Shown piece by piece: positions 1-58,290 of a stretch of 58,290 bases of DNA. The stretch comes from Holdemania massiliensis AP2. Its GTDB lineage: Bacteria; Bacillota_I; Bacilli_A; Erysipelotrichales; Erysipelotrichaceae. The DNA lies in the NCBI RefSeq assembly GCF_000327285.1, contig NZ_HE998569.1, forward strand, positions 331,776-390,065, written 5' to 3'. Numbering within the stretch: position 1 is the first letter of the stretch; each line of letters begins with the position of its first letter. The position numbers were made by a program, and so were the translations under genes. The notes under the pieces were generated by a model. The model searched no databases. It had not been told where the DNA came from and saw only the letters and a program-made list of their open reading frames with translations.

Positions 1-87
1 TTATTCAACTAACCTGAAATAATTTTGAAATATTATTTCTTATTAATTAAAAATTTGATAAACTGTTGATGATGTGAGGTGCTGTCA

Positions 88-1248
88 ATGAACATGAAAT
101 GGAAAATTATGATGATGGGCAATTTTTGCCTTAAGGTCCGAGGTAAGGAAATGAATTTAGAGTCTTCCATGGGGAAGCAAATCGCGTCTATTTTTGCATA
201 TTTGATTCTTCATCGCGACAGGACAGTCACAAAGGAACAGTTAATTGAAATTTTCTGGCCGCAGAGCCGGAACCCGCTGAATGCGCTGAAGTTCGCGATA
301 TTTCGTCTGCGGAATTCGCTGGAACAGCTGCCGGGCGGCAGCGGACGGGATTGGATCCAGACCGTACGCGGCGGATATCGCCTGAATCCACGGGCAGAAT
401 TTGAACTGGATATCGCGCAGCTGGATAAAATTGTTCTGCGTGCAGATTATGAAGACGCGAAAGCGCTGACCGGATTGATTCGTGGGGAGTTTATCGCTGA
501 TCTGGATGATCCGTGGATTTTAGAAGAACGGGAGCGTCAATGGAAGCGAATTCTGACCGTCACGAATAAAATGGCAGAGGATCTGGAACAGGAAGAGTGC
601 TATGGGGAAGCACTGAATCTTTATCAGGCCTTGTTGGCGATCGAGCCGTTCAACGATCAAGTCAATTATCTGATGCTTCGCATTATGATCCGTCAGCGGA
701 AGTTCAGCGAAGCTATTCGTAAATATGAACAGATTGCGGCGGCCTTCCAGAAGGAATATGGCATTGAGTTCCAGGGAAAGTCGCAGGCTTTGATTTATTT
801 TATCAGTGCGGAAAATGGAGAAGCCGTAAGTCTGGATGAACTGATTTCTTCGTTAAATGAGGATGTCAGCGAACCTCTGGCTTTCTTCTGTGACCGTTCG
901 GTGTTTCAGAAGCTTTATCAGGCACGGATTCGGGAAATTCAGCGTTCCCGTGAGAGCTTCTATGTGATCATGCTTGACCTGCGGACAGTCGAGGGGACAA
1001 TGCCAGAAGGAGATATGGTGGAATATTTGAGCCGGGTGCTGGAAAGCGAACTGCGCAGCAGTGATATTTTCTGCCGAATTTCAAAAAGTCAGTATGCAGT
1101 CATGATGACGCTGCGGCAGCGTGAAGACAGTGATATCGCAGCGAAGCGGATCTGTACGCGGTTTTATAAACGTTATCCGGCAGATCAGACAAAACTGAAT
1201 TACAATGTCTGTGAAATTCAGCCCATGCCGCTGGCGGATAAAGACTAA
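88..1248 (+). CDS. BTAD-type transcriptional regulator with degenerate GGDEF-like C-terminus
   Basis: A 386-residue protein. Residues 1-95 form an OmpR/SARP-type winged helix (KEQLIEIFWP, then a DWIQTVRGGYRL wing). About 100-235 is a bacterial transcriptional activator (BTAD) helical repeat region. The last 110 residues follow a GGDEF-domain layout: VIMLDLR, then GDMVEYLSRVLESELRSSDIFCR, then SKSQY where GGDEF is expected. The catalytic signature is therefore missing and the tail is more likely a sensor or dimer module than a cyclase. A GTG at 79 is possible, but the ATG at 88 sits 6 bases behind GAGGTG and is preferred. It is monocistronic with its own terminator. The BTAD call is firm; the GGDEF relation is by eye. 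Confidence 0.8.
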   Translation: MNMKWKIMMMGNFCLKVRGKEMNLESSMGKQIASIFAYLILHRDRTVTKEQLIEIFWPQSRNPLNALKFAIFRLRNSLEQLPGGSGRDWIQTVRGGYRLNPRAEFELDIAQLDKIVLRADYEDAKALTGLIRGEFIADLDDPWILEERERQWKRILTVTNKMAEDLEQEECYGEALNLYQALLAIEPFNDQVNYLMLRIMIRQRKFSEAIRKYEQIAAAFQKEYGIEFQGKSQALIYFISAENGEAVSLDELISSLNEDVSEPLAFFCDRSVFQKLYQARIREIQRSRESFYVIMLDLRTVEGTMPEGDMVEYLSRVLESELRSSDIFCRISKSQYAVMMTLRQREDSDIAAKRICTRFYKRYPADQTKLNYNVCEIQPMPLADKD

Positions 1249-1360
1249 AGCAAAAATTTGTTTCACAGTCAGAAGCTGCCGTCTGAGGGTAACCCGGAAA
1301 CGGACAACATAAACCTCTTGATGCTGAAAGCTTAATTTCGATTTTTAACCAATTGAACAG

Positions 1361-1408
1361 AAAGCAGTTTGTTTTCCCATTTGGATGAGGGAAAACAGAC
1401 TGCTTTTT
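1361..1408 (+). terminator. Rho-independent terminator
   Basis: The arms AAAGCAGTTTGTTTTCCC (1361-1378) and GGGAAAACAGACTGCTTTTT (1389-1408) pair almost completely and end in a T run. It ends the upstream BTAD regulator transcript. Confidence 0.85.
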
Positions 1409-1742
1409 GGTTTGTGGACAAGCTTGAAATTCGTTTTTATTATTAAATTCCCAAAAGGGCGGCTTCAGGCAAGCGAAAATGAAACGTAAAGATCGAATCG
1501 TTTTGGAACAACGACAGCCTGGGGGAACAGTCTGAATTTGTGATGGATCGTTCAAGAAAAATTCCAGGTCAGAAATTGTTTATCAGACAGAGCGGAAAAT
1601 CGGAAATCAAGACTGAACCTGTCCGGATCTTTGTCCTTGTCTGGATTTGAGCATAACCGCAAAAAAACACAAACCCGGAGGACTTGCGTTACGATGGGGA
1701 TGATTGCCGATTTGAAGAATAAATCAATCAAAAGAAACAAAA
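1409..1742. other. Intergenic stretch without a supported gene
   Basis: The 330 bases after the terminator have open frames on the minus strand only. None has a ribosome binding site or a recognisable product. I see no RNA gene or repeat in it. Confidence 0.5.
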
Positions 1743-2459
1743 TCAGGATGAAAACTGCCGTTGCATCAGGGCTTCTTTAAGCGGCTGCATAAAAGTTCTG
1801 CCGATGGGCAGCCGCTGACCGTTGGAAAGCAGGATTTCATTGCCGCAAATTTGTTCAATATGGCGGAAAGCGACGATGTAGGAACGATGACATTGAACGA
1901 AGTCATTCGGCGGCAGCGATGCTAACGCATCCTGAAGCTTGGCATACATTTCATAACGCTCATGTGTGGTCGTGATAATGATCTTACGCAGTTCTTTTTC
2001 GATGCACACAATCGAATGAAGCGGAATCGGGGTTACCTGACGGCGGCTGTGAAGCATAAAGCTGACACCCTTCTGGGCTTTTCCCAGCTTCATTAAAGCG
2101 CGGTCCAAGGCATCCGGCAGCCGCCTTGCCAGCTGAGACTTCAGAATAAAATAAAGATGCTCGGTTTCATAAATATCGCAGACCGGCTCTAAAGAATCGG
2201 AAATGAAGATAATCTGTGCTGAAGGCTGGAGCTGATTCAGCTGCTTCGCGACTTCAATGCCGCTCATGTCCGGCATTTTGATCTCCAGAAGATAAAGCTG
2301 GATGCCGCTGGATTCAGCCTCTTGCAGCAGCTGTGAGCCGCAGGTCCAGGTGTAAATTTCAGTTTCGATTTCCCGAATCCTGCCCAGGCGCCTGATTTCC
2401 TGCGCTATCATCCGCAAATGCAGCGGGTTCTCGTCGCATAAACCGATACAGAGCTTCAT
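1743..2459 (-). CDS. LytTR-family response regulator, atypical receiver
   Basis: A 238-residue AgrA/LytR-type regulator with a receiver at residues 3-120 and a LytTR DNA-binding domain at about 140-235. The receiver keeps the acidic pair D9-E10 and the conserved Lys in YFILKS. The phosphoacceptor position reads LLEIKMPDMSG, so Glu59 replaces the usual Asp. In known receivers an Asp-to-Glu change can mimic phosphorylation, so the protein may be constitutively active or respond to something other than a kinase. The LytTR half looks complete (FVQCHRSYIV, LSNGQRLPIGR). A GGGGAG site precedes the ATG. No histidine kinase lies beside it. Confidence 0.88.
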   Translation of the reverse strand: MKLCIGLCDENPLHLRMIAQEIRRLGRIREIETEIYTWTCGSQLLQEAESSGIQLYLLEIKMPDMSGIEVAKQLNQLQPSAQIIFISDSLEPVCDIYETEHLYFILKSQLARRLPDALDRALMKLGKAQKGVSFMLHSRRQVTPIPLHSIVCIEKELRKIIITTTHERYEMYAKLQDALASLPPNDFVQCHRSYIVAFRHIEQICGNEILLSNGQRLPIGRTFMQPLKEALMQRQFSS

Positions 2460-2631
2460 ACACTTCTCCCCTTTAACTTTTTTTATTATAGCATTTCCTG
2501 ACGTTCAAATGAAATTGAATATGCATTCCTTCTCAGTGTGAATGATTTGTTCCATGGCTTGAAAGGAAAGGGCAGGTTTCTGTTTTAACAAAATCATTCT
2601 GGGAATCCTGTTGATGAAAGCGAAAAACGCA

Positions 2632-3606
2632 TTAGGAATCGGACGCTTCGTCGTTTAAAGTGCTGAGCGTGGCTTCGATCGCTTCGCGCAGCTGATCTTT
2701 CAGCGACTGCGGCTGCAGGATGCGAACACGCCGGCCAAACTGAAACAGCCAGCCTAAAAAGGGCGGAGCGACGCTTAACGTCAGATTGACATCAAAATCC
2801 TGATCCGTAATGCGTGTGATCAGAATGTCCTGACCGAAACGGTCAAAGACGGTATTGGCCAAGGATAAATCAAAGCGCAGCGTCATGTTGACCGGATCAC
2901 TGGCATACATGCCAAAGCTGCGGGCGGTATATTCTTTTAAGTCAAAGGGCAAGCGGGCCAGCGGTTCCTTCTTTAGCCGGATCTGTTCCATCTTATCCAG
3001 TCGATAATGCGAAAAGCCCTGATGATGAAAGGAATAGCCGACACAGTAGTAACGCTGATTTTCCCGAATCAAGGCATACGGAAACAGCTGATAGGTCTGT
3101 GACTGGCGGCGGTAGCGTTTCTGTTTATGTACAGTGATATCAAAGTAGCGGAATTCAATCTCCACACTTTCCCGCAGCGCTCTTAAGATCTGATCGATAT
3201 TCGCCAGGATATCCGCGCCGGATGTGTGGTCTGCGGGCAGGATCGGCGTCAGCTGCGGCTGCTGAAAACGCGGACATTCCGCCATCAGCGCACCATTCAG
3301 CTGTTCAGCTTGGACAGCGGAAAGCATGGTCAGGGAACTGACAGCATCGCTGAGCAGTTTGAGCTGTGCCAGGGAGTAGCGCGGATTTAACCAGTAGCCT
3401 TCATTTTTACGATAGCGGATATCCCAGCCGGCCTGGCGCAGAATCTCGAGATCGGAATAAACAGATTTACGCTCGGCACTGATTTTGTTTTGACTGAGCC
3501 GGGCGATGATCTCACTGCATTTGATCGGATGCTCGGCGTCAGTTTCCCGCTGAAGCAGGCGCAGAATTTCCAAAAGCTTCTGTTTTTGCTGCCGCTGATT
3601 GGCCAT
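2632..3606 (-). CDS. WYL-domain transcriptional regulator
   Basis: A 324-residue protein with a DeoR-like helix-turn-helix at the N-terminus (about 8-65, ending in DLEILRQAGWDI) and a WYL domain in the middle (EFRYFDI, then YQLFPYALIRENQRYYCVGY). A WCX-type C-terminal segment follows. WYL proteins usually repress or activate in response to a nucleotide or nucleic-acid ligand. It is divergent from a membrane protein gene. A perfect 18-bp palindrome covers both -35 regions, so autoregulation and control of the neighbour are likely. Confidence 0.88.
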   Translation of the reverse strand: MANQRQQKQKLLEILRLLQRETDAEHPIKCSEIIARLSQNKISAERKSVYSDLEILRQAGWDIRYRKNEGYWLNPRYSLAQLKLLSDAVSSLTMLSAVQAEQLNGALMAECPRFQQPQLTPILPADHTSGADILANIDQILRALRESVEIEFRYFDITVHKQKRYRRQSQTYQLFPYALIRENQRYYCVGYSFHHQGFSHYRLDKMEQIRLKKEPLARLPFDLKEYTARSFGMYASDPVNMTLRFDLSLANTVFDRFGQDILITRITDQDFDVNLTLSVAPPFLGWLFQFGRRVRILQPQSLKDQLREAIEATLSTLNDEASDS

Positions 3607-3634
3607 GAATGCCGCCTCTTTTCATTTTCTTAAA

Positions 3635-3691
3635 AATATTGTATCACTGTCCGATTAATCGGACAATCTAAAATCACAGCTGTGGTATGAT
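3635..3691. promoter_or_regulatory. Divergent promoter with perfect 18-bp palindrome
   Basis: TGTCCGATTAATCGGACA (3648-3665) is a perfect palindrome. On the minus strand, TTGTCC (3666-3661) and TACAAT (3643-3638) are 17 bases apart and drive the WYL gene. On the plus strand, TATGAT (3686-3691) preceded by TGG is an extended -10 for the membrane protein. The palindrome overlaps both -35 zones and is probably the WYL regulator's operator. Confidence 0.7.
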
Positions 3692-3719
3692 TAGGCACAG
3701 ATTGAGGAGGGAACATAGG

Positions 3720-4277
3720 ATGGAAGTAAAATATAAAGGAATGTTGGCAGCCGGCGGACAGCTTGCTGGAATGGCCTATCTGATTTCCGGTTATGGCAAT
3801 GCCGGAGTGTTTCTGCTGGGAACGACGGTTGCTGCGCTGGTTTTATTCCAGAGTGATCTGCATCGGCGCTGGCCCTGGAAGGCAGCGGTCATGGCGATGA
3901 TTGGCAGCGGATTGATTCTGTGGATGCAGCCGATAGCTGCGGATCCCCAATGGCAGCTCAGCGTTGTGCTCAACAGTGTCATTGCGATGCTGGGCTGCCG
4001 CTGGCTGACTTCCATGACAAAATATGAACGGCAGGAAGTCCGATGGCTGCTGGATTGGCTGATGGCATTGGCCTTGTTGTTCTGCGGGCTGTTGTTTGCG
4101 ATGCCGGCCTCTTTGCGCGGCTATGTGATGCAGCCGCACTATGCTGCCAGCTCCTCAGCCTGGCCATTGGGTTTGTTCCCGCTGCTGGTCTTTATGCCGT
4201 ATTTTCCAATCCGTCTGCGCTTATTCTGCCATCGGATGCCGCGCCGCCTTCCGATCGGGGTGCTGAATACAAAATAG
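3720..4277 (+). CDS. Predicted integral membrane protein, unknown function
   Basis: A 185-residue hydrophobic protein with about five to six predicted membrane segments (around 8-25, 27-45, 52-70, 78-95, 110-130 and 145-165) and a basic C-terminal tail (HRMPRRLP). I do not recognise the family. The ATG at 3720 is chosen because GAGGAGGG lies 8 bases upstream; an upstream in-frame codon falls between the -10 and this site. It faces the WYL regulator gene and is its most likely target. Confidence 0.7.
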   Translation: MEVKYKGMLAAGGQLAGMAYLISGYGNAGVFLLGTTVAALVLFQSDLHRRWPWKAAVMAMIGSGLILWMQPIAADPQWQLSVVLNSVIAMLGCRWLTSMTKYERQEVRWLLDWLMALALLFCGLLFAMPASLRGYVMQPHYAASSSAWPLGLFPLLVFMPYFPIRLRLFCHRMPRRLPIGVLNTK

Positions 4278-4332
4278 ACTGGGCTAACCGCTATTTTCTG
4301 TGGTAAACTAATCATCTGAGGGAGTGGATTTG

Positions 4333-5505
4333 ATGACTGAGTTTCTGATTAAAAAATTTGTTAAAAACTATACGCAGACGGAAGACGCGAAAGTTCGCGA
4401 GCATTATGGCCGTCTGAGCAGCCTGACGGGAATTGCCTGCAACGTATTGTTGTTTGCGGTAAAATTAGTGATGGGAACCATCGCGCATTCCATCTCAATT
4501 ACTTCAGATGCTTTCAATAACCTGTCGGACAGTGCCAGCTGTCTGGTAACCTTATTCGGCTATAAGCTGGCGGCGAAGCCGGCGGATAAAGATCATCCGT
4601 TTGGGCATGGCCGCATTGAATATCTGACGTCGCTGATTTTGGCGTCCGTCATTTTGATCGTCGGTTTTGAGCTGCTGCGGGGATCGGTGATGAAGGTGAT
4701 CCATCCGGAAGACGTTCAGTTCAGCTGGATTGTTTTGATTTCGCTGGCGGCATCGATAGGCGTAAAACTATGGATGTGCGGTTTTAATCGTAAGCTGGGG
4801 CGGCGGATTGATTCTTCCGTGATGCTGGCAACCGCTCAGGATAGTCTTAACGATGTGATCGCGACGTCGGCCACGGTCGTTTCTCTGGTGCTTTCCGCGT
4901 TTGTCAGCGGACCGATCGATGGAATAATGGGCGTCGTGGTTTCCATCTTTGTGCTGTTTTCCGGTTATGGGATCATTAAGGATACGATCAGTGAGCTGCT
5001 GGGACAGCCGGCGGATAAGGAACTTGTCGCAAAGATTTCTGAGATTATGCTGAACCGGCAGGAAATTCTCGGCCTGCACGATATGATGATCCACAGCTAT
5101 GGGCCAGGAAATTTAATCGGCAGTGCCCATGCCGAGGTCAGTGCTCACGGTGATCTGCTTCAGATTCATGATACGATCGATGAAGTTGAAAAAGAAATTT
5201 ATGAGCAGCTGCATGTCATGTTTACGATTCACATGGATCCGATCCAAACCGATAATCAGGAAATCGAGGAAGCCCGGAAAGTGGTCAAAGCCATTTTGGA
5301 ACAGATTGACAGCCGGCTGAGCTTTCATGATTTCCGCATGGTCAGCGGGCCGACCCATACCAATTTGATCTTTGATGTTGTCGTTCCATTTGAATGTCCG
5401 CTGAGTTTCAGCGACATCCGTGAACAGATCAATACCCGACTGAGCCAGCAGAAGCAAAAGTGGTACACCGTGATCACCTTTGACCGTGATTATATCGCGG
5501 AGTAG
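4333..5505 (+). CDS. Cation diffusion facilitator family transporter
   Basis: A 390-residue CDF efflux protein for divalent metals (Zn, Mn, Fe or Co; not resolvable here). The membrane half has the family's metal-site motifs: SDAFNNLSDS in the second helix and HPFGHGRIEYL after it. A later helix carries DSLNDVIATS. The last 170 residues contain a cytoplasmic dimerisation domain (HDMMIHSYGPGNLIGSAHAEV) plus an extended C-terminus with a second domain-like stretch. GAGGGAGTGG precedes the ATG at 4333. It is followed by a terminator. Confidence 0.92.
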   Translation: MTEFLIKKFVKNYTQTEDAKVREHYGRLSSLTGIACNVLLFAVKLVMGTIAHSISITSDAFNNLSDSASCLVTLFGYKLAAKPADKDHPFGHGRIEYLTSLILASVILIVGFELLRGSVMKVIHPEDVQFSWIVLISLAASIGVKLWMCGFNRKLGRRIDSSVMLATAQDSLNDVIATSATVVSLVLSAFVSGPIDGIMGVVVSIFVLFSGYGIIKDTISELLGQPADKELVAKISEIMLNRQEILGLHDMMIHSYGPGNLIGSAHAEVSAHGDLLQIHDTIDEVEKEIYEQLHVMFTIHMDPIQTDNQEIEEARKVVKAILEQIDSRLSFHDFRMVSGPTHTNLIFDVVVPFECPLSFSDIREQINTRLSQQKQKWYTVITFDRDYIAE

Positions 5506-5602
5506 AAAAAGCGATTCGAGGAATTTAGACTGGTCTTTAAACGGAAGAGAAGGCAGTCCCATTGAGGCTTTAGGGGAAATCCTCAAAAAAATTGAAAGAT
5601 AC

Positions 5603-5636
5603 CGGTTGGAGGCAGTTTGTTTCCAGCCGTTTTTTT
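5603..5636 (+). terminator. Rho-independent terminator after the CDF gene
   Basis: CGGTTGGA (5603-5610) pairs with TCCAGCCG (5622-5629), one GT pair included, followed by seven Ts. Confidence 0.75.
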
Positions 5637-5694
5637 GATTGAAAACAGAATGAGAGGATCGCGGGTCAGGAACTTGCCTGCCGTTTTAACCATA

Positions 5695-5718
5695 GAAAAA
5701 GGCCAGCCGCAGCTGACC
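5695..5718 (-). terminator. Rho-independent terminator of the HD-GYP gene
   Basis: Read on the minus strand, GGTCAGC and GCTGGCC pair around a short loop and are followed by a T run. It lies 33 bases past the stop of the HD-GYP gene. Confidence 0.75.
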
Positions 5719-5750
5719 CTTAAAAAAGGAATAACGCTTTAAAGGAAGCA

Positions 5751-7094
5751 TTACGAATTCATTTCACATTGATCAACCTTATCGGAAATCCAGGCATTGA
5801 TTCTGTGCCATTGTTGATTCAGACATTTTTCTGCCGAGGCTTCTTCTTTCAGACAGGTATGCAGGATCTGATTTTCCACTTGAATTCGCTGGTAGTTGTC
5901 GGTTATTTCACGGCAGTTTTGTTCATTGATCTCAGCGATTCCCTGCGGATCATGGGTTAAGGCATTGACGACCTGCGCGTCCAGCTGACCGACATCGCGC
6001 ATCTCGGCTAGAATCCGGCAGGAACGTTCTAGGGTATAGGCCTGTTTATAACTTCTTTCTCCAGTCAGCGCGCTGAAGATATCGGCGACGGCCAGAATTC
6101 GCTGCGGCAAAGTCAATTGTTCGGCGCTCAGCTGGGCCGGATATCCGGTACCATTTAATTTCTCATGATGCCGCAAGGCAATGTCGCAAATTTTCTGACT
6201 GACCCAGCCATTCAGGATCACCGCGGTTTTTTCAACATGTGTTTTCATGATCGCCATCTCCTCAGCACTTAAGCGTCCGGGATTTTCCAGAATTTCAAGA
6301 GGAATGCCGATTTTGCCTAAATCATGAAACAATCCGGCAATTTTGAGCGTCATCAGCTCCGCGTCCTGCAGTCCGCAGCGCTGGCCGAGTTGGACAGCGG
6401 TAGACGCCGTAATCATCGTGTGGGTCACTGTATGCCGGGAACGGAAATCAATGATGACAATCAACATCATCAACAAGGTTTCAACCTGCTTTTGTGTAAA
6501 GGGAAATCGCCGTTCTGCCTGAAACAGAAAATCCTTCGGCATCATGGAAAGCGGCTGCAGCCCGGTTTTAACGGCGAGTTCAATTATTGCCGGCGCATAG
6601 CGTCCCTGATTTTCGGGAGCCTGCGCACGGTTCAGAAAGTCTTCGATGGATCCGGCACCGTAGGTAGTAAAGATATCCAGACGATCGCAGAAGCTGATGA
6701 GATTGGCAGCCTCTGCGATTTGTTTATTGATTCCAGCGGCTATCATCTGATCCCAACGGCTGTGATGATACAGCACAGCTTCAGCCCAGATGGAAAACGG
6801 GGAATAATGATGCAGAAAAAGCAGGCCGTAAATGGAATGATCCCAGCAGGTTTCGGTTTCAAATTGAATCATGCGGGCAATTTCTTCGGTTTTATAAGCT
6901 CCGATATCATGAAGAAAGGCCAGACAATCCAGATCCCGCCGCTGTTCATCACTGACGCCTGCGGCCGCTAACAGCTGATCGGCATAACCAGCGGTCCGCA
7001 GTTCATGCCCGACTAAACGCGGATCGATCATATCAAAGCAATTGCCAAGCAAACCTAAAATCTGTTGCGCGCTGATTTCAGTCATCGGGATCAT
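5751..7094 (-). CDS. HD-GYP domain protein with two HD modules
   Basis: A 447-residue protein with two HD-type hydrolase modules. The N-terminal one shows FLHDIGAYK, a downstream DHSIYG and LYHHSRWD. The C-terminal one is a classic HD-GYP: FHDLGKIGIP, then HHEKLNGTGYP, then ADIFSALTGERSYK. HD-GYP domains degrade cyclic di-GMP or related dinucleotides; the first module may be a divergent copy or a sensor. There are no membrane segments. The start at 7094 is chosen because AGGAGG lies 7 bases upstream; an earlier in-frame ATG lacks a site. A TATAAT box lies at 7155-7150 on this strand. Confidence 0.88.
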   Translation of the reverse strand: MIPMTEISAQQILGLLGNCFDMIDPRLVGHELRTAGYADQLLAAAGVSDEQRRDLDCLAFLHDIGAYKTEEIARMIQFETETCWDHSIYGLLFLHHYSPFSIWAEAVLYHHSRWDQMIAAGINKQIAEAANLISFCDRLDIFTTYGAGSIEDFLNRAQAPENQGRYAPAIIELAVKTGLQPLSMMPKDFLFQAERRFPFTQKQVETLLMMLIVIIDFRSRHTVTHTMITASTAVQLGQRCGLQDAELMTLKIAGLFHDLGKIGIPLEILENPGRLSAEEMAIMKTHVEKTAVILNGWVSQKICDIALRHHEKLNGTGYPAQLSAEQLTLPQRILAVADIFSALTGERSYKQAYTLERSCRILAEMRDVGQLDAQVVNALTHDPQGIAEINEQNCREITDNYQRIQVENQILHTCLKEEASAEKCLNQQWHRINAWISDKVDQCEMNS

Positions 7095-7239
7095 GCGTCT
7101 TCCTCCTTGAAGTTGTAGAATGTTTTGTGATCTAACCAAATCGAATTTCATTATAACATTAAGATCGGCCAAAAGAAAAGAAAGAACGGTAATTCCACTT
7201 TCTTAGCGGTTTCCCATTCTTCCTTGGACAGAATTTCAA

Positions 7240-9135
7240 TTATTCCTGATTAGCGCGGATCATCAGATCGCAGACCTGATTGGCATACGCGATCGGATCT
7301 TCAATCTTGTAGCCCTCAATCAGCATCGCCTGGGTATAAAGCAGATCCGTGTATTCGTCCATCAGCTCCGGATGCTTGTCATAGATCTTCTGCAGGGTGG
7401 TGAAGATTTCATGATCCGGATTGATTTCCAGAATCTTGCCGGCCTTGACTTCATTCTGATTCGGCATCTGATTCAGCACCTTTTCCATTTCCATCGACAG
7501 GCCTTCATCCGAAACCAGGCAGACCGGGTGCGATTTCAGACGGGAGGACAGGCGGACTTCCTTGACCTTTTCGCCCAGAGCCTCTTTCATCTTATCCAGC
7601 ATGGACTTGTTTTCCTGGGTCTTTTCTTCCTTGGCCTTCTTTTCTTCTTCATCATCCAGATCCAGATCACCCTGGTTGATGGATTTGAATTTCTTTTCCT
7701 TGTATTCCATCATGATGTTGGCTGCGAATTCATCGACATCATCTGTGAAATACAGTACTTCGTAGCCTTTGTCCTGAAGCTTTTCCATCTGCGGCAGCTT
7801 TTTAATCATCTCCAGGCTTTCTCCGCTGGCGAAGTAGATCTGATCCTGACCTTCCTTCATCCGTGAGACATATTCGTCCAAGGTTGTGTATTCATCCTTG
7901 TGTGTAGACTTGAACAAAAGCAGATCCTGCAGCTGATCCTTATGCATGCCGTAATCCTGATAGACGCCGAATTTCAGTGACAGACCGAAGTTTTTGAAGA
8001 ATTCTTCATATTTTTCCCGATCATTTTTCAACATGTCTTCCAGCGTGTTTTTGATCTTCTTTTCAATGCTCTTGGCCAAGGTTTTCATCTGGCGGTCCTG
8101 CTGGAGGATTTCACGCGAAATGTTCAGATTCAGATCGTCGCTGTCAACTAAGCCGCGGACAAAGCGGAAGTAATCCGGAACGAGATCCTTGGCTTTATCC
8201 ATGATGAACACGCCTTTGCAGTACAGCTGCAGACCTGGTTCATAATCAGCGCTGTAGAAATTGTACGGCGTTTTTGCCGGAATAAACAACAGCGCGTTGT
8301 AGGAGGTTGTGCCTTCTACGGAATAATGCATGACCTTGGCTGGGTTTTCCCAGTCCATGAATTTATTTTTATAGAAATCGTTGTATTCGTCTTCCTTGAT
8401 TTCGGATTTATTGCGCTTCCATAACGGAACCATGGAGTTCAAGGTCTGGATTTCCTTGACCGTTTCCGGTTCGTCCTTGCCTTCGATGGTTTTGGTCGTT
8501 TCCACTTCCATCTCAATCGGCCAGCGTACATAGTCGGAATATTTCCGGATCAGATTTTTGATCGTGTATTCGTCCAGATACTGATCGACTTTATCATCTT
8601 CACTTTCTTCCTTCAGTTCCAGAATGATCTTGGTACCGACGGTTTCCTTCATGATCGGGGAAACGGTGTAGCCATCCTCGCCATTGGAGATCCAGGAATA
8701 GCCCTGTTCGCTTTGGGCGCTGCGGGTTTCAACAATGATGCGCTGCGCGACCATGAACGCGGAATAGAAGCCGACGCCGAACTGACCGATAATGTCGACA
8801 TCACTGGTGCCTTCCTCCAATTTCTGTTTGAATTCCAGCGATCCGCTGTGGGCAATCGTACCGAGGTTGTTTTCCAGTTCCTCCTGAGTCATGCCGATAC
8901 CTGAATCGGTTAACGTAATCGTGCGGTTATCCTTATCCAAATCGATGCGGATTTTTAATTCACTCTTATCCACGCGCTGATTCTCATCCGTCAGCGACAG
9001 GTAATACCGTTTGTCCAGGGCATCGGATGCATTGGAGATCAGCTCCCGCAGAAAGATTTCCTTGTTGGTATAGATAGAATGAATCATCAGATCCAAAAGA
9101 CGCTTGGATTCAGCTTTAAACTGTTTTTTAGCCAT
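7240..9135 (-). CDS. htpG: Chaperone HtpG (Hsp90)
   Basis: A full-length 631-residue bacterial Hsp90. It is a cytosolic ATP-dependent chaperone. The N-terminal ATPase motifs are intact: LRELISNASDALDK, DSGIGM, GTIAHSGS and GQFGVGFYSAFM. The middle domain carries the NISREILQ loop. An acidic, lysine-rich insertion (about 495-520, LDLDDEEEKKAKEEK) lies before the dimerisation domain. AAGGAGG precedes the ATG. Regulation is visible: a strong promoter is followed directly by a CIRCE operator, so HrcA control is likely. Confidence 0.98.
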   Translation of the reverse strand: MAKKQFKAESKRLLDLMIHSIYTNKEIFLRELISNASDALDKRYYLSLTDENQRVDKSELKIRIDLDKDNRTITLTDSGIGMTQEELENNLGTIAHSGSLEFKQKLEEGTSDVDIIGQFGVGFYSAFMVAQRIIVETRSAQSEQGYSWISNGEDGYTVSPIMKETVGTKIILELKEESEDDKVDQYLDEYTIKNLIRKYSDYVRWPIEMEVETTKTIEGKDEPETVKEIQTLNSMVPLWKRNKSEIKEDEYNDFYKNKFMDWENPAKVMHYSVEGTTSYNALLFIPAKTPYNFYSADYEPGLQLYCKGVFIMDKAKDLVPDYFRFVRGLVDSDDLNLNISREILQQDRQMKTLAKSIEKKIKNTLEDMLKNDREKYEEFFKNFGLSLKFGVYQDYGMHKDQLQDLLLFKSTHKDEYTTLDEYVSRMKEGQDQIYFASGESLEMIKKLPQMEKLQDKGYEVLYFTDDVDEFAANIMMEYKEKKFKSINQGDLDLDDEEEKKAKEEKTQENKSMLDKMKEALGEKVKEVRLSSRLKSHPVCLVSDEGLSMEMEKVLNQMPNQNEVKAGKILEINPDHEIFTTLQKIYDKHPELMDEYTDLLYTQAMLIEGYKIEDPIAYANQVCDLMIRANQE

Positions 9136-9150
9136 AATGATTTCCTCCTT

Positions 9151-9177
9151 TTAGCACTCTTGATAAGTGACTGCTAA
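9151..9177 (-). promoter_or_regulatory. CIRCE element (HrcA operator) of htpG
   Basis: TTAGCACTC (9151-9159), nine bases, then GACTGCTAA (9169-9177). This matches the CIRCE consensus TTAGCACTC-N9-GAGTGCTAA at 17 of 18 arm positions. It lies between the -10 box and the htpG ribosome binding site, in the transcribed leader. Confidence 0.9.
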
Positions 9178-9180
9178 GAT

Positions 9181-9209
9181 AATATAACACTTTTCCCGGA
9201 TCCTGACAA
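9181..9209 (-). promoter_or_regulatory. htpG promoter
   Basis: On the minus strand, TTGTCA (9209-9204) and TATATT (9186-9181) are separated by exactly 17 bases. This is a SigA-type promoter placed immediately upstream of the CIRCE element. Confidence 0.75.
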
Positions 9210-9246
9210 GACCGCTGCGCACTTTTCCACAAATTTAAAAGATATA

Positions 9247-9271
9247 AAAAAGAAAAGGATGCCGGACATCC
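9247..9271 (-). terminator. Terminator of the small Cys-rich gene
   Basis: On the minus strand GGATG-TCCGG-CATCC forms a hairpin followed by TTTTCTTTTTT. It separates the small upstream gene from the htpG promoter. Confidence 0.7.
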
Positions 9272-9308
9272 TTTCATCGAAGCTGAATTTGTGGTTGAAA
9301 AGTGTGTC

Positions 9309-9500
9309 TTACTGCGCTGAGGAAGCCTTTTCAGCCATTTCAATGTTGGCTAAGCAATGTTGATCACAGGCCTTTTGTGTAAACGGACAATGTTGGGATG
9401 CCTGCGTGCAGCAGATGTAAAGCAGCGCGTCCAGACGGCGCAGATCGGTATTTGCGGCTTCCAGCAGCGAACTTAGCTGCATCTGAAATGGATTTTCCAT
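9309..9500 (-). CDS. Small cysteine-rich protein of unknown function
   Basis: A 63-residue protein with a clear AAGGAGGAAC site 4-5 bases before its ATG and its own terminator, so it is probably real. The first half is an amphipathic helix-like stretch. The second half holds five cysteines (C30, C31, C38, C45, C49) and two histidines, which suggests a small metal-binding or Fe-S site. No signal peptide or membrane segment is seen. I do not recognise the family. Confidence 0.65.
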   Translation of the reverse strand: MENPFQMQLSSLLEAANTDLRRLDALLYICCTQASQHCPFTQKACDQHCLANIEMAEKASSAQ

Positions 9501-9637
9501 AAGTTCCTCCTTGTTTGGTCTTATTATATCTCGATGAAAGAGAAAAATAAAGATTATCCATTACCGAGAAACGGCAAATTTTTACGTTGTTTTGCGTTAT
9601 GATTCATATACAAAAATAACTGGAAGGGAGGCGCAGG

Positions 9638-10126
9638 ATGAAAGCAAAACGTTCGCTGGGTGAAAATCTGCGGCTGCTGCGGGAAGAACGCGGCATCAGC
9701 CAGAAAGCGTTAGGTCAGAGTTTAAGCTTAAGCGACGGTGCGATTTCCCGTTATGAAAATAATACCGCGGAGCCGGATATCCGCACATTGTGCAAGATGG
9801 CGGAAATCTTCGGCGTGGATTTCAACTATTTGCTCGATTATCATGGATATGTTCGGAAAACTCAGGATATTGTATTGGAAAATAAGGACGTGGAGCTGCT
9901 TGATCACTATCATCTCTGTTCGTCCGCCCATCAGCGCCTGATCCGGATCATCGCGAAAGAGCTGGCCCGGCAGGATCAGCAGTGGCCGCAGCGGACTCCT
10001 TTTTCGTCACTGGAGGCAGCGAATTTAATTCATGAAGATAAGGAGGAATGGCTGGAACCTGAGCCGCCCATAGAGCTGACAAAGAAGCCGGCCCGATCCC
10101 GGAAAAAGAAAAAAACCGATTCTTAA
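9638..10126 (+). CDS. XRE-family transcriptional regulator
   Basis: A 162-residue protein with a textbook Cro/C1-type helix-turn-helix at residues 6-63 (LGENLRLLREERGISQKALGQ, then LSDGAISRYENN, then PDIRTLCKMAEIFGV). A helical middle and a very basic tail (ARSRKKKKTDS) follow. GGAAGGGAGG precedes the ATG. It is monocistronic and shares a terminator with the convergent cutC gene. Its target is unknown. Confidence 0.9.
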   Translation: MKAKRSLGENLRLLREERGISQKALGQSLSLSDGAISRYENNTAEPDIRTLCKMAEIFGVDFNYLLDYHGYVRKTQDIVLENKDVELLDHYHLCSSAHQRLIRIIAKELARQDQQWPQRTPFSSLEAANLIHEDKEEWLEPEPPIELTKKPARSRKKKKTDS

Positions 10127-10157
10127 CTTGGTGAAGCAGGAAAAGAAATCGGTTTTT
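10111..10157. terminator. Bidirectional terminator between the XRE and cutC genes
   Basis: AAAAACCGATT (10111-10121) pairs with AATCGGTTTTT (10147-10157), giving T runs on both strands. The left arm includes the last codons of the XRE gene. Confidence 0.7.
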
Positions 10158-10181
10158 GATTGCGAAATTGAATCGGCAGAG

Positions 10182-10934
10182 TCAGTTCAGTTCAGCCACA
10201 GCCGCCGTCAGCTCACGCACTTTCTGTTCGCTAACGATCTCATAATCCAGTTCGTGCGGTGCAGGGGCATAGGCGTAGGTGACATGATTGCCGGAGGTCG
10301 TCGGATCGCTTTGCCAGTCCTTGCATGAGGAGTGCAGCTGGTGTATCCCGGTCTGTTTCAGCAAACCTAAAGCATTGCCCGCATGAACACCGCTGCCGGC
10401 CAGAATTTCAATTTGATCACCATATTGTTTCTGCAGCCTTGCGATGACGTCAATACCCTGCTCGGCTTTGGCTTGTCCGCCGCTGGTCAGAATGCGATCT
10501 GCTTTCCATGCGATCAGCTGACTGAGAGCCACATCCCAATCCACAGCGCAGTCAAACGCCCGGTGAAAGACAAATTCTTTGCCATAACGATGCGCCAGAT
10601 CAATCATTTTCCGGGTTTGTTCCGCGTTGATCGTTCGATCCTCATGCAACGCGCCGAAGGCCAGCCCATCCGCGCCATGCGTTAAAAGCAGCTCGGCATC
10701 CGCGTATAGAATTTCAAACTCAGCCTCGCTGGTGCAGAAACCAGCGCCGCGGCTGCGCACCATGGTGATGATTGGGATCGTCACTTTCTTTCGGGCTTCG
10801 ATCAGATTCGCCAGCGTCGGCGTCAGTCCGCCTAAAGCCAAGGCAGAATTCAGCTCAATCCGATCGGCTCCTCCTGCCTGCGCGGCCAGACAATCCAACG
10901 CGCTTCCGCAGCAAATTTCAATTTTCGGTTTCAT
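10182..10934 (-). CDS. cutC: CutC family protein
   Basis: A 250-residue TIM-barrel protein of the CutC family (KIEICCGSALDCLAAQAGGADRIELN at the start, then GGLTPT, then ITMVRSRGAGF and ILTSGGQAKAEQG). The family was named for copper homeostasis in E. coli, but its biochemical role is unsettled. The length is normal and the conserved motifs are complete. AAGGAGAG precedes the ATG. Confidence 0.93.
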   Translation of the reverse strand: MKPKIEICCGSALDCLAAQAGGADRIELNSALALGGLTPTLANLIEARKKVTIPIITMVRSRGAGFCTSEAEFEILYADAELLLTHGADGLAFGALHEDRTINAEQTRKMIDLAHRYGKEFVFHRAFDCAVDWDVALSQLIAWKADRILTSGGQAKAEQGIDVIARLQKQYGDQIEILAGSGVHAGNALGLLKQTGIHQLHSSCKDWQSDPTTSGNHVTYAYAPAPHELDYEIVSEQKVRELTAAVAELN

Positions 10935-11058
10935 GCAAGTTCTCTCCTTTTTATTACTTTCATTGTAACGGTCTTACCATCAGAGTGCAAGTCGTCAAAG
11001 CATTTCATCATCCGTGTCAGTCGGGGCGGAATGCGCCCAATCGAAAATAAATAAAAAA

Positions 11059-11110
11059 GGCAGAAACGCGGCAGGGCTTCGTTGTTATCCCGAATTCCTT
11101 CGCTTCTGCC
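11059..11110 (-). terminator. Terminator of the lipoprotein gene
   Basis: GGCAGAAACG (11059-11068) and CGCTTCTGCC (11101-11110) pair. On the minus strand the hairpin is followed by TTTTTTATTT. Confidence 0.75.
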
Positions 11111-11128
11111 TGATGGGATGAAAAATTT

Positions 11129-11671
11129 TTACTGAACTTCTGGACGCAGTGTGACGACGAAGAAATCGCCGGTTTCCTCTGTATCAAATTCTTCCAGATA
11201 AATAAACAGGAATTCCGATTCCTCCGAAGGCACTTCAAATACCAGCTTGTAAGTCACTGATTTGCCTTTTGCCAGCTCAAATTCTTCCGGCATGACGTCT
11301 TTATCATTCAGGTTGACTAACGGGTAAATCAAGCTCTCCGTCGTCTCCCACGTCAGCACAAAATCGGTATCGAACATCGGCAGCGCATCATCGAAGGTGT
11401 TGGTTTCTTTCACCGTGACGCATAACAGCCGCATCCCTTCTTTTGCGGTATACCCGCCGAAGGTATCGGTCAGTTCAACGTCTTCAACGATAAAGTCAAA
11501 GAATTCGTTGCGCATCGTATCGCCAAGTTCCCCATAGTAGACGCCTTCCTCTTCAGCGGAATGACGGGCGATGATGTTGCCGGTTTCCTTATTGGGTTTG
11601 CCGGAACCGGAACAGCCGGCTGTAAAAAGCAAAGCTAAAGTAAGCAGTGCTGCGGTAAGTTTTTTCATCAT
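11129..11671 (-). CDS. Lipoprotein with DUF4352-like immunoglobulin-type domain
   Basis: A 180-residue exported lipoprotein. A lysine-led signal peptide ends in a lipobox, LFTAGC, with lipidated C20. The mature part fits a DUF4352-type beta-sandwich: FFDFIVEDVELTDTFGGY, then EGMRLLCVTVKETNT, then KSVTYKLVFEVP. Such domains are common on Gram-positive surface lipoproteins and have no defined activity. GGAGGAG precedes the ATG pair; the first ATG is taken. Confidence 0.75.
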   Translation of the reverse strand: MMKKLTAALLTLALLFTAGCSGSGKPNKETGNIIARHSAEEEGVYYGELGDTMRNEFFDFIVEDVELTDTFGGYTAKEGMRLLCVTVKETNTFDDALPMFDTDFVLTWETTESLIYPLVNLNDKDVMPEEFELAKGKSVTYKLVFEVPSEESEFLFIYLEEFDTEETGDFFVVTLRPEVQ

Positions 11672-11787
11672 TTTCTCCTCCTGCGTGTAAATGTCAGAAT
11701 TTCCCTAGATTTCTGATCGGTGGTTCATCACTTTCCATTTTACGCGCTTTTGTTCAATTTAGAAACGTTTATTTCCAAAGTGAAGGA

Positions 11788-12345
11788 TTACAAGTAGAAA
11801 AAACAACCGGCCAATGCGCTGAGGATTAAGATCGGCATGGGGCCGAGTTTCCATTTTTGAATGCTGATCAGGGCCAGCAGGAAGAGCAGAAAAGCAGAAG
11901 GGTTGAAATGCAGCGTTTGTTTCCAAGAGGAAACGCCGAACAACGCGATCATGATGATCGTGGCGGCGGAAGCGGCGATCAGCCCGACGGAAGCGGATTT
12001 TAGCGTTTCCAACAACTGCAGCACTGCCCGCTGATTTTGATTGCGGCGGAAAAAGTGCTGCAAAGCTAAGCTGATTACAATTCCGCACAGGACGCAGCCT
12101 CCGGTTGCCGCAGCGGCTCCCGCCATCCCGGCTAAGCGCATCCCGACAAACGTCGAGGTGTTGACGGCCAGCGGTCCGGGCGTCATCTGCGAGAGCGTGA
12201 TGATGTCGGTAAACTCCTGCAGTGTCAGCCATGGATGGACAACAACGGCCTGCTGCTGAATCAAGGGCAGTGTCGCATATCCCCCGCCGATGCTGAACAA
12301 TCCGATTTTTAAAAAAGTAAGAAACAAGTCCAGAATTAAACTCAT
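11788..12345 (-). CDS. chrA: Chromate transporter family protein, half-size (second of pair)
   Basis: A 185-residue short-chain CHR protein, one of two half-size subunits. Near the N-terminus is the family glycine motif FSIGGGYATLPLI, and then a PGPLAVNTSTFVGMR region. About six membrane segments follow. The start codon overlaps the stop of the partner gene by four bases (ATGA), with GGAAGG upstream, so the two are translationally coupled. CHR proteins move chromate, and probably other anions, across the membrane. The physiological substrate in a gut anaerobe is unknown. Confidence 0.85.
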   Translation of the reverse strand: MSLILDLFLTFLKIGLFSIGGGYATLPLIQQQAVVVHPWLTLQEFTDIITLSQMTPGPLAVNTSTFVGMRLAGMAGAAAATGGCVLCGIVISLALQHFFRRNQNQRAVLQLLETLKSASVGLIAASAATIIMIALFGVSSWKQTLHFNPSAFLLFLLALISIQKWKLGPMPILILSALAGCFFYL

Positions 12346-12908
12346 ACTCGGCTTCCTTTCCCATGCTGGATAACACTGATGCCCAGGGAAACACAGCACC
12401 AGAATAAAAGCAGCGTCATTGCCGGAATTTCTAAGACGAAAGCACACAGAAAGGTAACCGGCAGGATCACATGCGGCAGCTTCTGCTTCTGTCTGAAAAT
12501 CGCTGCGCTCATATCGGCGACCAGCTGAACGATTAACGCTGCCACACCGGCCTCCATGCCTTTAAGACAGGCGTTGATCAGCGGCTGTGTGCGAAATGCA
12601 TCATAACAGGAGGAAATCAGCGCGAGAATAAGAAACGAAGGCAGAACCGCACCGAAGGCGCTGATCCAGGCTCCGGCAATGCCAAACGTTCTCCGTCCGG
12701 CCAAAACCGACAGATTCACGGCAATAGCTCCCGGTGAGGATTGGGCGATCGCTGCCATTTCCAACAGCTCCGCTTCGGTGAAGAGCTGTTTCTGCTGAAC
12801 AAAAATTTTACGGATCATCGGGATCACAATGTATCCGCCGCCAAAGGTAAACATACTGATATAGAAATTAACTCCAAAAAGCCAAAGTCCCTTTTTCCAT
12901 GAATGCAT
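12342..12908 (-). CDS. chrA: Chromate transporter family protein, half-size (first of pair)
   Basis: A 188-residue short CHR protein (FTFGGGYIVIPMI near the start, then SSPGAIAVNLSVLAGRR). It pairs with the gene just downstream to make a heterodimeric transporter, as is common in Bacillota. GGAAGGAG precedes the ATG. The divergent LysR gene 140 bases away is the likely regulator. Confidence 0.87.
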   Translation of the reverse strand: MHSWKKGLWLFGVNFYISMFTFGGGYIVIPMIRKIFVQQKQLFTEAELLEMAAIAQSSPGAIAVNLSVLAGRRTFGIAGAWISAFGAVLPSFLILALISSCYDAFRTQPLINACLKGMEAGVAALIVQLVADMSAAIFRQKQKLPHVILPVTFLCAFVLEIPAMTLLLFWCCVSLGISVIQHGKGSRV

Positions 12909-13051
12909 GAGAATACTCCTTCCTTATTGATTATCCGCAAAATAAAGTCAAAAGTAAAATTGCAATAATCTATCTTTTGCATTACTATTTAGTTATGATA
13001 GAAGAAAACATGGCCAGACTGAAATAATTCGGCGGAAAAGGAGGAAGCGGG

Positions 13052-13945
13052 ATGACAATTCGGCAGATGAAGGTCTTTCGGATAATTGTGGAACAGGGCG
13101 GCATTACCCGCGCGGCCAAGGCGCTGTATATGAGTCAGCCGGCGGTATCGCATGTCGTCGTGGAACTGGAGGAACAGCTGGGCTATACGCTGTTGGATCG
13201 AATCGGACGGCGCTGTACAGTGAACGAGCGCGGAATGCAGCTGTATCATAAGATTGTTCAGGTTTTGGAAGCGATTGAAGATCTCGAACAAAGTACGGCT
13301 GGGATTGAGAAGCAGGCGTTGCTGCGGATCGGCTCCAGCATCACGATTGCCAACATGTGGCTGCCATCCTTAATCCAACAATTCCGCACGTTGTGTCCGC
13401 AGACGCCGGTTCAGGTTCAGGTTGACCGGGCATCCGAAATCGTCAGAAAAGTGCTGGCCAACGAAGTGGACATCGGTTTTACCGAAGGGGTATGCGAGGA
13501 AGACAGTCTTTTCAAGCTGCCGTTTTCACGCTATCGTCTGAGCTTTGTGTGTCGTCATGATCTGCCTGCCGCAAAGCTCAAGACGCTGAGTTTAGATCAG
13601 CTGCAAGCGCAGAACTGGCTTTTGCGTGAGCCGGGCAGCGCGATCCGCGACAGTCTGGACAGCTCGCTGCGGCTGCATCAGCTTCAAATCAAACCGACTT
13701 GGGAAAGCGTCAATTCACAGGCTTTGAAGCAGGCGGCCTTAGCCGGATTGGGAATTGCCCTGCTTCCTGAGGAGATGGTGCAGAAGCCGCTGCAGACAGG
13801 AAAGCTTGTGGAAGTCCAAATTGAAGGCATTGAGCTGGAAAATCAGAACTGGATGATTCTGCACCGCGACAAGTTTGAATCGGAGGCGATTCGCTGTTGG
13901 AAGCAGCTCATTCGTTCAACGGGGAAGGAGCATGACGATGAATGA
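13052..13945 (+). CDS. LysR-family transcriptional regulator
   Basis: A 297-residue LysR protein with an N-terminal winged helix (FRIIVEQGGITRAAKALYMSQPAVSHVVVELEEQLG spread over 7-42) and a periplasmic-binding-like effector domain at about 90-290. It is divergent from the paired chrA genes, which is the usual arrangement for a regulator and its target. The 143-base gap is AT-rich and contains repeated TTGCA elements. Its end overlaps the start of the downstream methyltransferase gene, so it also heads a plus-strand gene run. Confidence 0.92.
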   Translation: MTIRQMKVFRIIVEQGGITRAAKALYMSQPAVSHVVVELEEQLGYTLLDRIGRRCTVNERGMQLYHKIVQVLEAIEDLEQSTAGIEKQALLRIGSSITIANMWLPSLIQQFRTLCPQTPVQVQVDRASEIVRKVLANEVDIGFTEGVCEEDSLFKLPFSRYRLSFVCRHDLPAAKLKTLSLDQLQAQNWLLREPGSAIRDSLDSSLRLHQLQIKPTWESVNSQALKQAALAGLGIALLPEEMVQKPLQTGKLVEVQIEGIELENQNWMILHRDKFESEAIRCWKQLIRSTGKEHDDE

Positions 13946-14237
13946 AGATTTTGACGCGTTAGTTCTGGCGGTGATCAGCGAGATTCCTTACGGTCAGGTG
14001 GCCAGCTACAGTCAGATCGCTGAGCTTGCCGGCTATCCCAAGCATGCTCGGCATGTCGGCAAAGCCTGTTCCCATTCCCACTTCTACGGTGACTTTCCCT
14101 GTCACCGCGTTGTCAACAGTCAGGGGCGAACCGCGCCGGATTGGGATCAGCAGCGCTCTCTGCTGGAGGCAGAAGGGGTTGAATTTAAGCCTAACGGCTG
14201 TGTAGATATGCGCAGATACCAATGGAAACTGCGATGA
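13938..14237 (+). CDS. Methylated-DNA--cysteine methyltransferase domain protein
   Basis: A 99-residue protein matching only the C-terminal catalytic domain of O6-alkylguanine transferases (IPYGQVASYSQIAELAG, then RHVGKACS, then PCHRVVNSQGR). The active-site Cys55 of PCHR is present, so it is not an alkyltransferase-like protein with Trp. The N-terminal domain of Ada/Ogt is absent. The start at 13938 lies 7 bases behind GGAAGGAG and overlaps the LysR stop; 13932 is an alternative. Confidence 0.85.
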   Translation: MNEDFDALVLAVISEIPYGQVASYSQIAELAGYPKHARHVGKACSHSHFYGDFPCHRVVNSQGRTAPDWDQQRSLLEAEGVEFKPNGCVDMRRYQWKLR

Positions 14238-14251
14238 AAGGGGAGAAAGGC

Positions 14252-14800
14252 ATGAAAGGAAAAGTTCGAAAGTATCCGATGTTCTCTCTGTGCGGTCTGG
14301 CCTGCGGCTGCTGCACGCTGTATCTGGGCGGACATTGTCCAGGCTGCGGAGCACCGGGAAAGTCCATGTGCAGATTGTTAAAGTGTGCCGAAGAACAAGG
14401 CAATCTGGAATACTGTTGTCAATGTCAAAATTATCCATGTGAGAAGATGGCCTGTACCGAAGATACGGTTTCCTTTGTGACCTGCCGTCACCGGCTGAAA
14501 GATCTGGATGAGCTGAAACGGGTCGGCACCGATGTGTTTGAGGCACAGATGGAGAAGAAACGGACAATTTTGAAAGAGCTGCTGGAACATTATAATGATG
14601 GCCGCCGCAAAAGCTTTTACTGTCTGGCGGTTACGCTGCTGCCGCTGGCGGACCTTCAGGTCTGTATGAGTCAGTTGGCCAATGCGTCGCTGACTTCGGT
14701 TCAGGAAAAAGCAAAACTGGCTGTCGATTTGTTTCAGCAGGCGGCGAAGAAGCACGGTATCCTCTTGAAGCGAAATATAAACAAGCCGGCACGCGGCTGA
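14252..14800 (+). CDS. DUF3795-type cysteine-rich protein
   Basis: A 182-residue protein whose first 75 residues hold many cysteines in a zinc-finger-like pattern (CGLACGCC, CPGCGAPG, CCQCQNYPCEK). The remainder is helical. This resembles DUF3795 proteins, which are widespread in anaerobes and uncharacterised. The start at 14252 is preferred because GGGGAG precedes it; an upstream ATG overlaps the previous gene. It is part of a tight same-strand run. Confidence 0.65.
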   Translation: MKGKVRKYPMFSLCGLACGCCTLYLGGHCPGCGAPGKSMCRLLKCAEEQGNLEYCCQCQNYPCEKMACTEDTVSFVTCRHRLKDLDELKRVGTDVFEAQMEKKRTILKELLEHYNDGRRKSFYCLAVTLLPLADLQVCMSQLANASLTSVQEKAKLAVDLFQQAAKKHGILLKRNINKPARG

Positions 14801-14833
14801 AGTGAGATGGATTAAAGAAAGGAAATTGATTTT

Positions 14834-15247
14834 ATGATCTGTGAGATTGTTACCGATCCGATTTTGTTAAGCCGGATCAGCCGTCCGGCGCAAGCGCAGG
14901 ATTTCAATATAGCGCGGGATTTGCGGGATACGTTAATGGCTCATGCCGATCACTGCGTGGGGATGGCGGCCAATATGATCGGCCGTCCGGTACGGGTGAT
15001 TGCAATTTTGCTTGAGGGAGAGCCGGTGGTGATGATCAATCCCCAGCTTCTGAAAACAAGCGGAAAAAAATACACGGCTGAGGAAGGCTGCTTATCGTTA
15101 AAGGGCGTGCGTCAAGCTCAGCGATTTGAAAAGATCCAGCTTCAGTATCAGGATGAACAGGGACGGCAGAAGCAGCGCACATTCAGCGGCTTCCCGGCTC
15201 AGATCATTCAGCATGAGCTGGATCATTGTGAAGGCATATTGATTTAA
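14834..15247 (+). CDS. Peptide deformylase-like protein
   Basis: A 137-residue protein of the deformylase fold. Motif 2 (EGCLSL, metal ligand C86) and motif 3 (HELDH, H127, E128, H131) are intact, so it should bind metal. Motif 1 reads GMAANMIG where active enzymes have a GxAAxQIG pattern, so Met48 replaces the conserved Gln that helps bind the formyl group. It may be an atypical or inactive paralogue rather than the housekeeping enzyme. GGAAATTG gives only a fair ribosome site. Confidence 0.85.
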   Translation: MICEIVTDPILLSRISRPAQAQDFNIARDLRDTLMAHADHCVGMAANMIGRPVRVIAILLEGEPVVMINPQLLKTSGKKYTAEEGCLSLKGVRQAQRFEKIQLQYQDEQGRQKQRTFSGFPAQIIQHELDHCEGILI

Positions 15248-15265
15248 TTAAACAGGAGAAAAACA

Positions 15266-15787
15266 ATGGCGAAGTTAAGAAAAATGTTGGGCGATATCCA
15301 TTCGCCGGAATGTACTGCGATGATGCGGCTGATTGAAACCCAGAGCGAAGCCACATTGGCCTGTTGGGCGCTGGGGTTTGTTCAGGAAAGCATTGCGGGG
15401 ATTTATTGTAAAAAGGCAGCGGACTGCCAACGTCTTTGTGTGATTTTGGACGCCTGTCTAAAGACCGCCCTGCAGAGCTTACCGGAGAAAACAATGAAGC
15501 CGCTGATTAAAGAAGCTAATCAGATTGCCAGAGAAACGGAAGATCCGATTGCCCAAGCCGCAGCTCGTGCCATCGCCGCGGCATGCGGGACGCTGACCAC
15601 CCCGACGAACGCGTTAGGTTTCTTGTTTTATGCGGCAGCCGCCTGGATTTATGATCAAAGTTCGGATTTTACGGCTGAGGAAACAGACGCTTTAACCCGT
15701 CAGTTCTGGCGGCAGGCCCATGCCTCGCTTTCCGCTCAGGCGATTCAGGATGAACCCCATCCCGCCAAAATACAATGGCATTGTTAG
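15266..15787 (+). CDS. Putative immunity (Imm5-like) protein
   Basis: A 173-residue all-helical protein. The stretch IAQAAARAIAAACGTLTTPTNALGFLFYAAAA, spread over about 92-125, resembles the Ala-rich core of Imm5-like immunity proteins. The early Cys-containing helix (LACWAL) also fits. No toxin gene lies next to it. The GC content matches its neighbours and it follows the deformylase-like gene by 18 bases with an AGGAG site. The family call is by pattern only; helical-repeat protein of unknown function is the fallback. Confidence 0.5.
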   Translation: MAKLRKMLGDIHSPECTAMMRLIETQSEATLACWALGFVQESIAGIYCKKAADCQRLCVILDACLKTALQSLPEKTMKPLIKEANQIARETEDPIAQAAARAIAAACGTLTTPTNALGFLFYAAAAWIYDQSSDFTAEETDALTRQFWRQAHASLSAQAIQDEPHPAKIQWHC

Positions 15788-15811
15788 CCGGGCAGGGAAC
15801 TGAACCAACGT

Positions 15812-15874
15812 AAAAATATGCAAGTGTGCATATTTTGATGACTTAAAATCTGCGCCCATGCATATTTTTATGAC
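15812..15874. repeat. Inverted and direct repeats of TGCATATTTT
   Basis: AAAATATGCA (15813-15822) and TGCATATTTT (15827-15836) form a perfect 10-bp inverted repeat. TGCATATTTTGATGAC (15827-15842) recurs as TGCATATTTTTATGAC (15859-15874), 32 bases on, with one mismatch. Together they lie between the Imm5-like gene and a terminator. Confidence 0.6.
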
Positions 15875-15884
15875 GAAACTGAAG

Positions 15885-15938
15885 AAAAACGGCAGAACCT
15901 AGAAAGCATGGACTTTCCGAAATCGCTGCCGTTTTTGC
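15885..15938. terminator. Bidirectional terminator
   Basis: AAAAACGGCAG (15885-15895) pairs with CTGCCGTTTTT (15926-15936). T runs on both strands serve the convergent genes on either side. Confidence 0.75.
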
Positions 15939-15961
15939 TTTAAACACTCTGTTCAATCATT

Positions 15962-16465
15962 TTAAGCTTCTTTTTGATAGGCCGCCACAATCTCACAGGT
16001 ATAAGCCTTGTGATAGTCCTGATGAGGATAACTGGCTGCTTCTACGGTTTTATCCACAAATTGGCTGCCGGTAAGCTCCATCGCTGCCAGCTTTTTAAGC
16101 ACCAGCACCAACCGTGCCTGATCGACGCAGGGAGCGCCGTCCCGAACGGTCGTCGTGTAGCCGACATGCGCCAGCTTATCGGCGTCTTTGCCGCTGGCCT
16201 TGCCCAAATACGCCAGCTTATCCCGCTGATCGTCATCGAAGAAAGCCAGCGAGAAGCACTCATTCTGTTCGATCAATGGATAGGTATGCCGCTGCGGGCG
16301 GACATACACCGTGACGACAGCCTTGTTCCACAGCCATCCCATTTGTACCCAGTTGACGGTCATGCCGTTGACCTTGCCTTCATCGGGAACGGTCAGGACG
16401 GCCCAGTCGTTGTGGATCATCGAAATCAGATTCTTATCCAGCTGTTCAATCTCAATTTTTTTCAT
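15962..16465 (-). CDS. Flavin reductase-like (FMN-binding split barrel) protein
   Basis: A 167-residue protein of the FMN-binding split-barrel fold. Typical elements are an early NDWAVLTV strand, VNGMTVNWVQMGWLW, VYVRPQRHTYPLIEQN and a FSLAFFD strand. Relatives reduce flavin with NAD(P)H or act as small flavoproteins with unknown partners. The start at 16465 follows GAGGTGAG; an upstream in-frame extension has no ribosome site. It stands alone on the minus strand, divergent from the fumarase operon. Confidence 0.78.
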   Translation of the reverse strand: MKKIEIEQLDKNLISMIHNDWAVLTVPDEGKVNGMTVNWVQMGWLWNKAVVTVYVRPQRHTYPLIEQNECFSLAFFDDDQRDKLAYLGKASGKDADKLAHVGYTTTVRDGAPCVDQARLVLVLKKLAAMELTGSQFVDKTVEAASYPHQDYHKAYTCEIVAAYQKEA

Positions 16466-16613
16466 CTTCTCACCTCTTTTTCTATTGTATTCCCAAGGCT
16501 GTGAAAATGGGAGTGAAATGTTGTTTCTGAAAGTGATTTCAGCAGAGCTGCATTCCTTATTGAAAGAATTTACATCAGAATCAGGAACATCCTGGAATGC
16601 GGGGATTAAGCAG

Positions 16614-16642
16614 TTCATTCCCCGTTTTGTTTGTGTTACAAT
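16614..16642 (+). promoter_or_regulatory. Probable promoter of the fumarase operon
   Basis: TTCATT (16614-16619) and TACAAT (16637-16642) are 17 bases apart, 25 bases before the first gene of a six-gene run. Confidence 0.5.
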
Positions 16643-16666
16643 AACAAACAGAAAGGGCTTAGGAGT

Positions 16667-17512
16667 ATGCGAGAAATTGAAGTCAAAAAAATACAGGAAA
16701 TCGTAAGGGATTGCTGCAGCGGCATCGCTTTTGAATATCCTGACGACGTGATGACGAAACTGGTCACCTATGCCGAAAAGGAAGACAAGCCAAGAGCCAA
16801 GCAGGCACTAGAGCTGCTGATGGAAAACGCGGAACTGGCGAAAACCAAGCGGCTGCCGATCTGTCAGGATACCGGGATGGCGGTGGTCTGGCTGAGCATC
16901 GGACAGGATGTGCATTTTATTGGCGGTTCCTTAAAGGAGGCCGTCAACAAGGGCGTCGAGGAGGCCTATCAGGGAAGCTATCTGCGCAATTCTGTGGTCA
17001 GTGATCCGGTTTTTGAGCGCAGGAACACACTGACCAATACGCCGGCGGTCATCTATACCGAAATCGTGGAAGGCGATCAGGTTGTCATCGAATGCGCGGC
17101 CAAGGGCTTCGGCTCGGAAAACTGCTCACGGATTAAGATGTGCAAGCCAGCCGAGGGCGTCGAAGGCGTCCGTGAATTCATTGTGGAAACAGTCAAACTG
17201 GCAGGACCGAACGCCTGTCCGCCGATGGTCGTCGGGGTCGGTGTGGGCGGTACGATGGATTATGCGGCCTATCTTGCCAAACGTGCGCTGTGCAGACCGC
17301 TGGACAGCGAAAATGAGAATGAACAATACCGTCAGCTGGAGCGCGAATGTCTGGAACAGATCAATCAGCTCAACATCGGTCCGATGGGCTTAAAAGGCCG
17401 GACGACAGCGCTCAAAGTCAACATCGAATGGTTCCCGACGCACATTGCGGGAATGCCGGTGGCCGTGAATATCAACTGTCATGTCACCCGGCATAAAAAG
17501 GTGGTGCTGTAA
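16667..17512 (+). CDS. Class I fumarate hydratase, alpha subunit
   Basis: A 281-residue subunit of a two-part, iron-sulfur fumarate hydratase (fumarate plus water to L-malate). The cluster cysteines are visible in [19 protein letters not shown] and [14 protein letters not shown]. The close relative L-tartrate dehydratase cannot be excluded from sequence alone, but the aspartase and malic enzyme downstream favour fumarase. The ATG at 16667 has AGGAG almost touching it and GAAAGGG at better spacing. It leads an operon. Confidence 0.92.
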
Positions 17513-18046
17513 ATGAAGAAAATTCAGCTGCCTTTGACAATGGAAGATCGTCAGTCTTTAAGGGCCGGGGAACAGGTGCTTTTAAGCGGTGTGATCTATA
17601 CTGCCCGTGATGCGGCGCACAAGCGGATGCAGCAGCTGCTCGACGAAGGTCAGCCCCTGCCGTTTGATCTGCGCGGACAGATTATTTATTATGTCGGACC
17701 GACGCAGACGCCGCCGGGCATGATTTTCGGCAGTGCCGGGCCGACCACGGCTACCCGGATGGACGTCTATACTCCGCAGTTATTGGATTTGGGCTTGGCC
17801 GGCATGATCGGCAAGGGCAAACGCGGCGATGAAGTCAAAGCCGCGATGATCCGCAACCAGGCAGTTTATTTCGCAGCGGTCGGCGGCGCTGGCGCGTTAT
17901 TGGGTCTGCGCGTGAAAAAGGTGGAAACGATCGCCTTTGAGGATCTGCAGAGCGAAGCGATCCGGCGGCTGGAAGTCGAAGATTTCCCGGTCTTTGTCTG
18001 CTTTGATACGCAGGGAAACGATTTGTACGCTGAGGATTTTGAATGA
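17513..18046 (+). CDS. Class I fumarate hydratase, beta subunit
   Basis: A 177-residue partner of the alpha subunit, starting directly after its stop codon. Family motifs are RDAAHKRM, YYVGPTQTPPG, GSAGPTTATRMD and GKGKRG. The two chains together make the oxygen-sensitive class I enzyme typical of anaerobes. The next gene overlaps its end by four bases, so expression is coupled. Confidence 0.93.
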   Translation: MKKIQLPLTMEDRQSLRAGEQVLLSGVIYTARDAAHKRMQQLLDEGQPLPFDLRGQIIYYVGPTQTPPGMIFGSAGPTTATRMDVYTPQLLDLGLAGMIGKGKRGDEVKAAMIRNQAVYFAAVGGAGALLGLRVKKVETIAFEDLQSEAIRRLEVEDFPVFVCFDTQGNDLYAEDFE

Positions 18047-18486
18047 TCGCGATCAGTGCCTGTTTAGGCGGGGTTGCCTGCCGCTATGACGGTAAGTCCA
18101 ATACCGTGGAAGGGTTAAAAGCACTGGTGGAACAGGGGGAAGCTATTCTGATTTGTCCGGAAGTGATGGGCGGTCTTGAAATTCCCCGCGATCCTTGTGA
18201 AAGACGAGGAAACCAAGTCTGTACCCAGAAGAGGAAAGACTGTACCGCGGCTTTTCAAAAGGGCACGGAAGCAGCACTGGCTTTGCTTCAGGAAAACAAG
18301 ATCACAATGGCTGTCTTGAAGTCCAAAAGTCCCTCCTGTGGAAAAGGTTTAATTTATGATGGAAGTTTTACCCGCACGCTGAAACCGGGCAACGGCGTCG
18401 CTGCCGAATTGTTTTCTCAAAACGGCGTCCGGGTGTTAACAGAAGAGGAATGGAAAGAAGAAAAGGAGAATTCACAAAACGCATGA
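18043..18486 (+). CDS. DUF523 family protein
   Basis: A 147-residue DUF523 protein: ISACLGGVACRYDG at the start, then CPEVMGGLEIPR, then LKSKSPSCG and YDGSFTRTLKPGNGV. The conserved cysteines suggest a metal or cluster site. The function is not established. It overlaps the fumarase beta gene and the aspartase gene by four bases each (ATGA), so it is translationally locked into this operon. Confidence 0.88.
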   Translation: MIAISACLGGVACRYDGKSNTVEGLKALVEQGEAILICPEVMGGLEIPRDPCERRGNQVCTQKRKDCTAAFQKGTEAALALLQENKITMAVLKSKSPSCGKGLIYDGSFTRTLKPGNGVAAELFSQNGVRVLTEEEWKEEKENSQNA

Positions 18487-19946
18487 ACGCAACAGAACAA
18501 ACCCTGGATCAGTTCCGGTGGGAACATGATTCGCTGGGTGAAATCGAAGTCCCGAAGAATGCCTTATACGGCGCGCAGACACAGCGGGCCATGACGAATT
18601 TTCAGATTACCGGACGGCGGATGCACACGCAGATGATCCGTTCGATCGGCAAGGTGAAAAAGGCCAGTGCTTACTGCAACAACCAATGCGGTTTTCTGGA
18701 TGACGAACGATTAAAATACATTACGGAGGCCTGTGATGAAGTGATTAGCGGGCAGCTGGATGAATGGTTTATCACGGACTGCATTCAGGGCGGAGCCGGA
18801 ACTTCCTTCAACATGAACGCCAATGAAGTCATCGCCAACCGCGCGGCGCAGCTGGCCGGTCACACGATCGGCGTCTATGATTATATTCATCCTAACGATC
18901 ACATCAATTTTGGTCAGTCAACCAATGACGTATTTCCGACCGCCGGACGCTTGACAGCGCTGGCCTTAGTCGAAGTGCTGCTCAACGAGCTGACGGAGCT
19001 GCAGCATTCCCTGCTGAAGAAGGCTAAGGAATTTGACGGTGTGATCAAGATGGGACGGACGCATTTGCAGGATGCCGTACCGATTCGCTTAGGTCAGGAA
19101 TTCCATGCCTATGCGACGATGGTCGGCCGCGATATCAAGCGCATCCGCGTCGCCTTTAACGATTTAAAAGCGGTCAATATGGGCGCGACCGCGGTCGGAA
19201 CCGGCATGAATGCGGATGAAAAATATAAGAAGCTGATCGTGCCGGTGCTTTCCGAAATCAGCGGCATCACGCTGACCGCGGCGAAGGATCTGGTCGATGG
19301 AACGCGCAACTGCGATACGCTGGCCTTTGCCTCCGGTGCGCTGAAAGTCTTGGCGGTCAACCTGTCAAAGATGTGCAACGATTTGCGTTTGATGGCCTCC
19401 GGTCCGAAAGCGGGACTGGCGGAAATCAAACTGCCGGATCGGCAGCCGGGCAGCTCAATCATGCCGGGCAAGGTGAATCCGGTCATCGCCGAGGTCTGCA
19501 ACCAGGCCTGCTTCAATGTCATCGGCAACGATGTGACGATTGCCAAAGCCGCCGAAGCCGGGCAGCTGGAACTGAACGTCTTTGAACCGGTGCTGTTTAA
19601 AAATCTGTTTGAGTCGATTGAGATTCTGTCCAATGCCTGTCATACGCTGCGCATCAATGCGATTGACGGAATCAAGGCCAACAAGGAAAACTGCCTGTTC
19701 TTTGTCGAACGTTCCGTATCGCCGATCACGGCCTTCGCTCCGCATATCGGTTATGCCAACGCCAGCCGGATTGCCAAGCAGGCGCTGATTGAGAACCGCA
19801 CGCTGCGCGAGGTTCTGTTGGAAAGCGGATTGATTACTGAGCATGATCTGGAAATCATCATGGACGTTCAGGAAATGACCAAACCGGGCATTCCGGGCAA
19901 AAAACGTTTAGCCAAAAACAAGAAGAAAGAAAAAGTGGAGGGATAA
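18483..19946 (+). CDS. aspA: Aspartate ammonia-lyase
   Basis: A 487-residue enzyme of the fumarase/aspartase superfamily. Motifs are YGAQTQRA, QGGAGTSFNMNANEV, GQSTNDVFPT and the signature GSSIMPGKVNP, followed by EAGQLELNVFEPV, which is the aspartase form. It converts aspartate to fumarate and ammonia. Class II fumarase is the alternative, but a class I fumarase already sits in the operon. The tail is lysine-rich (KKRLAKNKKKEK). The start overlaps the DUF523 stop, with AAAGGAGAA about 11 bases upstream. Confidence 0.87.
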   Translation: MNATEQTLDQFRWEHDSLGEIEVPKNALYGAQTQRAMTNFQITGRRMHTQMIRSIGKVKKASAYCNNQCGFLDDERLKYITEACDEVISGQLDEWFITDCIQGGAGTSFNMNANEVIANRAAQLAGHTIGVYDYIHPNDHINFGQSTNDVFPTAGRLTALALVEVLLNELTELQHSLLKKAKEFDGVIKMGRTHLQDAVPIRLGQEFHAYATMVGRDIKRIRVAFNDLKAVNMGATAVGTGMNADEKYKKLIVPVLSEISGITLTAAKDLVDGTRNCDTLAFASGALKVLAVNLSKMCNDLRLMASGPKAGLAEIKLPDRQPGSSIMPGKVNPVIAEVCNQACFNVIGNDVTIAKAAEAGQLELNVFEPVLFKNLFESIEILSNACHTLRINAIDGIKANKENCLFFVERSVSPITAFAPHIGYANASRIAKQALIENRTLREVLLESGLITEHDLEIIMDVQEMTKPGIPGKKRLAKNKKKEKVEG

Positions 19947-19950
19947 CACA

Positions 19951-21129
19951 ATGACTGTTTATGAAGACGCACTGAAACTGCACGAACTGCACCATGGCAA
20001 ATTATCCATCGAACCGAAGGTTCCCTGTGAAACTCCGGAAGATCTGACGCTGGCCTATACCCCAGGTGTTGCTCAGCCGTGCTTGGAGATCAACAAGGAT
20101 CCGGAAAACGCCTACCGTTATACCGGCAAAGGCAATACCGTAGCCGTAGTGACCGATGGGACAGCGGTGCTGGGCTTAGGCGATATCGGCGCGGTTGCGG
20201 GCTTGCCGGTCATGGAAGGCAAGGCGTTGTTAATGCATCGTTTCGCCGGTTTGGATGCTTTCCCGATCTGTGTGGATTCTAAAGATCCGGAAGAAATCAT
20301 CAAGGTCTGCAAGCTGATCTCTCCGGGTTTGGGCGCGATCAATCTGGAAGATATCAGTGCTCCGCGCTGTGTTGAAATTGAACGGCGGCTGATTGAAGAG
20401 CTGAACATCCCAGTATTCCATGATGATCAGCATGGGACGGCGATCGTCGTTCTGGCGGCGCTGATCAACGGTTTGCGCTTAACCGGCCGGAAGGCTGAGG
20501 ACATGAAGGTCATCGTCAACGGCGTCGGTGCCGCTGGCAGCTCGATTATCAAAATGATGTTCAATTATGGCTTCAAAAACATTCTGGCCTTTGATTCCAA
20601 GGGTGTGCTGCATCCGGAAAAGAAGGACAGCTATAATCCATTAAAGCAGGAACTTCTGGAGTATACAAACCTGCATGGCGAAAGTCCGGCAAACTTAAAA
20701 GAAGCGCTGGTCGGCGCGGATGTGTTCATCGGTGTTTCCAAGGGCAACCTGTTGACCAAAGCGGATATCGCGACGATGAATAAGGACTGCTTTATCGTGG
20801 CGCTGGCCAATCCGACGCCGGAAATTGATTACTACGAAGCGAAGCAAGGCGGCGCCTTGATCGCGGCTACCGGACGTTCTGATTTCCCGAACCAGGTCAA
20901 CAACCTGTTGGCATTCCCGAGTATTTTCCGCGGCGCGCTGGATGCGAAGGCCACCCGGATCACAGAAGAAGTCAAGCTGGCGGCGGCTCAGGCCATTGCG
21001 GATCTGATTCCGGCGGAAGAGTTGACGGAAGAATATATTATTCCTTCGCCATTTGATTCCCGCGTCGTTCCCGCCGTGTCGCAGGCCGTCAAAGAAGCCT
21101 GCATCAAGAGCGGTTATATCCGTAAATAA
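19951..21129 (+). CDS. Malic enzyme (NAD(P)-dependent malate dehydrogenase, decarboxylating)
   Basis: A 392-residue short-form bacterial malic enzyme (malate to pyruvate, CO2 and a reduced nicotinamide). Motifs are LAYTPGVAQPC, TDGTAVLGLGDIG, EGKALLMHRFAG, FHDDQHGTA and the dinucleotide-binding GVGAAGSS. It starts four bases after aspartase behind GGAGGGA. Cofactor preference cannot be told from sequence by eye. In this operon it would draw fumarase product into pyruvate. Confidence 0.94.
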   Translation: MTVYEDALKLHELHHGKLSIEPKVPCETPEDLTLAYTPGVAQPCLEINKDPENAYRYTGKGNTVAVVTDGTAVLGLGDIGAVAGLPVMEGKALLMHRFAGLDAFPICVDSKDPEEIIKVCKLISPGLGAINLEDISAPRCVEIERRLIEELNIPVFHDDQHGTAIVVLAALINGLRLTGRKAEDMKVIVNGVGAAGSSIIKMMFNYGFKNILAFDSKGVLHPEKKDSYNPLKQELLEYTNLHGESPANLKEALVGADVFIGVSKGNLLTKADIATMNKDCFIVALANPTPEIDYYEAKQGGALIAATGRSDFPNQVNNLLAFPSIFRGALDAKATRITEEVKLAAAQAIADLIPAEELTEEYIIPSPFDSRVVPAVSQAVKEACIKSGYIRK

Positions 21130-21180
21130 GCAAGTCTTTTAAGCATTGACAAAGCGAAGTCAGAAAGTGGGGATAAGAAT

Positions 21181-22374
21181 ATGAGCTATGATTTCACGAC
21201 CCGAATCAACCGTCAGCCCCAGAATTCAAGCAAATGGCAGGGTATGCGCAAGCACAATCCGGAAGTGCCGGAGGGGATTGTGCCGCTGTCTGTCGCGGAT
21301 ATGGAACTGAAAAATCCGCCGGAGATTACCGAAGGACTCAAGCAGTTTCTCGACAATCGGATTTTAGGCTATACCGATGCCGGAGAGGATTACTACACGG
21401 AAACGGTGAACTGGATGCAGCGCCGCCATCATTGGACGATTGACAAGGACTGGCTGGTCTTGCTTCCGGGCGTAGTGACGGCGATCAATGTTGCGGTGCG
21501 AGCCTTCGTGCAGCCGCGGGAAAAGGTAGCCATTCTGACACCGGTTTACTATCCGTTTAAAAAGACGATTGAGGCCTGCGGCTGTCGGACGGTAACCAGC
21601 AGTCTGATCAATCAGGATGGGGTCTATTCGATCAATTTTGAAGATCTGGAAACAAAGCTGGCGGATCCCAATGTAAAAATGCTGATCTTCTGCAGTCCGC
21701 ATAATCCGATCGGCCGTGTCTGGACGAAGGAAGAGCTGATGAAGGTCGGCGAGCTGTGTCTGAAGCATGATATCCTGATCGTTTCCGACGAAATTCATTT
21801 CGATCTGATCCTGCCGGGGCATGAGCATACTGTATTCGCTTCCTTGTCAAAAGAGTTGAGCGACCGGATGATCGTCTGCACGTCGGTATCCAAAACCTTC
21901 AATCTGGCAGGCATGCAATGCTCCAATATTGTGATTTCCAATCCCGATCTGCGCGCAGCCTACAAAGCGACAATGAGCTGTTATATTAATGGTCATCTCA
22001 ATATCATGGCTTACGAAGCGGCAACGCTGGCGTATCGGCACTGCGAAGGCTGGCTGGATGAATTGCTGGAATTGTTGGAAACCAATCGGAAAACCGCGGT
22101 GGATTTCTTCGCTGAACATTTCCCGAAAGCGATCGTTTCGCCTTTAGAGGGAACGTATCTGTTGTGGGTTGATCTGCGGGTCTATTTCACAGATCAAAAT
22201 GAACAGGAAGAATTCATGACAAAGAAAGCGTTGTTGTTCTTAGATGAAGGGTATCTGTTTGGTGAGGAAGGCAGCGGCTTTGAGCGGATCAATCTGGCCT
22301 GTCCGACTTCTCTGCTAAAAGAAAGTCTGATGCGGCTGGCAGCGGCGTATCAGAATAATCCTGCGGCGGCGTAA
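21181..22374 (+). CDS. MalY/PatB-type aminotransferase (probable cystathionine beta-lyase)
   Basis: A 397-residue PLP enzyme of fold type I, MalY/PatB subgroup. The start PEGIVPLSVADMELKNPPEI, the FCSPHNPIGRVW motif and the PLP lysine in SVSKTFNLAGMQ are typical. Members cleave cystathionine or cysteine, or transaminate. It lies 51 bases after malic enzyme with a GTGGGGAT site and ends the operon before a terminator. Whether its role links to C4 metabolism (pyruvate and ammonia from cysteine) or is incidental is not known. Confidence 0.88.
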   Translation: MSYDFTTRINRQPQNSSKWQGMRKHNPEVPEGIVPLSVADMELKNPPEITEGLKQFLDNRILGYTDAGEDYYTETVNWMQRRHHWTIDKDWLVLLPGVVTAINVAVRAFVQPREKVAILTPVYYPFKKTIEACGCRTVTSSLINQDGVYSINFEDLETKLADPNVKMLIFCSPHNPIGRVWTKEELMKVGELCLKHDILIVSDEIHFDLILPGHEHTVFASLSKELSDRMIVCTSVSKTFNLAGMQCSNIVISNPDLRAAYKATMSCYINGHLNIMAYEAATLAYRHCEGWLDELLELLETNRKTAVDFFAEHFPKAIVSPLEGTYLLWVDLRVYFTDQNEQEEFMTKKALLFLDEGYLFGEEGSGFERINLACPTSLLKESLMRLAAAYQNNPAAA

Positions 22375-22386
22375 CTGAAATTCAAT

Positions 22387-22433
22387 AAAACAAGATGTTC
22401 AGCGGAGAATCAAGCTGGAATGTCTTGTTTTTT
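22387..22433 (+). terminator. Terminator of the fumarase-malic enzyme operon
   Basis: AAAACAAGA (22387-22395) pairs with TCTTGTTTTTT (22423-22433), with further pairing between GTTCAGC and GCTGGAA inside. Confidence 0.8.
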
Positions 22434-22610
22434 CTTTTCGCTGGAAGCGATCAGCAAATGTTGAAATTCCGGATAAATCAGCAAAAACCGTTATCGATAT
22501 GCTTAAAAGAATTCTAGATTAGATTGTTTCTAAAAAAAATAAATGACTTTATTAAAAAATTACATACTGATTGTAAATGGTAAGAAATGATTAGAATTGC
22601 CGGAGGAACC

Positions 22611-23116
22611 ATGATGATCATAGAGAACAAAACAACTGAATTTAAGAGAGAGAATACGTTGAATACATCAAAAATTCAATTATAACTTTTGCAAATTGTG
22701 ATGGCGGCACACTCTATATTGGTGTGAACGATGATGGAACAGTCTGTGGTATTGATGATGTTGATGGTACTATGCTGCGTGTAACCAATGCGGTTAGGGA
22801 TACTGTGCGGCCAGATGTTACTATGTTTGTGGAATGTCATAATGATCTCATGGACGAAAAGCCAATAGTGTGTGTAACTGTTCAGCGAGGTACGGCAAGA
22901 CCGTATTACTTGCGTGGAAAAGGGATTCGTCCGGAGGGTGTTTATGTTCGCCAAGGTGCATCTACAGTTCCAGCAACAGAGGCTGCTATCCTAAATATGA
23001 TTAAGGAAACCAGTGATGACAGCTATGAAGTAGCCCGGTCTCTCGAACAACATCTTAAGAGGGAGGCAAAGATACGCTTACTTTATTTATACTTGACATA
23101 CCTTAAATGTTACTAA
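22611..23116 (+). pseudogene. Frameshifted and truncated AlbA_2 (Schlafen-like) domain gene
   Basis: A good GGAGGAACC site precedes ATG at 22611, reading TEFKRE and then running out of frame to a stop at 22683. Shifting frame after the AG repeat at 22645-22652 restores the family sequence: YVEYIKNSIITFANCDGG, then LYIGVNDDG, then RGTARPYYLRGKG, VYVRQGASTVPAT. The shift equals two extra bases, one AG unit. The protein also ends early at 23116, after about 160 of the several hundred residues usual for these putative DNA-binding, ATPase-linked regulators. Either decay or slippage-controlled expression explains the frame; the short end favours decay. Confidence 0.8.
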
Positions 23117-23191
23117 AAATCTCATTTTTTCTAATAACCTGCGGTGCTTTTTTTAAAAAAACGCAATATTAAAGATAAAGGAGATGAGAAA

Positions 23192-24178
23192 ATGCAGACA
23201 GAAGTTTTTCTTGTCAATGAAAAAAGACCGTACTACAGAGCAATGAGGCAAAATACGAAAGTTCCTTCATTGTTGGACGATTGGTTGATCAAAAATATCT
23301 TAGGGAATCCAGAGGATACTGAATGTCTTAAAGATTTCCTGATGAAATGGAATTATTGTACGATTGATACATTGAAAATCTTAAACAATGAGGAAAAAGT
23401 TGATTATGACAAGCAGAAGGCTATTCGCTATGATATTCATGGGATAATTAATGATGAAATTCTTTTTGCGGTTGAAATTCAAAAGCAAGGTGATTTTGAA
23501 GATGTTTTAAAACGCTTTCAATATTATGCGGCACGTCTTTTGGCTGGGCAGCAGACAAGAGGGAAAGCCTATAAAAATCTAAAAAAAGCGTGGCTTATTT
23601 TAATCGCAGATTATGCGTTCTTCCCGATTCCTGGAATGATTACCGATGAATCAGAAATACGCTTTAAAAAATCAGAGATTCCCTTGACAGAAGTTACTCA
23701 TTTGAGTATTATGGAAACAGGAAGAGTCGATGTGCTGAATGATAAGCCGATCCAGGAATTGGATGGTTTGCAGCGGTGGGCAATTTTATTTGGCTGTTCA
23801 AAGTGGCCTGAAAAGTGGCCGTGGATCGCGAAAATCAGTGAGCAGGATGCAGAAATTAGAAAGGTGGTAAAAAAGATGAGCGAATTAACTCCGGATTATG
23901 AGGCCTATTTCTACGATACCATGCTTAGGTTGGCAGAGATGGATGAATGCACGATGAAATTAAAGGCATTTGAACAGGGCAAAGCGGCAGGGGAATTAAG
24001 TAAGGTCATTAAGCAAACGCTGAGAAATGTAAAGAGAGGGATGAGCGAATCAGAGATTGCTGAACTTTTAGACGAAGATCAGTCAGTCATCGCAAAGATT
24101 CTGAACTGTTTTTCACAACACCCGGAATTGACGGCCGATGAAATCACTGAAAGGATGATGGAAAGCCTGGAAAATTAA
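23192..24178 (+). CDS. Rpn/PD-(D/E)XK nuclease family protein
   Basis: A 328-residue protein of the Rpn/transposase-associated PD-(D/E)XK group. The likely active site is RYDIHGIINDEILFAVEIQ, with Asp in YDI and the EIQ variant of ExK. The C-terminal third is helical with a GMSESEIAELL motif and resembles tails of Rpn family members. Relatives are DNA endonucleases that promote recombination or act in defence. The start at 23192 follows AAAGGAGATG. Codon use is more AT-rich than in its neighbours and it lies beside a broken gene, which suggests horizontal transfer. Confidence 0.75.
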   Translation: MQTEVFLVNEKRPYYRAMRQNTKVPSLLDDWLIKNILGNPEDTECLKDFLMKWNYCTIDTLKILNNEEKVDYDKQKAIRYDIHGIINDEILFAVEIQKQGDFEDVLKRFQYYAARLLAGQQTRGKAYKNLKKAWLILIADYAFFPIPGMITDESEIRFKKSEIPLTEVTHLSIMETGRVDVLNDKPIQELDGLQRWAILFGCSKWPEKWPWIAKISEQDAEIRKVVKKMSELTPDYEAYFYDTMLRLAEMDECTMKLKAFEQGKAAGELSKVIKQTLRNVKRGMSESEIAELLDEDQSVIAKILNCFSQHPELTADEITERMMESLEN

Positions 24179-24217
24179 AGTGGTATTCTGCATTCGCAGA
24201 CAAAGAGAATTCAAAAG

Positions 24218-24243
24218 AAAAGGCATGCCTGGGCGTGCCTTTT
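24218..24243. terminator. Bidirectional terminator between convergent genes
   Basis: AAAAGGCATGCC (24218-24229) and GGCGTGCCTTTT (24232-24243) pair with one GT pair. It sits between the nuclease-like gene and the bactofilin gene. Confidence 0.7.
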
Positions 24244-24247
24244 GACG

Positions 24248-24883
24248 TTAATTTGATTCTTCTTCCTCTTCCGCTTCGGTGTGGAAGACCTCTTCCGTTT
24301 CCTGATCGGATTCTGTTTCTTCTTCGGCCAAATGCTGAAGCATAACAATCTTACTTTCCAGATGAGCGCCCTGCAGCACGCTGAACTGCTTTGCGGTGAT
24401 ATCACCTTCAATCCAAGCGTTCTTCTGAACATGCAGATCTTCTGCAATCGTCAGATTGCCATAAATCTGGCCGTCTGTCAGACATTCCGCGGCGGTGACA
24501 TTGCCGCGGATACTGCATTCCCGGTCCATGGTCAGTGAATTCTCACAATCCACATTCCCCTCAATCTGGCCATTGCGCAGTTCCAGATTTGCGGCCGAAA
24601 CATCACCGTGAATCTGTCCTTTGACCAACAAATCTCTGCCGCAGCGAACGCTGCCGTTAACCGTCCCGAGAATCGTCAGATTGCAGTCGCATTCCAGATT
24701 CCCATTGACGGTGACATCCTCGGTTAAAACGGATTCCTCCGCGCTGATCGTCTGCTTATTTTCCATTTTCTCCACTTCCTCCTGTTTTGGCTGGGGTATC
24801 AATTCCGCTGCCGGTTCAGCAACGTTTTCAAAGAATGCTGGTTCATCATCCAGTTCTTCTTGTTTTTTGCGGTTTCTAAACAT
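24248..24883 (-). CDS. Bactofilin-family polymer-forming protein
   Basis: A 211-residue protein. A charged N-terminal tail (about 1-50) and an acidic C-terminal tail (from about 185) flank a right-handed beta-helix core with regular short turns: VTVNGNLECDCNLTILGTVNGSV, then GQIHGDVSAANLELRNGQIEGNV, then GQIYGNLTIAEDL, split over 55-165. This is the bactofilin fold, which makes nucleotide-free filaments involved in cell shape or protein placement. AAGGAGGG precedes the ATG. No cell-wall gene is adjacent. Confidence 0.85.
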   Translation of the reverse strand: MFRNRKKQEELDDEPAFFENVAEPAAELIPQPKQEEVEKMENKQTISAEESVLTEDVTVNGNLECDCNLTILGTVNGSVRCGRDLLVKGQIHGDVSAANLELRNGQIEGNVDCENSLTMDRECSIRGNVTAAECLTDGQIYGNLTIAEDLHVQKNAWIEGDITAKQFSVLQGAHLESKIVMLQHLAEEETESDQETEEVFHTEAEEEEESN

Positions 24884-24974
24884 ACATGCCCTCCTTGTTC
24901 TGTATCCATTATTCCAGTTTTACCTGGAAAGTCAATTCTTGAAATCTGAAAAAATCTTAAGATTCATGAACAAA

Positions 24975-25048
24975 CAAAAAAGCGGGCAGGATTGGAGGAC
25001 CGGTCAGAGAATAATTTGATCCTAAGCTGAGTCAGCCGCTCCTTTTTT
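24975..25048 (-). terminator. Possible terminator of trkA-trkH
   Basis: AAAAAAGCGG (24976-24985) and CCGCTcCTTTTTT (25036-25048) pair with one bulge around a long loop. On the minus strand it follows the trkH stop. Confidence 0.4.
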
Positions 25049-25061
25049 TATGGGAATGACG

Positions 25062-26522
25062 TTAGAAAGTGGATTGAAATTTTGTGCTTTTCTGAGCAGA
25101 TAAGGTGAAGCAAAATAACAGCGGATAAATTTCCAGTCTGCCCAAAAGCATGTTCAGACAGAAAATCAGTTTTGAAAATCCACTGAAATCATAAAAGTTC
25201 CCGGTAGGACCCACCATTTCCAATCCTGGACCAACATTATTGAACGTGGTTAGCACCGAAGTGATGGTCGTGGTCATATCAAAACCGTTCAGGGAGATCA
25301 GTAAAATGGAAGCCAGGATGATTAGCATGTAGATGACGAAGTACGACTGAATCCCGGCAACGACGTGTTCGTCAATACTCAGTCCGTTAAAGCGGACACG
25401 CCGGATGATCCGCGGATTAATGAACTTTTTCAAATCCCGGGTCAGACTCTTAAACAAGATTCCAATCCGCACGATTTTCATTCCCCCACCAGTGCTGCCG
25501 GCACAGGAGCCGACCATCATTAACAGACACAAAACTATTTTTGAAAAGGTCGGCCACAGATTAAAGTCGACCGTCGCAAAGCCGGAGGTGGAGATGATCG
25601 ACGTCACAGCGAAGGAGGAATGCCGCCAGCTTGTCCAAAAGCCATCGAACAGCGGCATAATGTTGACGGCAATCATCAGAATTGCGGCCAGAATAATACC
25701 AAGAAACCAATGAAATTCCTCGTTTTTGAACGCATTTTTCAGCTTTCCGGTAAAGACGAAGAAATACAGGGAAAAATTGATCCCGAAAATAACCATAAAA
25801 ACAGCGATGATTTGTTCAATCAGCACACTGTCGTAATGGGCGATGCTGTCATTCCAGATCCCAAAGCCGCCGGTACCCGCGGTTCCAAACGCAGTGCAGA
25901 GGGAATCAAATAAAGGCATTCCTGCGAAAAGCAGGCAGCCGACCATGATGAGCGTAAGCAGGATGTAAATCTGATACAGGATTTTTGCCGAATCCCGCAG
26001 CCGCGGCACAAATTTGGACACTTCCGGCCCCGGTGCTTCTGAGCGCATGAGATGCATGGAATGCGAGTTATTCTGCGGTAAAATAGCAAGCAGGAAAACC
26101 AGAATGCCCATTCCGCCAATCCAGTGCGTAAAGCTGCGCCAGAACAACAGTCCTTGATCGAGGACTTCTATATTTGCAAGAATGGTGCTGCCGGTGGTCG
26201 TAAACCCGGACACGGTTTCAAACAAAGCATCAATATAGGATGGAATCTGAGCGCTGAGATAAAAGGGCAGTGCACCGAAAAGGGAAGCGAGAATCCAGGC
26301 CAGTCCGGTGATGACCAAGCCTTCCCGACTGCCGAAGCGACGATCCTGCGGCGGGAACAGTTTCAGCAGCAGGCCGGCTCCGGCAGTAATCAGGATGCTG
26401 AAGAAGAACGCCGTTGTACTTTGTTCGCTGTGCAGCAGGGCAACGCCCAATGAGGGCAGCATCAGTCCGGCTTCCAGGATCAGAATGCTGCCGATTTGAA
26501 ATAAAATCAACCGCTTGTTCAT
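25062..26522 (-). CDS. trkH: TrkH-type potassium uptake protein
   Basis: A 486-residue membrane subunit of a Trk/Ktr potassium uptake system. Four pore-loop repeats are recognisable: SGFTTTGST, GTAGTGGFG, STSGFATVD and the last NNVGPGLE. Each has the selectivity glycine expected of the family. The usual ten or so membrane segments are present. AAGGGGGAC precedes the ATG. It begins 12 bases after trkA, so the pair is one operon. Confidence 0.93.
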   Translation of the reverse strand: MNKRLILFQIGSILILEAGLMLPSLGVALLHSEQSTTAFFFSILITAGAGLLLKLFPPQDRRFGSREGLVITGLAWILASLFGALPFYLSAQIPSYIDALFETVSGFTTTGSTILANIEVLDQGLLFWRSFTHWIGGMGILVFLLAILPQNNSHSMHLMRSEAPGPEVSKFVPRLRDSAKILYQIYILLTLIMVGCLLFAGMPLFDSLCTAFGTAGTGGFGIWNDSIAHYDSVLIEQIIAVFMVIFGINFSLYFFVFTGKLKNAFKNEEFHWFLGIILAAILMIAVNIMPLFDGFWTSWRHSSFAVTSIISTSGFATVDFNLWPTFSKIVLCLLMMVGSCAGSTGGGMKIVRIGILFKSLTRDLKKFINPRIIRRVRFNGLSIDEHVVAGIQSYFVIYMLIILASILLISLNGFDMTTTITSVLTTFNNVGPGLEMVGPTGNFYDFSGFSKLIFCLNMLLGRLEIYPLLFCFTLSAQKSTKFQSTF

Positions 26523-26534
26523 CGGAAGTCCCCC

Positions 26535-27893
26535 TTAATCAAAACAATCTTCCAGATCATCATAATTGGAATTGGTCGTCACGACGATGACATGATCGTT
26601 GAGCTGCAGCCAGGACTGACCGTTAGGAATCAGCGGCCACCCGTTGCGCAGGATGCAGGCAATCAGAATGCCGGACTTCAGCGGCAGATCCTGAAGCGGG
26701 ATGTTCAGATGTCCGCTGGCTTTGCGAATCGTGAATTCCAAAGCCTCCGCTTTGCCGGAAACCAGCTTATATAAGGTTTCAACATGGCTGCCGGAAGCAT
26801 TCTGCCGGGCGCGGATCTGTTGAATAATTTCTTCCGCGGTGATATTCTTCGGCGAGATGATTGTGGCTTCCGGCAAGGCCTTCTGCAGAATGCTGGCATA
26901 GCTGTCGCGATTGATCTTGCAGATGATTTTCGGCGTGTCAAAGGTTTCCGCATACATCGCCAAAACGAAGTTTTCCTCATCCATGCTGCTCAGCAGCACT
27001 GCCGCGTCGCAGCAGTTAAATCCAGCTTCGTGCAGCACCTCCGGATCCGTGCCGTCGCCGTGAATAATTGTGGCATGAGGAAGCAGATCGGATAATTCCA
27101 GACACCGCTCCTCGTTCATTTCCACAATCGTAGTCTGACAGCGCATAAATTCCAGCTGCCGTGCTAGGTAGACGCTGATGCGTCCGCCGCCGATGATCAA
27201 TACGTTTTTCATCTTACTGCGTGATAAGCCCAAAAGCCGCAGAAATTCAGCCAGTTCTTCGCGGCTGGCCGTGATCGTGATTCGGTCGCCCTGCTCTAAG
27301 ACAAAGCTGCCGTCCGGAATCATAATGTTTCCATTTCGTTCTACTGTGCAGATCAATACTTTGACGCCGAAGGCAGAATACAGCGTACTGAGCTGACTGT
27401 GATTGAGTGGATTGCCTTCTTTCAGCTTCATTTCAATCAGCTCCACACGTCCGCGGGAAAACGTTTCCACTTTCAAAGCGCTGGGAATTCGGATGACCCG
27501 CGCGATTTCATCGGCGGCTGCCAATTCCGGATTGATGATCATTTCCATGCCGAGATCTTGTTTCATGTAAAGCATCTGGGAAAAGAAATCCGGATTTCGG
27601 ACACGGGCGATGGTATGCTTCACACCAGCCTTTTTCCCAATGATGCAGCTCAGCATATTTGTTTCATCCCGGGAAGTCACCGCGATTAAAACGTCGGTTT
27701 CCTCCGCTCCTGCATCGGCAAGCGTCGAATACTGAATACCGTCGCCCTGCAGGCATAAGACATCCAGCCGGTTGGCCAAAGAATCCAAAACGTCCTGTTT
27801 CTTATCGATCACTTTAATCTCATGATTTTCCTGCGACAGCGCTTCAATGATCGTCGTGCCGACCTTGCCGGCGCCCAATACTAGGATTTTCAT
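26535..27893 (-). CDS. trkA: TrkA potassium uptake regulatory subunit
   Basis: A 452-residue protein with two RCK modules. Each starts with a nucleotide-binding Rossmann strand (LGAGKVGTTI at 7-16 and IIGGGRISVYLA at about 228) and ends with a TrkA_C domain. TrkA binds NAD(H) or ATP and gates TrkH; TrkA_C domains in Bacillota often bind c-di-AMP. The start at 27893 is chosen for its GGGGGAAA site and because the MKILVLGAG start is canonical. Confidence 0.94.
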   Translation of the reverse strand: MKILVLGAGKVGTTIIEALSQENHEIKVIDKKQDVLDSLANRLDVLCLQGDGIQYSTLADAGAEETDVLIAVTSRDETNMLSCIIGKKAGVKHTIARVRNPDFFSQMLYMKQDLGMEMIINPELAAADEIARVIRIPSALKVETFSRGRVELIEMKLKEGNPLNHSQLSTLYSAFGVKVLICTVERNGNIMIPDGSFVLEQGDRITITASREELAEFLRLLGLSRSKMKNVLIIGGGRISVYLARQLEFMRCQTTIVEMNEERCLELSDLLPHATIIHGDGTDPEVLHEAGFNCCDAAVLLSSMDEENFVLAMYAETFDTPKIICKINRDSYASILQKALPEATIISPKNITAEEIIQQIRARQNASGSHVETLYKLVSGKAEALEFTIRKASGHLNIPLQDLPLKSGILIACILRNGWPLIPNGQSWLQLNDHVIVVTTNSNYDDLEDCFD

Positions 27894-28031
27894 AGCGTTT
27901 CCCCCAAATGTTGTCATTCATTAGTCTTATTGTAATCAAATGCGGATTATCCGTCAAAATAAAAATAAGGATTTCTGGTGCAATCATGGCGCTGCATGAC
28001 GCAGACATTCTTTTTTGTTCAAAATAAATAC

Positions 28032-28075
28032 AAAAAGAGCGGAGAAGCGATTCGTTAAGCCTCGGTTTCTCCGCT
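28032..28075 (-). terminator. Terminator of the LysR gene
   Basis: AGCGGAGAA (28038-28046) pairs with TTCTCCGCT (28067-28075). On the minus strand the hairpin is followed by CTTTTTG. It separates the LysR gene from trkA. Confidence 0.75.
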
Positions 28076-28147
28076 GAAATGGGATCGGTAAAAGAACTTG
28101 GAGGATGATCAGAGATGAATCACGAATTCCATGCAGCCTTTATCGGC

Positions 28148-29050
28148 TTAAATGACTGTCGGCGGCTGTTCCTGGTTCAGTTTTTGCGCCAGGTTAATCA
28201 ATCCTTCGATTTCCGGGGTTGCGCGCGGTGCGTACCAGGCCAGGCCCAGCGGCATCGGCTTCACGTCTTTCAGCGGGATTTTGATCAGACCGGAAAATTT
28301 CTTGGAACGGGAACACGGCAGGATGGTAAAGCCGATCCCAGACTGCACGGCGATCAGCATGCTGTCAAAACTCGTATAGATCGTCTGCACGAGGATCTTT
28401 TTTTCTTTCAGCTCCGCGCTGGAGATCAAACGCGGATTTTTATGCAGCTCGGTATTGGCCAAGATCAGTTTCTGATCCTTTAAGTCGTCGAAGGTCAAAT
28501 ACTTGTAGGCGGCCAGCGGATGGGTCTTGCTGACCAGCACATAGTACTGCGATTCCATCAGCGGCAGAAACTTCAGCTTCGGATCGGATTCGACTTCATA
28601 TTGGTAGCAGAAGGCCATTTGAACTTCTTCCGTAACCAGAAGCTGGCGGCTGCCGCGGTTCTCCTGAGTCAGAATGTTGACATGAACTAACGGCCAGCTT
28701 TCTGAATAATTTTTTATGATCTGTGTGAGCTTGCCGTAATCCGCCAGTCGCCGGACTAATAAATTCAGAAGCTTGGGCGTTTGCGCGTTCATCGACTGAA
28801 CGGTCTGGACGATCGTTTCCAGCTGCAGAAGCAACGGCTCCATCTGCTGATAGAAGTATACCCCGGCGGGCGTCAGTTCAACGCTGCGGCGGGTGCGGCT
28901 GAACAGCTGAACACCCAGTTCTGTTTCCAGCGCTTTGATCTGATAGCTGATGACCGGCTGAGTTGTGTAAAGCAATTCTGCGGCCCGGACATAGCTTAAG
29001 GTCTGAGCCACGGTGAGAAATGAACGGATTTGACTGGTATTCAACGACAT
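28148..29050 (-). CDS. LysR-family regulator, divergent from flavoreductase
   Basis: A 300-residue LysR protein: winged helix at 5-62 (SYVRAAELLYTTQPVISYQIKALE spread over 18-45) and effector domain at about 90-290. It is divergent from the exported flavoreductase gene, with 171 bases between, and is its probable substrate-responsive regulator. The ATG at 29050 lies only 2 bases from AGGAGG. A TTG two codons later has ideal spacing and may be the true start. Confidence 0.92.
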   Translation of the reverse strand: MSLNTSQIRSFLTVAQTLSYVRAAELLYTTQPVISYQIKALETELGVQLFSRTRRSVELTPAGVYFYQQMEPLLLQLETIVQTVQSMNAQTPKLLNLLVRRLADYGKLTQIIKNYSESWPLVHVNILTQENRGSRQLLVTEEVQMAFCYQYEVESDPKLKFLPLMESQYYVLVSKTHPLAAYKYLTFDDLKDQKLILANTELHKNPRLISSAELKEKKILVQTIYTSFDSMLIAVQSGIGFTILPCSRSKKFSGLIKIPLKDVKPMPLGLAWYAPRATPEIEGLINLAQKLNQEQPPTVI

Positions 29051-29100
29051 CCCCTCCTTTGAGTTTTCATGAACTTGATAGGTCTATTGTATCAGATTAT

Positions 29101-29174
29101 TTAATCAATAATAAAATTTTTTTATTAATCAATAAAGTATTTCGATTGTTTGAAAGGGCTTGCAACTCTATAAT
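29101..29174 (+). promoter_or_regulatory. Flavoreductase promoter with TTAATCAATAA repeats
   Basis: TTAATCAATAA occurs at 29101-29111 and 29125-29135, 24 bases apart, partly self-complementary across a T/A tract. TTGTTT (29147-29152) and TATAAT (29169-29174) are 16 bases apart. The repeats upstream of the -35 are candidate LysR sites. Confidence 0.6.
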
Positions 29175-29221
29175 GAAATCGACAAAAGTTTCACAATGTG
29201 AAGCTGAAGGAGGGAAAGAAA

Positions 29222-31162
29222 ATGAAGAATATTTCTCGACGGGACTTTCTGAAAGGCAGCGCCGCGACCGTCGCGGGGGCTGCGGCTCTGGGACTTTTAA
29301 GCGCCTGTTCCACCAACGAGGCGCCGACAGCGGTACCGACGGATGACAAGTTTGATAAGGAATGCGATTTTCTGATTGTCGGCTATGGCCTGGCTGGGGA
29401 AGCAGCCGCTTTGGAAGCCAACGACATTGATCCGAATGCGAAGATCTGCATTCTGGAAAAAATGGAAGAAGCCCAGGCCGGCGGCAACTCGATTGCTTCC
29501 GGACAGACCGTCATCGTTCCGGCACCGGATGATCTGGATACCTTCAAACGCTATCTGATTGCGTGCAGCCAGCCGAATCCAATTCCGGAAGAATACATTG
29601 ATTTTATGGCCAAAGAATTCTCCGATCAGCGCGGCTGGATTCAGGCTACTGTGGATAAGGTCGGCTATGAGCTGGGCTATGTCGGGGGCGGGCCGGTGGC
29701 CTGGGGTTCTTTAGTTACCGAATTCCCGGATCTGGACGGCTCCAGCTTCAAAGGCTGTTCCGCACATGTCCGCAAAGCCGGAACCACATTTGAATACGGC
29801 GGAGTCTGGAGAGGCTTTGATCTGGCTGTCCGCGACCGCGGGGAAAATATTGAACTGATGTTTTCCACAGCCTTCACCAGTCTGATTCAGAATCTGGAGA
29901 CCAAAGAGGTCAAAGGCGTTGTCGCCAAAGGCGCGGACGGAAAGGAAATCCGCATCAAAGCCAACAAGGGCGTACTGTTAGCCTGCGGCGGATATGAGAA
30001 CAATTTACAGATGCAGCGGGATTTCCACGGGATGGATCTGGTTTATACCGGCGGAACGCCAGGCAACACCGGCGACGGCATCCATGCCCTGATGAATACC
30101 GGCGCCAAGATCTGGCACATGAAAAATCAGACGCAGTCCGGCGGATTCTGGCTGGGCATCAAGGTCCCGGATCATGAAGCAACCTTTATGCGCAACTTCT
30201 CAATGGCCGGCAAGAGCTGGATTGAGGTCTGTGCGGACAACCAGCGTTTCTACAACGAATCCGCTGCCTATCACCGTCAGCACATGAAATTCAAGGAATA
30301 CGGCCATTATGTTGATCTGCCGCATGACCGGGCTTTGCCGGTCGATCTGATCTTTGACGAGAAAACCCGGACTGCCGGTGCGATTGTAACGAAGTGGCTG
30401 AGCTGGCCGATCACGACCGAAGGTTATGTCTGGTCGGATGACAACTCCGAAGAAATTGCCAAGGGCTGGATTATTAAAGCGGATACGATTGAAGAGCTGG
30501 CCGGCAAATTAGGCCGTGACCCAGAAGCTCTGAAGGCGACGATTGACGCTTACAACGCCGGCTGCAAATCTGGTCATGATGCGTTTGGCCGCAGTATTGA
30601 AACGATGGAACCGATTGATACCGCACCGTTCTACGCGGTCGGCATTACGCCGACGCTGGTCGCAACAACCGGCGGTGCGGAACGCAACGTTAAGGCGCAG
30701 GTACTGGATTGGAACGATAATCCGATTCCTAATCTGTATGAAGCTGGTGAATTAGGCTCGTATGTTTCCAACCTGTATCAGAACGGAATGTTTTTGGCCG
30801 AAGCCATTGCCACCGGCCGGGCAGCTGCGGATACGGCGTTTGGCGGACGTTCCACAGTAACCGCAGAAGTCAGCGGTGAAGTGGAAGAAAAGATTGATAT
30901 CACAAAGAAACCTGACGGCACCTATGATCAGCTGATCAAGGGCAACCATGGCGAATATACGCTGCGGGCTACTGTCGAAGGCGGCAAGATCACGAATCTG
31001 GAAATCGTTTCCGGCCGTGAAAACATGTTTATGGAAGACGATCAGCTGAAAGCCTTCTTTGATGAAGTCATTACCGGACAGAATGTGGAAGTGGATGCCA
31101 TTTCCGGAGCGACGCTGGATTCCAACAACCTGCTCGATGCCTTAAAAGCCATCTTCAAATAA
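29222..31162 (+). CDS. Tat-exported lipoprotein flavoreductase with FMN-binding domain
   Basis: A 646-residue respiratory-type flavoprotein. The N-terminus has a twin-arginine motif (SRRDFLKG) and then a lipobox LLSAC (C29), so it should be exported folded and anchored outside the membrane. Residues about 50-560 form an FAD-binding fumarate-reductase-like domain (FLIVGYGLAGEAAALEA, GGNSIASG, CGGYENN, NLYEAGELGS). The last 75 residues are an FMN_bind domain with DAISGAT, where Thr carries covalent FMN after ApbE-type transfer. The fumarate reductase segment NExTTRD is NESAAYHR here and the ANRLGGN segment is NLYQNG, so fumarate is unlikely to be the substrate. The substrate is unknown. The ATG at 29222 follows GAAGGAGGG. 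Confidence 0.9.
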   Translation: MKNISRRDFLKGSAATVAGAAALGLLSACSTNEAPTAVPTDDKFDKECDFLIVGYGLAGEAAALEANDIDPNAKICILEKMEEAQAGGNSIASGQTVIVPAPDDLDTFKRYLIACSQPNPIPEEYIDFMAKEFSDQRGWIQATVDKVGYELGYVGGGPVAWGSLVTEFPDLDGSSFKGCSAHVRKAGTTFEYGGVWRGFDLAVRDRGENIELMFSTAFTSLIQNLETKEVKGVVAKGADGKEIRIKANKGVLLACGGYENNLQMQRDFHGMDLVYTGGTPGNTGDGIHALMNTGAKIWHMKNQTQSGGFWLGIKVPDHEATFMRNFSMAGKSWIEVCADNQRFYNESAAYHRQHMKFKEYGHYVDLPHDRALPVDLIFDEKTRTAGAIVTKWLSWPITTEGYVWSDDNSEEIAKGWIIKADTIEELAGKLGRDPEALKATIDAYNAGCKSGHDAFGRSIETMEPIDTAPFYAVGITPTLVATTGGAERNVKAQVLDWNDNPIPNLYEAGELGSYVSNLYQNGMFLAEAIATGRAAADTAFGGRSTVTAEVSGEVEEKIDITKKPDGTYDQLIKGNHGEYTLRATVEGGKITNLEIVSGRENMFMEDDQLKAFFDEVITGQNVEVDAISGATLDSNNLLDALKAIFK

Positions 31163-31498
31163 ACCATTCAGTTTTTCAGCCAACATGCAGCTGGAAAGTT
31201 TAAGGTCTGATTCTTGATTGATCCTGGATTTCCTGCTTCCTGGTTTTTCGGATTCGGCTGCGGAGCATCCCCCTGCTGAGCAGCCGAATTTCAATCATGA
31301 CCAATTCAGTTTCATGACTTCCTGACAAGAGTCTGTCTTTCCCAAGTTTTACGGGACAGGCTCTTTTGTTTTATTCAGCCTTGCTTCAAATGGATTTCGA
31401 TTGCTTCCAGAGGAAAATCCTTTTACAATAGAAAGCAGAGCTGATGTCTTGTTCGAAGTACAGAAGGGACAAGCCTACCGAATCAGGAGGGATTAAAC
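31163..31498 (+). other. Intergenic stretch with two hairpins
   Basis: The 336 bases hold a perfect 10-bp inverted repeat, ATTCGGCTGC (31252-31261) with GCAGCCGAAT (31280-31289), and then a terminator. No gene is supported. Confidence 0.6.
31327..31367 (+). terminator. Terminator of the flavoreductase gene
   Basis: AAGAGTCTGTC (31327-31337) pairs with GACAGGCTCTTTT (31355-31367), one GT pair included, followed by more Ts. Confidence 0.8.
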
Positions 31499-31975
31499 AT
31501 GCGTTTGCAAGCCCGACGTTTTCATCAAATATGTCAATTTGGCGGTTGGATTCTCATCCTTGTCCAGCTGGCTATGCTGCTTTGGCAATGGACCTCGCTG
31601 CCTAGCCGGATTCCGGCTCATTACAATGCCGCCGGGGAAATTAACCGCTGGGGAAGCAAGCTCGAATTGCTTCTGCTGCCGGGGCTTTCCATCCTGATGC
31701 TTACAGGGCTAAACTGGGTCAGCCGCCGTCCGCAGCTGTGGAATATTCCGGCGGAAATCACTGCAGAGAATCAGGAAGCACTGGAAGCCGTGACCCTGAA
31801 AATCCTTTCAATTTTGGAGGCTTTGGTGATTTTCTGGTTTGCACTTCTGGAAACGTTCATGATCAGCGGACGTTCATTGCCCATCGCTTTGACCCTCGGT
31901 TTTGTCTTTATCATGTTTGCGCTGGTCATCATCGCGATCCTCTGGCTGACGCACACGGCGCGGAAGTATTGCTGA
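31499..31975 (+). CDS. DUF1648 domain membrane protein
   Basis: A 158-residue membrane protein. A first helix is followed by the DUF1648 signature LPSRIPAHYNAAGEINRWGSK at about 32-52, and then three more hydrophobic segments. Family members with this domain include SdpI-like immunity proteins, but most are uncharacterised. CAGGAGGG precedes the ATG. It is followed by its own terminator and stands alone. Confidence 0.82.
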   Translation: MRLQARRFHQICQFGGWILILVQLAMLLWQWTSLPSRIPAHYNAAGEINRWGSKLELLLLPGLSILMLTGLNWVSRRPQLWNIPAEITAENQEALEAVTLKILSILEALVIFWFALLETFMISGRSLPIALTLGFVFIMFALVIIAILWLTHTARKYC

Positions 31976-32008
31976 GGACCCCGTTGAATCAGACTGATTT
32001 TATTTTTG

Positions 32009-32033
32009 TCCGCTGTGTCCGGCGGATTTTTTT
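32009..32033 (+). terminator. Terminator of the DUF1648 gene
   Basis: TCCGC (32009-32013) and GCGGA (32022-32026) pair, followed by seven Ts. Confidence 0.65.
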
Positions 32034-32136
32034 GTTGTGATCTTTCAGGGCAAACTCATGGCAATCCGTCTGAGATTTCGCTACAATAAAGATCAGAAAT
32101 CACACTGATGTTCAAAAGAACCCGAGGTAAACGCAG

Positions 32137-33387
32137 ATGCTGAAAATATGGCTTAAAGTTTTGGGGTTGTCACTTTTATTAAGCGGCTGCACGACGGTTC
32201 AATCCCAGCCGTCTCTGTCTTCTTGGAAGGACAATCCGCTGCCGCCTGCACTGAGCCAGCCGCTGACGCTGCTGTGTTCATCCGATACTCATTATCAAAG
32301 CGAACGGCTGGAATCCCAGGTTTCCGTGGTGCCGCAGATGATCTATAATGAAGCGATTCTGACCGCGATGCTCGATCAGATGCAAAAGGCCAAACCTGAC
32401 CGCATCATTTTGACCGGGGATCTGGTCAATCAGGGGGATCTAGAGGATCATCAGAAAATGGCGGCGCTGCTGCGGAAAGTCAATGAGACCGTACCGGTGC
32501 GGGTGATCTCCGGCAATCATGATCTGGCCATGGTGACACGAGATGAATTTGAAGCACTGTATCATGAATTTGGCTATGATCAGGCCTATGCGCGGGATCC
32601 GAATTCACTGAGCTATGCCGAACTGACGGAATCCGGCGTGCTGTTGTTGATGCTGGATACGAATGCTGTCCGTCCAGGCGCCAGTGACGGTACGTTGTCG
32701 GCTTCCACGCTGCAGTGGCTGCGGGAATTAGCTCAACAGGCTCAGCAGGCAGGCTGGCTGATGCTGACATTCAGCCATCACAATCTGCTTGATCACACGG
32801 TGACCGCCGCTGAGGATGTTGTCAGCGATGCCGATGAGGTGAAGTCGCTTTTCCAGCAGTTTGGTATAAAAACGCACATCAGTGGGCACCGGCATACCGG
32901 ACATATCAAAACGGAAACGGATGGAAAATCAAGTTTGACCGAGATTGTTCTGCCGATGCCGATTGCCTGGCCCAACACCTATGGTCAAATTGTGATCAGT
33001 ACCGAGGCCGTGCTGCAGTACACGCAGCAGTCCATCGACGTTGCCGCCTGGGCTCAAGACCAGGGATCATCCAACCCGGATCTGCTTGATTTTTATGCTT
33101 ATTCCTATGCCGCGCAGCGGGCAGTCAACCAAAACACGCTTGACTCGACGCTGAAGGATGTGGAATTGACCGAGGAACAGCGCGCTTCGATGGAGGATCT
33201 GTTTCAGCAGACCATGCTCAGCTATCGCCAGGGTCAGCTGGATCAAGTCCGCGCCGAGCTGCTTCAGCATCCTGGATATCAAACATGGCAGACAAGCGGT
33301 CCGGATACGATCTGGAAACGCTGGATCCAGGCTTTGCTGAGTGATGAAAGTCAAAGCAGCGGAGATCATGTTCGAGTGGCTTATTAA
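32137..33387 (+). CDS. Metallophosphoesterase lipoprotein
   Basis: A 416-residue exported lipoprotein: signal peptide ending in LLLSGC (C18). A calcineurin-like phosphoesterase domain follows at about 45-290 with all metal motifs: SSDTHY, ILTGDLVNQGD, ISGNHD, FSHHN and SGHRHTGH. The last 120 residues are helical. Substrate is unknown; relatives hydrolyse phosphodiesters or nucleotides at the cell surface. GAGGT lies 8 bases before the ATG. The gene is monocistronic. Confidence 0.88.
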   Translation: MLKIWLKVLGLSLLLSGCTTVQSQPSLSSWKDNPLPPALSQPLTLLCSSDTHYQSERLESQVSVVPQMIYNEAILTAMLDQMQKAKPDRIILTGDLVNQGDLEDHQKMAALLRKVNETVPVRVISGNHDLAMVTRDEFEALYHEFGYDQAYARDPNSLSYAELTESGVLLLMLDTNAVRPGASDGTLSASTLQWLRELAQQAQQAGWLMLTFSHHNLLDHTVTAAEDVVSDADEVKSLFQQFGIKTHISGHRHTGHIKTETDGKSSLTEIVLPMPIAWPNTYGQIVISTEAVLQYTQQSIDVAAWAQDQGSSNPDLLDFYAYSYAAQRAVNQNTLDSTLKDVELTEEQRASMEDLFQQTMLSYRQGQLDQVRAELLQHPGYQTWQTSGPDTIWKRWIQALLSDESQSSGDHVRVAY

Positions 33388-33427
33388 AGCCGCTGATGAA
33401 TCGAGTTCCGTTTGAAAAAGCTGAAAT

Positions 33428-33462
33428 AAAAAACACCCAGTCCAGGTTGCAGCCAGACTGGG
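33428..33462 (-). terminator. Terminator of the PTS EIIA-EIIB genes
   Basis: CCCAGTC (33436-33442) and GACTGGG (33456-33462) pair. On the minus strand the hairpin is followed by TGTTTTTTATTT. Confidence 0.75.
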
Positions 33463-33498
33463 TTTGACGCTTTCAAGCGCACTTATGGAAAAAAGGGA

Positions 33499-33984
33499 TC
33501 AATGAATGTGGGTAATCATCGGCATGAAGTCCAGCTTCTCATCTGAAGGAACCATCTGAATCGTGATTTTGACGCCTTTGGATTCAAGATAGCGGAAAAT
33601 CTCAGCTTCCTGCGGTGTAACGCAGACAGTATGTTTAATCCGCGTTGAACCTAGCTTGTTGGAAATGTTGCCGACATTGATCGTTGGCATAAAGTAGCCT
33701 AAATCCAGAACCTCCTTGGCCGTCGCCGGACCGCGCATCACGATCATCAGCCGATCCTTGTCATAGGCGTTCTCATTTAACCGCTCGACAGCGCGCTGGG
33801 CAGACAAAATGGATAATCGCACCGTGGAAGGGCAAGCCATTTTCAAAGCCATTTTCTGAATATCATCTTTGGCTGCCAAATCGTCGATAACCAGAATACG
33901 GGTGACGTTCAGCATGTTGGTCCAATAGGCGGCTACCTGACCATGGATTAAGCGTTCATCAATCCGGATGTTTACAATACTCAT
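33499..33984 (-). CDS. PTS EIIB, mannose/fructose/sorbose family
   Basis: A 161-residue EIIB of the mannose class. It carries phosphate from EIIA to the incoming sugar. The phosphorylated histidine is H14 in DERLIHGQV, and the family motif VGNISNKLGSTRIKHTV is present. It starts four bases inside the end of EIIA. No EIIC or EIID membrane subunit follows, so it must work with subunits coded elsewhere. The GH88 gene nearby suggests an amino-sugar or glucuronyl disaccharide substrate, as for AgaV-type EIIB. Confidence 0.9.
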   Translation of the reverse strand: MSIVNIRIDERLIHGQVAAYWTNMLNVTRILVIDDLAAKDDIQKMALKMACPSTVRLSILSAQRAVERLNENAYDKDRLMIVMRGPATAKEVLDLGYFMPTINVGNISNKLGSTRIKHTVCVTPQEAEIFRYLESKGVKITIQMVPSDEKLDFMPMITHIH

Positions 33985-34409
33985 GATTCTTCTCCTCTCT
34001 GATCCGCAAATAAGATCTGCGGGTCGATGACATGGATCGCTTCTTTGGCTTCCAGCAGCGCATTGTTGACTAACTGCTGCACGGACTGGCTGCCGTTACG
34101 ATGAACCAGCAGATAAGTCAGTAAAGTCAGCGTTGCTTCGGTGATGATCTTGACCTTCTGATCCGGCAGCTGCACAAGGCAGACTTCCATGGGGAAACCA
34201 CCCTGCATATCGCATAAACATAAAATCTCATCGGTATCCGGCTGCCAGGCTTCAATTTGAGTGCCCAGCCGTTGGCGGCATAGCTCAAGATCGTCGCTCA
34301 GATCAATGTTCAAAGCCTGCAGATAAGGCTGCGGCCCGCAGAGCATTTCTGACGCTTCAATCAGCCCTTCACCAAAGCGGCCATGTCCGCAAATCAGGAT
34401 TCCAAGCAT
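33981..34409 (-). CDS. PTS EIIA, mannose/fructose/sorbose family
   Basis: A 142-residue EIIA of the mannose class. Phosphorylated His9 lies in ICGHGRFGEGL. The family motif around 65-75 reads DMQGGFPME, with Phe where Thr or Ser is usual. It accepts phosphate from HPr and hands it to EIIB, whose gene overlaps its stop (ATGA). AAGGAGATG precedes the ATG. A TATAAT lies at 34441-34436 on this strand. Confidence 0.9.
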   Translation of the reverse strand: MLGILICGHGRFGEGLIEASEMLCGPQPYLQALNIDLSDDLELCRQRLGTQIEAWQPDTDEILCLCDMQGGFPMEVCLVQLPDQKVKIITEATLTLLTYLLVHRNGSQSVQQLVNNALLEAKEAIHVIDPQILFADQRGEES

Positions 34410-34493
34410 AAACTCATCTCCTTGTCTCTGTCTTCATTATAACCAAGGGGTTCTTCGTGAACAGACTTTACCTATTTGTTGAGAAAGGATTTT

Positions 34494-34580
34494 GATTGAT
34501 TGTCAAAATGATGCGATTGATTGAAAAAATATTTTCATTTCTGCCGTTCTGATTGCAAAACCAGACACACTTTCTATAAT
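34494..34580. promoter_or_regulatory. RpiR promoter and candidate operators
   Basis: GATTGATTG occurs at 34494-34502 and 34515-34523, exactly 21 bases apart (two helix turns). TGAAAA and TTTTCA form an inverted repeat at 34522-34537. For rpiR, TTGCAA (34553-34558) and TATAAT (34575-34580) are 16 bases apart. The repeats lie between divergent EIIA and RpiR genes, so one RpiR operator could serve both. Confidence 0.6.
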
Positions 34581-34595
34581 GAAAGAGGGACGCTT

Positions 34596-35312
34596 ATGAA
34601 TATTCGGGAACGGTTGAGAAATACGCATTCGCTGAGCGCGAATGAACGGACGATCGCGGAATATCTGCTTAACCAGACAACAGAGGCCGTAGGCATGGAT
34701 TATCATCAGCTGGCTGAGCGCTGCCATGTTTCTGTCAGCTGCGTTTTTCGGCTGTGCCGAAAACTGGAGGTCAAAGGCTTTAACGAACTGAAGCTGCGCT
34801 TGTCCAAAGAGCTGAATGAGGAACTCAGCCGCTATCGAAACGTGGATTTCAGTATGCCGTTTGGTGCGGATGACAGTCTGGAAAGTCTGACAAACAGCCT
34901 GGCTAATGTTTATAAGCAGACGATTGACGACACGATAAGAATGCTCGATATTCAGGAATTCAAGGCCGTTGTTTCGGTTCTGACGCAGGTGCCGCGGATC
35001 TTTTTCATCGGCAGCGGAAGCAATCTTCTGATTGGACAAAGCTTGATGCAGAAGCTGCAGGAAATTGGCGTCAATATTCATGTGCCGTCGGAATTCGCTG
35101 ATGGCCGGCTGGTGTGCAGCAGTGCCGAGGCAGGCAGCGCCGCGCTGGTCGTTTCCTATGCCGGTATTTCCAGCTACATGCTTGAATGTGTAAAGGAACT
35201 GCGGCTACGTAAAGTAAAGATCATTTTGATTTCCAGCCGGTTGGATCAGAAGCTGCATTATTTTGCGGATTATCGGCTGTATCTGTGCAGTAAAGAAAAA
35301 CAGCGCCCGTGA
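34596..35312 (+). CDS. RpiR-family transcriptional regulator
   Basis: A 238-residue RpiR-type regulator: N-terminal helix-turn-helix (about 3-75, LSANERTIAEYLL, then CHVSVSCVFRLCRKLEVKGF) and a SIS sugar-phosphate-binding domain (about 100-235, IFFIGSGSNLLIGQ, then LVVSYAGISS). The start at 34596 is chosen because the promoter ends just before it and GAAAGAGGG is well placed. It lies between the EII genes and GH88 gene, both on the other strand, and probably controls them. Confidence 0.9.
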   Translation: MNIRERLRNTHSLSANERTIAEYLLNQTTEAVGMDYHQLAERCHVSVSCVFRLCRKLEVKGFNELKLRLSKELNEELSRYRNVDFSMPFGADDSLESLTNSLANVYKQTIDDTIRMLDIQEFKAVVSVLTQVPRIFFIGSGSNLLIGQSLMQKLQEIGVNIHVPSEFADGRLVCSSAEAGSAALVVSYAGISSYMLECVKELRLRKVKIILISSRLDQKLHYFADYRLYLCSKEKQRP

Positions 35313-35322
35313 ATGACGCTGT
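35296..35322 (-). terminator. Terminator of the GH88 gene
   Basis: ACAGCG (35300-35305) and CGCTGT (35317-35322) pair. On the minus strand the hairpin is followed by TTTTTC. It lies between the convergent RpiR and GH88 genes. Confidence 0.65.
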
Positions 35323-35340
35323 TCATGAAACAAATCAGAA

Positions 35341-36504
35341 TTACCAGTACATTTCCCAATCTTTGCTTAAGCGGGTGAGGGCTTCAAAATAGAAATAGTC
35401 GCCCCAACTGCAGCATTCATCGACGCCATGCTGACGGCAGCCATTGGTCGGCGTGCTGCGGCAATAAGTGCTGTTGAGCAGCTGACCGTTGGAAATTTTC
35501 GGATCTTTGACCGCACAGTGATCGTATAATGCTTTGATCATCCGTTTAGCATCGCTGATCAGCTTATCGGCTTCCACTTTTTCCACGTACTTTGCCATTT
35601 CCAGCATGCCGCAGGCAGCAATGGCACTGGCAGAGGAATCGCGCGGTTCATCGCTGCCATCGGTGAAATCAAAGTCCCAATACGGGATCAGATCACTTGG
35701 CAGATGATCGATGAAATATTTCGTAACATGCCGGAACAGATCGAGATATTCCGGATTGCGGGTATATTTGTAGCTGATTGCCAGACCGTAAACGCCCCAG
35801 CTCTGTCCGCGGGCCCAGGCTGATTCAGCCCGGTTGCCCTGATGCGAAACACCATGCGACGGCTTGCCGGTTTCCGGATCAAAGAAATAGGTATGATAGG
35901 TTGAGTAATCCGGGCGGATGACAACGCTTAACGCCGTATGAATATGCTTCAATGCGATTTCACGATACTTTGGATCGCCGCTGACTTCGGTAGCCCAGTA
36001 CAATAACGGCAGATTCAGCAGGCAGTCAATAATCAGTCGGTAATTATCCTTGGCGCCTAGAGGTCCCCAGGCCTGGATAAATCCGCCTTTTTCCTGGAAC
36101 CGGGTAATCAGCTTGCCGGCGGCTTTTAATGCCGCTTCTTTGGCTTTTTCATCTTTTAACAGCTTATAAGCTGCGACGCAGGAAGGGGAGTACAGAAAGC
36201 CTAAATCATGATGTTCCAGAACAATGTTGCGGTTGACACGGTCTAAAAAGCTGTCCACATGGGTTAAGCCGGTCTGTTTGAAGCAGTCTTCCTTTGTGGC
36301 TTCATAGGCCAGCCAGACCTCGCCGGTCCAGAAACCGTTGGTCCATTCGGTATTGTCCATCTGCGGATAGAAATTGTTGACGCTGTTGGGATACTTCATA
36401 CTGGTGGTGAAGTCGTTCAGGCCGCTGCGGACCTGCTCGACAGCGTAATGGATCGCCTCGTTCAGTTCAGTGTCGGTCAGTTCAGGATAGTTTGCAAAGT
36501 TCAT
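35341..36504 (-). CDS. ugl: GH88 unsaturated glucuronyl hydrolase
   Basis: A 387-residue alpha/alpha-barrel enzyme of glycoside hydrolase family 88. It removes the unsaturated uronic acid from disaccharides made by hyaluronate or chondroitin lyases. Diagnostic stretches are NTEWTNGFWTGEVWLAYE, LEHHDLGFLYSPSC with a catalytic-type Asp, LIIDCLLNLPLLYWA with the second Asp, and ESAWARGQSWGVYGLA. No signal peptide, so it acts in the cytosol on PTS-imported sugar. GAGAGGAG precedes the ATG. GH105 is the near alternative, less likely from the motifs. Confidence 0.9.
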   Translation of the reverse strand: MNFANYPELTDTELNEAIHYAVEQVRSGLNDFTTSMKYPNSVNNFYPQMDNTEWTNGFWTGEVWLAYEATKEDCFKQTGLTHVDSFLDRVNRNIVLEHHDLGFLYSPSCVAAYKLLKDEKAKEAALKAAGKLITRFQEKGGFIQAWGPLGAKDNYRLIIDCLLNLPLLYWATEVSGDPKYREIALKHIHTALSVVIRPDYSTYHTYFFDPETGKPSHGVSHQGNRAESAWARGQSWGVYGLAISYKYTRNPEYLDLFRHVTKYFIDHLPSDLIPYWDFDFTDGSDEPRDSSASAIAACGMLEMAKYVEKVEADKLISDAKRMIKALYDHCAVKDPKISNGQLLNSTYCRSTPTNGCRQHGVDECCSWGDYFYFEALTRLSKDWEMYW

Positions 36505-36528
36505 GAGAAATCTCCTCTCTATGTCCCT

Positions 36529-36573
36529 ATTGTAGCAAGTTTATGCAAGAAGTTCAACAGCCTTGTATACAAG
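36529..36573 (-). promoter_or_regulatory. GH88 promoter with CTTGTATACAAG palindrome
   Basis: On the minus strand TTGAAC (36557-36552) and TACAAT (36534-36529) are separated by 17 bases. Directly upstream, CTTGTATACAAG (36562-36573) is a perfect 12-bp palindrome, a possible activator or repressor site. Confidence 0.65.
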
Positions 36574-37160
36574 ATGGAATGAAAAGTCAACGATCCCCCA
36601 TGGAAAGGGAGTAGCGGTTAACGAAGACCCGAATAGAAACCTCCGCTCCATCCCTGAAAACCTCCGGAACGCCGCCGAATTGGCACCCATCGAATGGGCC
36701 TGCCTTCAGCGGCAAGAAGATGCTGCGTCTGTTGCGTTGTACGAAACATAAAAGCAATCCGATTGAGGAATACTAAAGATGCTTCTGTGATGAGTGTCAG
36801 ATCGATTAAGACAAGCTCTCTGAGGATGAGCCTGTCACCATAGTGCAGGTGTTCAAGAAGCAAGGCTCCTCAAGCGTTTTCTCGGGCATAAGAATAAGTC
36901 TTGAAAATAGGAGCTCGATCCTAGGTGTTCCGCACAGTCCCTGTAAAAATCCATAACAACTCAAGTATAAAAGTCCTGAATTCACTTTCGAGGAGAAATC
37001 CAAGACTTCAATTTGTGTGTCAAGCTAAAGTGAATTTTCACATGGATGAGTGAATGAAATGTGAATTTTCACTCTGTACTATTGAAAAAGTGAAGAACAG
37101 CATCGAAGTGAAGGAGGACTTCAAAGCGGTTTCAGCCAGCTTTTTAGAATAAATCCGGCA
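36574..37160. other. About 590 bases without a supported gene
   Basis: All frames are interrupted and no ribosome site precedes the longest ones. Translation of 36710-37000 gives short peptide-like blocks split by stops, which could be a decayed gene, but I recognise none. A near-palindrome pair lies at 37030-37072. Confidence 0.5.
37030..37072. repeat. Two copies of GTGAATTTTCAC
   Basis: GTGAATTTTCAC occurs at 37030-37041 and 37061-37072, 31 bases apart, and is palindromic except for its central bases. A related GAATTTTCAC lies at the start of the neighbouring nitrilase-like gene (about 37906-37915). Confidence 0.65.
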
Positions 37161-37904
37161 TCATGATTCATCGTCCAGTTGAAGCGTCAGACAGCCTTCC
37201 TTATTTAAGGCGAGTTGGTCGTGAATTTGTCCATTTCGATAATAGAAAGCGCCGCCCAGCGACGGATAGGCCGTATCAGGTTCGTCCAGATTGTTGATCA
37301 GAAAAACATGTCGGGCGAAGTTCTTTGCCTGAACGGCATAGGCTTCAACTTGTTCCTGCAGCCACTGCGGCAAAGAGAAACAAACATATACCGGCCAGAA
37401 AACAAAATCCGGCCGCTGTGTTTTCAATGCAGAAACAACATCGTTCGTCCAGCCATCACCGCACAGCAGTACGCCGATCTGTTTTCCCTGATAAGAGAAG
37501 ATGCCGCTTTGCTTTCCTTCATGATAGACCAACGGATCCGCTTCCGGAAGTTTCCATCCCGGCGACATCCGCGCATAGTCGAGCAAAATTTCTCCTTGCT
37601 TGGAAATCACCAGGTAATTGCTTGTCCAGGCTTCGTTGTGAAAACGCAGGTAACCGACGCCAAGGCCGGAGTTATATGTTTTTGCCAAGCTTTGCAAACG
37701 CTGCAGAACTTCGCAATCGTGATCCAGAGCAAACTGCCGATCCTGGTCAGGATCAAAATTCAGACTGTTAAAGCCCTGGATAAACGCCTCACCAAACAGT
37801 ACAAAATCTTGATCGGGATGTTCGCTCAAAATCTTTTCAATCTGTTTCAGGTTACGCAAGATCTGTCCTGTTGCGGACACGGCGGAAGCTAAGGTAATAA
37901 GCAT
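37161..37904 (-). CDS. Carbon-nitrogen hydrolase (nitrilase) family protein
   Basis: A 247-residue protein with the nitrilase fold. Of the Glu-Lys-Cys triad, E39 (LFGEAF) and C148 (LLCGDGW) are clear. The usual Y-x-K motif reads Y110-A-R112, so Arg may replace the catalytic Lys, and the CxExR pattern after the Cys is altered to CGDGW. It may have an unusual activity or none. GAGGTGA precedes the ATG. No partner genes are obvious. Confidence 0.8.
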   Translation of the reverse strand: MLITLASAVSATGQILRNLKQIEKILSEHPDQDFVLFGEAFIQGFNSLNFDPDQDRQFALDHDCEVLQRLQSLAKTYNSGLGVGYLRFHNEAWTSNYLVISKQGEILLDYARMSPGWKLPEADPLVYHEGKQSGIFSYQGKQIGVLLCGDGWTNDVVSALKTQRPDFVFWPVYVCFSLPQWLQEQVEAYAVQAKNFARHVFLINNLDEPDTAYPSLGGAFYYRNGQIHDQLALNKEGCLTLQLDDES

Positions 37905-37967
37905 TGAATTTTCACCTCGATTATTTCCCGGGTAATGTTAACTGACGCTTGTTCACGACTTTAGGAT

Positions 37968-38765
37968 TCAGGCTGATTTCTTTTGAAACGTCCGCAGGTT
38001 GAATTCGACCTCGGTGCTCAGCTGGCTCAGAGCTTCCAGCTTCTGCTTATCCTGAATTGAGGTTTTGTAATAATACGGAGTCATGGTAAAGAGATCCTGA
38101 ATCTGCTGGGCTGTATCCAGCTGAATTGTATAGCTTAATGTCTGTTCATCAATCAGTTCAAAATCCGGCGAGCTAAGGGTTTCCTGCGGATTGAGATAGG
38201 GTGTATCATAGATAACCTTTTTCAAATCCCATAAATGCCGCGGACCAGGTCCCACGACGATCAGCTTACCCTGATCTTTCAAAACACGGGCATTCTCACG
38301 CAGGGCCAGCGGAGCGAAACAAGACCAAATCAGATCCAGCGAATGATCCGGCAGCGGCAGTTCAAAGACAGAGGCCGCGGCAAACCGTACGGAAGGACAG
38401 CTACGTCCAGCCTGTTTTAAGGCTTCCTTGGACAAATCTACACCAAAGCATTCACAATTTTCCAACGTTTCACACAGTTCAGTATAATACCCTTCGCCGC
38501 AGCCTGAATCCAGAACCGCGCTGGGATTTTCAGCCTGAATCAGCTCAGTGAGTTTTGCTTTCAGCGGCTGATACGCCTGACTGCGCAGAAACCGTGTCCG
38601 CGCCTTCACCATTTCCACATTATCGCCATGAATCTTTTTTGACGAACGGATCAGGTTGACATAATGAAAACGCGACAGATCATAGCTATGGCGTTTTTCA
38701 CATTGATAAACGGACTGGTTCAGCGCCAACGGCAGACCGCAGACCGGACATAGGAATGGAATCAT
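37968..38765 (-). CDS. rlmA: rRNA (guanine-N1)-methyltransferase, RlmA-like
   Basis: A 265-residue methyltransferase. A zinc site at the N-terminus (C6, C9, C22, H26) and HYVNLIRSSK before a SAM domain with VLDSGCGEGYY match RlmA/RrmA, which methylates a guanine in 23S rRNA and can affect macrolide sensitivity. Further motifs are FGVDLSKEALK and WSCFAPLALRE. The start at 38765 follows GAGAGG; upstream in-frame codons lack a site. Confidence 0.85.
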   Translation of the reverse strand: MIPFLCPVCGLPLALNQSVYQCEKRHSYDLSRFHYVNLIRSSKKIHGDNVEMVKARTRFLRSQAYQPLKAKLTELIQAENPSAVLDSGCGEGYYTELCETLENCECFGVDLSKEALKQAGRSCPSVRFAAASVFELPLPDHSLDLIWSCFAPLALRENARVLKDQGKLIVVGPGPRHLWDLKKVIYDTPYLNPQETLSSPDFELIDEQTLSYTIQLDTAQQIQDLFTMTPYYYKTSIQDKQKLEALSQLSTEVEFNLRTFQKKSA

Positions 38766-38876
38766 AAGGAACAACCTCTCTTTTCTGTGGATAGTGTAGC
38801 ATAATTGCAGAAAAAACGGTAAAATAATTCTAACGAACAACCTGCCAAGAAAAAAATATAAAAGGAGAGAGAAATC

Positions 38877-39674
38877 ATGCCGAAAACATTAATTCTGGAT
38901 ATTGACAATACGCTGATTGAAGCCATGAAGGAACTGCAGCCCCGCAGCGAAGCAGCGCTACGCCGCTGGCTGGCCAGGGGGCACCGGCTGGTATTTGCCA
39001 GCGGCAAAAATGCCTGTGCTTTGGATGATCTGATTGCTTTGCTGAATATGCGGGAAGGCTGGCATATCGCTTCCAACGGCGGAGTTCTGGCAGAACCTTC
39101 CACCGGCCGCTTTGAACGGCTGGCCTGTGTGGGAGCACGCAGCGAGCGATGCATGGAGGTTATGGATGCTCTGTTTATTCCTTATTATGTGTATACATTA
39201 GATGAAATTGTCGTTAATCGACGCATGCCACAGGATCAAATTGATCATCTGGAATTTTTGAAAGATCCTAAGGTTGTGCGCCGGAAGTCAATTGATCCAC
39301 AGGCGGTTGTTAAGCTGCTGATGTTTATTGATGAAACGGATGAAGCGAAGGTTACAATGTTGCAGCATCAGCTGCAGCCGGAATTCCTCGGCCTGCATCT
39401 AGTACGCACTAGTTCTCTGCTGCTTGAAATTCACGATCAGCATCAGACCAAAGCTGCCGGCGTTCAGGCTCTGGCAGAGAAGCTGAAGCTGGATCTGAAC
39501 GAACTGTATGCCGTCGGCGACAGTGAAAATGACATCAGTATGCTGGAAATCGTCGGCCATCCGTACATCGTTGCCAATGCTTCGCAATCGCTGAAAGACC
39601 GCGGCTGGCCGCAGCTGGCAAGCTGTCAAGAGGAAGGGGTTGCTGATTTGATTGACGAGCTGTTAAGCTGTTGA
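38877..39674 (+). CDS. HAD-superfamily phosphatase, Cof type
   Basis: A 265-residue HAD phosphatase of the Cof/YidA group: LILDIDNTLIE with the DxD nucleophile pair (D8, D10), a FASGKN motif, a cap domain in the middle and GDSENDISML at the end. Such enzymes dephosphorylate sugar phosphates or cofactors; the substrate cannot be assigned. AAAGGAGAG precedes the ATG. The divergent rlmA gene lies 111 bases upstream. Confidence 0.88.
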   Translation: MPKTLILDIDNTLIEAMKELQPRSEAALRRWLARGHRLVFASGKNACALDDLIALLNMREGWHIASNGGVLAEPSTGRFERLACVGARSERCMEVMDALFIPYYVYTLDEIVVNRRMPQDQIDHLEFLKDPKVVRRKSIDPQAVVKLLMFIDETDEAKVTMLQHQLQPEFLGLHLVRTSSLLLEIHDQHQTKAAGVQALAEKLKLDLNELYAVGDSENDISMLEIVGHPYIVANASQSLKDRGWPQLASCQEEGVADLIDELLSC

Positions 39675-39763
39675 GCTTACTACGTTTCTGCCGGTTGACA
39701 GAGACGTTAAAGAAGCCAATAATGGAAGTTAGAAATACGTAGTAAAAAATAAGGAGAGGTTTT

Positions 39764-40351
39764 ATGTTTATCTATAATTCTGGACAGCAGGAAAGCTTTT
39801 ACGAAATGCAGAATAAAATTAACCGCAAGCTGCGGTCTTTGCGCCGCTTAGGGTTAGGTTTGGCTGCTGCGTTAGTCCTGTTGGGAATTGCGCTGCTGCT
39901 CTGTCCGCAATCGATTGTTCTGTGGATTGAGCGGGGAATCGCCGTGATCTTAGGTCTGGTCGGAATTCTGGAAATCGTTGATTACCTTTCCACCAGTACC
40001 CTGTTTCGCCAGAGCCTGACGATTGTTCGGGGTCTTTTGGATCTGTTGATCGCAGTGCTGCTTCTGCGTGCTGACGCCGCGCAGGTCATCACGATGCTGT
40101 CTTTCATTTTGGGGATCAGTGCGCTGCTGATTGGAATTCATAAGCTGGATTATGCGATGAAGTTAAATTACTTCCATGTCGCAGGCTCAGGAATGGCGAT
40201 TCTGGGCGGTTTGCTTTCGATCCTTGCCGGCATCGGTTTTCTGATCAGTCCGTTAAGTTCGGCGATCGTGCTCACGACGCTGATTGCGGCATATTGTATA
40301 TTAGGAGGCATTGCGCTGTTCATCGAAATGCTTTCGTTTAAAAATCGGTAA
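39764..40351 (+). CDS. DUF308/HdeD-like membrane protein
   Basis: A 195-residue membrane protein with six hydrophobic segments in pairs and DUF308 repeats (LLLCPQSIVLWIERGIAVILGLVGI, with later GLLSILAGIGFLISP). HdeD-type proteins are linked to acid resistance in enteric bacteria; the function in Bacillota is not known. AAGGAGAGG precedes the ATG. An inverted repeat, TTACTACGT (39678-39686) and ACGTAGTAA (39737-39745), precedes it. It is followed closely by a small coiled-coil gene and probably co-transcribed. Confidence 0.82.
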   Translation: MFIYNSGQQESFYEMQNKINRKLRSLRRLGLGLAAALVLLGIALLLCPQSIVLWIERGIAVILGLVGILEIVDYLSTSTLFRQSLTIVRGLLDLLIAVLLLRADAAQVITMLSFILGISALLIGIHKLDYAMKLNYFHVAGSGMAILGGLLSILAGIGFLISPLSSAIVLTTLIAAYCILGGIALFIEMLSFKNR

Positions 40352-40365
40352 GGGAGGAATCGAAA

Positions 40366-40671
40366 ATGGATTTCAAAAAGCAGGCGGAAAAGATTGTTCA
40401 AAACGTGACGCAGGCTGCGGAAAAAGGCACGGAGCTGGCTAAGGACAAGCTGGATCAGACCAAGCGCCAGATTGAACTGAAACGGCAGCTGAAAACGTAT
40501 GAGGATATGCTGAATACCGCCTATCTGGAAATTGGCCGGACTTATGCCTCAGCACGGGAAGAAAACCGCGATATGCCGGATGTGGAAAACTGGCTGGAAC
40601 AGGTGCGTACCTCACAGGCAACAATTTCCGAACTGCAGCGTCAGCTGGCTGTATTGAAGAATATTGAGTAA
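40366..40671 (+). CDS. Small coiled-coil protein
   Basis: A 101-residue, highly charged helical protein: KKQAEKIVQN at the start, a heptad-like middle, TAYLEIGRTYAS and ELQRQLAVLKNIE at the end. It starts 14 bases after the DUF308 gene behind GGGAGG. The pattern resembles the 101-residue protein at 57190-57495: a basic helix, a LG/IGxxY turn, a spacer, then a second helix. Function unknown. Confidence 0.72.
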   Translation: MDFKKQAEKIVQNVTQAAEKGTELAKDKLDQTKRQIELKRQLKTYEDMLNTAYLEIGRTYASAREENRDMPDVENWLEQVRTSQATISELQRQLAVLKNIE

Positions 40672-40700
40672 TTGACGAAAATGGATCTGTTTGGGATCTT

Positions 40701-40722
40701 GCTGCCGTACAGGCAGCTTTTT
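40701..40722 (+). terminator. Terminator after the coiled-coil gene
   Basis: GCTGCC (40701-40706) and GGCAGC (40712-40717) pair across a five-base loop, followed by TTTTTC. Confidence 0.8.
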
Positions 40723-40852
40723 CATTAGGTCGATCAAAGGGAAGACAAATCTATGAGATATGGATCTAGGATTTATTTGGATGTTTCCCTTTTCCTCTTA
40801 CTTCACACTTTTCAGAAAATGCACTTCATTCCGCGGGATTTTCAGGATAGAA

Positions 40853-40881
40853 TTGACAACCCGGATTCCATTGGGTACACT
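40853..40881 (+). promoter_or_regulatory. Promoter of the ABC-F gene
   Basis: TTGACA (40853-40858) and TACACT (40876-40881) with an exact 17-base spacer. Confidence 0.8.
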
Positions 40882-40919
40882 GAATCCGTTATCTTATAAA
40901 ACTAAGGAAGGATTAGAGT

Positions 40920-42473
40920 ATGAGTATTTTAACGCTGGAGCACTGCAGCCACAGCTTTGGCGGCCGCAGTATTTTTGAAGACGTTTCGTTTCGTCTGCTG
41001 AAAGGCGAACACGTCGGTTTATTGGGCGCCAACGGCGAAGGCAAGAGCACGTTTATGAAAATCATTACGCGCAAGCTGGAACCGGAGGAAGGCAAGATCA
41101 TTTGGAGCAAGAACGTGAAGGTCGGTTATCTTGATCAGCATGCGGTTTTGGAAAAAGGCATGACCATTCATGATGCACTGGCCCAGGCCTTCGCTGACTT
41201 ATTTGATATAGAGAAGCAGATCAACGATGGCTATGCGAAGATGATGGAGTGTACGGAAGAAGAAATGAATGAGCTGCTCGAACAGATCGGTGAATGGCAG
41301 GACACGCTTGAACATCATGATTTTTACCAGATTGACGTCAAGATTGAGGAAGTCGCGCAGGCGCTGGGACTCAGCGATATCGGCCTGGATCGGGATGTCA
41401 GCGAATTGTCCGGCGGTCAGCGGACCAAGATCCTGCTGGCGAAACTGCTGCTGGAAAAGCCGGATATTCTGCTTTTGGATGAGCCGACCAATTATCTTGA
41501 CGAACAGCACATTCAATGGCTGAAAACCTACCTGCAGAACTATGAGAATGCCTTCATTCTGATTTCTCACGATCTGCCGTTTACCAACGAGGTCGTCAAT
41601 CTCGTCTACCATGTGGAAAACTGCCGCCTGACCCGCTATGTCGGCAATGTTGATGAATTTCATCGTCTGTATGAGCAGAACAAACTGGCGCTGGAATCGG
41701 CCTATCAGCGGCAGCAGCAGGAGATCGCCCGTATGGAGGATTTTGTAGCCCGCAATAAAGCCCGCGTCGCTACCCGCGGCATGGCCAATTCCCGGGCGAA
41801 GAAACTGGCTAAGATGGAAAGAATTGAGCTGAGTGCAGAGAAACCCAAGCCGACCTTCCGCTTTCAAATGGGGAAAACGCCGGGCAAGGTCATCTTTTCC
41901 GCTAGCGATTTGGTCATCGGTTATGATGAACCACTCTCCAAACCGATGAATCAGGTGCTGGAAAAAGGCCAGAAAATTGTTATCACCGGTGCCAACGGTT
42001 TAGGAAAAACAACGCTGATGAAAAGCCTGATGGGCTTAATCGAACCGCTTGAAGGCACCGTCCAGCTGGGAGAGCATGTGGAAATCGGCTATTTTGAACA
42101 GGAAATCACCGAGCCGATTCGCCGCACCTGCATTGAAGAGCTGTGGGAAACTTATCCGGCCTATTCTCAATATGAAATCCGCAGTGCTTTGGCCCGCTGC
42201 GGATTAACCACCGATCAGATTGAAAGTCAGGTGATGGTGCTTTCCGGTGGAGAACAGGCTAAGCTGCGTTTATGCAAGCTGCTGAATACCCCTTATAATG
42301 TGCTGTTTCTCGACGAACCAACCAATCATCTCGATCAGGATGCCAAAGACGAACTGCACAAAGCTATCGCCGAATATCCGGGCACGGTTCTGCTGGTCTG
42401 CCATGAAAAAGAATTTTACAGCGATCTGGCTGATACCGTCTGGGATTTAAGTGAAGTCAGTCTGCGCCGTTAG
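40920..42473 (+). CDS. ABC-F family ATP-binding protein
   Basis: A 517-residue soluble protein with two fused ABC domains and no membrane segment. Domain 1 has GANGEGKST and LSGGQRTK, followed by LLLDEPTNYLD. Domain 2 has GANGLGKTT and LSGGEQAK, followed by FLDEPTNHLD. The linker between them (about 240-310) is basic and helical. ABC-F proteins work on the ribosome as translation factors, some giving antibiotic resistance. The subgroup cannot be assigned by eye. AAGGAAGGA precedes the ATG. Confidence 0.93.
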   Translation: MSILTLEHCSHSFGGRSIFEDVSFRLLKGEHVGLLGANGEGKSTFMKIITRKLEPEEGKIIWSKNVKVGYLDQHAVLEKGMTIHDALAQAFADLFDIEKQINDGYAKMMECTEEEMNELLEQIGEWQDTLEHHDFYQIDVKIEEVAQALGLSDIGLDRDVSELSGGQRTKILLAKLLLEKPDILLLDEPTNYLDEQHIQWLKTYLQNYENAFILISHDLPFTNEVVNLVYHVENCRLTRYVGNVDEFHRLYEQNKLALESAYQRQQQEIARMEDFVARNKARVATRGMANSRAKKLAKMERIELSAEKPKPTFRFQMGKTPGKVIFSASDLVIGYDEPLSKPMNQVLEKGQKIVITGANGLGKTTLMKSLMGLIEPLEGTVQLGEHVEIGYFEQEITEPIRRTCIEELWETYPAYSQYEIRSALARCGLTTDQIESQVMVLSGGEQAKLRLCKLLNTPYNVLFLDEPTNHLDQDAKDELHKAIAEYPGTVLLVCHEKEFYSDLADTVWDLSEVSLRR

Positions 42474-42548
42474 TGAGGTATGGTTTGCCGGTTTAGATGC
42501 TACACTAAGGATGACGGGGTTTCCGTCATCTAAAGGAGAAGGAAGAAT

Positions 42549-44339
42549 ATGACGCTAAAGAAAATCGGACTGATACTCACAACGGCACTGCTGCTTTTAT
42601 CCGGCAGCGGCTGCGCGCTGTTTCAATCTAAAAAGCAAGCGGCTCCAGCACCGGAGGCACAGGCAGCAGTTACAGAAGTTCAAAAAGCCTTTGATGCATT
42701 TCTCATGGAGGAAACCCGCCGTCAGCTGACACAGGACGGACTGACTCTGCACTTTTCACTGACGGATCCTTCAGCGCTGGGGATTCAGGATGTTCCAACC
42801 ACGCTGGGCAGTCTGAGTGAAGCCAGCGAGATTGAAAATAAACAAGCCATGGAAGCCGCATTGAACAATTTGCAGCAGTTTGATCCGGATACCCTTACTC
42901 CCGTTCAGCAGCTGAACTATCAGCTCCTAAAGCGGGATCTTGAACAATCTTTAGCCATGACCCGCTATGCTCCGCTGCAGTTTTTATTTGAGCCGAATCA
43001 AGGATTGATCAGCGCCTTAAACCAGAACTTCCTGGAATTCCGAATCACTTCGGAAGCCGATGTTCAGCTGTATCTGACACTGTTAGCCGATGTTGAACGT
43101 TATCTGGACGAAGCCCTGACGTATACGCAGGCCCAGGCAGAGCGCGGATATTTCCTGCAGGACAGCGCTCTGGACAGCACCCTGGCCGAAATCGACCGGT
43201 TTGTGGAAAAGGTCGATGATAATGTTTTGATTGTTAATTTTGCAGAGAAGTTAGGTGAACTGGAAGCCTTAAGCGCTGACCAACGTCAAAACTATGCTGA
43301 TAAAAATGAACAGATCATGAAAGAAAGTTATCTGCCGAGCCTTCATCATGTCCGCGATACACTGGAAAAGCTGCGCGGCAGCGCCAAAGGACAGGGCGGC
43401 CTGGCTGCGGCCTATGGCGAACAAGGTCAAGCGTATTATCAGCTGTTAATGCAGTCCAAAACCGCTGGCGATCAAACAATTTTAGAACTGGCCAGCGAGC
43501 TGGAAAGCTTCATGCTTCAGAAACTGCAGCGGATGCAAACTCTGCTCCAACAAGATCCCCAGCTTCTCGATAAGCTTGAAAACGTGGAATTCCCGCTTAC
43601 GGAAGCTACAACACTGTTGCAGCAATATCAAAAGAAAATGACGGAAATCGTTCCGGAAATTCCGCAGATTCGTTACACTGTCAGCTATCTGGATGCCAGC
43701 ATCGCCAGTGAAAACACCATTGCTTATTATTTGATCCCGCCGCTGGATCAGGAAACCGAAAATATCATCAAGGTCAATCCGGCTTATCAGGATAAAGCTG
43801 AAACCCTGTGGTTAACGCTGGCTCATGAAGGATTTCCTGGCCACTGTTACCAACACAATTATTTCCAAACCACCGATCCGCATCCGATCCGCCGTCTGCT
43901 TTCTGAAATTGCTTATACAGAAGGCTGGGCCGAGATCATTGCCTTAGAAGCTTACCGCTGGCTGGGGATTACGGATGAAGCTCTGATTGAAGCCCTGCAG
44001 ATCAATGCCATGTACGGTTATTATCTGCAATGTCTGTGCGATTTAGGCGTGAACGGCCTAGGCTGGAGTCAGGATGATCTGACAGGTTATCTGAGCCATT
44101 TCGGCTATGCTGATGCGGCAGAGCAGATCTATTTGGATCTGATTGCCAATCCTGGTGTCTTGCTTCCCTATGGCGTCGGCGAGATGAAAATGGAACAGCT
44201 GCGGGATCAGGCCCGCGAAGCGCTGCAGGATCAATTCGGCTTGAAGACTTTTTACCAAGTCATTCTGGATCAAGGCCCGCGCCCGTTTGCATTCATCGAA
44301 CAGGACATTCAGAATTGGATGGAGGAAACTAAAAAATGA
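42549..44339 (+). CDS. DUF885 metallopeptidase-like lipoprotein
   Basis: A 596-residue exported lipoprotein (LLLLSGSGC, C22). A long helical N-terminal region precedes a DUF885-type catalytic region: AHEGFPGHCYQH at about 425-437 and a downstream YTEGWAEI, matching the zinc site of this peptidase-like family. The C-terminus has YGVGEMKMEQLR. Members resemble carboxypeptidases of the M32/M3-like clan; the substrate is unknown. A hairpin, GATGACGG (42510-42517) with CCGTCATC (42523-42530), lies just before its AAAGGAGAAGGAA site. Confidence 0.87.
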   Translation: MTLKKIGLILTTALLLLSGSGCALFQSKKQAAPAPEAQAAVTEVQKAFDAFLMEETRRQLTQDGLTLHFSLTDPSALGIQDVPTTLGSLSEASEIENKQAMEAALNNLQQFDPDTLTPVQQLNYQLLKRDLEQSLAMTRYAPLQFLFEPNQGLISALNQNFLEFRITSEADVQLYLTLLADVERYLDEALTYTQAQAERGYFLQDSALDSTLAEIDRFVEKVDDNVLIVNFAEKLGELEALSADQRQNYADKNEQIMKESYLPSLHHVRDTLEKLRGSAKGQGGLAAAYGEQGQAYYQLLMQSKTAGDQTILELASELESFMLQKLQRMQTLLQQDPQLLDKLENVEFPLTEATTLLQQYQKKMTEIVPEIPQIRYTVSYLDASIASENTIAYYLIPPLDQETENIIKVNPAYQDKAETLWLTLAHEGFPGHCYQHNYFQTTDPHPIRRLLSEIAYTEGWAEIIALEAYRWLGITDEALIEALQINAMYGYYLQCLCDLGVNGLGWSQDDLTGYLSHFGYADAAEQIYLDLIANPGVLLPYGVGEMKMEQLRDQAREALQDQFGLKTFYQVILDQGPRPFAFIEQDIQNWMEETKK

Positions 44340-44830
44340 GGATGATTTGTAAAGCCATTCCCCAGGACGCCTGGGGGCTGGCCAAGGTTCACTCGCTGAG
44401 CTGGCAGGCTGCCTATGTGGGATTGATCGATCCTGAATTCCTGAAAACCCGCACGCCTGAGCACAGCTATAACATTTTCAGTCAGAATGGCTGTGATTCC
44501 ATCTGGCTGGCGGAACAAGACGGTCAGATCATCGGATTTTGCCGAATCAGCGAGTCGGAAGAAGCGGGAGAAAAATGCGGCGAAATCGCAGCTTTGTACC
44601 TTCTTCCGCAATTTCAGCATCAGGGAATCGGCAGGCGGCTGATTGAGGCTGGGATAGAACAGCTGCGTCAGCACGGATACCCTAGGATTGTCTGCTGGGT
44701 TCTAAAATCCAATCAAAATGCCCGTCAATTTTATCAACGCTGCGGGTTTGTTGAAGATCCAGTCGGACAAACGATGATCATGGGTACACCGCAGACAATC
44801 CTGCGCTGTCATTTCGATATCAAATCTTGA
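44336..44830 (+). CDS. GNAT-family N-acetyltransferase
   Basis: A 164-residue GNAT protein with IAALYLLPQFQHQGIGRRLIEAG (the acetyl-CoA loop, QHQGIGRRL) and the C-terminal NQNARQFYQRCGF. It overlaps the DUF885 stop by four bases (ATGA), so it is translationally coupled. The substrate is not evident. Confidence 0.9.
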   Translation: MRMICKAIPQDAWGLAKVHSLSWQAAYVGLIDPEFLKTRTPEHSYNIFSQNGCDSIWLAEQDGQIIGFCRISESEEAGEKCGEIAALYLLPQFQHQGIGRRLIEAGIEQLRQHGYPRIVCWVLKSNQNARQFYQRCGFVEDPVGQTMIMGTPQTILRCHFDIKS

Positions 44831-44887
44831 TGCAAGGATTTCGGAAATAGAGTAAAATAAAAAAGAAAGAAAAGGAGCGAACAAACT

Positions 44888-45328
44888 ATGGGTTTAATTC
44901 AAGGTAAAATTACAATGGCTAACGGAGCAGAAATTCCATTTGAGCTGTATCCGGACGAAGCGCCGATCACCGTCGCTAACTTCGTTAAGCTGATTAAAGA
45001 AGGGTATTATAACGGTAAGACTTTCCATCGCGTCATTCCGCATTTTGTTTCCCAGGGCGGCTGTCCTTACGGCACGGGGGCAGGCGATTTAGGCTACACG
45101 ATTCCATGCGAAACAAAAAATAATCCGCATAAACATATTGCGGGAGCGCTGTCGATGGCTCATCGCGGCAAGGATACCGGCTGCTGTCAGTTCTTCATCT
45201 GTCACGATCCGCAGCCGCATCTGGACGGTGTTCATACGGTTTTTGGTCAGGTGACCGATAATCTTGGTGCTGTTCGGGCAATGCGCAATGGCGATGTCAT
45301 GACCAAAGTCGAAATTACTGAAGAATAG
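44888..45328 (+). CDS. Cyclophilin-type peptidyl-prolyl isomerase
   Basis: A 146-residue short cyclophilin with no signal peptide: [27 protein letters not shown] contains the active Arg, followed by [20 protein letters not shown] and [12 protein letters not shown]. It catalyses proline isomerisation in the cytosol. AAAAGGAGCG precedes the ATG. It follows the GNAT gene by 57 bases and ends with a strong terminator. Confidence 0.95.
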
Positions 45329-45343
45329 TTATTCTCAAACGAT

Positions 45344-45390
45344 ACTCTGCTTCTCCCAAAGCAATGGCAATGGGATGAGCAGAGTTTTTC
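45344..45390 (+). terminator. Terminator of the cyclophilin gene
   Basis: ACTCTGCT (45344-45351) pairs with AGCAGAGT (45378-45385), with inner TCCCA/TGGGA pairing, and then a T run. Confidence 0.85.
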
Positions 45391-45796
45391 TTTTGTCCAT
45401 GTTGGTTTTCTCATTCTTTCAGCAACGTATTCCTCATTTCCACGGTTAATTGAAAAACGCAGTTTAAAAAAGAATAAAAGTTTGGAAAATATTCAATAGA
45501 CAACGGCCTAATAATACTGGAAAATAGAGAGTGATAGATGTTGTAATTGATATTAATCAGAAATCCGTTGAGAACAGACAAAGTTTACAACTTTATTTTT
45601 CTCGGCAGTTTCTTCGTGATAAAAACTTATGAAATCCTTACTTATCGTTAATTATTCAACTCATTCTTTGACCTCTTTTTCAGCTATTCTTTCAGAATCA
45701 ATTACCTTGATGCAATCTATTCCCGAATATGGGAATAATTGGGAAATGACGTTGCTATCATAGAACCGCAAAAAACAAAAGAAAGGAAGCTGAATC
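45391..45796 (+). other. AT-rich leader of the XRE gene with palindrome
   Basis: Some 400 bases of low GC with no convincing gene. TATTCCCGAATATGGGAATA (45718-45737) is a 7-bp inverted repeat around GAATAT, and GGGAA recurs at 45741. TATCAT at 45756-45761 could be a -10. This is a plausible operator zone for the downstream regulator. Confidence 0.5.
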
Positions 45797-46060
45797 ATGG
45801 AATACGTCACATTAATCTCCAACCGAATCAAAGAACTATGCAAACAAAGAGGTAATATTTCATACTACAAATTATCAGAGATGTCTGGCGTCAGCACATC
45901 AACATTGGAAAACATCATCAAAGGACATACGAAAAATCCAGGAATTGCAACAATTCATCAATTAGCGCTGGGTTTCAATATGACCATTGCTGAATTCTGC
46001 GATTTTGAAGCTATGAATTTGTACGAATTCGTCGAAGAAGAAAACGAAGTCATGGGCTGA
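45797..46060 (+). CDS. Short XRE-family regulator
   Basis: An 87-residue protein that is little more than a Cro/C1-type helix-turn-helix (residues 7-68: KELCKQRGNISYYKLSEMSG, then VSTSTLENIIKGHTKNPGIATIHQLALGF) plus a short acidic tail. AAAGGAAG precedes the ATG. It converges on the signal peptidase gene. In Bacillus, SinR, also a small XRE protein, represses the sipW-tasA operon, so a regulatory link here is a reasonable but untested idea. Confidence 0.87.
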   Translation: MEYVTLISNRIKELCKQRGNISYYKLSEMSGVSTSTLENIIKGHTKNPGIATIHQLALGFNMTIAEFCDFEAMNLYEFVEEENEVMG

Positions 46061-46082
46061 CGCGTTTTCTTACTCCCATCTA

Positions 46083-47045
46083 TCAAAAAGGCAGTCTTTT
46101 TTCAGACTGCCCTTTGCTTTGCTTTTTTAACTTCCGATTGTTTTTCTTGATCGTTTTTTTCAGCCGTTTTTTCTCAAGCTCCGTCAACGGATAATCCAAG
46201 GAATAGAGATGCGCATCCTGATATTTGATCTTCTTGTCATACTTGACAATCGCCACCCATTTCAGTTTGTGATCCATCTTGGACTTCTTTGGCCGCAGAT
46301 ACAGCAAGGCGGTATCCAGAATCTCATATTTCTCATTCATGAAATCAATTCGGGCAATCGGCGTCTGCCACTGTCCCTGATAAACAACCAGACCCTTTAC
46401 CACCAGATATGAATTCTGAATCGTCGTACTGTCAAAAACAAACTCAGCCTGTTCAATCTCTTTCAGATCCCCTGTAAGCTTATCCGCATTTCGTTTTCCA
46501 ATCAATTCATTGCGGTCGATCAGCAGCTGCACGATCCAGGATAAGAGCAGAATCCCCACAACAATCAGAATCATGAACCAGGAATAAGGACTCTGGAAGA
46601 AGAATGCGATTTTTCCGAGAAAGGGGACATGCATCACGTAGATCCCGACGATATCCTGCCGATAGGTTTCATAATCATCCAGCCCTTCATAAGCGTAAGC
46701 TTGAGTGAAATACCGTAACCGACCATTATCCTGCATCTCTACTTTTGCAAGCGTATGGGTTAACACGATATCTTCGCCTAGTCGATTTGCATGAAAGGTG
46801 ATAATTGTACCCGGAACTAATTCTTCATCGGATTTAATACGTTTGGATAAAACTAAGGAATTAGTTGGAATTATTGGCTCCATACTCCCTGTTAAAACAG
46901 TATAGAATTGAAATCCAGTTAAATTGATCATCGTATCGGGGAAAAATAACATGCCCAAAATGTAACAAATTAAAACAGAAGAAAACAATCGGAATACCCA
47001 ATTTATGATCTTTGGTTTTATTCTCCACTTTTTCTTAGTCTCCAT
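46083..47045 (-). CDS. sipW: SipW-type signal peptidase I
   Basis: A 320-residue membrane signal peptidase of the S26B (ER/archaeal-like) type. After an N-terminal helix, the catalytic Ser is S54 in LTGSMEP. The general base is His, H97 in VLTHTL, not the Lys of ordinary bacterial enzymes. A second membrane helix is at about 155-175. The last 140 residues are a cytoplasmic or exposed domain ending in a Lys-rich tail, longer than in Bacillus SipW. It lies downstream of its probable substrate, separated by a terminator, and so may be expressed less. Confidence 0.9.
   Translation of the reverse strand: METKKKWRIKPKIINWVFRLFSSVLICYILGMLFFPDTMINLTGFQFYTVLTGSMEPIIPTNSLVLSKRIKSDEELVPGTIITFHANRLGEDIVLTHTLAKVEMQDNGRLRYFTQAYAYEGLDDYETYRQDIVGIYVMHVPFLGKIAFFFQSPYSWFMILIVVGILLLSWIVQLLIDRNELIGKRNADKLTGDLKEIEQAEFVFDSTTIQNSYLVVKGLVVYQGQWQTPIARIDFMNEKYEILDTALLYLRPKKSKMDHKLKWVAIVKYDKKIKYQDAHLYSLDYPLTELEKKRLKKTIKKNNRKLKKQSKGQSEKRLPF
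46088..46113. terminator. Bidirectional terminator
   Basis: GGCAGTCT (46090-46097) and AGACTGCC (46104-46111) pair, flanked by AAAAA and CTTT. The longer T run is on the minus strand, where it lies just at the end of the signal peptidase gene. Confidence 0.7.
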
Positions 47046-47107
47046 GTTCTCATCCCCGCAGTTATTTCTATTTTATCAGTTATTGCTTTGTAGTTAAAGA
47101 TTCTTTT

Positions 47108-47135
47108 AAAAAAGCCATCATCGGATGGCTTTTTT
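47108..47135 (-). terminator. Strong terminator between substrate and peptidase genes
   Basis: AAAAAAGCCATC (47108-47119) and GATGGCTTTTTT (47124-47135) form a 12-bp perfect stem with a four-base loop. It follows the TasA-like stop by 6 bases and precedes sipW on the minus strand. Confidence 0.88.
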
Positions 47136-47141
47136 AAATAC

Positions 47142-47639
47142 TTAACTATTAGGAACTAACTTTGCAGTTACGGATACGTCTAATTTTGTTGTACCGTCAG
47201 CATAAACTTTTGCATCATCAGTAGGTGTAACCTTAACACTGAAATTTTCAAGACTACCAGTAGGGGCAGTATTAGAAGCTGATGTTATTTCGGTGCCACT
47301 CTCATTAACAACCGTTGCTGTTACACTTGTTACAGGTGTTTCACCACTTTTTACACTTGCATCAAATTCCCAATGAACACTTCCCTTTTTATCTGCAGGA
47401 ATCTCTTGAGCTTGTACTTGGATTGGCACTGTGTAAACAGGAGCAGTCTCTCCTAAATCTGATGAAGTTGTAAACTCTGCATCATTAGCAATGGTCGCTG
47501 TAACCGTTACTGGTTTTCTTAATGTTACTTTTGCAACGGTTGGATCCGAACTCAACTTATCCCATGCTGCATAAGACCCTGTTGTAGCGGCGACGATGGC
47601 GGCGCCGGTTAATAAACCAAGAATTGTTTTTTTGTTCAT
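47142..47639 (-). CDS. SipW-dependent secreted protein (TasA/CalY-type)
   Basis: A 165-residue secreted protein. The N-terminus MNKKTILGLLTGAAIVAATTGSYAAW, split at 13, is the signal typical of SipW substrates, with cleavage expected near residue 24-25 before AWDKLSSD. The mature part is Thr/Val/Ser-rich with beta-sandwich-like strands (KVTLRKPVTVTATI, GSLENFSVKVTP). Relatives form biofilm fibres (TasA) or are exported as camelysin-like proteins. Sequence past the signal is too divergent to tell. The start at 47639 follows GAGGAGG; an earlier ATG runs through the ribosome site. Confidence 0.8.
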   Translation of the reverse strand: MNKKTILGLLTGAAIVAATTGSYAAWDKLSSDPTVAKVTLRKPVTVTATIANDAEFTTSSDLGETAPVYTVPIQVQAQEIPADKKGSVHWEFDASVKSGETPVTSVTATVVNESGTEITSASNTAPTGSLENFSVKVTPTDDAKVYADGTTKLDVSVTAKLVPNS

Positions 47640-47737
47640 TATAATATTCCTCCTCATAATAATCAGTATATTATGTCCACGCTTTCATTATAGGGGGAAA
47701 TGTCGATTTTGGGTAATGCCAATAAAGTATAACCTGG

Positions 47738-48670
47738 TTATGCTTTTGCTGGAATGGACTGATTCAGCGGGGCGAGGAATAGGTTCAGGAATAAACGGGC
47801 TTCATCAGATAAGGTCTGCCGCTGACGATGCAGCCAAACCAGATGACGCTGAATATGACCATCTTCCAGACGAATGCTGGCAATTCCGCCCTTTTTGAGA
47901 TCTTCAATCTGCCAGCGGTTGCCGAACATGAAGGCATCGCTGTGTTTCAGCAAGTTGATGATCGTATGATAGTTGTTGACCGTGATGATCCGTTTGAATT
48001 GAGAAAGCTCGGTATCACCGATCTTGACGGTATAATTAAGGCGGGTGAAGAAGTCTTCCGGAGTATGCAGATAGATCATCGACAACAACGAAGAAGCTTT
48101 CACGGTGTCCGCTTGGGCTAACGCATGCTTTTGCGATAAATGAACATAAACTGAACCTTTGTCAATGACATGCATTTCCAGCTCATGAATCTTACAAACT
48201 CTTTGCAATGTTCGATACTGGACGGTGTTCAAGGCCAGAATTGCAATTTCTGAGGCCTGACTGCGCACATTGTTGATCGCTTCTTCAATGCCCGTTTCCC
48301 GAATATCGATAAATGAATGATCGCTGTTCACAGAAGAAAAATACTTTTGGATAATCGAATCCTGAAGCAGGATCATCGCGGTGGAAACACGCAGCCGGGT
48401 TTCGATGCAGGAACCAAATGTTTTCTTCAGCCGTTCAATTTCCTCAAACTGGGAAAGAATGCTGCGGGCATAATAATACAGGTTCTGGCCTACGGTCGTT
48501 ATTTCAATTCCGTGATTATTGCGGATTAACAACTGGACACCCAATTCTTTTTCCAGCGCCTTGACTGTGCGCGTGAGGACAGGCTGGCTGATGTAAAGCA
48601 GCTCCGCAGCCTTATTGATACTTTTTTGATCGACGATCGCTACATAATAAGACAATGCTTTTACATCCAT
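47738..48670 (-). CDS. LysR-family transcriptional regulator
   Basis: A 310-residue LysR protein with a winged helix (YYVAIVDQKSINKAAELLYISQPVLTRTVKALE over 8-40) and an effector domain. It is on the same strand as the TasA-like gene, 98 bases upstream of it, and divergent from the YitT gene. Which of these it regulates is not clear. Confidence 0.9.
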   Translation of the reverse strand: MDVKALSYYVAIVDQKSINKAAELLYISQPVLTRTVKALEKELGVQLLIRNNHGIEITTVGQNLYYYARSILSQFEEIERLKKTFGSCIETRLRVSTAMILLQDSIIQKYFSSVNSDHSFIDIRETGIEEAINNVRSQASEIAILALNTVQYRTLQRVCKIHELEMHVIDKGSVYVHLSQKHALAQADTVKASSLLSMIYLHTPEDFFTRLNYTVKIGDTELSQFKRIITVNNYHTIINLLKHSDAFMFGNRWQIEDLKKGGIASIRLEDGHIQRHLVWLHRQRQTLSDEARLFLNLFLAPLNQSIPAKA

Positions 48671-48849
48671 AAGAAAACCTCTTTCCTCTTCCTTTTTATC
48701 ATATCATAAAATTGATAAGCCGGTTAGAAAATTGTCCTGATTTGAACAATCAAAAAAGCTTTGATGAAATCGTACAAAATAGACTGGAAGAAACGCCGGG
48801 GTTCATATAAAATAGGAGAGGTTCTATTATCCAATAGGAGGATCAGGCC

Positions 48850-49719
48850 ATGAAGCGTCACTCGCAAGTTTATGAATATTTGATGATTATTATCGGTTCC
48901 GCCTTGTTTGCGGCCTCAATTAATTTGTTTGTCGTTCCCGTGAACCTTTATAACGGAGGCATTGTCGGTTTGGCTCAGATCATCCGAACGGTGCTGACCA
49001 GTCGGCTGAATCTGAACTTTAATTTTGATATCGCCGGCGTGATTAACTTTCTGTTCAACATTCCGCTGTTTATTCTGGCCTACCGTTCGCTCAGCCGGAA
49101 ATTCTTTCTCGGTACGCTGCTTTCGCTGATCACGCAGACGATCTGTTTCTCACTGATTCCGATTCCGGTGGTGCCGATTCTGGAAGATGTGCTGGCTTCG
49201 CTCATCATCGGAGCGATCGTCGGGGCGCTGGGCGTGGGGATGACACTGGTTCATGGCGCTAGCGGCGGAGGCACGGATATCTTAGGCGTATATGCGGCGC
49301 TGCATTGGAAATCGTTCAGTGTCGGCAAGCTTCAGCTGGCGTTTAATGCTTTGATCTATTGTCTGTGCGCGTTCTTGTTTGATCTGCCGATTGCGATTTA
49401 CAGTATTATCTATGCGGCGGTCTATTCGTTTGTGCTGGATAAAGTTCATCTGCAGAATATTGAAATGAGCTTGATGATCTTCACGAAAAATCCGGAGATT
49501 AAAACTAAGATATTAAAGGATTTTGTACGCGGCGTGACGTACTGGAAAGGTTTGGGCGCCTATACGCAGACTGAAACCGAGGTGCTGGTCACGATTGTAT
49601 CCAAGGATGAAGTCAATGAACTGCGGCGGATGATTACGCAGATGGATCCCAAAGCATTCATCATCGTCAATGAAGGTTTGCAGATTACAGGCAATTTCAT
49701 CAAGCGTCTGGTTGAATAG
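48850..49719 (+). CDS. YitT family membrane protein (DUF161/DUF2179)
   Basis: A 289-residue protein with five to six membrane segments (SALFAASINLFVVPVNLYNGGIVGLAQI at the start, GASGGGTDILGVY in the middle) and a C-terminal DUF2179 domain at about 205-285 (VTYWKGLGAYTQTETEVLVTIVSKDE). The family is widespread in Bacillota and is thought to be a transporter; its substrate is not established. AGGAGG precedes the ATG. Confidence 0.9.
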   Translation: MKRHSQVYEYLMIIIGSALFAASINLFVVPVNLYNGGIVGLAQIIRTVLTSRLNLNFNFDIAGVINFLFNIPLFILAYRSLSRKFFLGTLLSLITQTICFSLIPIPVVPILEDVLASLIIGAIVGALGVGMTLVHGASGGGTDILGVYAALHWKSFSVGKLQLAFNALIYCLCAFLFDLPIAIYSIIYAAVYSFVLDKVHLQNIEMSLMIFTKNPEIKTKILKDFVRGVTYWKGLGAYTQTETEVLVTIVSKDEVNELRRMITQMDPKAFIIVNEGLQITGNFIKRLVE

Positions 49720-49750
49720 GGAAAGGTCAAAATTTGAACGAAAAGGAAAG

Positions 49751-49772
49751 AATTCGACAAAACTTGTCAGAA
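49751..49772. promoter_or_regulatory. Inverted repeat ahead of small gene
   Basis: ATTCGACAA (49751-49759) and TTGTCAGAAT (49763-49772) pair with a one-base bulge. The repeat lies about 60 bases upstream of the 52-residue gene and could be an operator or a weak terminator of yitT. Confidence 0.45.
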
Positions 49773-49827
49773 TTCCGCTATATTCAAAGTGAACCTTTCA
49801 TGTTAAAATAGAAACGAGGTGTTAGAT

Positions 49828-49986
49828 ATGAAAATTGAGTTTAAACAGTTGAATGAACTCGCGCAGAAAAAGGCAGAGAAACTGTTAAAGGAAATCAGCT
49901 TAACGGTGAAAGATGTTGATTTTGATGTAACAGGCGCAGATATTACGATGATCGTCAAAACGACACAGGAAGTTATTCATCTTTAA
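49828..49986 (+). CDS. Small protein of 52 residues
   Basis: ATG at 49828 follows ACGAGGTGT with good spacing and the frame runs to TAA at 49984. The product begins MKIEFKQLNELAQKKAEKLL and ends in KTTQEVIHL. It reads as a helix and two strands, with no signal or membrane segment. I do not recognise the family. The stop codon lies one base before the first arm of a terminator hairpin. Confidence 0.6.
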   Translation: MKIEFKQLNELAQKKAEKLLKEISLTVKDVDFDVTGADITMIVKTTQEVIHL

Positions 49987-50012
49987 ATCACTGGGTTTCC
50001 TGGTGATTTTTT
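49985..50012 (+). terminator. Terminator hairpin overlapping the TVP38 gene leader
   Basis: AAATCACTGGG (49985-49995) pairs with CCTGGTGATTT (49999-50009) over 11 positions, two of them wobble, with a three-base loop. The T run is 50007-50012 and the next ATG is at 50017. Confidence 0.7.
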
Positions 50013-50016
50013 CTTT

Positions 50017-50691
50017 ATGAGAAAGCAGCGAAAGTGGAACCGGCTGCAGATGATTTCGGCAGCGGCGGGCGTGCTTTTGATCGTGCTGGCGGTCGTCGAT
50101 TTTCTTCCGGCTGTGAACCAGTTATTAAAAAGCGGCGACGAACAAGCCATTCGACAATATTTTGAGGCATTGGGAATCAACGGCGTCCTGTTTTTAATTC
50201 TGCTTCAGGCGGTGCAGGTCATGACTTCCCTGATTCCGGCGCTGTCGCTGCAGGCGGCCGCCGGGGCAAGCTATGGCCCTTTGATCGGGACTGCTGTGAT
50301 TTTGATTGGAATGGTGCTGGGCAACGGCATTGTCTATTTGTTTGCGGAAAGACTGCTGGATCAGCTCTCACCGCAGTCGCGAATCGCTCAGATGCTGGAT
50401 CGCTTTCATCACTGGCTGGCAGGAAAAAACAAAGAACTGTATTGTTTTGTGATGTTTCTGCTGCCGATTCTGCCGAATTTAGTGAAGCCTTATCTGGCGG
50501 CTGTTTCTGATATTCGCCGGCCGGTTTTTCTGTTTACCTGCACGGTGGGTTCGATTATTCCGGTTCTGGCTGGTACGCTGATCGGTAATTTTTTGATTGA
50601 AGGACGAATGCGGGAAGCGGTCATCGTGGCGGTGGTAGCGGTCATTGCCGCCGTGGGAGCGATGCTGTGGCAGAAACACCACTCTTCATAA
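50017..50691 (+). CDS. TVP38/TMEM64 family membrane protein
   Basis: A 224-residue membrane protein of the SNARE-associated/DedA-like group: ISLIPALSLQAAAGASYGPLIGTAVILIGMVLGNGIVY is the conserved glycine-rich region, here at about 70-108. About six hydrophobic segments are present, the last at 185-215. Family members act in lipid scrambling or membrane homeostasis. The only ribosome-site candidate, GGTGAT, is inside the upstream terminator stem. A second ATG at 50050 has weak GGAACC. The true start is uncertain. Confidence 0.83.
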   Translation: MRKQRKWNRLQMISAAAGVLLIVLAVVDFLPAVNQLLKSGDEQAIRQYFEALGINGVLFLILLQAVQVMTSLIPALSLQAAAGASYGPLIGTAVILIGMVLGNGIVYLFAERLLDQLSPQSRIAQMLDRFHHWLAGKNKELYCFVMFLLPILPNLVKPYLAAVSDIRRPVFLFTCTVGSIIPVLAGTLIGNFLIEGRMREAVIVAVVAVIAAVGAMLWQKHHSS

Positions 50692-50742
50692 GGCCGGGCA
50701 GGGCGGCGCTGAGTCCTTTGCTTTCACCGTTAAGCTATTTTG

Positions 50743-50793
50743 ACAATCCGATCGGATTGTTCGCTTTTCTTTCATTGCCAATTTGTGTATAAT
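50743..50793 (+). promoter_or_regulatory. Perfect palindrome and -10 box ahead of HAD gene
   Basis: ACAATCCGATCGGATTGT (50743-50760) is a perfect 18-bp palindrome followed by TTCGCTTTTCTTTC, so it may end the TVP38 transcript. TATAAT at 50788-50793 is a -10 for the next gene. The core TCCGATCGGA resembles the WYL-gene palindrome at 3648-3665. Confidence 0.55.
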
Positions 50794-50819
50794 GAAACCA
50801 TTGTGAAAGGAATCTCACT

Positions 50820-51521
50820 ATGAAAAAAACGTTATTATTTGATTTGGACGGCACGCTGCTGCCGATGGATCAGGATCAATTTGTCCAGAGTTACTTTTCC
50901 CGGCTGGCAAAGAAAATGGCAGACAGGATTGACCCTAAGCAGTTAGTCGATACGATTTGGAAGGGCACCGGCGCGATGATTATGAACGATGGCCGGGCGA
51001 CCAACGAACAGGTGTTCTGGCAGGTGTTTGACAAATTAACAGGTCTGCACCATGAAACGCTGGAAGAAGAATTTTTCGATTATTATAAAAACGAGTTTAA
51101 TGAAGCAGTGGAAGCCTGCGCGCCGACGCCGCTGGCCAATGAAATTGTCCGCGCTTTGAAGGCGAAAGGATATACGCTGGTGCTGGCGACCAATCCGATC
51201 TTTCCGCGGGTTGCGACAGAGAACCGAATTCGTTGGGCAGGATTGGACCAAAATGATTTTGCCTGGATCACAACCTTTGAGAGCTGCCGCTATTGCAAGC
51301 CGAATCCGAAATACTATGAGGAGATCCTGAACCGCCTGCAGCTGGATCCAAAGCAGTGCGTGATGATCGGCAATGACGTCAAAGAAGACATGACGGCCCG
51401 TTCGCTGGGGATGGAAGGCTGGCTGATTACCGACTGTCTGCTGAACACGGAAAAGCTGCCGGTGGAATGTGAGTTTGAAGGAACACTGGCTGAGCTGCTT
51501 AAGAAAATTGAAACACTGTAA
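50820..51521 (+). CDS. HAD-superfamily hydrolase
   Basis: A 233-residue HAD hydrolase (FDLDGTLLPMD near the start, ATNPIFPR in the middle, then KPNPKYYEEIL and IGNDVKEDM at the end). The four motifs are complete, so it is likely an active phosphatase with an unknown small-molecule substrate. GAAAGGAAT precedes the ATG. It is distinct from the Cof-type gene at 38877. Confidence 0.87.
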   Translation: MKKTLLFDLDGTLLPMDQDQFVQSYFSRLAKKMADRIDPKQLVDTIWKGTGAMIMNDGRATNEQVFWQVFDKLTGLHHETLEEEFFDYYKNEFNEAVEACAPTPLANEIVRALKAKGYTLVLATNPIFPRVATENRIRWAGLDQNDFAWITTFESCRYCKPNPKYYEEILNRLQLDPKQCVMIGNDVKEDMTARSLGMEGWLITDCLLNTEKLPVECEFEGTLAELLKKIETL

Positions 51522-51537
51522 AAAAGAATCGAAAAAG

Positions 51538-51577
51538 AAAAAGTCTAAAACAGGCGAAGCTGCCGTTCAGACTTTTT
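51538..51577. terminator. Bidirectional terminator
   Basis: AAAAAGTCT (51538-51546) and AGACTTTTT (51569-51577) pair around a loop with internal pairing. The left arm touches the stop of the DUF1848 gene; T runs occur on both strands. Confidence 0.7.
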
Positions 51578-52465
51578 TTTCGTAACGATTTGATCATCCG
51601 GCTGCAGATGACCGATCAACAAAGACGATTCGGGATCATGTTGTGCCATCCGTGAGGTAATCTGCGCTTCGTCAAAATTGGCGTAGCAATAACGGCAATG
51701 ATGCGCGCAGCAGTTGTATTCACCCAGATCTGTTACCTGCAGGCAATGGCAATGCGGGCGGGCCTGAGTCAGGGGATAATCCAATTTTCGCCCGGTCAAC
51801 ACTTCCAGCCAAGCCGCGTCCATACAGCTGCGGTTGACGATTCCGGCTCTTTGAAGATCAAGATCTTCGGCACAGAGCTGCAGCTGCATGCCGTATTGTT
51901 TGCCGATCTGCGCCAGCTGCGGCGCTAATTGCCGAAAGCGGTCAAGGGAATCCGGCAGCCAGTTCAGCTCACGCTGATGCCGGCGGGTATTCTTATAAAG
52001 ATCCAGATGACTGAGGATCACCTGTGTGCAGGCCCCGCTTAGCTGTCTGCAGCAGCGCTCAAAGGCCCGCAGGTGAAACACTTCGTCATACCGCGGGGAG
52101 AAGAAGATCGGATCATACCGCAGGATCATGTGCGAAGAACCCAGCCGGTCCGCCAGCTTGCGGAAGCTGTCCAGGACGATCCGTTTGTCGGGAAGTCCCG
52201 GTTCAATTTCCGGCCCGTAGGGCGTGACTGTAACCTGAAAACCCACCGCATATTCGCGGAAGACATCCATCTTATCCAGCATTGGAGTCGGATTTTTCGT
52301 GATGAAAATCACCGCATCCACTTGACTTGGCGAACAATCCAGCCGCAGGATCTGATGCGGGACAAAGGGGTTGCGGACATCGACAAGGCCCGCCTGAAAC
52401 CGCCGGCAAAGCCAGTCGCTGTAAAAGGCACAAAGATCGGTACGCTGGGAACAACAAAGAATCAT
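51545..52465 (-). CDS. DUF1848 family protein
   Basis: A 306-residue DUF1848 protein. Typical parts are RNPFVPHQILRLDCSPSQVD, an IFITKNPTPML strand, RYDPIFF and, near the C-terminus, the cysteine cluster CCAHHCRYCYANF, which suggests an iron-sulfur or metal site related to the radical SAM fold. The function is not established. AAGGAGGTGGG precedes the ATG. Confidence 0.85.
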   Translation of the reverse strand: MILCCSQRTDLCAFYSDWLCRRFQAGLVDVRNPFVPHQILRLDCSPSQVDAVIFITKNPTPMLDKMDVFREYAVGFQVTVTPYGPEIEPGLPDKRIVLDSFRKLADRLGSSHMILRYDPIFFSPRYDEVFHLRAFERCCRQLSGACTQVILSHLDLYKNTRRHQRELNWLPDSLDRFRQLAPQLAQIGKQYGMQLQLCAEDLDLQRAGIVNRSCMDAAWLEVLTGRKLDYPLTQARPHCHCLQVTDLGEYNCCAHHCRYCYANFDEAQITSRMAQHDPESSLLIGHLQPDDQIVTKKKSERQLRLF

Positions 52466-52511
52466 TTATCCCACCTCCTTGATCTGCTTGAAAATATAGC
52501 ACAACCACCGC

Positions 52512-52535
52512 AAAAAAGGCAGTCCTTTGACTGCC
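52512..52535 (-). terminator. Terminator of mgtE
   Basis: GGCAGTC (52518-52524) and GACTGCC (52529-52535) pair with a four-base loop. On the minus strand six Ts follow. Confidence 0.82.
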
Positions 52536-52570
52536 GCTGAATTTGAAATCATCGGAAAGCTGCGCTTGGA

Positions 52571-53914
52571 TTACATCAAAAAAGGTAAGAATAAAGTCGC
52601 CAATCCGAGGAAAAAGAAGAAGCCCAGCACATCGGTCACGGTGGTGACAAATACCGAAGAAGCTAGCGCGGGATCCACATTGATCTTTTTCAGGATGACT
52701 GGCACCGCATACCCGGCAATCGTCGCAAACGCCATGTTTAAAAGCATGGCCAAGCCGACGACCAGACCGAAGATCGGATTGCGCTGCATCAGGCCGCAGA
52801 TCAAGGCAACAACCAGACCAATGCTTACGCCGCTCAAAACACCCACGCCGAATTCCTTGAAGAAGACCCGCCGGGCATTTTCACCGGTCAGCTCACCCAG
52901 CGCAATACCGCGGACAACAATCGTCAAAGACTGTGTTCCGGCGTTGCCGCCCATCCCGGCGATGATCGGATTGACCGCCGCCAAAGCGACGACTTTTTCA
53001 ATCGTATCGGAGAAAACGGCGACGACCGAGGAGGCCAGAAAGGCGGTAAGCAGGTTGATAAACAACCACGGCAGACGGCTTTTCAATGATTCAATCAGAC
53101 TGCCGTCAACTTTTTCTTCCTCATTGATCTGCGCCAGACGATGAATATCTTCGGTATTTTCTTCTTCAATGATATCCATGACGTCATCGACGGTAATGAC
53201 GCCGAGGATGCGATCCTGTTCGTCCACGACCGGCATCATTAAGAAATTATACTTACTGAAAATCCGCGCGACTTCTTCCTGATCGGTCGGCGCCGGAACT
53301 GAGATGACGTTGGGGTTGGCAATGTCGCGAATCAAAGTTTCAAAGCTGTGAGCTACGATTTCACGCAGCGATACAACCCCGGTCAGCACCTTGTTTTGAT
53401 CGACGACATATAAATAATAAGCCATTTCTGCATCCTGCGCTTCTTTCTGCAAATACAGAAGCGTCTGCATGACGCTCATTTGATCAGACAGGCAGATAAA
53501 CTCCGTCGCCATCAAACCGCCGGCGGTTTCCGGATCATAGCTCAGCAGCGTGCGGACTTCCTGCCGGTCCTCAATGTTCATCTTGCTTAAAACTTCTTCC
53601 GATTCAGCCTCATCCAGAACCGAAACTAAATCGGTGATTTCATCGGAAGACATTTCTTCCAGGATGACCCGCTGTTCCGTGTCGGAGAAGTGGGATAACA
53701 GACCGTATTTTTCCTCGTCTTCTTCCTCATCGACAATTTCCGCCAGAATCTCCGACGGCAGCCGCTTCATGATCTGATCTTCATCTGCCTTATATTCATG
53801 GATGACTTCCAGAATATCGACCGGATGGATAAATTCGATCATTTCCGCCAGTTGTTCATCGGTGGCGTGCAGCAGAAAATTCCGCAGTTCCTCTTTGCTG
53901 ATTTCCAGTTTCAT
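52571..53914 (-). CDS. mgtE: MgtE magnesium transporter
   Basis: A 447-residue magnesium channel. An N-terminal acidic helical domain (to about 130) precedes a CBS pair (about 130-255, PETAGGLMATEFICL, then IRDIANPNVISVP, then IDDVMDIIEEEN-like DVMDIIEEE), followed by five membrane helices with the conserved MGGNAGTQS and the pore region. The N and CBS domains sense Mg and close the pore. The start at 53914 follows GAAGGAGAAC; an upstream in-frame ATG lacks a site. The gene has a leader of about 120 bases. Confidence 0.93.
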   Translation of the reverse strand: MKLEISKEELRNFLLHATDEQLAEMIEFIHPVDILEVIHEYKADEDQIMKRLPSEILAEIVDEEEDEEKYGLLSHFSDTEQRVILEEMSSDEITDLVSVLDEAESEEVLSKMNIEDRQEVRTLLSYDPETAGGLMATEFICLSDQMSVMQTLLYLQKEAQDAEMAYYLYVVDQNKVLTGVVSLREIVAHSFETLIRDIANPNVISVPAPTDQEEVARIFSKYNFLMMPVVDEQDRILGVITVDDVMDIIEEENTEDIHRLAQINEEEKVDGSLIESLKSRLPWLFINLLTAFLASSVVAVFSDTIEKVVALAAVNPIIAGMGGNAGTQSLTIVVRGIALGELTGENARRVFFKEFGVGVLSGVSIGLVVALICGLMQRNPIFGLVVGLAMLLNMAFATIAGYAVPVILKKINVDPALASSVFVTTVTDVLGFFFFLGLATLFLPFLM

Positions 53915-54054
53915 AGCGTTCTCCTTCATCCGTAAAAACACCGGGGCTGAGCTGTATTCTTGTTCGCGCTCAAACTGCCGGCAAGCGCAGTGTTGCTGAT
54001 TCCAATTTAAAAAGCCAAGGTAGAAAAGCTTCTCAATGATTTTATTATAGACTT
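53915..54054 (-). promoter_or_regulatory. mgtE leader and -10 box
   Basis: TATAAT lies at 54049-54044 on the minus strand, with TTGTTT 18 bases further upstream, so the leader is about 120 bases. It can form hairpins (GCGCTTGCCGGCAG region), but the M-box magnesium riboswitch motifs are not seen. Confidence 0.5.
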
Positions 54055-54195
54055 ATTCTGCCTGGCAAAACAACCATTCCGGCATTTATTTTCTGCCCTC
54101 TCTTCCAGTTTGCTGGCAAGTGAAAAGCTGTTCGCGGGTAAAACAAAAGCCGAAGCCCTGCAGTCAATCCGCGGTCACAGAAGGATGATCGCTGA

Positions 54196-54235
54196 AAAAA
54201 GAAAAGAAACTTCAGACTTGATTCGCTGAAGTTTC
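54196..54235 (-). terminator. Terminator of the tgt-queA-queH operon
   Basis: GAAACTTCAG (54206-54215) and CTGAAGTTTC (54226-54235) are a perfect 10-bp stem. On the minus strand TTTTCTTTTTT follows. The stem includes the last codons and stop of queH. Confidence 0.85.
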
Positions 54236-54913
54236 TTCGATTTTTCGTTGCTTGTCTTCCTGTCGTTTCTCATAGGAATAAAGACAGCCGCAGTAATCCT
54301 GACGGTACAGCTGATGCAGCCGCGACAGTTCCTGCCCCCGGTCGATGCCTTTTTTCTTTTTGAAATCAGAATAGAAGTAAGGGACATTCGGATATTTATG
54401 CGAAAGCTGGCGGCCGATTTCATTCAGCTTTTGACTGTTCTTCTGCCGGCTGATCGTCATGACTGTCGTGAAATAGTCATAATGATGCTCGCTGGCATAA
54501 CGATACGCTTCATCCATGCGCAGACCATAGCACAGAAAGCAGCGTCCCCCACCTTCCGGCACGTCCTTGAGCACCGCCAGCCGAGCCGTAAATTCCTTAT
54601 TGCGGTAGGGCGGAACAATCAGTTGGACAGGATGAGGAAGTGTGGGATTGACCTCTTCTAGATAACGCTTCAGTTCTTCTAAGCGGCGCTGATATTCTGC
54701 CGCTGGATAAATGTTGGAATTGTTGTAATAGATCGTCACTTCAAAGACGCCGCTCAGAAATTCCAGCGGGAAAGCGCTGCACGGAGCGCAGCAGGCGTGC
54801 ATCAGCAGCTTGGGATGTCTTCCCTCAGCCTGAATCCGCGTCATTTCCTCCACGCTCATCTTCCAGTAGTTGATCTTTGGTTTTGCTTGAATCGCTGGAT
54901 TGTTTTTCTCCAT
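54212..54913 (-). CDS. queH: Epoxyqueuosine reductase QueH
   Basis: A 233-residue QueH (former DUF208) protein, which reduces epoxyqueuosine to queuosine in tRNA as the last step of the pathway. Iron-sulfur cysteines are in HACCAPC, RCFLCYGLRM and DYCGCLYS. YNNSNIYP is also conserved. The ATG at 54913 lies four bases after the queA stop, with no good ribosome site, so translation is probably coupled to queA. A longer in-frame start inside queA is less likely. Confidence 0.92.
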   Translation of the reverse strand: MEKNNPAIQAKPKINYWKMSVEEMTRIQAEGRHPKLLMHACCAPCSAFPLEFLSGVFEVTIYYNNSNIYPAAEYQRRLEELKRYLEEVNPTLPHPVQLIVPPYRNKEFTARLAVLKDVPEGGGRCFLCYGLRMDEAYRYASEHHYDYFTTVMTISRQKNSQKLNEIGRQLSHKYPNVPYFYSDFKKKKGIDRGQELSRLHQLYRQDYCGCLYSYEKRQEDKQRKIEETSANQV

Positions 54914-54917
54914 ACGC

Positions 54918-55940
54918 TTATTCAATAAACATGCTGTCACCGAAGGAGAAGAACCGATATTGCTCATCGATCGCCGCCTGGTAGGCCTTCATGATCTGCT
55001 CCTTGGTCGCAAAGGCGCTGACCAACATAACCAGCGTAGACTTGGGCAGATGGAAGTTGGTGATCAAGCCGTCAATCGCTTTGAACGTGTAGCCGGGATA
55101 AATGAAGATATCCGTATCTTCATGACATTCGCGGAACTCTCCGTATTTGCTCATGATCGCTTCCAGCGTTCGGCAGCTGGTCGTGCCGACCGCAATGATC
55201 CGCCGGCCTTCCGCTTTGGCTTGGTTGAGGCGGCCAGCCGTTGCCTGATCCATCATGAAGAATTCCGAATGCATGTGATGATCGGCGATATCCTCGGTGT
55301 CCATCGGACGGAATGTACCCAAGCCGACATGCAGCGTGATGTCTTCAACTTCGACGCCCATGGCCTTTAATTGATCGAACAGTTCCGGTGTAAAATGCAG
55401 TCCGGCCGTCGGTGCCGCTGCGGAACCCTTAACCTTGGCATAAACCGTCTGGTAGCGTTCCGGATCGTTTAATTTTTCCTTGATGTAAGGCGGCAGCGGG
55501 ACATTGCCCAGCTTCTCAAGAATCTCATAGAAAATTCCGTCATAGATCATCCGGAACTGCCGAAGTCCTTTTTCACCGATGCCGATGCATTCCGCTTTCA
55601 GCTCGCCTTCGTTAAAGGAAATGACTGTGCCCAGCTTGACAACTTTAGCATTGCCGACCAGACACTCCCATTCATCCCCATCCTGACGCAGCAGCAGCAG
55701 TTCCACATGCGCGCCGGTTTCCTCTTTGGTGCCGAACAGGCGTGCCGGAATGACGCGGGTGTTGTTGCGCACCAGAACGTCGCCCGGTTTCAGATAATCT
55801 ACAAGTTCATAGAAATGCCGATGCTCAATTTCACCGGTAGCGCGATGCAGAATCAACAGCCGTGAGGCTGAACGTTTTGCCAGCGGCGTCTGAGCAATCA
55901 GCTCCGGCGGCAGATCAAAATCAAATTCACTTGTTTTCAT
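54918..55940 (-). CDS. queA: S-adenosylmethionine:tRNA ribosyltransferase-isomerase QueA
   Basis: A 340-residue QueA, complete from [13 protein letters not shown] to a C-terminal [12 protein letters not shown]. It moves the ribosyl group of SAM onto the deazaguanine placed by Tgt. The motifs [12 protein letters not shown] and [12 protein letters not shown] are present. GAGGGGG precedes the ATG, two bases after the tgt stop. Confidence 0.97.
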
Positions 55941-55942
55941 CG

Positions 55943-57154
<1,212 letters not shown>

Positions 57155-57189
57155 TCACCAGCATAAGCCTAAAGCAAGAGGAGGCCTGA

Positions 57190-57495
57190 ATGATGGAAGA
57201 AAATAAAGAAGAGATTCAATGGATCACTAAGATACGCCGGCACTTTAATCTGCGGATCGAAATTTACAAACGTAAAAAAACAATCAAACAATGCAAAAAG
57301 GAAATCCTCCAGACAACTTTGCAGCTGGGAAAGGTGACTTATCAATGCTTTTTAAATCAGAAGGAAAGTGAAGAGATCGCCGCTTTGTCTTCTTACATCC
57401 AGCAGCGTTTAGCGACGGTTGCAGAATTGGAGCAGCAGATCCAACAGCTCAGACAAGGAGAAGAAGAACAGGATTTCCTTGATGCGATGTTTTAA
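57190..57495 (+). CDS. Small coiled-coil protein
   Basis: A 101-residue charged helical protein (KRKKTIKQCKKEILQ, LGKVTYQ, then VAELEQQIQQLRQGEEE). AAGAGGAGG lies close before a double ATG; the second, at 57193, has the better spacing. It resembles the 40366-40671 product in size and in the layout of a basic helix, an LGxxxY turn and a final coiled coil. No function can be assigned. Confidence 0.7.
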   Translation: MMEENKEEIQWITKIRRHFNLRIEIYKRKKTIKQCKKEILQTTLQLGKVTYQCFLNQKESEEIAALSSYIQQRLATVAELEQQIQQLRQGEEEQDFLDAMF

Positions 57496-57659
57496 CGTTG
57501 GATTGGGTTTGATCAGCCAGAGAAGAAAAGGAACAGCAGGAAACTGTAGCAAACAGAATTGTCTTTTCATCCTATTATATAGGACAGATTATATTAGGAC
57601 TGAGTGTTCGTTGAGTTTTGTAGAAGTAAAGACAGGAAAAAAACATCGGTGTAGATCAG

Positions 57660-57686
57660 GCAAGGGGTGGATAACCTTGCTTTTTC
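57660..57686 (+). terminator. Terminator
   Basis: GCAAGG (57660-57665) and CCTTGC (57675-57680) pair with a nine-base loop, followed by TTTTTC. It lies 165 bases after the coiled-coil gene. Confidence 0.7.
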
Positions 57687-58290
57687 TGTTGGAGCTGAGA
57701 TTAACCAAAGGCGTAAAGTTTGGTGGAATAAGCGAAATCGTATAGGGGTGATGCTGCTCATCCGATCACACAGGATCCAGTATCGAATCATAAAGATTAA
57801 GGATGTCCTACCTCATTGAAAGGAAAGAATATCCGAACCTATCCAGTCAGGCGAATCGATCTCTTTCATTGGGTGATAGTATCTGAGCCTTTGTGATGGA
57901 AAGGATTCAATATCGGAGAAAAGATTCAATGCAAAGTCTTAAAGATGCTGAAGCAGAATTTGAGAAAAAGGACTGCTTGGAAAAAACGAATTCCTGATAG
58001 GTATACAAAGCTTAAGTTCCTGGTTGTTGAAAGTCAGAAAGAAAAAGAGAGAAAGAAAAAGACAGCACGAAAGAGATACGGAAAGATCGGGACAGAGTAA
58101 GACCGACATAATAACAAGAACCAACAAAACAGGAAAAACGCACAAATAGAGAATCAGAAAGGAATTCAAAAACAGAAGGACCCAGGAATGAAATCCTTAA
58201 CGAATTCATAAAAGCCCTTGAAAATAAGGCGTTGTTACGAATTTCAAGCAGGCGGAGTCAAGGAGGGATGCAAAAAGCCGACAAAAAAAT
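57687..58290. other. Terminal stretch without a supported gene; purine-rich tract
   Basis: No frame has both a ribosome site and a plausible product. A strongly purine-biased AG-rich tract spans about 58033-58100. The open frames on its complement are low-complexity Leu/Ser/Phe sequences caused by that bias. Confidence 0.5.

Follow-up and report, generated by a model that had tools for sequence, protein, structure and literature searches.

We suggest, with moderate confidence, that the mannose-family EIIA and EIIB encoded next to an unsaturated glucuronyl hydrolase (UGL) gene in Holdemania massiliensis AP2 act as a phosphorelay in trans for AgaW/AgaD-like permeases encoded elsewhere in the genome, with the set at C3:108343 as best partner and that at C3:149144 as second, and that UGL is separate from them. 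We favor this reading because of the genome-wide accounting of PTS genes, the pairing of EIIB and EIIC clades, homologous operons that still carry an EIIB, the grouping and dN/dS of EIIA, the absence of the cassette from H. filiformis, and a UGL clade free of EIIC and EIID labels. Both the permease and the sugar that the pair serves are what we infer here. The window analyzed is a stretch of 58,290 nucleotides of contig NZ_HE998569.1 (C3:331776-390065), and small coordinates count within it.

Gene content of the locus

Profile matches confirmed the GH88, EIIA, EIIB and RpiR genes of the original prediction in the places claimed for them. The EIIB gene (33499-33984, minus strand) matches PF03830 over positions 1-148 of 148 (159.7 bits, cut-off 27), as expected of a mannose-family EIIB; the acceptor histidine of such proteins sits in an RxDxRLIHGQ motif, and His14 is present. 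It overlaps by four bases the gene for an AgaF-like, mannose-family EIIA (33981-34409, minus strand; PF03610, 52.9 bits, cut-off 21.4), in which His9 and Asp67 are both present. The GGFP loop of this EIIA, also pointed out beforehand, is genuine and lineage-specific, being found in two of 43 aligned EIIAs, the window's own and its G104 ortholog. Beyond the divergent EIIA/RpiR promoter region (34410-34595), which holds the palindrome TGAAAAAATATTTTCA at 34522-34537, lies a plus-strand gene (34596-35312; start ATG at 34596, a corrected position) for a 238-residue regulator. Its HTH_6 and SIS matches bear out the assignment to RpiR with a SIS domain, and its C-terminus is about 40 residues shorter than that of the 278-residue G104 ortholog. 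The GH88 UGL gene is on the minus strand (35341-36504), with a perfect palindrome, CTTGTATACAAG, upstream of it at 36562-36573. Because the regulator gene lies between the others on the opposite strand, convergent with UGL and divergent from EIIA, the UGL, RpiR and EIIA-EIIB genes cannot be one operon.

UGL scores 78.3 bits against PF07470 and 409 bits against Streptococcus agalactiae UGL structures, and this homology, together with both aspartates (Asp100 and Asp160), identifies it as a GH88 UGL; we take the catalytic aspartates of the S. agalactiae enzyme to be Asp115 and Asp175. Arg236, Ser365, Ser368 and Lys370 of that enzyme presumably confer specificity for 6-sulfated disaccharides, and the residues aligned to them in the window UGL are His, Cys, Thr and His, the last three beside a six-residue insertion where the alignment is uncertain. 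By homology, the window UGL would cleave unsaturated glycosaminoglycan (GAG) disaccharides in the cytoplasm.

EIIC, EIID, lyase and sulfatase had been called missing from the window, and indeed whole-genome searches placed no EIIC, EIID, Lyase_8, Hepar_II_III_C or sulfatase match inside it, lyases here covering the PL8 (Lyase_8) and heparinase-type (Hepar_II_III_C) families. The nearest EIIC on the contig is 216 kb away, and the locus has no complete EIIABCD permease.

UGL and the EIIA-EIIB cassette

The four genes had been read as one compact GAG-disaccharide locus, a view that our comparisons do not support. UGL was present in all four Holdemania genomes examined, but the RpiR-EIIA-EIIB cassette was seen beside it in only two; it was absent from the UGL site of H. 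filiformis and was not seen beside UGL in the fourth genome. Between the window and G104, identity is 76% for EIIA, 86% for EIIB and 97% for UGL, while dN/dS is 0.135 for EIIA and 0.091 for RpiR; EIIB has a dN of 0.093 (dS not computable). The UGL and EIIA promoters bear different palindromes: CTTGTATACAAG is conserved in all four Holdemania UGL promoters and was not found in the EIIA/RpiR promoter, and TGAAAAAATATTTTCA is not perfect in the G104 ortholog. In 514,227 scanned bases of the same genome (window and overlaps included), CTTGTATACAAG has a single exact site, at UGL, and two single-mismatch sites. Of these, the site upstream of the C1:1038080 EIIC is kept in H. filiformis and was not found in G035. 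Allowing two mismatches gave 17 sites, about the number that we estimate to be expected by chance, so we claim no regulon.

In a tree of 94 UGLs, the window UGL falls in a 71-member clade (support 0.93) without a single EIIC or EIID label in the sequence examined around its members, and all 15 PTS-linked UGLs form a group of their own (support 0.71) apart from it. The window EIIA and EIIB likewise lie outside the streptococcal GAG-PTS lineages. No EIIC or EIID label was found in the examined flanks of seven loci with window-type UGLs (one, L026, with only 272 bases on one side). EIIC adjoins UGL in 11 of the 12 family loci at 46-50% identity, and 39 of 74 more distant loci (L029-L102) are labeled for a sulfatase or a heparinase-like gene but not for EIIC or EIID. 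Among the three window-type UGLs from the sister genus, two (L025 and L027, both in MAGs) have a nearby EIIA of a different type and no EIIC or EIID in the sequence examined, and in L027 an EIIB of the window superclade, described below, is 3.5 kb from UGL.

Elsewhere in the genome, a PL8 lyase lies beside a complete EIIABCD whose EIICD set is at C2:852700; we set this PTS aside as a partner of the window pair, as it has its own EIIA and EIIB. The genome has two GH88-family matches, the window UGL and a second UGL that neighbors a heparinase-like protein; no mannose-family EII occurs in the 18 kb examined there. The arrangement named beforehand as speaking against the original prediction, a complete EIIABCD accompanied by a GH88 of its own, was not found. 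None of the 26 own-genome EIICs in our tree groups with UGL-linked EIICs (best matches 30-39% identity). Left out of the trees were two EIICs, the C-D fusion at C2:493180 (at most 33% identical to UGL-linked EIICs) and the broken gene at C1:1360546 (pieces scoring at most 52 bits), and the EIIB at C7.

Candidate permeases

When partner genes within 6 kb are counted as linked, 25 of 28 own-genome EIICs have an EIIB and three do not; two of 28 EIIBs lack an EIIC (the window's and one at about C2:907564-907591), as does one of 28 EIIA-type matches, the window's, whose standing as sole orphan is tied to the 6-kb limit. The search proposed at the outset, for AgaW/AgaD-type EIIC and EIID without their own EIIB, returned exactly three such sets (C3:108343, C3:149144 and C2:647637), in agreement with the suggestion that the membrane subunits are encoded outside the window. 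AgaW is the best NCBIfam model for all three EIICs, below its curated cut-off (300 bits). The operon at C3:108343 comprises GntR and EIIC-EIID-DUF3604-sulfatase; its DUF3604 protein has a sub-threshold NCBIfam match to CehA/McbA metallohydrolase and no match among solved structures. Two further EIICs, at C2:329906 and C2:881532, are linked by the same rule to an EIIB and to no EIIA; they too might draw on the window EIIA. At C2:487.8-488.6 kb there is an additional EIIA-EIIB pair, 5 kb away from a set already equipped with another A and B.

Of the 13 EIIBs in the superclade holding the window EIIB for which an EIIC lies within 6 kb, 12 are linked to EIICs from the two clades holding C3:108343 and C3:149144, compared with none of 40 other EIIBs (Fisher 5e-11, rows not independent); this is no random sample, as loci entered the table through their similarity to the window EIIB or to the EIIC at C3:108343. 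The superclade EIIB at C2:219.7 kb has a partner EIIC from a different clade. Among superclade members, the window EIIB lies nearer to the EIIBs that accompany permeases of the C1:1038080 type; that permease possesses an EIIA and an EIIB of its own. IQ-TREE analyses of EIIB and EIIC, which carry no support values, gave the same membership of the window superclade, the L014 clade and the L013/L017 clade, and placed the L015 EIIC differently. Operons homologous to that at C3:108343 still have an EIIB in G006 (C-D-DUF3604-sulfatase-B-A), G020 and G076; the order is A-B at the window versus B-A in G006. The SIS protein of the C2:647637 set has a 71-73% identical copy near a window-superclade EIIB in G085 and G120, and where an EIIC of this type has a linked EIIB (G033), the latter is from another clade.

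For the window EIIA, the best NCBIfam model is AgaF, at 67.1 bits against the 130-bit cut-off for an AgaF equivalog. Among 145 family genomes its one relative above 40% identity, besides itself, is the G104 ortholog, and the other matches listed are just 24-34% identical. In trees it falls together with EIIAs from G006 and G033, each encoded in a DUF3604-sulfatase PTS operon, and with an EIIA of the same genome at C4 (FastTree support 0.59; IQ-TREE ultrafast bootstrap 97). A single-sequence AlphaFold model of EIIA was set aside (mean pLDDT 39). H. filiformis (G078), which lacks the cassette, keeps the DUF3604-sulfatase permease (95%), with best EIIB matches of 71% and 65%; in that species the permease would therefore rely on another EIIB, which makes the window pair dispensable.

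Comparison with known systems

The locus resembles the streptococcal GAG cluster and its GAG-PTS (S. agalactiae gbs1889-1890 region; PMC6837340) in having a UGL homolog with mannose-family EIIA and EIIB alongside, and the window EIIA scores 44 bits against gbs1890 (4tkz). Unlike that cluster, it has an RpiR regulator, lacks a neighboring EIIC or EIID, contains a UGL and EIIs from lineages other than the PTS-linked ones, and shows no pathway lyase, isomerase, reductase, kinase or aldolase among seven window proteins scanned at and around the locus. Linkage of UGL to EIIB-EIIC-EIID, a UGL of the PTS-linked clade and a genomic ortholog of the UGL-linked EIICs are all lacking. The window EIIA and the orphan EIICs score best on AgaF and AgaW of the Aga PTS for N-acetylgalactosamine/galactosamine (AgaF, AgaV, AgaW, AgaE), but below the equivalog cut-offs (130 and 300 bits), and no agaS-type gene is among the window neighbors scanned. 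Like the UGL of the Streptobacillus-type cluster, which consists of an ABC importer, a sulfatase, a heparinase-like gene and UGL (PMC5430744), the window UGL groups with UGLs not linked to a PTS; unlike it, no ABC importer was found among the window proteins scanned beside UGL. The incomplete PTS of Brucella also has a mannose-family EIIA with no permease gene alongside, but Brucella is said to have no PTS permease at all (PMC2937029), whereas the Holdemania genome has 28 EIICs. We recognised no report of the same arrangement among the matches listed for open-access searches on Holdemania with glycosaminoglycans, sulfatase with PTS, orphan EIIA/EIIB, and sulfated sugars with PTS.

Possible roles of the EIIA-EIIB pair

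We propose that phosphate would pass from HPr to His9 of EIIA and on to His14 of EIIB, both of which are present. Having no membrane subunits of its own, this relay would serve amino-sugar EIIC-EIID permeases encoded elsewhere, the orphan operon at C3:108343 being the best-supported candidate and the set at C3:149144 the second. These permeases probably import and 6-phosphorylate amino sugars, some of them sulfated, after which the sulfatase may desulfate the imported sugar in the cytoplasm. PTS import followed by desulfation has already been proposed for GAG disaccharides (PMC6045597), and the streptococcal GAG-PTS is described as an importer of unsulfated disaccharide (PMC6837340). RpiR, divergent from EIIA, probably controls EIIA-EIIB, and UGL would stand apart from them, with a promoter site of its own and outside any canonical GAG-PTS cluster.

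It is possible, though we are doubtful, that specificity is looser and that the window EIIB and the EIIBs at C2:907591 and C1:1042790 form an exchangeable pool, each able to serve several AgaW-type permeases. The latter two are its nearest own-genome paralogs (70% and 64% identity), three permeases without EIIB face two EIIBs without permease, all three orphan permease types are linked to superclade EIIBs in relatives (two types at the same locus, C2:647637 through its SIS protein), and H. filiformis retains the DUF3604-sulfatase permease while lacking the window pair. On the other hand, with only one EIIA counted as orphan at the 6-kb limit, sharing would have to extend to the EIIA step, and the C2:647637-type EIIC of G033 uses an EIIB of another clade. 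An unlikely explanation is that the pair is the soluble half of a GAG-disaccharide PTS feeding the adjacent UGL, its membrane half displaced as in S. agalactiae JCM 5671. Such a split cluster is described for that hyaluronan-degrading strain (PMC6837340), and the adjacency of cassette and UGL in two Holdemania genomes, the PL8 lyase beside a complete PTS, and the EIIAs near the L025 and L027 UGLs, with the nearby EIIB in L027, are consistent with it; against it stand the absence of any own EIIC grouping with UGL-linked EIICs, two Holdemania UGLs without the cassette, the restriction of CTTGTATACAAG to one of the two promoters, and the EIIA and EIIB that the PL8-linked set already possesses.

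We consider it improbable that EIIA and EIIB are regulatory phosphocarriers that report the PTS phosphorylation state, for instance to a regulator, without transport. An EIIA without EIIC or EIID near UGL in two sister MAGs would fit this role, but the genome has 28 mannose-type EIICs, three without EIIB, the EIIB acceptor histidine is kept in a clade that pairs with permeases, and the adjoining regulator is an RpiR/SIS rather than a PRD protein. Nor do we give much credence to the cassette as a decaying remnant: the RpiR truncation, the greater divergence of EIIA and EIIB than of UGL from G104, and the absence from H. filiformis all suggest it, yet every frame is open, key residues are kept, and the dN/dS values of EIIA and RpiR argue otherwise.

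Returning to a phosphorelay in trans, we tentatively entertain a wider version, a hub-and-spoke PTS in which a few interchangeable soluble EIIA and EIIB proteins, one pair of them beside UGL, would energize three permeases of AgaW type whose own EIIB has been lost; one or more of them might import a sulfated amino sugar, phosphorylate it at C6 and hand it to a cytosolic sulfatase. Gene neighborhood, often used to read PTS specificity, would probably mislead on substrate here, because the pair adjoins a GAG enzyme while the genes for its relatives accompany those of amino-sugar permeases. The small matching problem of three permeases, two EIIBs and one EIIA offers a test of whether mannose-family EIIBs are shared between permeases, and the case also draws attention to an operon combining PTS and sulfatase genes, through which sulfated amino sugars could be imported.

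Gene content and history of the hydrolase locus

The original prediction grouped a GH88 unsaturated glucuronyl hydrolase (UGL), EIIA, EIIB and RpiR into one compact glycosaminoglycan-disaccharide locus lacking EIIC and EIID. All four genes are real. EIIB (33499-33984, minus strand) and EIIA (33981-34409, minus strand) have the acceptor histidine in place, UGL (35341-36504, minus strand) has both UGL aspartates, and RpiR (34596-35312, plus strand) is transcribed away from EIIA and towards UGL. The window occupies C3:331776-390065 of a Holdemania genome of 3.81 Mb; it also holds a flavocytochrome c-like, Tat-signal FAD/FMN-binding reductase (29198-31162), and frames of this Tat type were recognised by eye in other stretches of the genome.

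Comparison with relatives indicates that UGL and the RpiR-EIIA-EIIB cassette have separate histories. UGL is retained in all four Holdemania genomes of the sample (the other three at 97%, 97% and 85% identity), the named relatives by this gene being Holdemania sp. Marseille-P2844 (G104) and H. filiformis DSM 12042 (G078), at 97% each. The cassette stands next to UGL in the window genome and Marseille-P2844 (locus L023). At the H. filiformis locus (L024), a match to a 311-aa gene begins 159 bases past UGL; the 210-base run of Ns in this assembly falls within that gene, so any cassette concealed there would split the gene. EIIA, EIIB and RpiR labels are absent within 10 kb of UGL in the fourth genome (G035, L028). 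Between the window and L023, dN/dS is 0.021 for UGL, 0.135 for EIIA and 0.091 for RpiR; for EIIB dN is 0.093 and dS is not computable. The window RpiR gene stops about 40 codons short of its L023 ortholog, close to the 3' end of UGL. A perfect CTTGTATACAAG palindrome occurs in the UGL promoter of all four Holdemania and was not found in the EIIA/RpiR promoter, where the palindrome is TGAAAAAATATTTTCA, imperfect in L023.

By its placement among relatives, the window UGL is evidently not of the PTS-linked type. UGL matches occur in 20 of 145 family genomes. EIIC adjoins UGL, within the short stretch examined, in 11 of 12 family loci at 46-50% identity (L110-L121); this streptococcal layout recurs in L096, L101 and L102, and a further family match (L122, 36%) has no EIIC beside UGL. 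No EIIC or EIID label flanks any of the seven window-type loci (the window and L023-L028; at least 78% identity) in the flank examined, which for L026 ends 272 bases past UGL; L027 and L191 are one record. A tree of 94 UGLs gathers all 15 that carry EIIC/EIID labels into a single group (support 0.71) and places the window UGL in a 71-member clade (support 0.93), no member of which carries such a label. Among 74 loci (L029-L102), 39 carry a sulfatase or heparinase-like label without an EIIC/EIID label and four an EIIC/EIID label, such labels coming from single-query or small-profile searches that distant relatives will escape. In two sister MAGs (L025, L027), the window-type UGL lies near a different EIIA, 55-58% identical to that of the complete C4 set of the Holdemania genome, with neither EIIC nor EIID in the stretch examined. 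Inspection by eye suggests that its other neighbours there are MurQ-like, MFS-like and DhuI-like. The residues that contact the 6-sulfate in S. agalactiae UGL appear to differ in the window UGL, in a partly uncertain alignment.

Candidate permeases for the EIIA-EIIB pair

The Holdemania genome encodes 28 mannose-family EIIC genes (29 matches, one gene being in two pieces), 29 EIID, 28 EIIB and 28 EIIA-type matches; of the EIIA-type ones, three fall within 920-956-aa frames. The split EIIC gene (C1:1,360,546-1,361,239, in two frames between EIID and EIIB) reflects an assembly error or a broken gene. A lone EIID (C1:1,292,633-1,293,445, L016), by eye like that at C1:1,037,182, lies 68 kb from the nearest EIIC match.

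An EIIB lies within 6 kb of 25 of the 28 EIIC genes. Two EIIBs have no EIIC within that distance, the window's and C2:907591; the latter has as neighbours a regulator of ROK type and a protein resembling glucose-type EIIA, identified by eye (C2:905.5-908.0 kb; L019:7542-10038). The window EIIA is the genome's only EIIA lacking an EIIC within 6 kb. The option of membrane subunits encoded elsewhere is supported by three EIIC-EIID sets without EIIB within 6 kb: C3:149144 (L013; GntR, EIIC, EIID, SIS), C2:647637 (L015; RpiR, then EIIC, EIID, NanE, SIS) and C3:108343 (L014), whose operon (C3:107,409-112,966; L014:7910-13467) comprises GntR, then EIIC-EIID-DUF3604-sulfatase, with no EIIA or EIIB. 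Because two EIIB-EIIC-EIID sets have no EIIA within 6 kb (C2:329,906, L021; C2:881,532, L022) and an extra EIIA-EIIB pair at C2:488 kb lies 5 kb from a set having its own, one-to-one matching depends on the distance chosen.

We compared by linkage trees of 66 EIIBs (27 from this genome) and 69 EIICs (26), leaving out the C-D fusion at C2:493180, the broken EIIC (C1:1360546) and the EIIB at C7. The window EIIB sits in a 23-member superclade (local support 0.98). Of its 13 members with EIIC within 6 kb, 12 pair with the L014 clade (three) or the L013/L017 clade (nine), and one, from this genome (C2:219.7 kb), with another clade. None of 40 EIIBs outside the superclade pairs with these EIIC clades (Fisher 5e-11, an illustrative figure because loci entered the set through resemblance to the window EIIB or the L014 EIIC, and related sequences do not count as independent). 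L014-like operons still have EIIB in G020 (L187), G006 (L188, with EIIA) and G076 (L189), and are without it in Holdemania (this genome, G078, G104), G085 and G120. Among the matches listed, seven of eight genomes with L014-type EIIC (at least 45%) have an EIIB at least 46% identical to the window's, against 10 of 137 others; in the eighth, G076, the linked EIIB is 39% identical. A G025 relative of L013 has a superclade EIIB at 2.5 kb. The link to L015 is indirect and runs through its SIS protein, which shares 71-73% identity with proteins encoded near superclade EIIBs in G085 and G120; the G033 relative of L015 has an EIIB from another clade. The window EIIA is AgaF-like and distant from other EIIAs (24-34% to its next relatives outside G104, among the matches listed) and groups with EIIAs of the G006 and G033 DUF3604-sulfatase operons and one C4 EIIA of this genome (support 0.59-0.87; ultrafast bootstrap 97-100 in a second tree, labels read after re-rooting).

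Proposed supply in trans and plausible glycosaminoglycan use

The observed arrangement is confirmed; the one-locus reading is doubtful. The leading alternative, to which we give about an even chance on comparative grounds, is that the EIIA-EIIB pair serves orphan amino-sugar permeases in trans. The gene content, residues, substitution pattern, distribution and clade pairing were observed directly; we infer that phosphate would pass from HPr through EIIA and EIIB to EIICD sets in trans, that the substrate would be an amino sugar, and that RpiR would regulate the pair. The L014 sulfatase has a CxPSR motif and no signal peptide evident by eye, from which cytosolic desulfation after import may be guessed; the operon could possibly bring in a sulfated amino sugar through the PTS, to be desulfated in the cytosol. 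Since C6 is phosphorylated during PTS uptake (PMC6837340), 6-sulfated sugars should be excluded, an argument begun in the portion of PMC5430744 consulted.

In the portions of PMC6837340 and PMC6045597 consulted, the S. agalactiae GAG-PTS imports unsulfated unsaturated hyaluronan disaccharide (PMC6837340), and strain JCM 5671 still forms hyaluronan halos with 55 genes separating EIIA from UGL in a split cluster (PMC6837340). In Enterococcus faecium H57 the UGL gene does not share a contig with the metabolic genes, and a route has been proposed in which the PTS carries out import and desulfation comes either before or after the UGL step (PMC6045597). The main-text portions of PMC12838403 and PMC9067506 consulted do not mention Holdemania. 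At C2:850-860 kb (L237), a PL8 lyase (a very large frame of 2,564 aa; 359 bits to HylB, below the HylB cut-off) lies directly upstream of a complete EIIB-EIIC-EIID-(HAD)-EIIA set and of two genes named by eye, one ceramidase-like and one for a PRD/BglG-like regulator. At C5:106-110 kb (L018:6349-9559), a second UGL, 60% identical to the window's, adjoins a heparinase II/III protein that resembles HepC (105 bits, below cut-off). Genes at C2:886-888 kb are, we presume, KdgK- and KdgA-like. Together, the lyase, second UGL and HepC-, KdgK- and KdgA-like genes make a glycosaminoglycan pathway plausible in this organism, with import through the PL8-linked PTS at least as likely as through the window pair.
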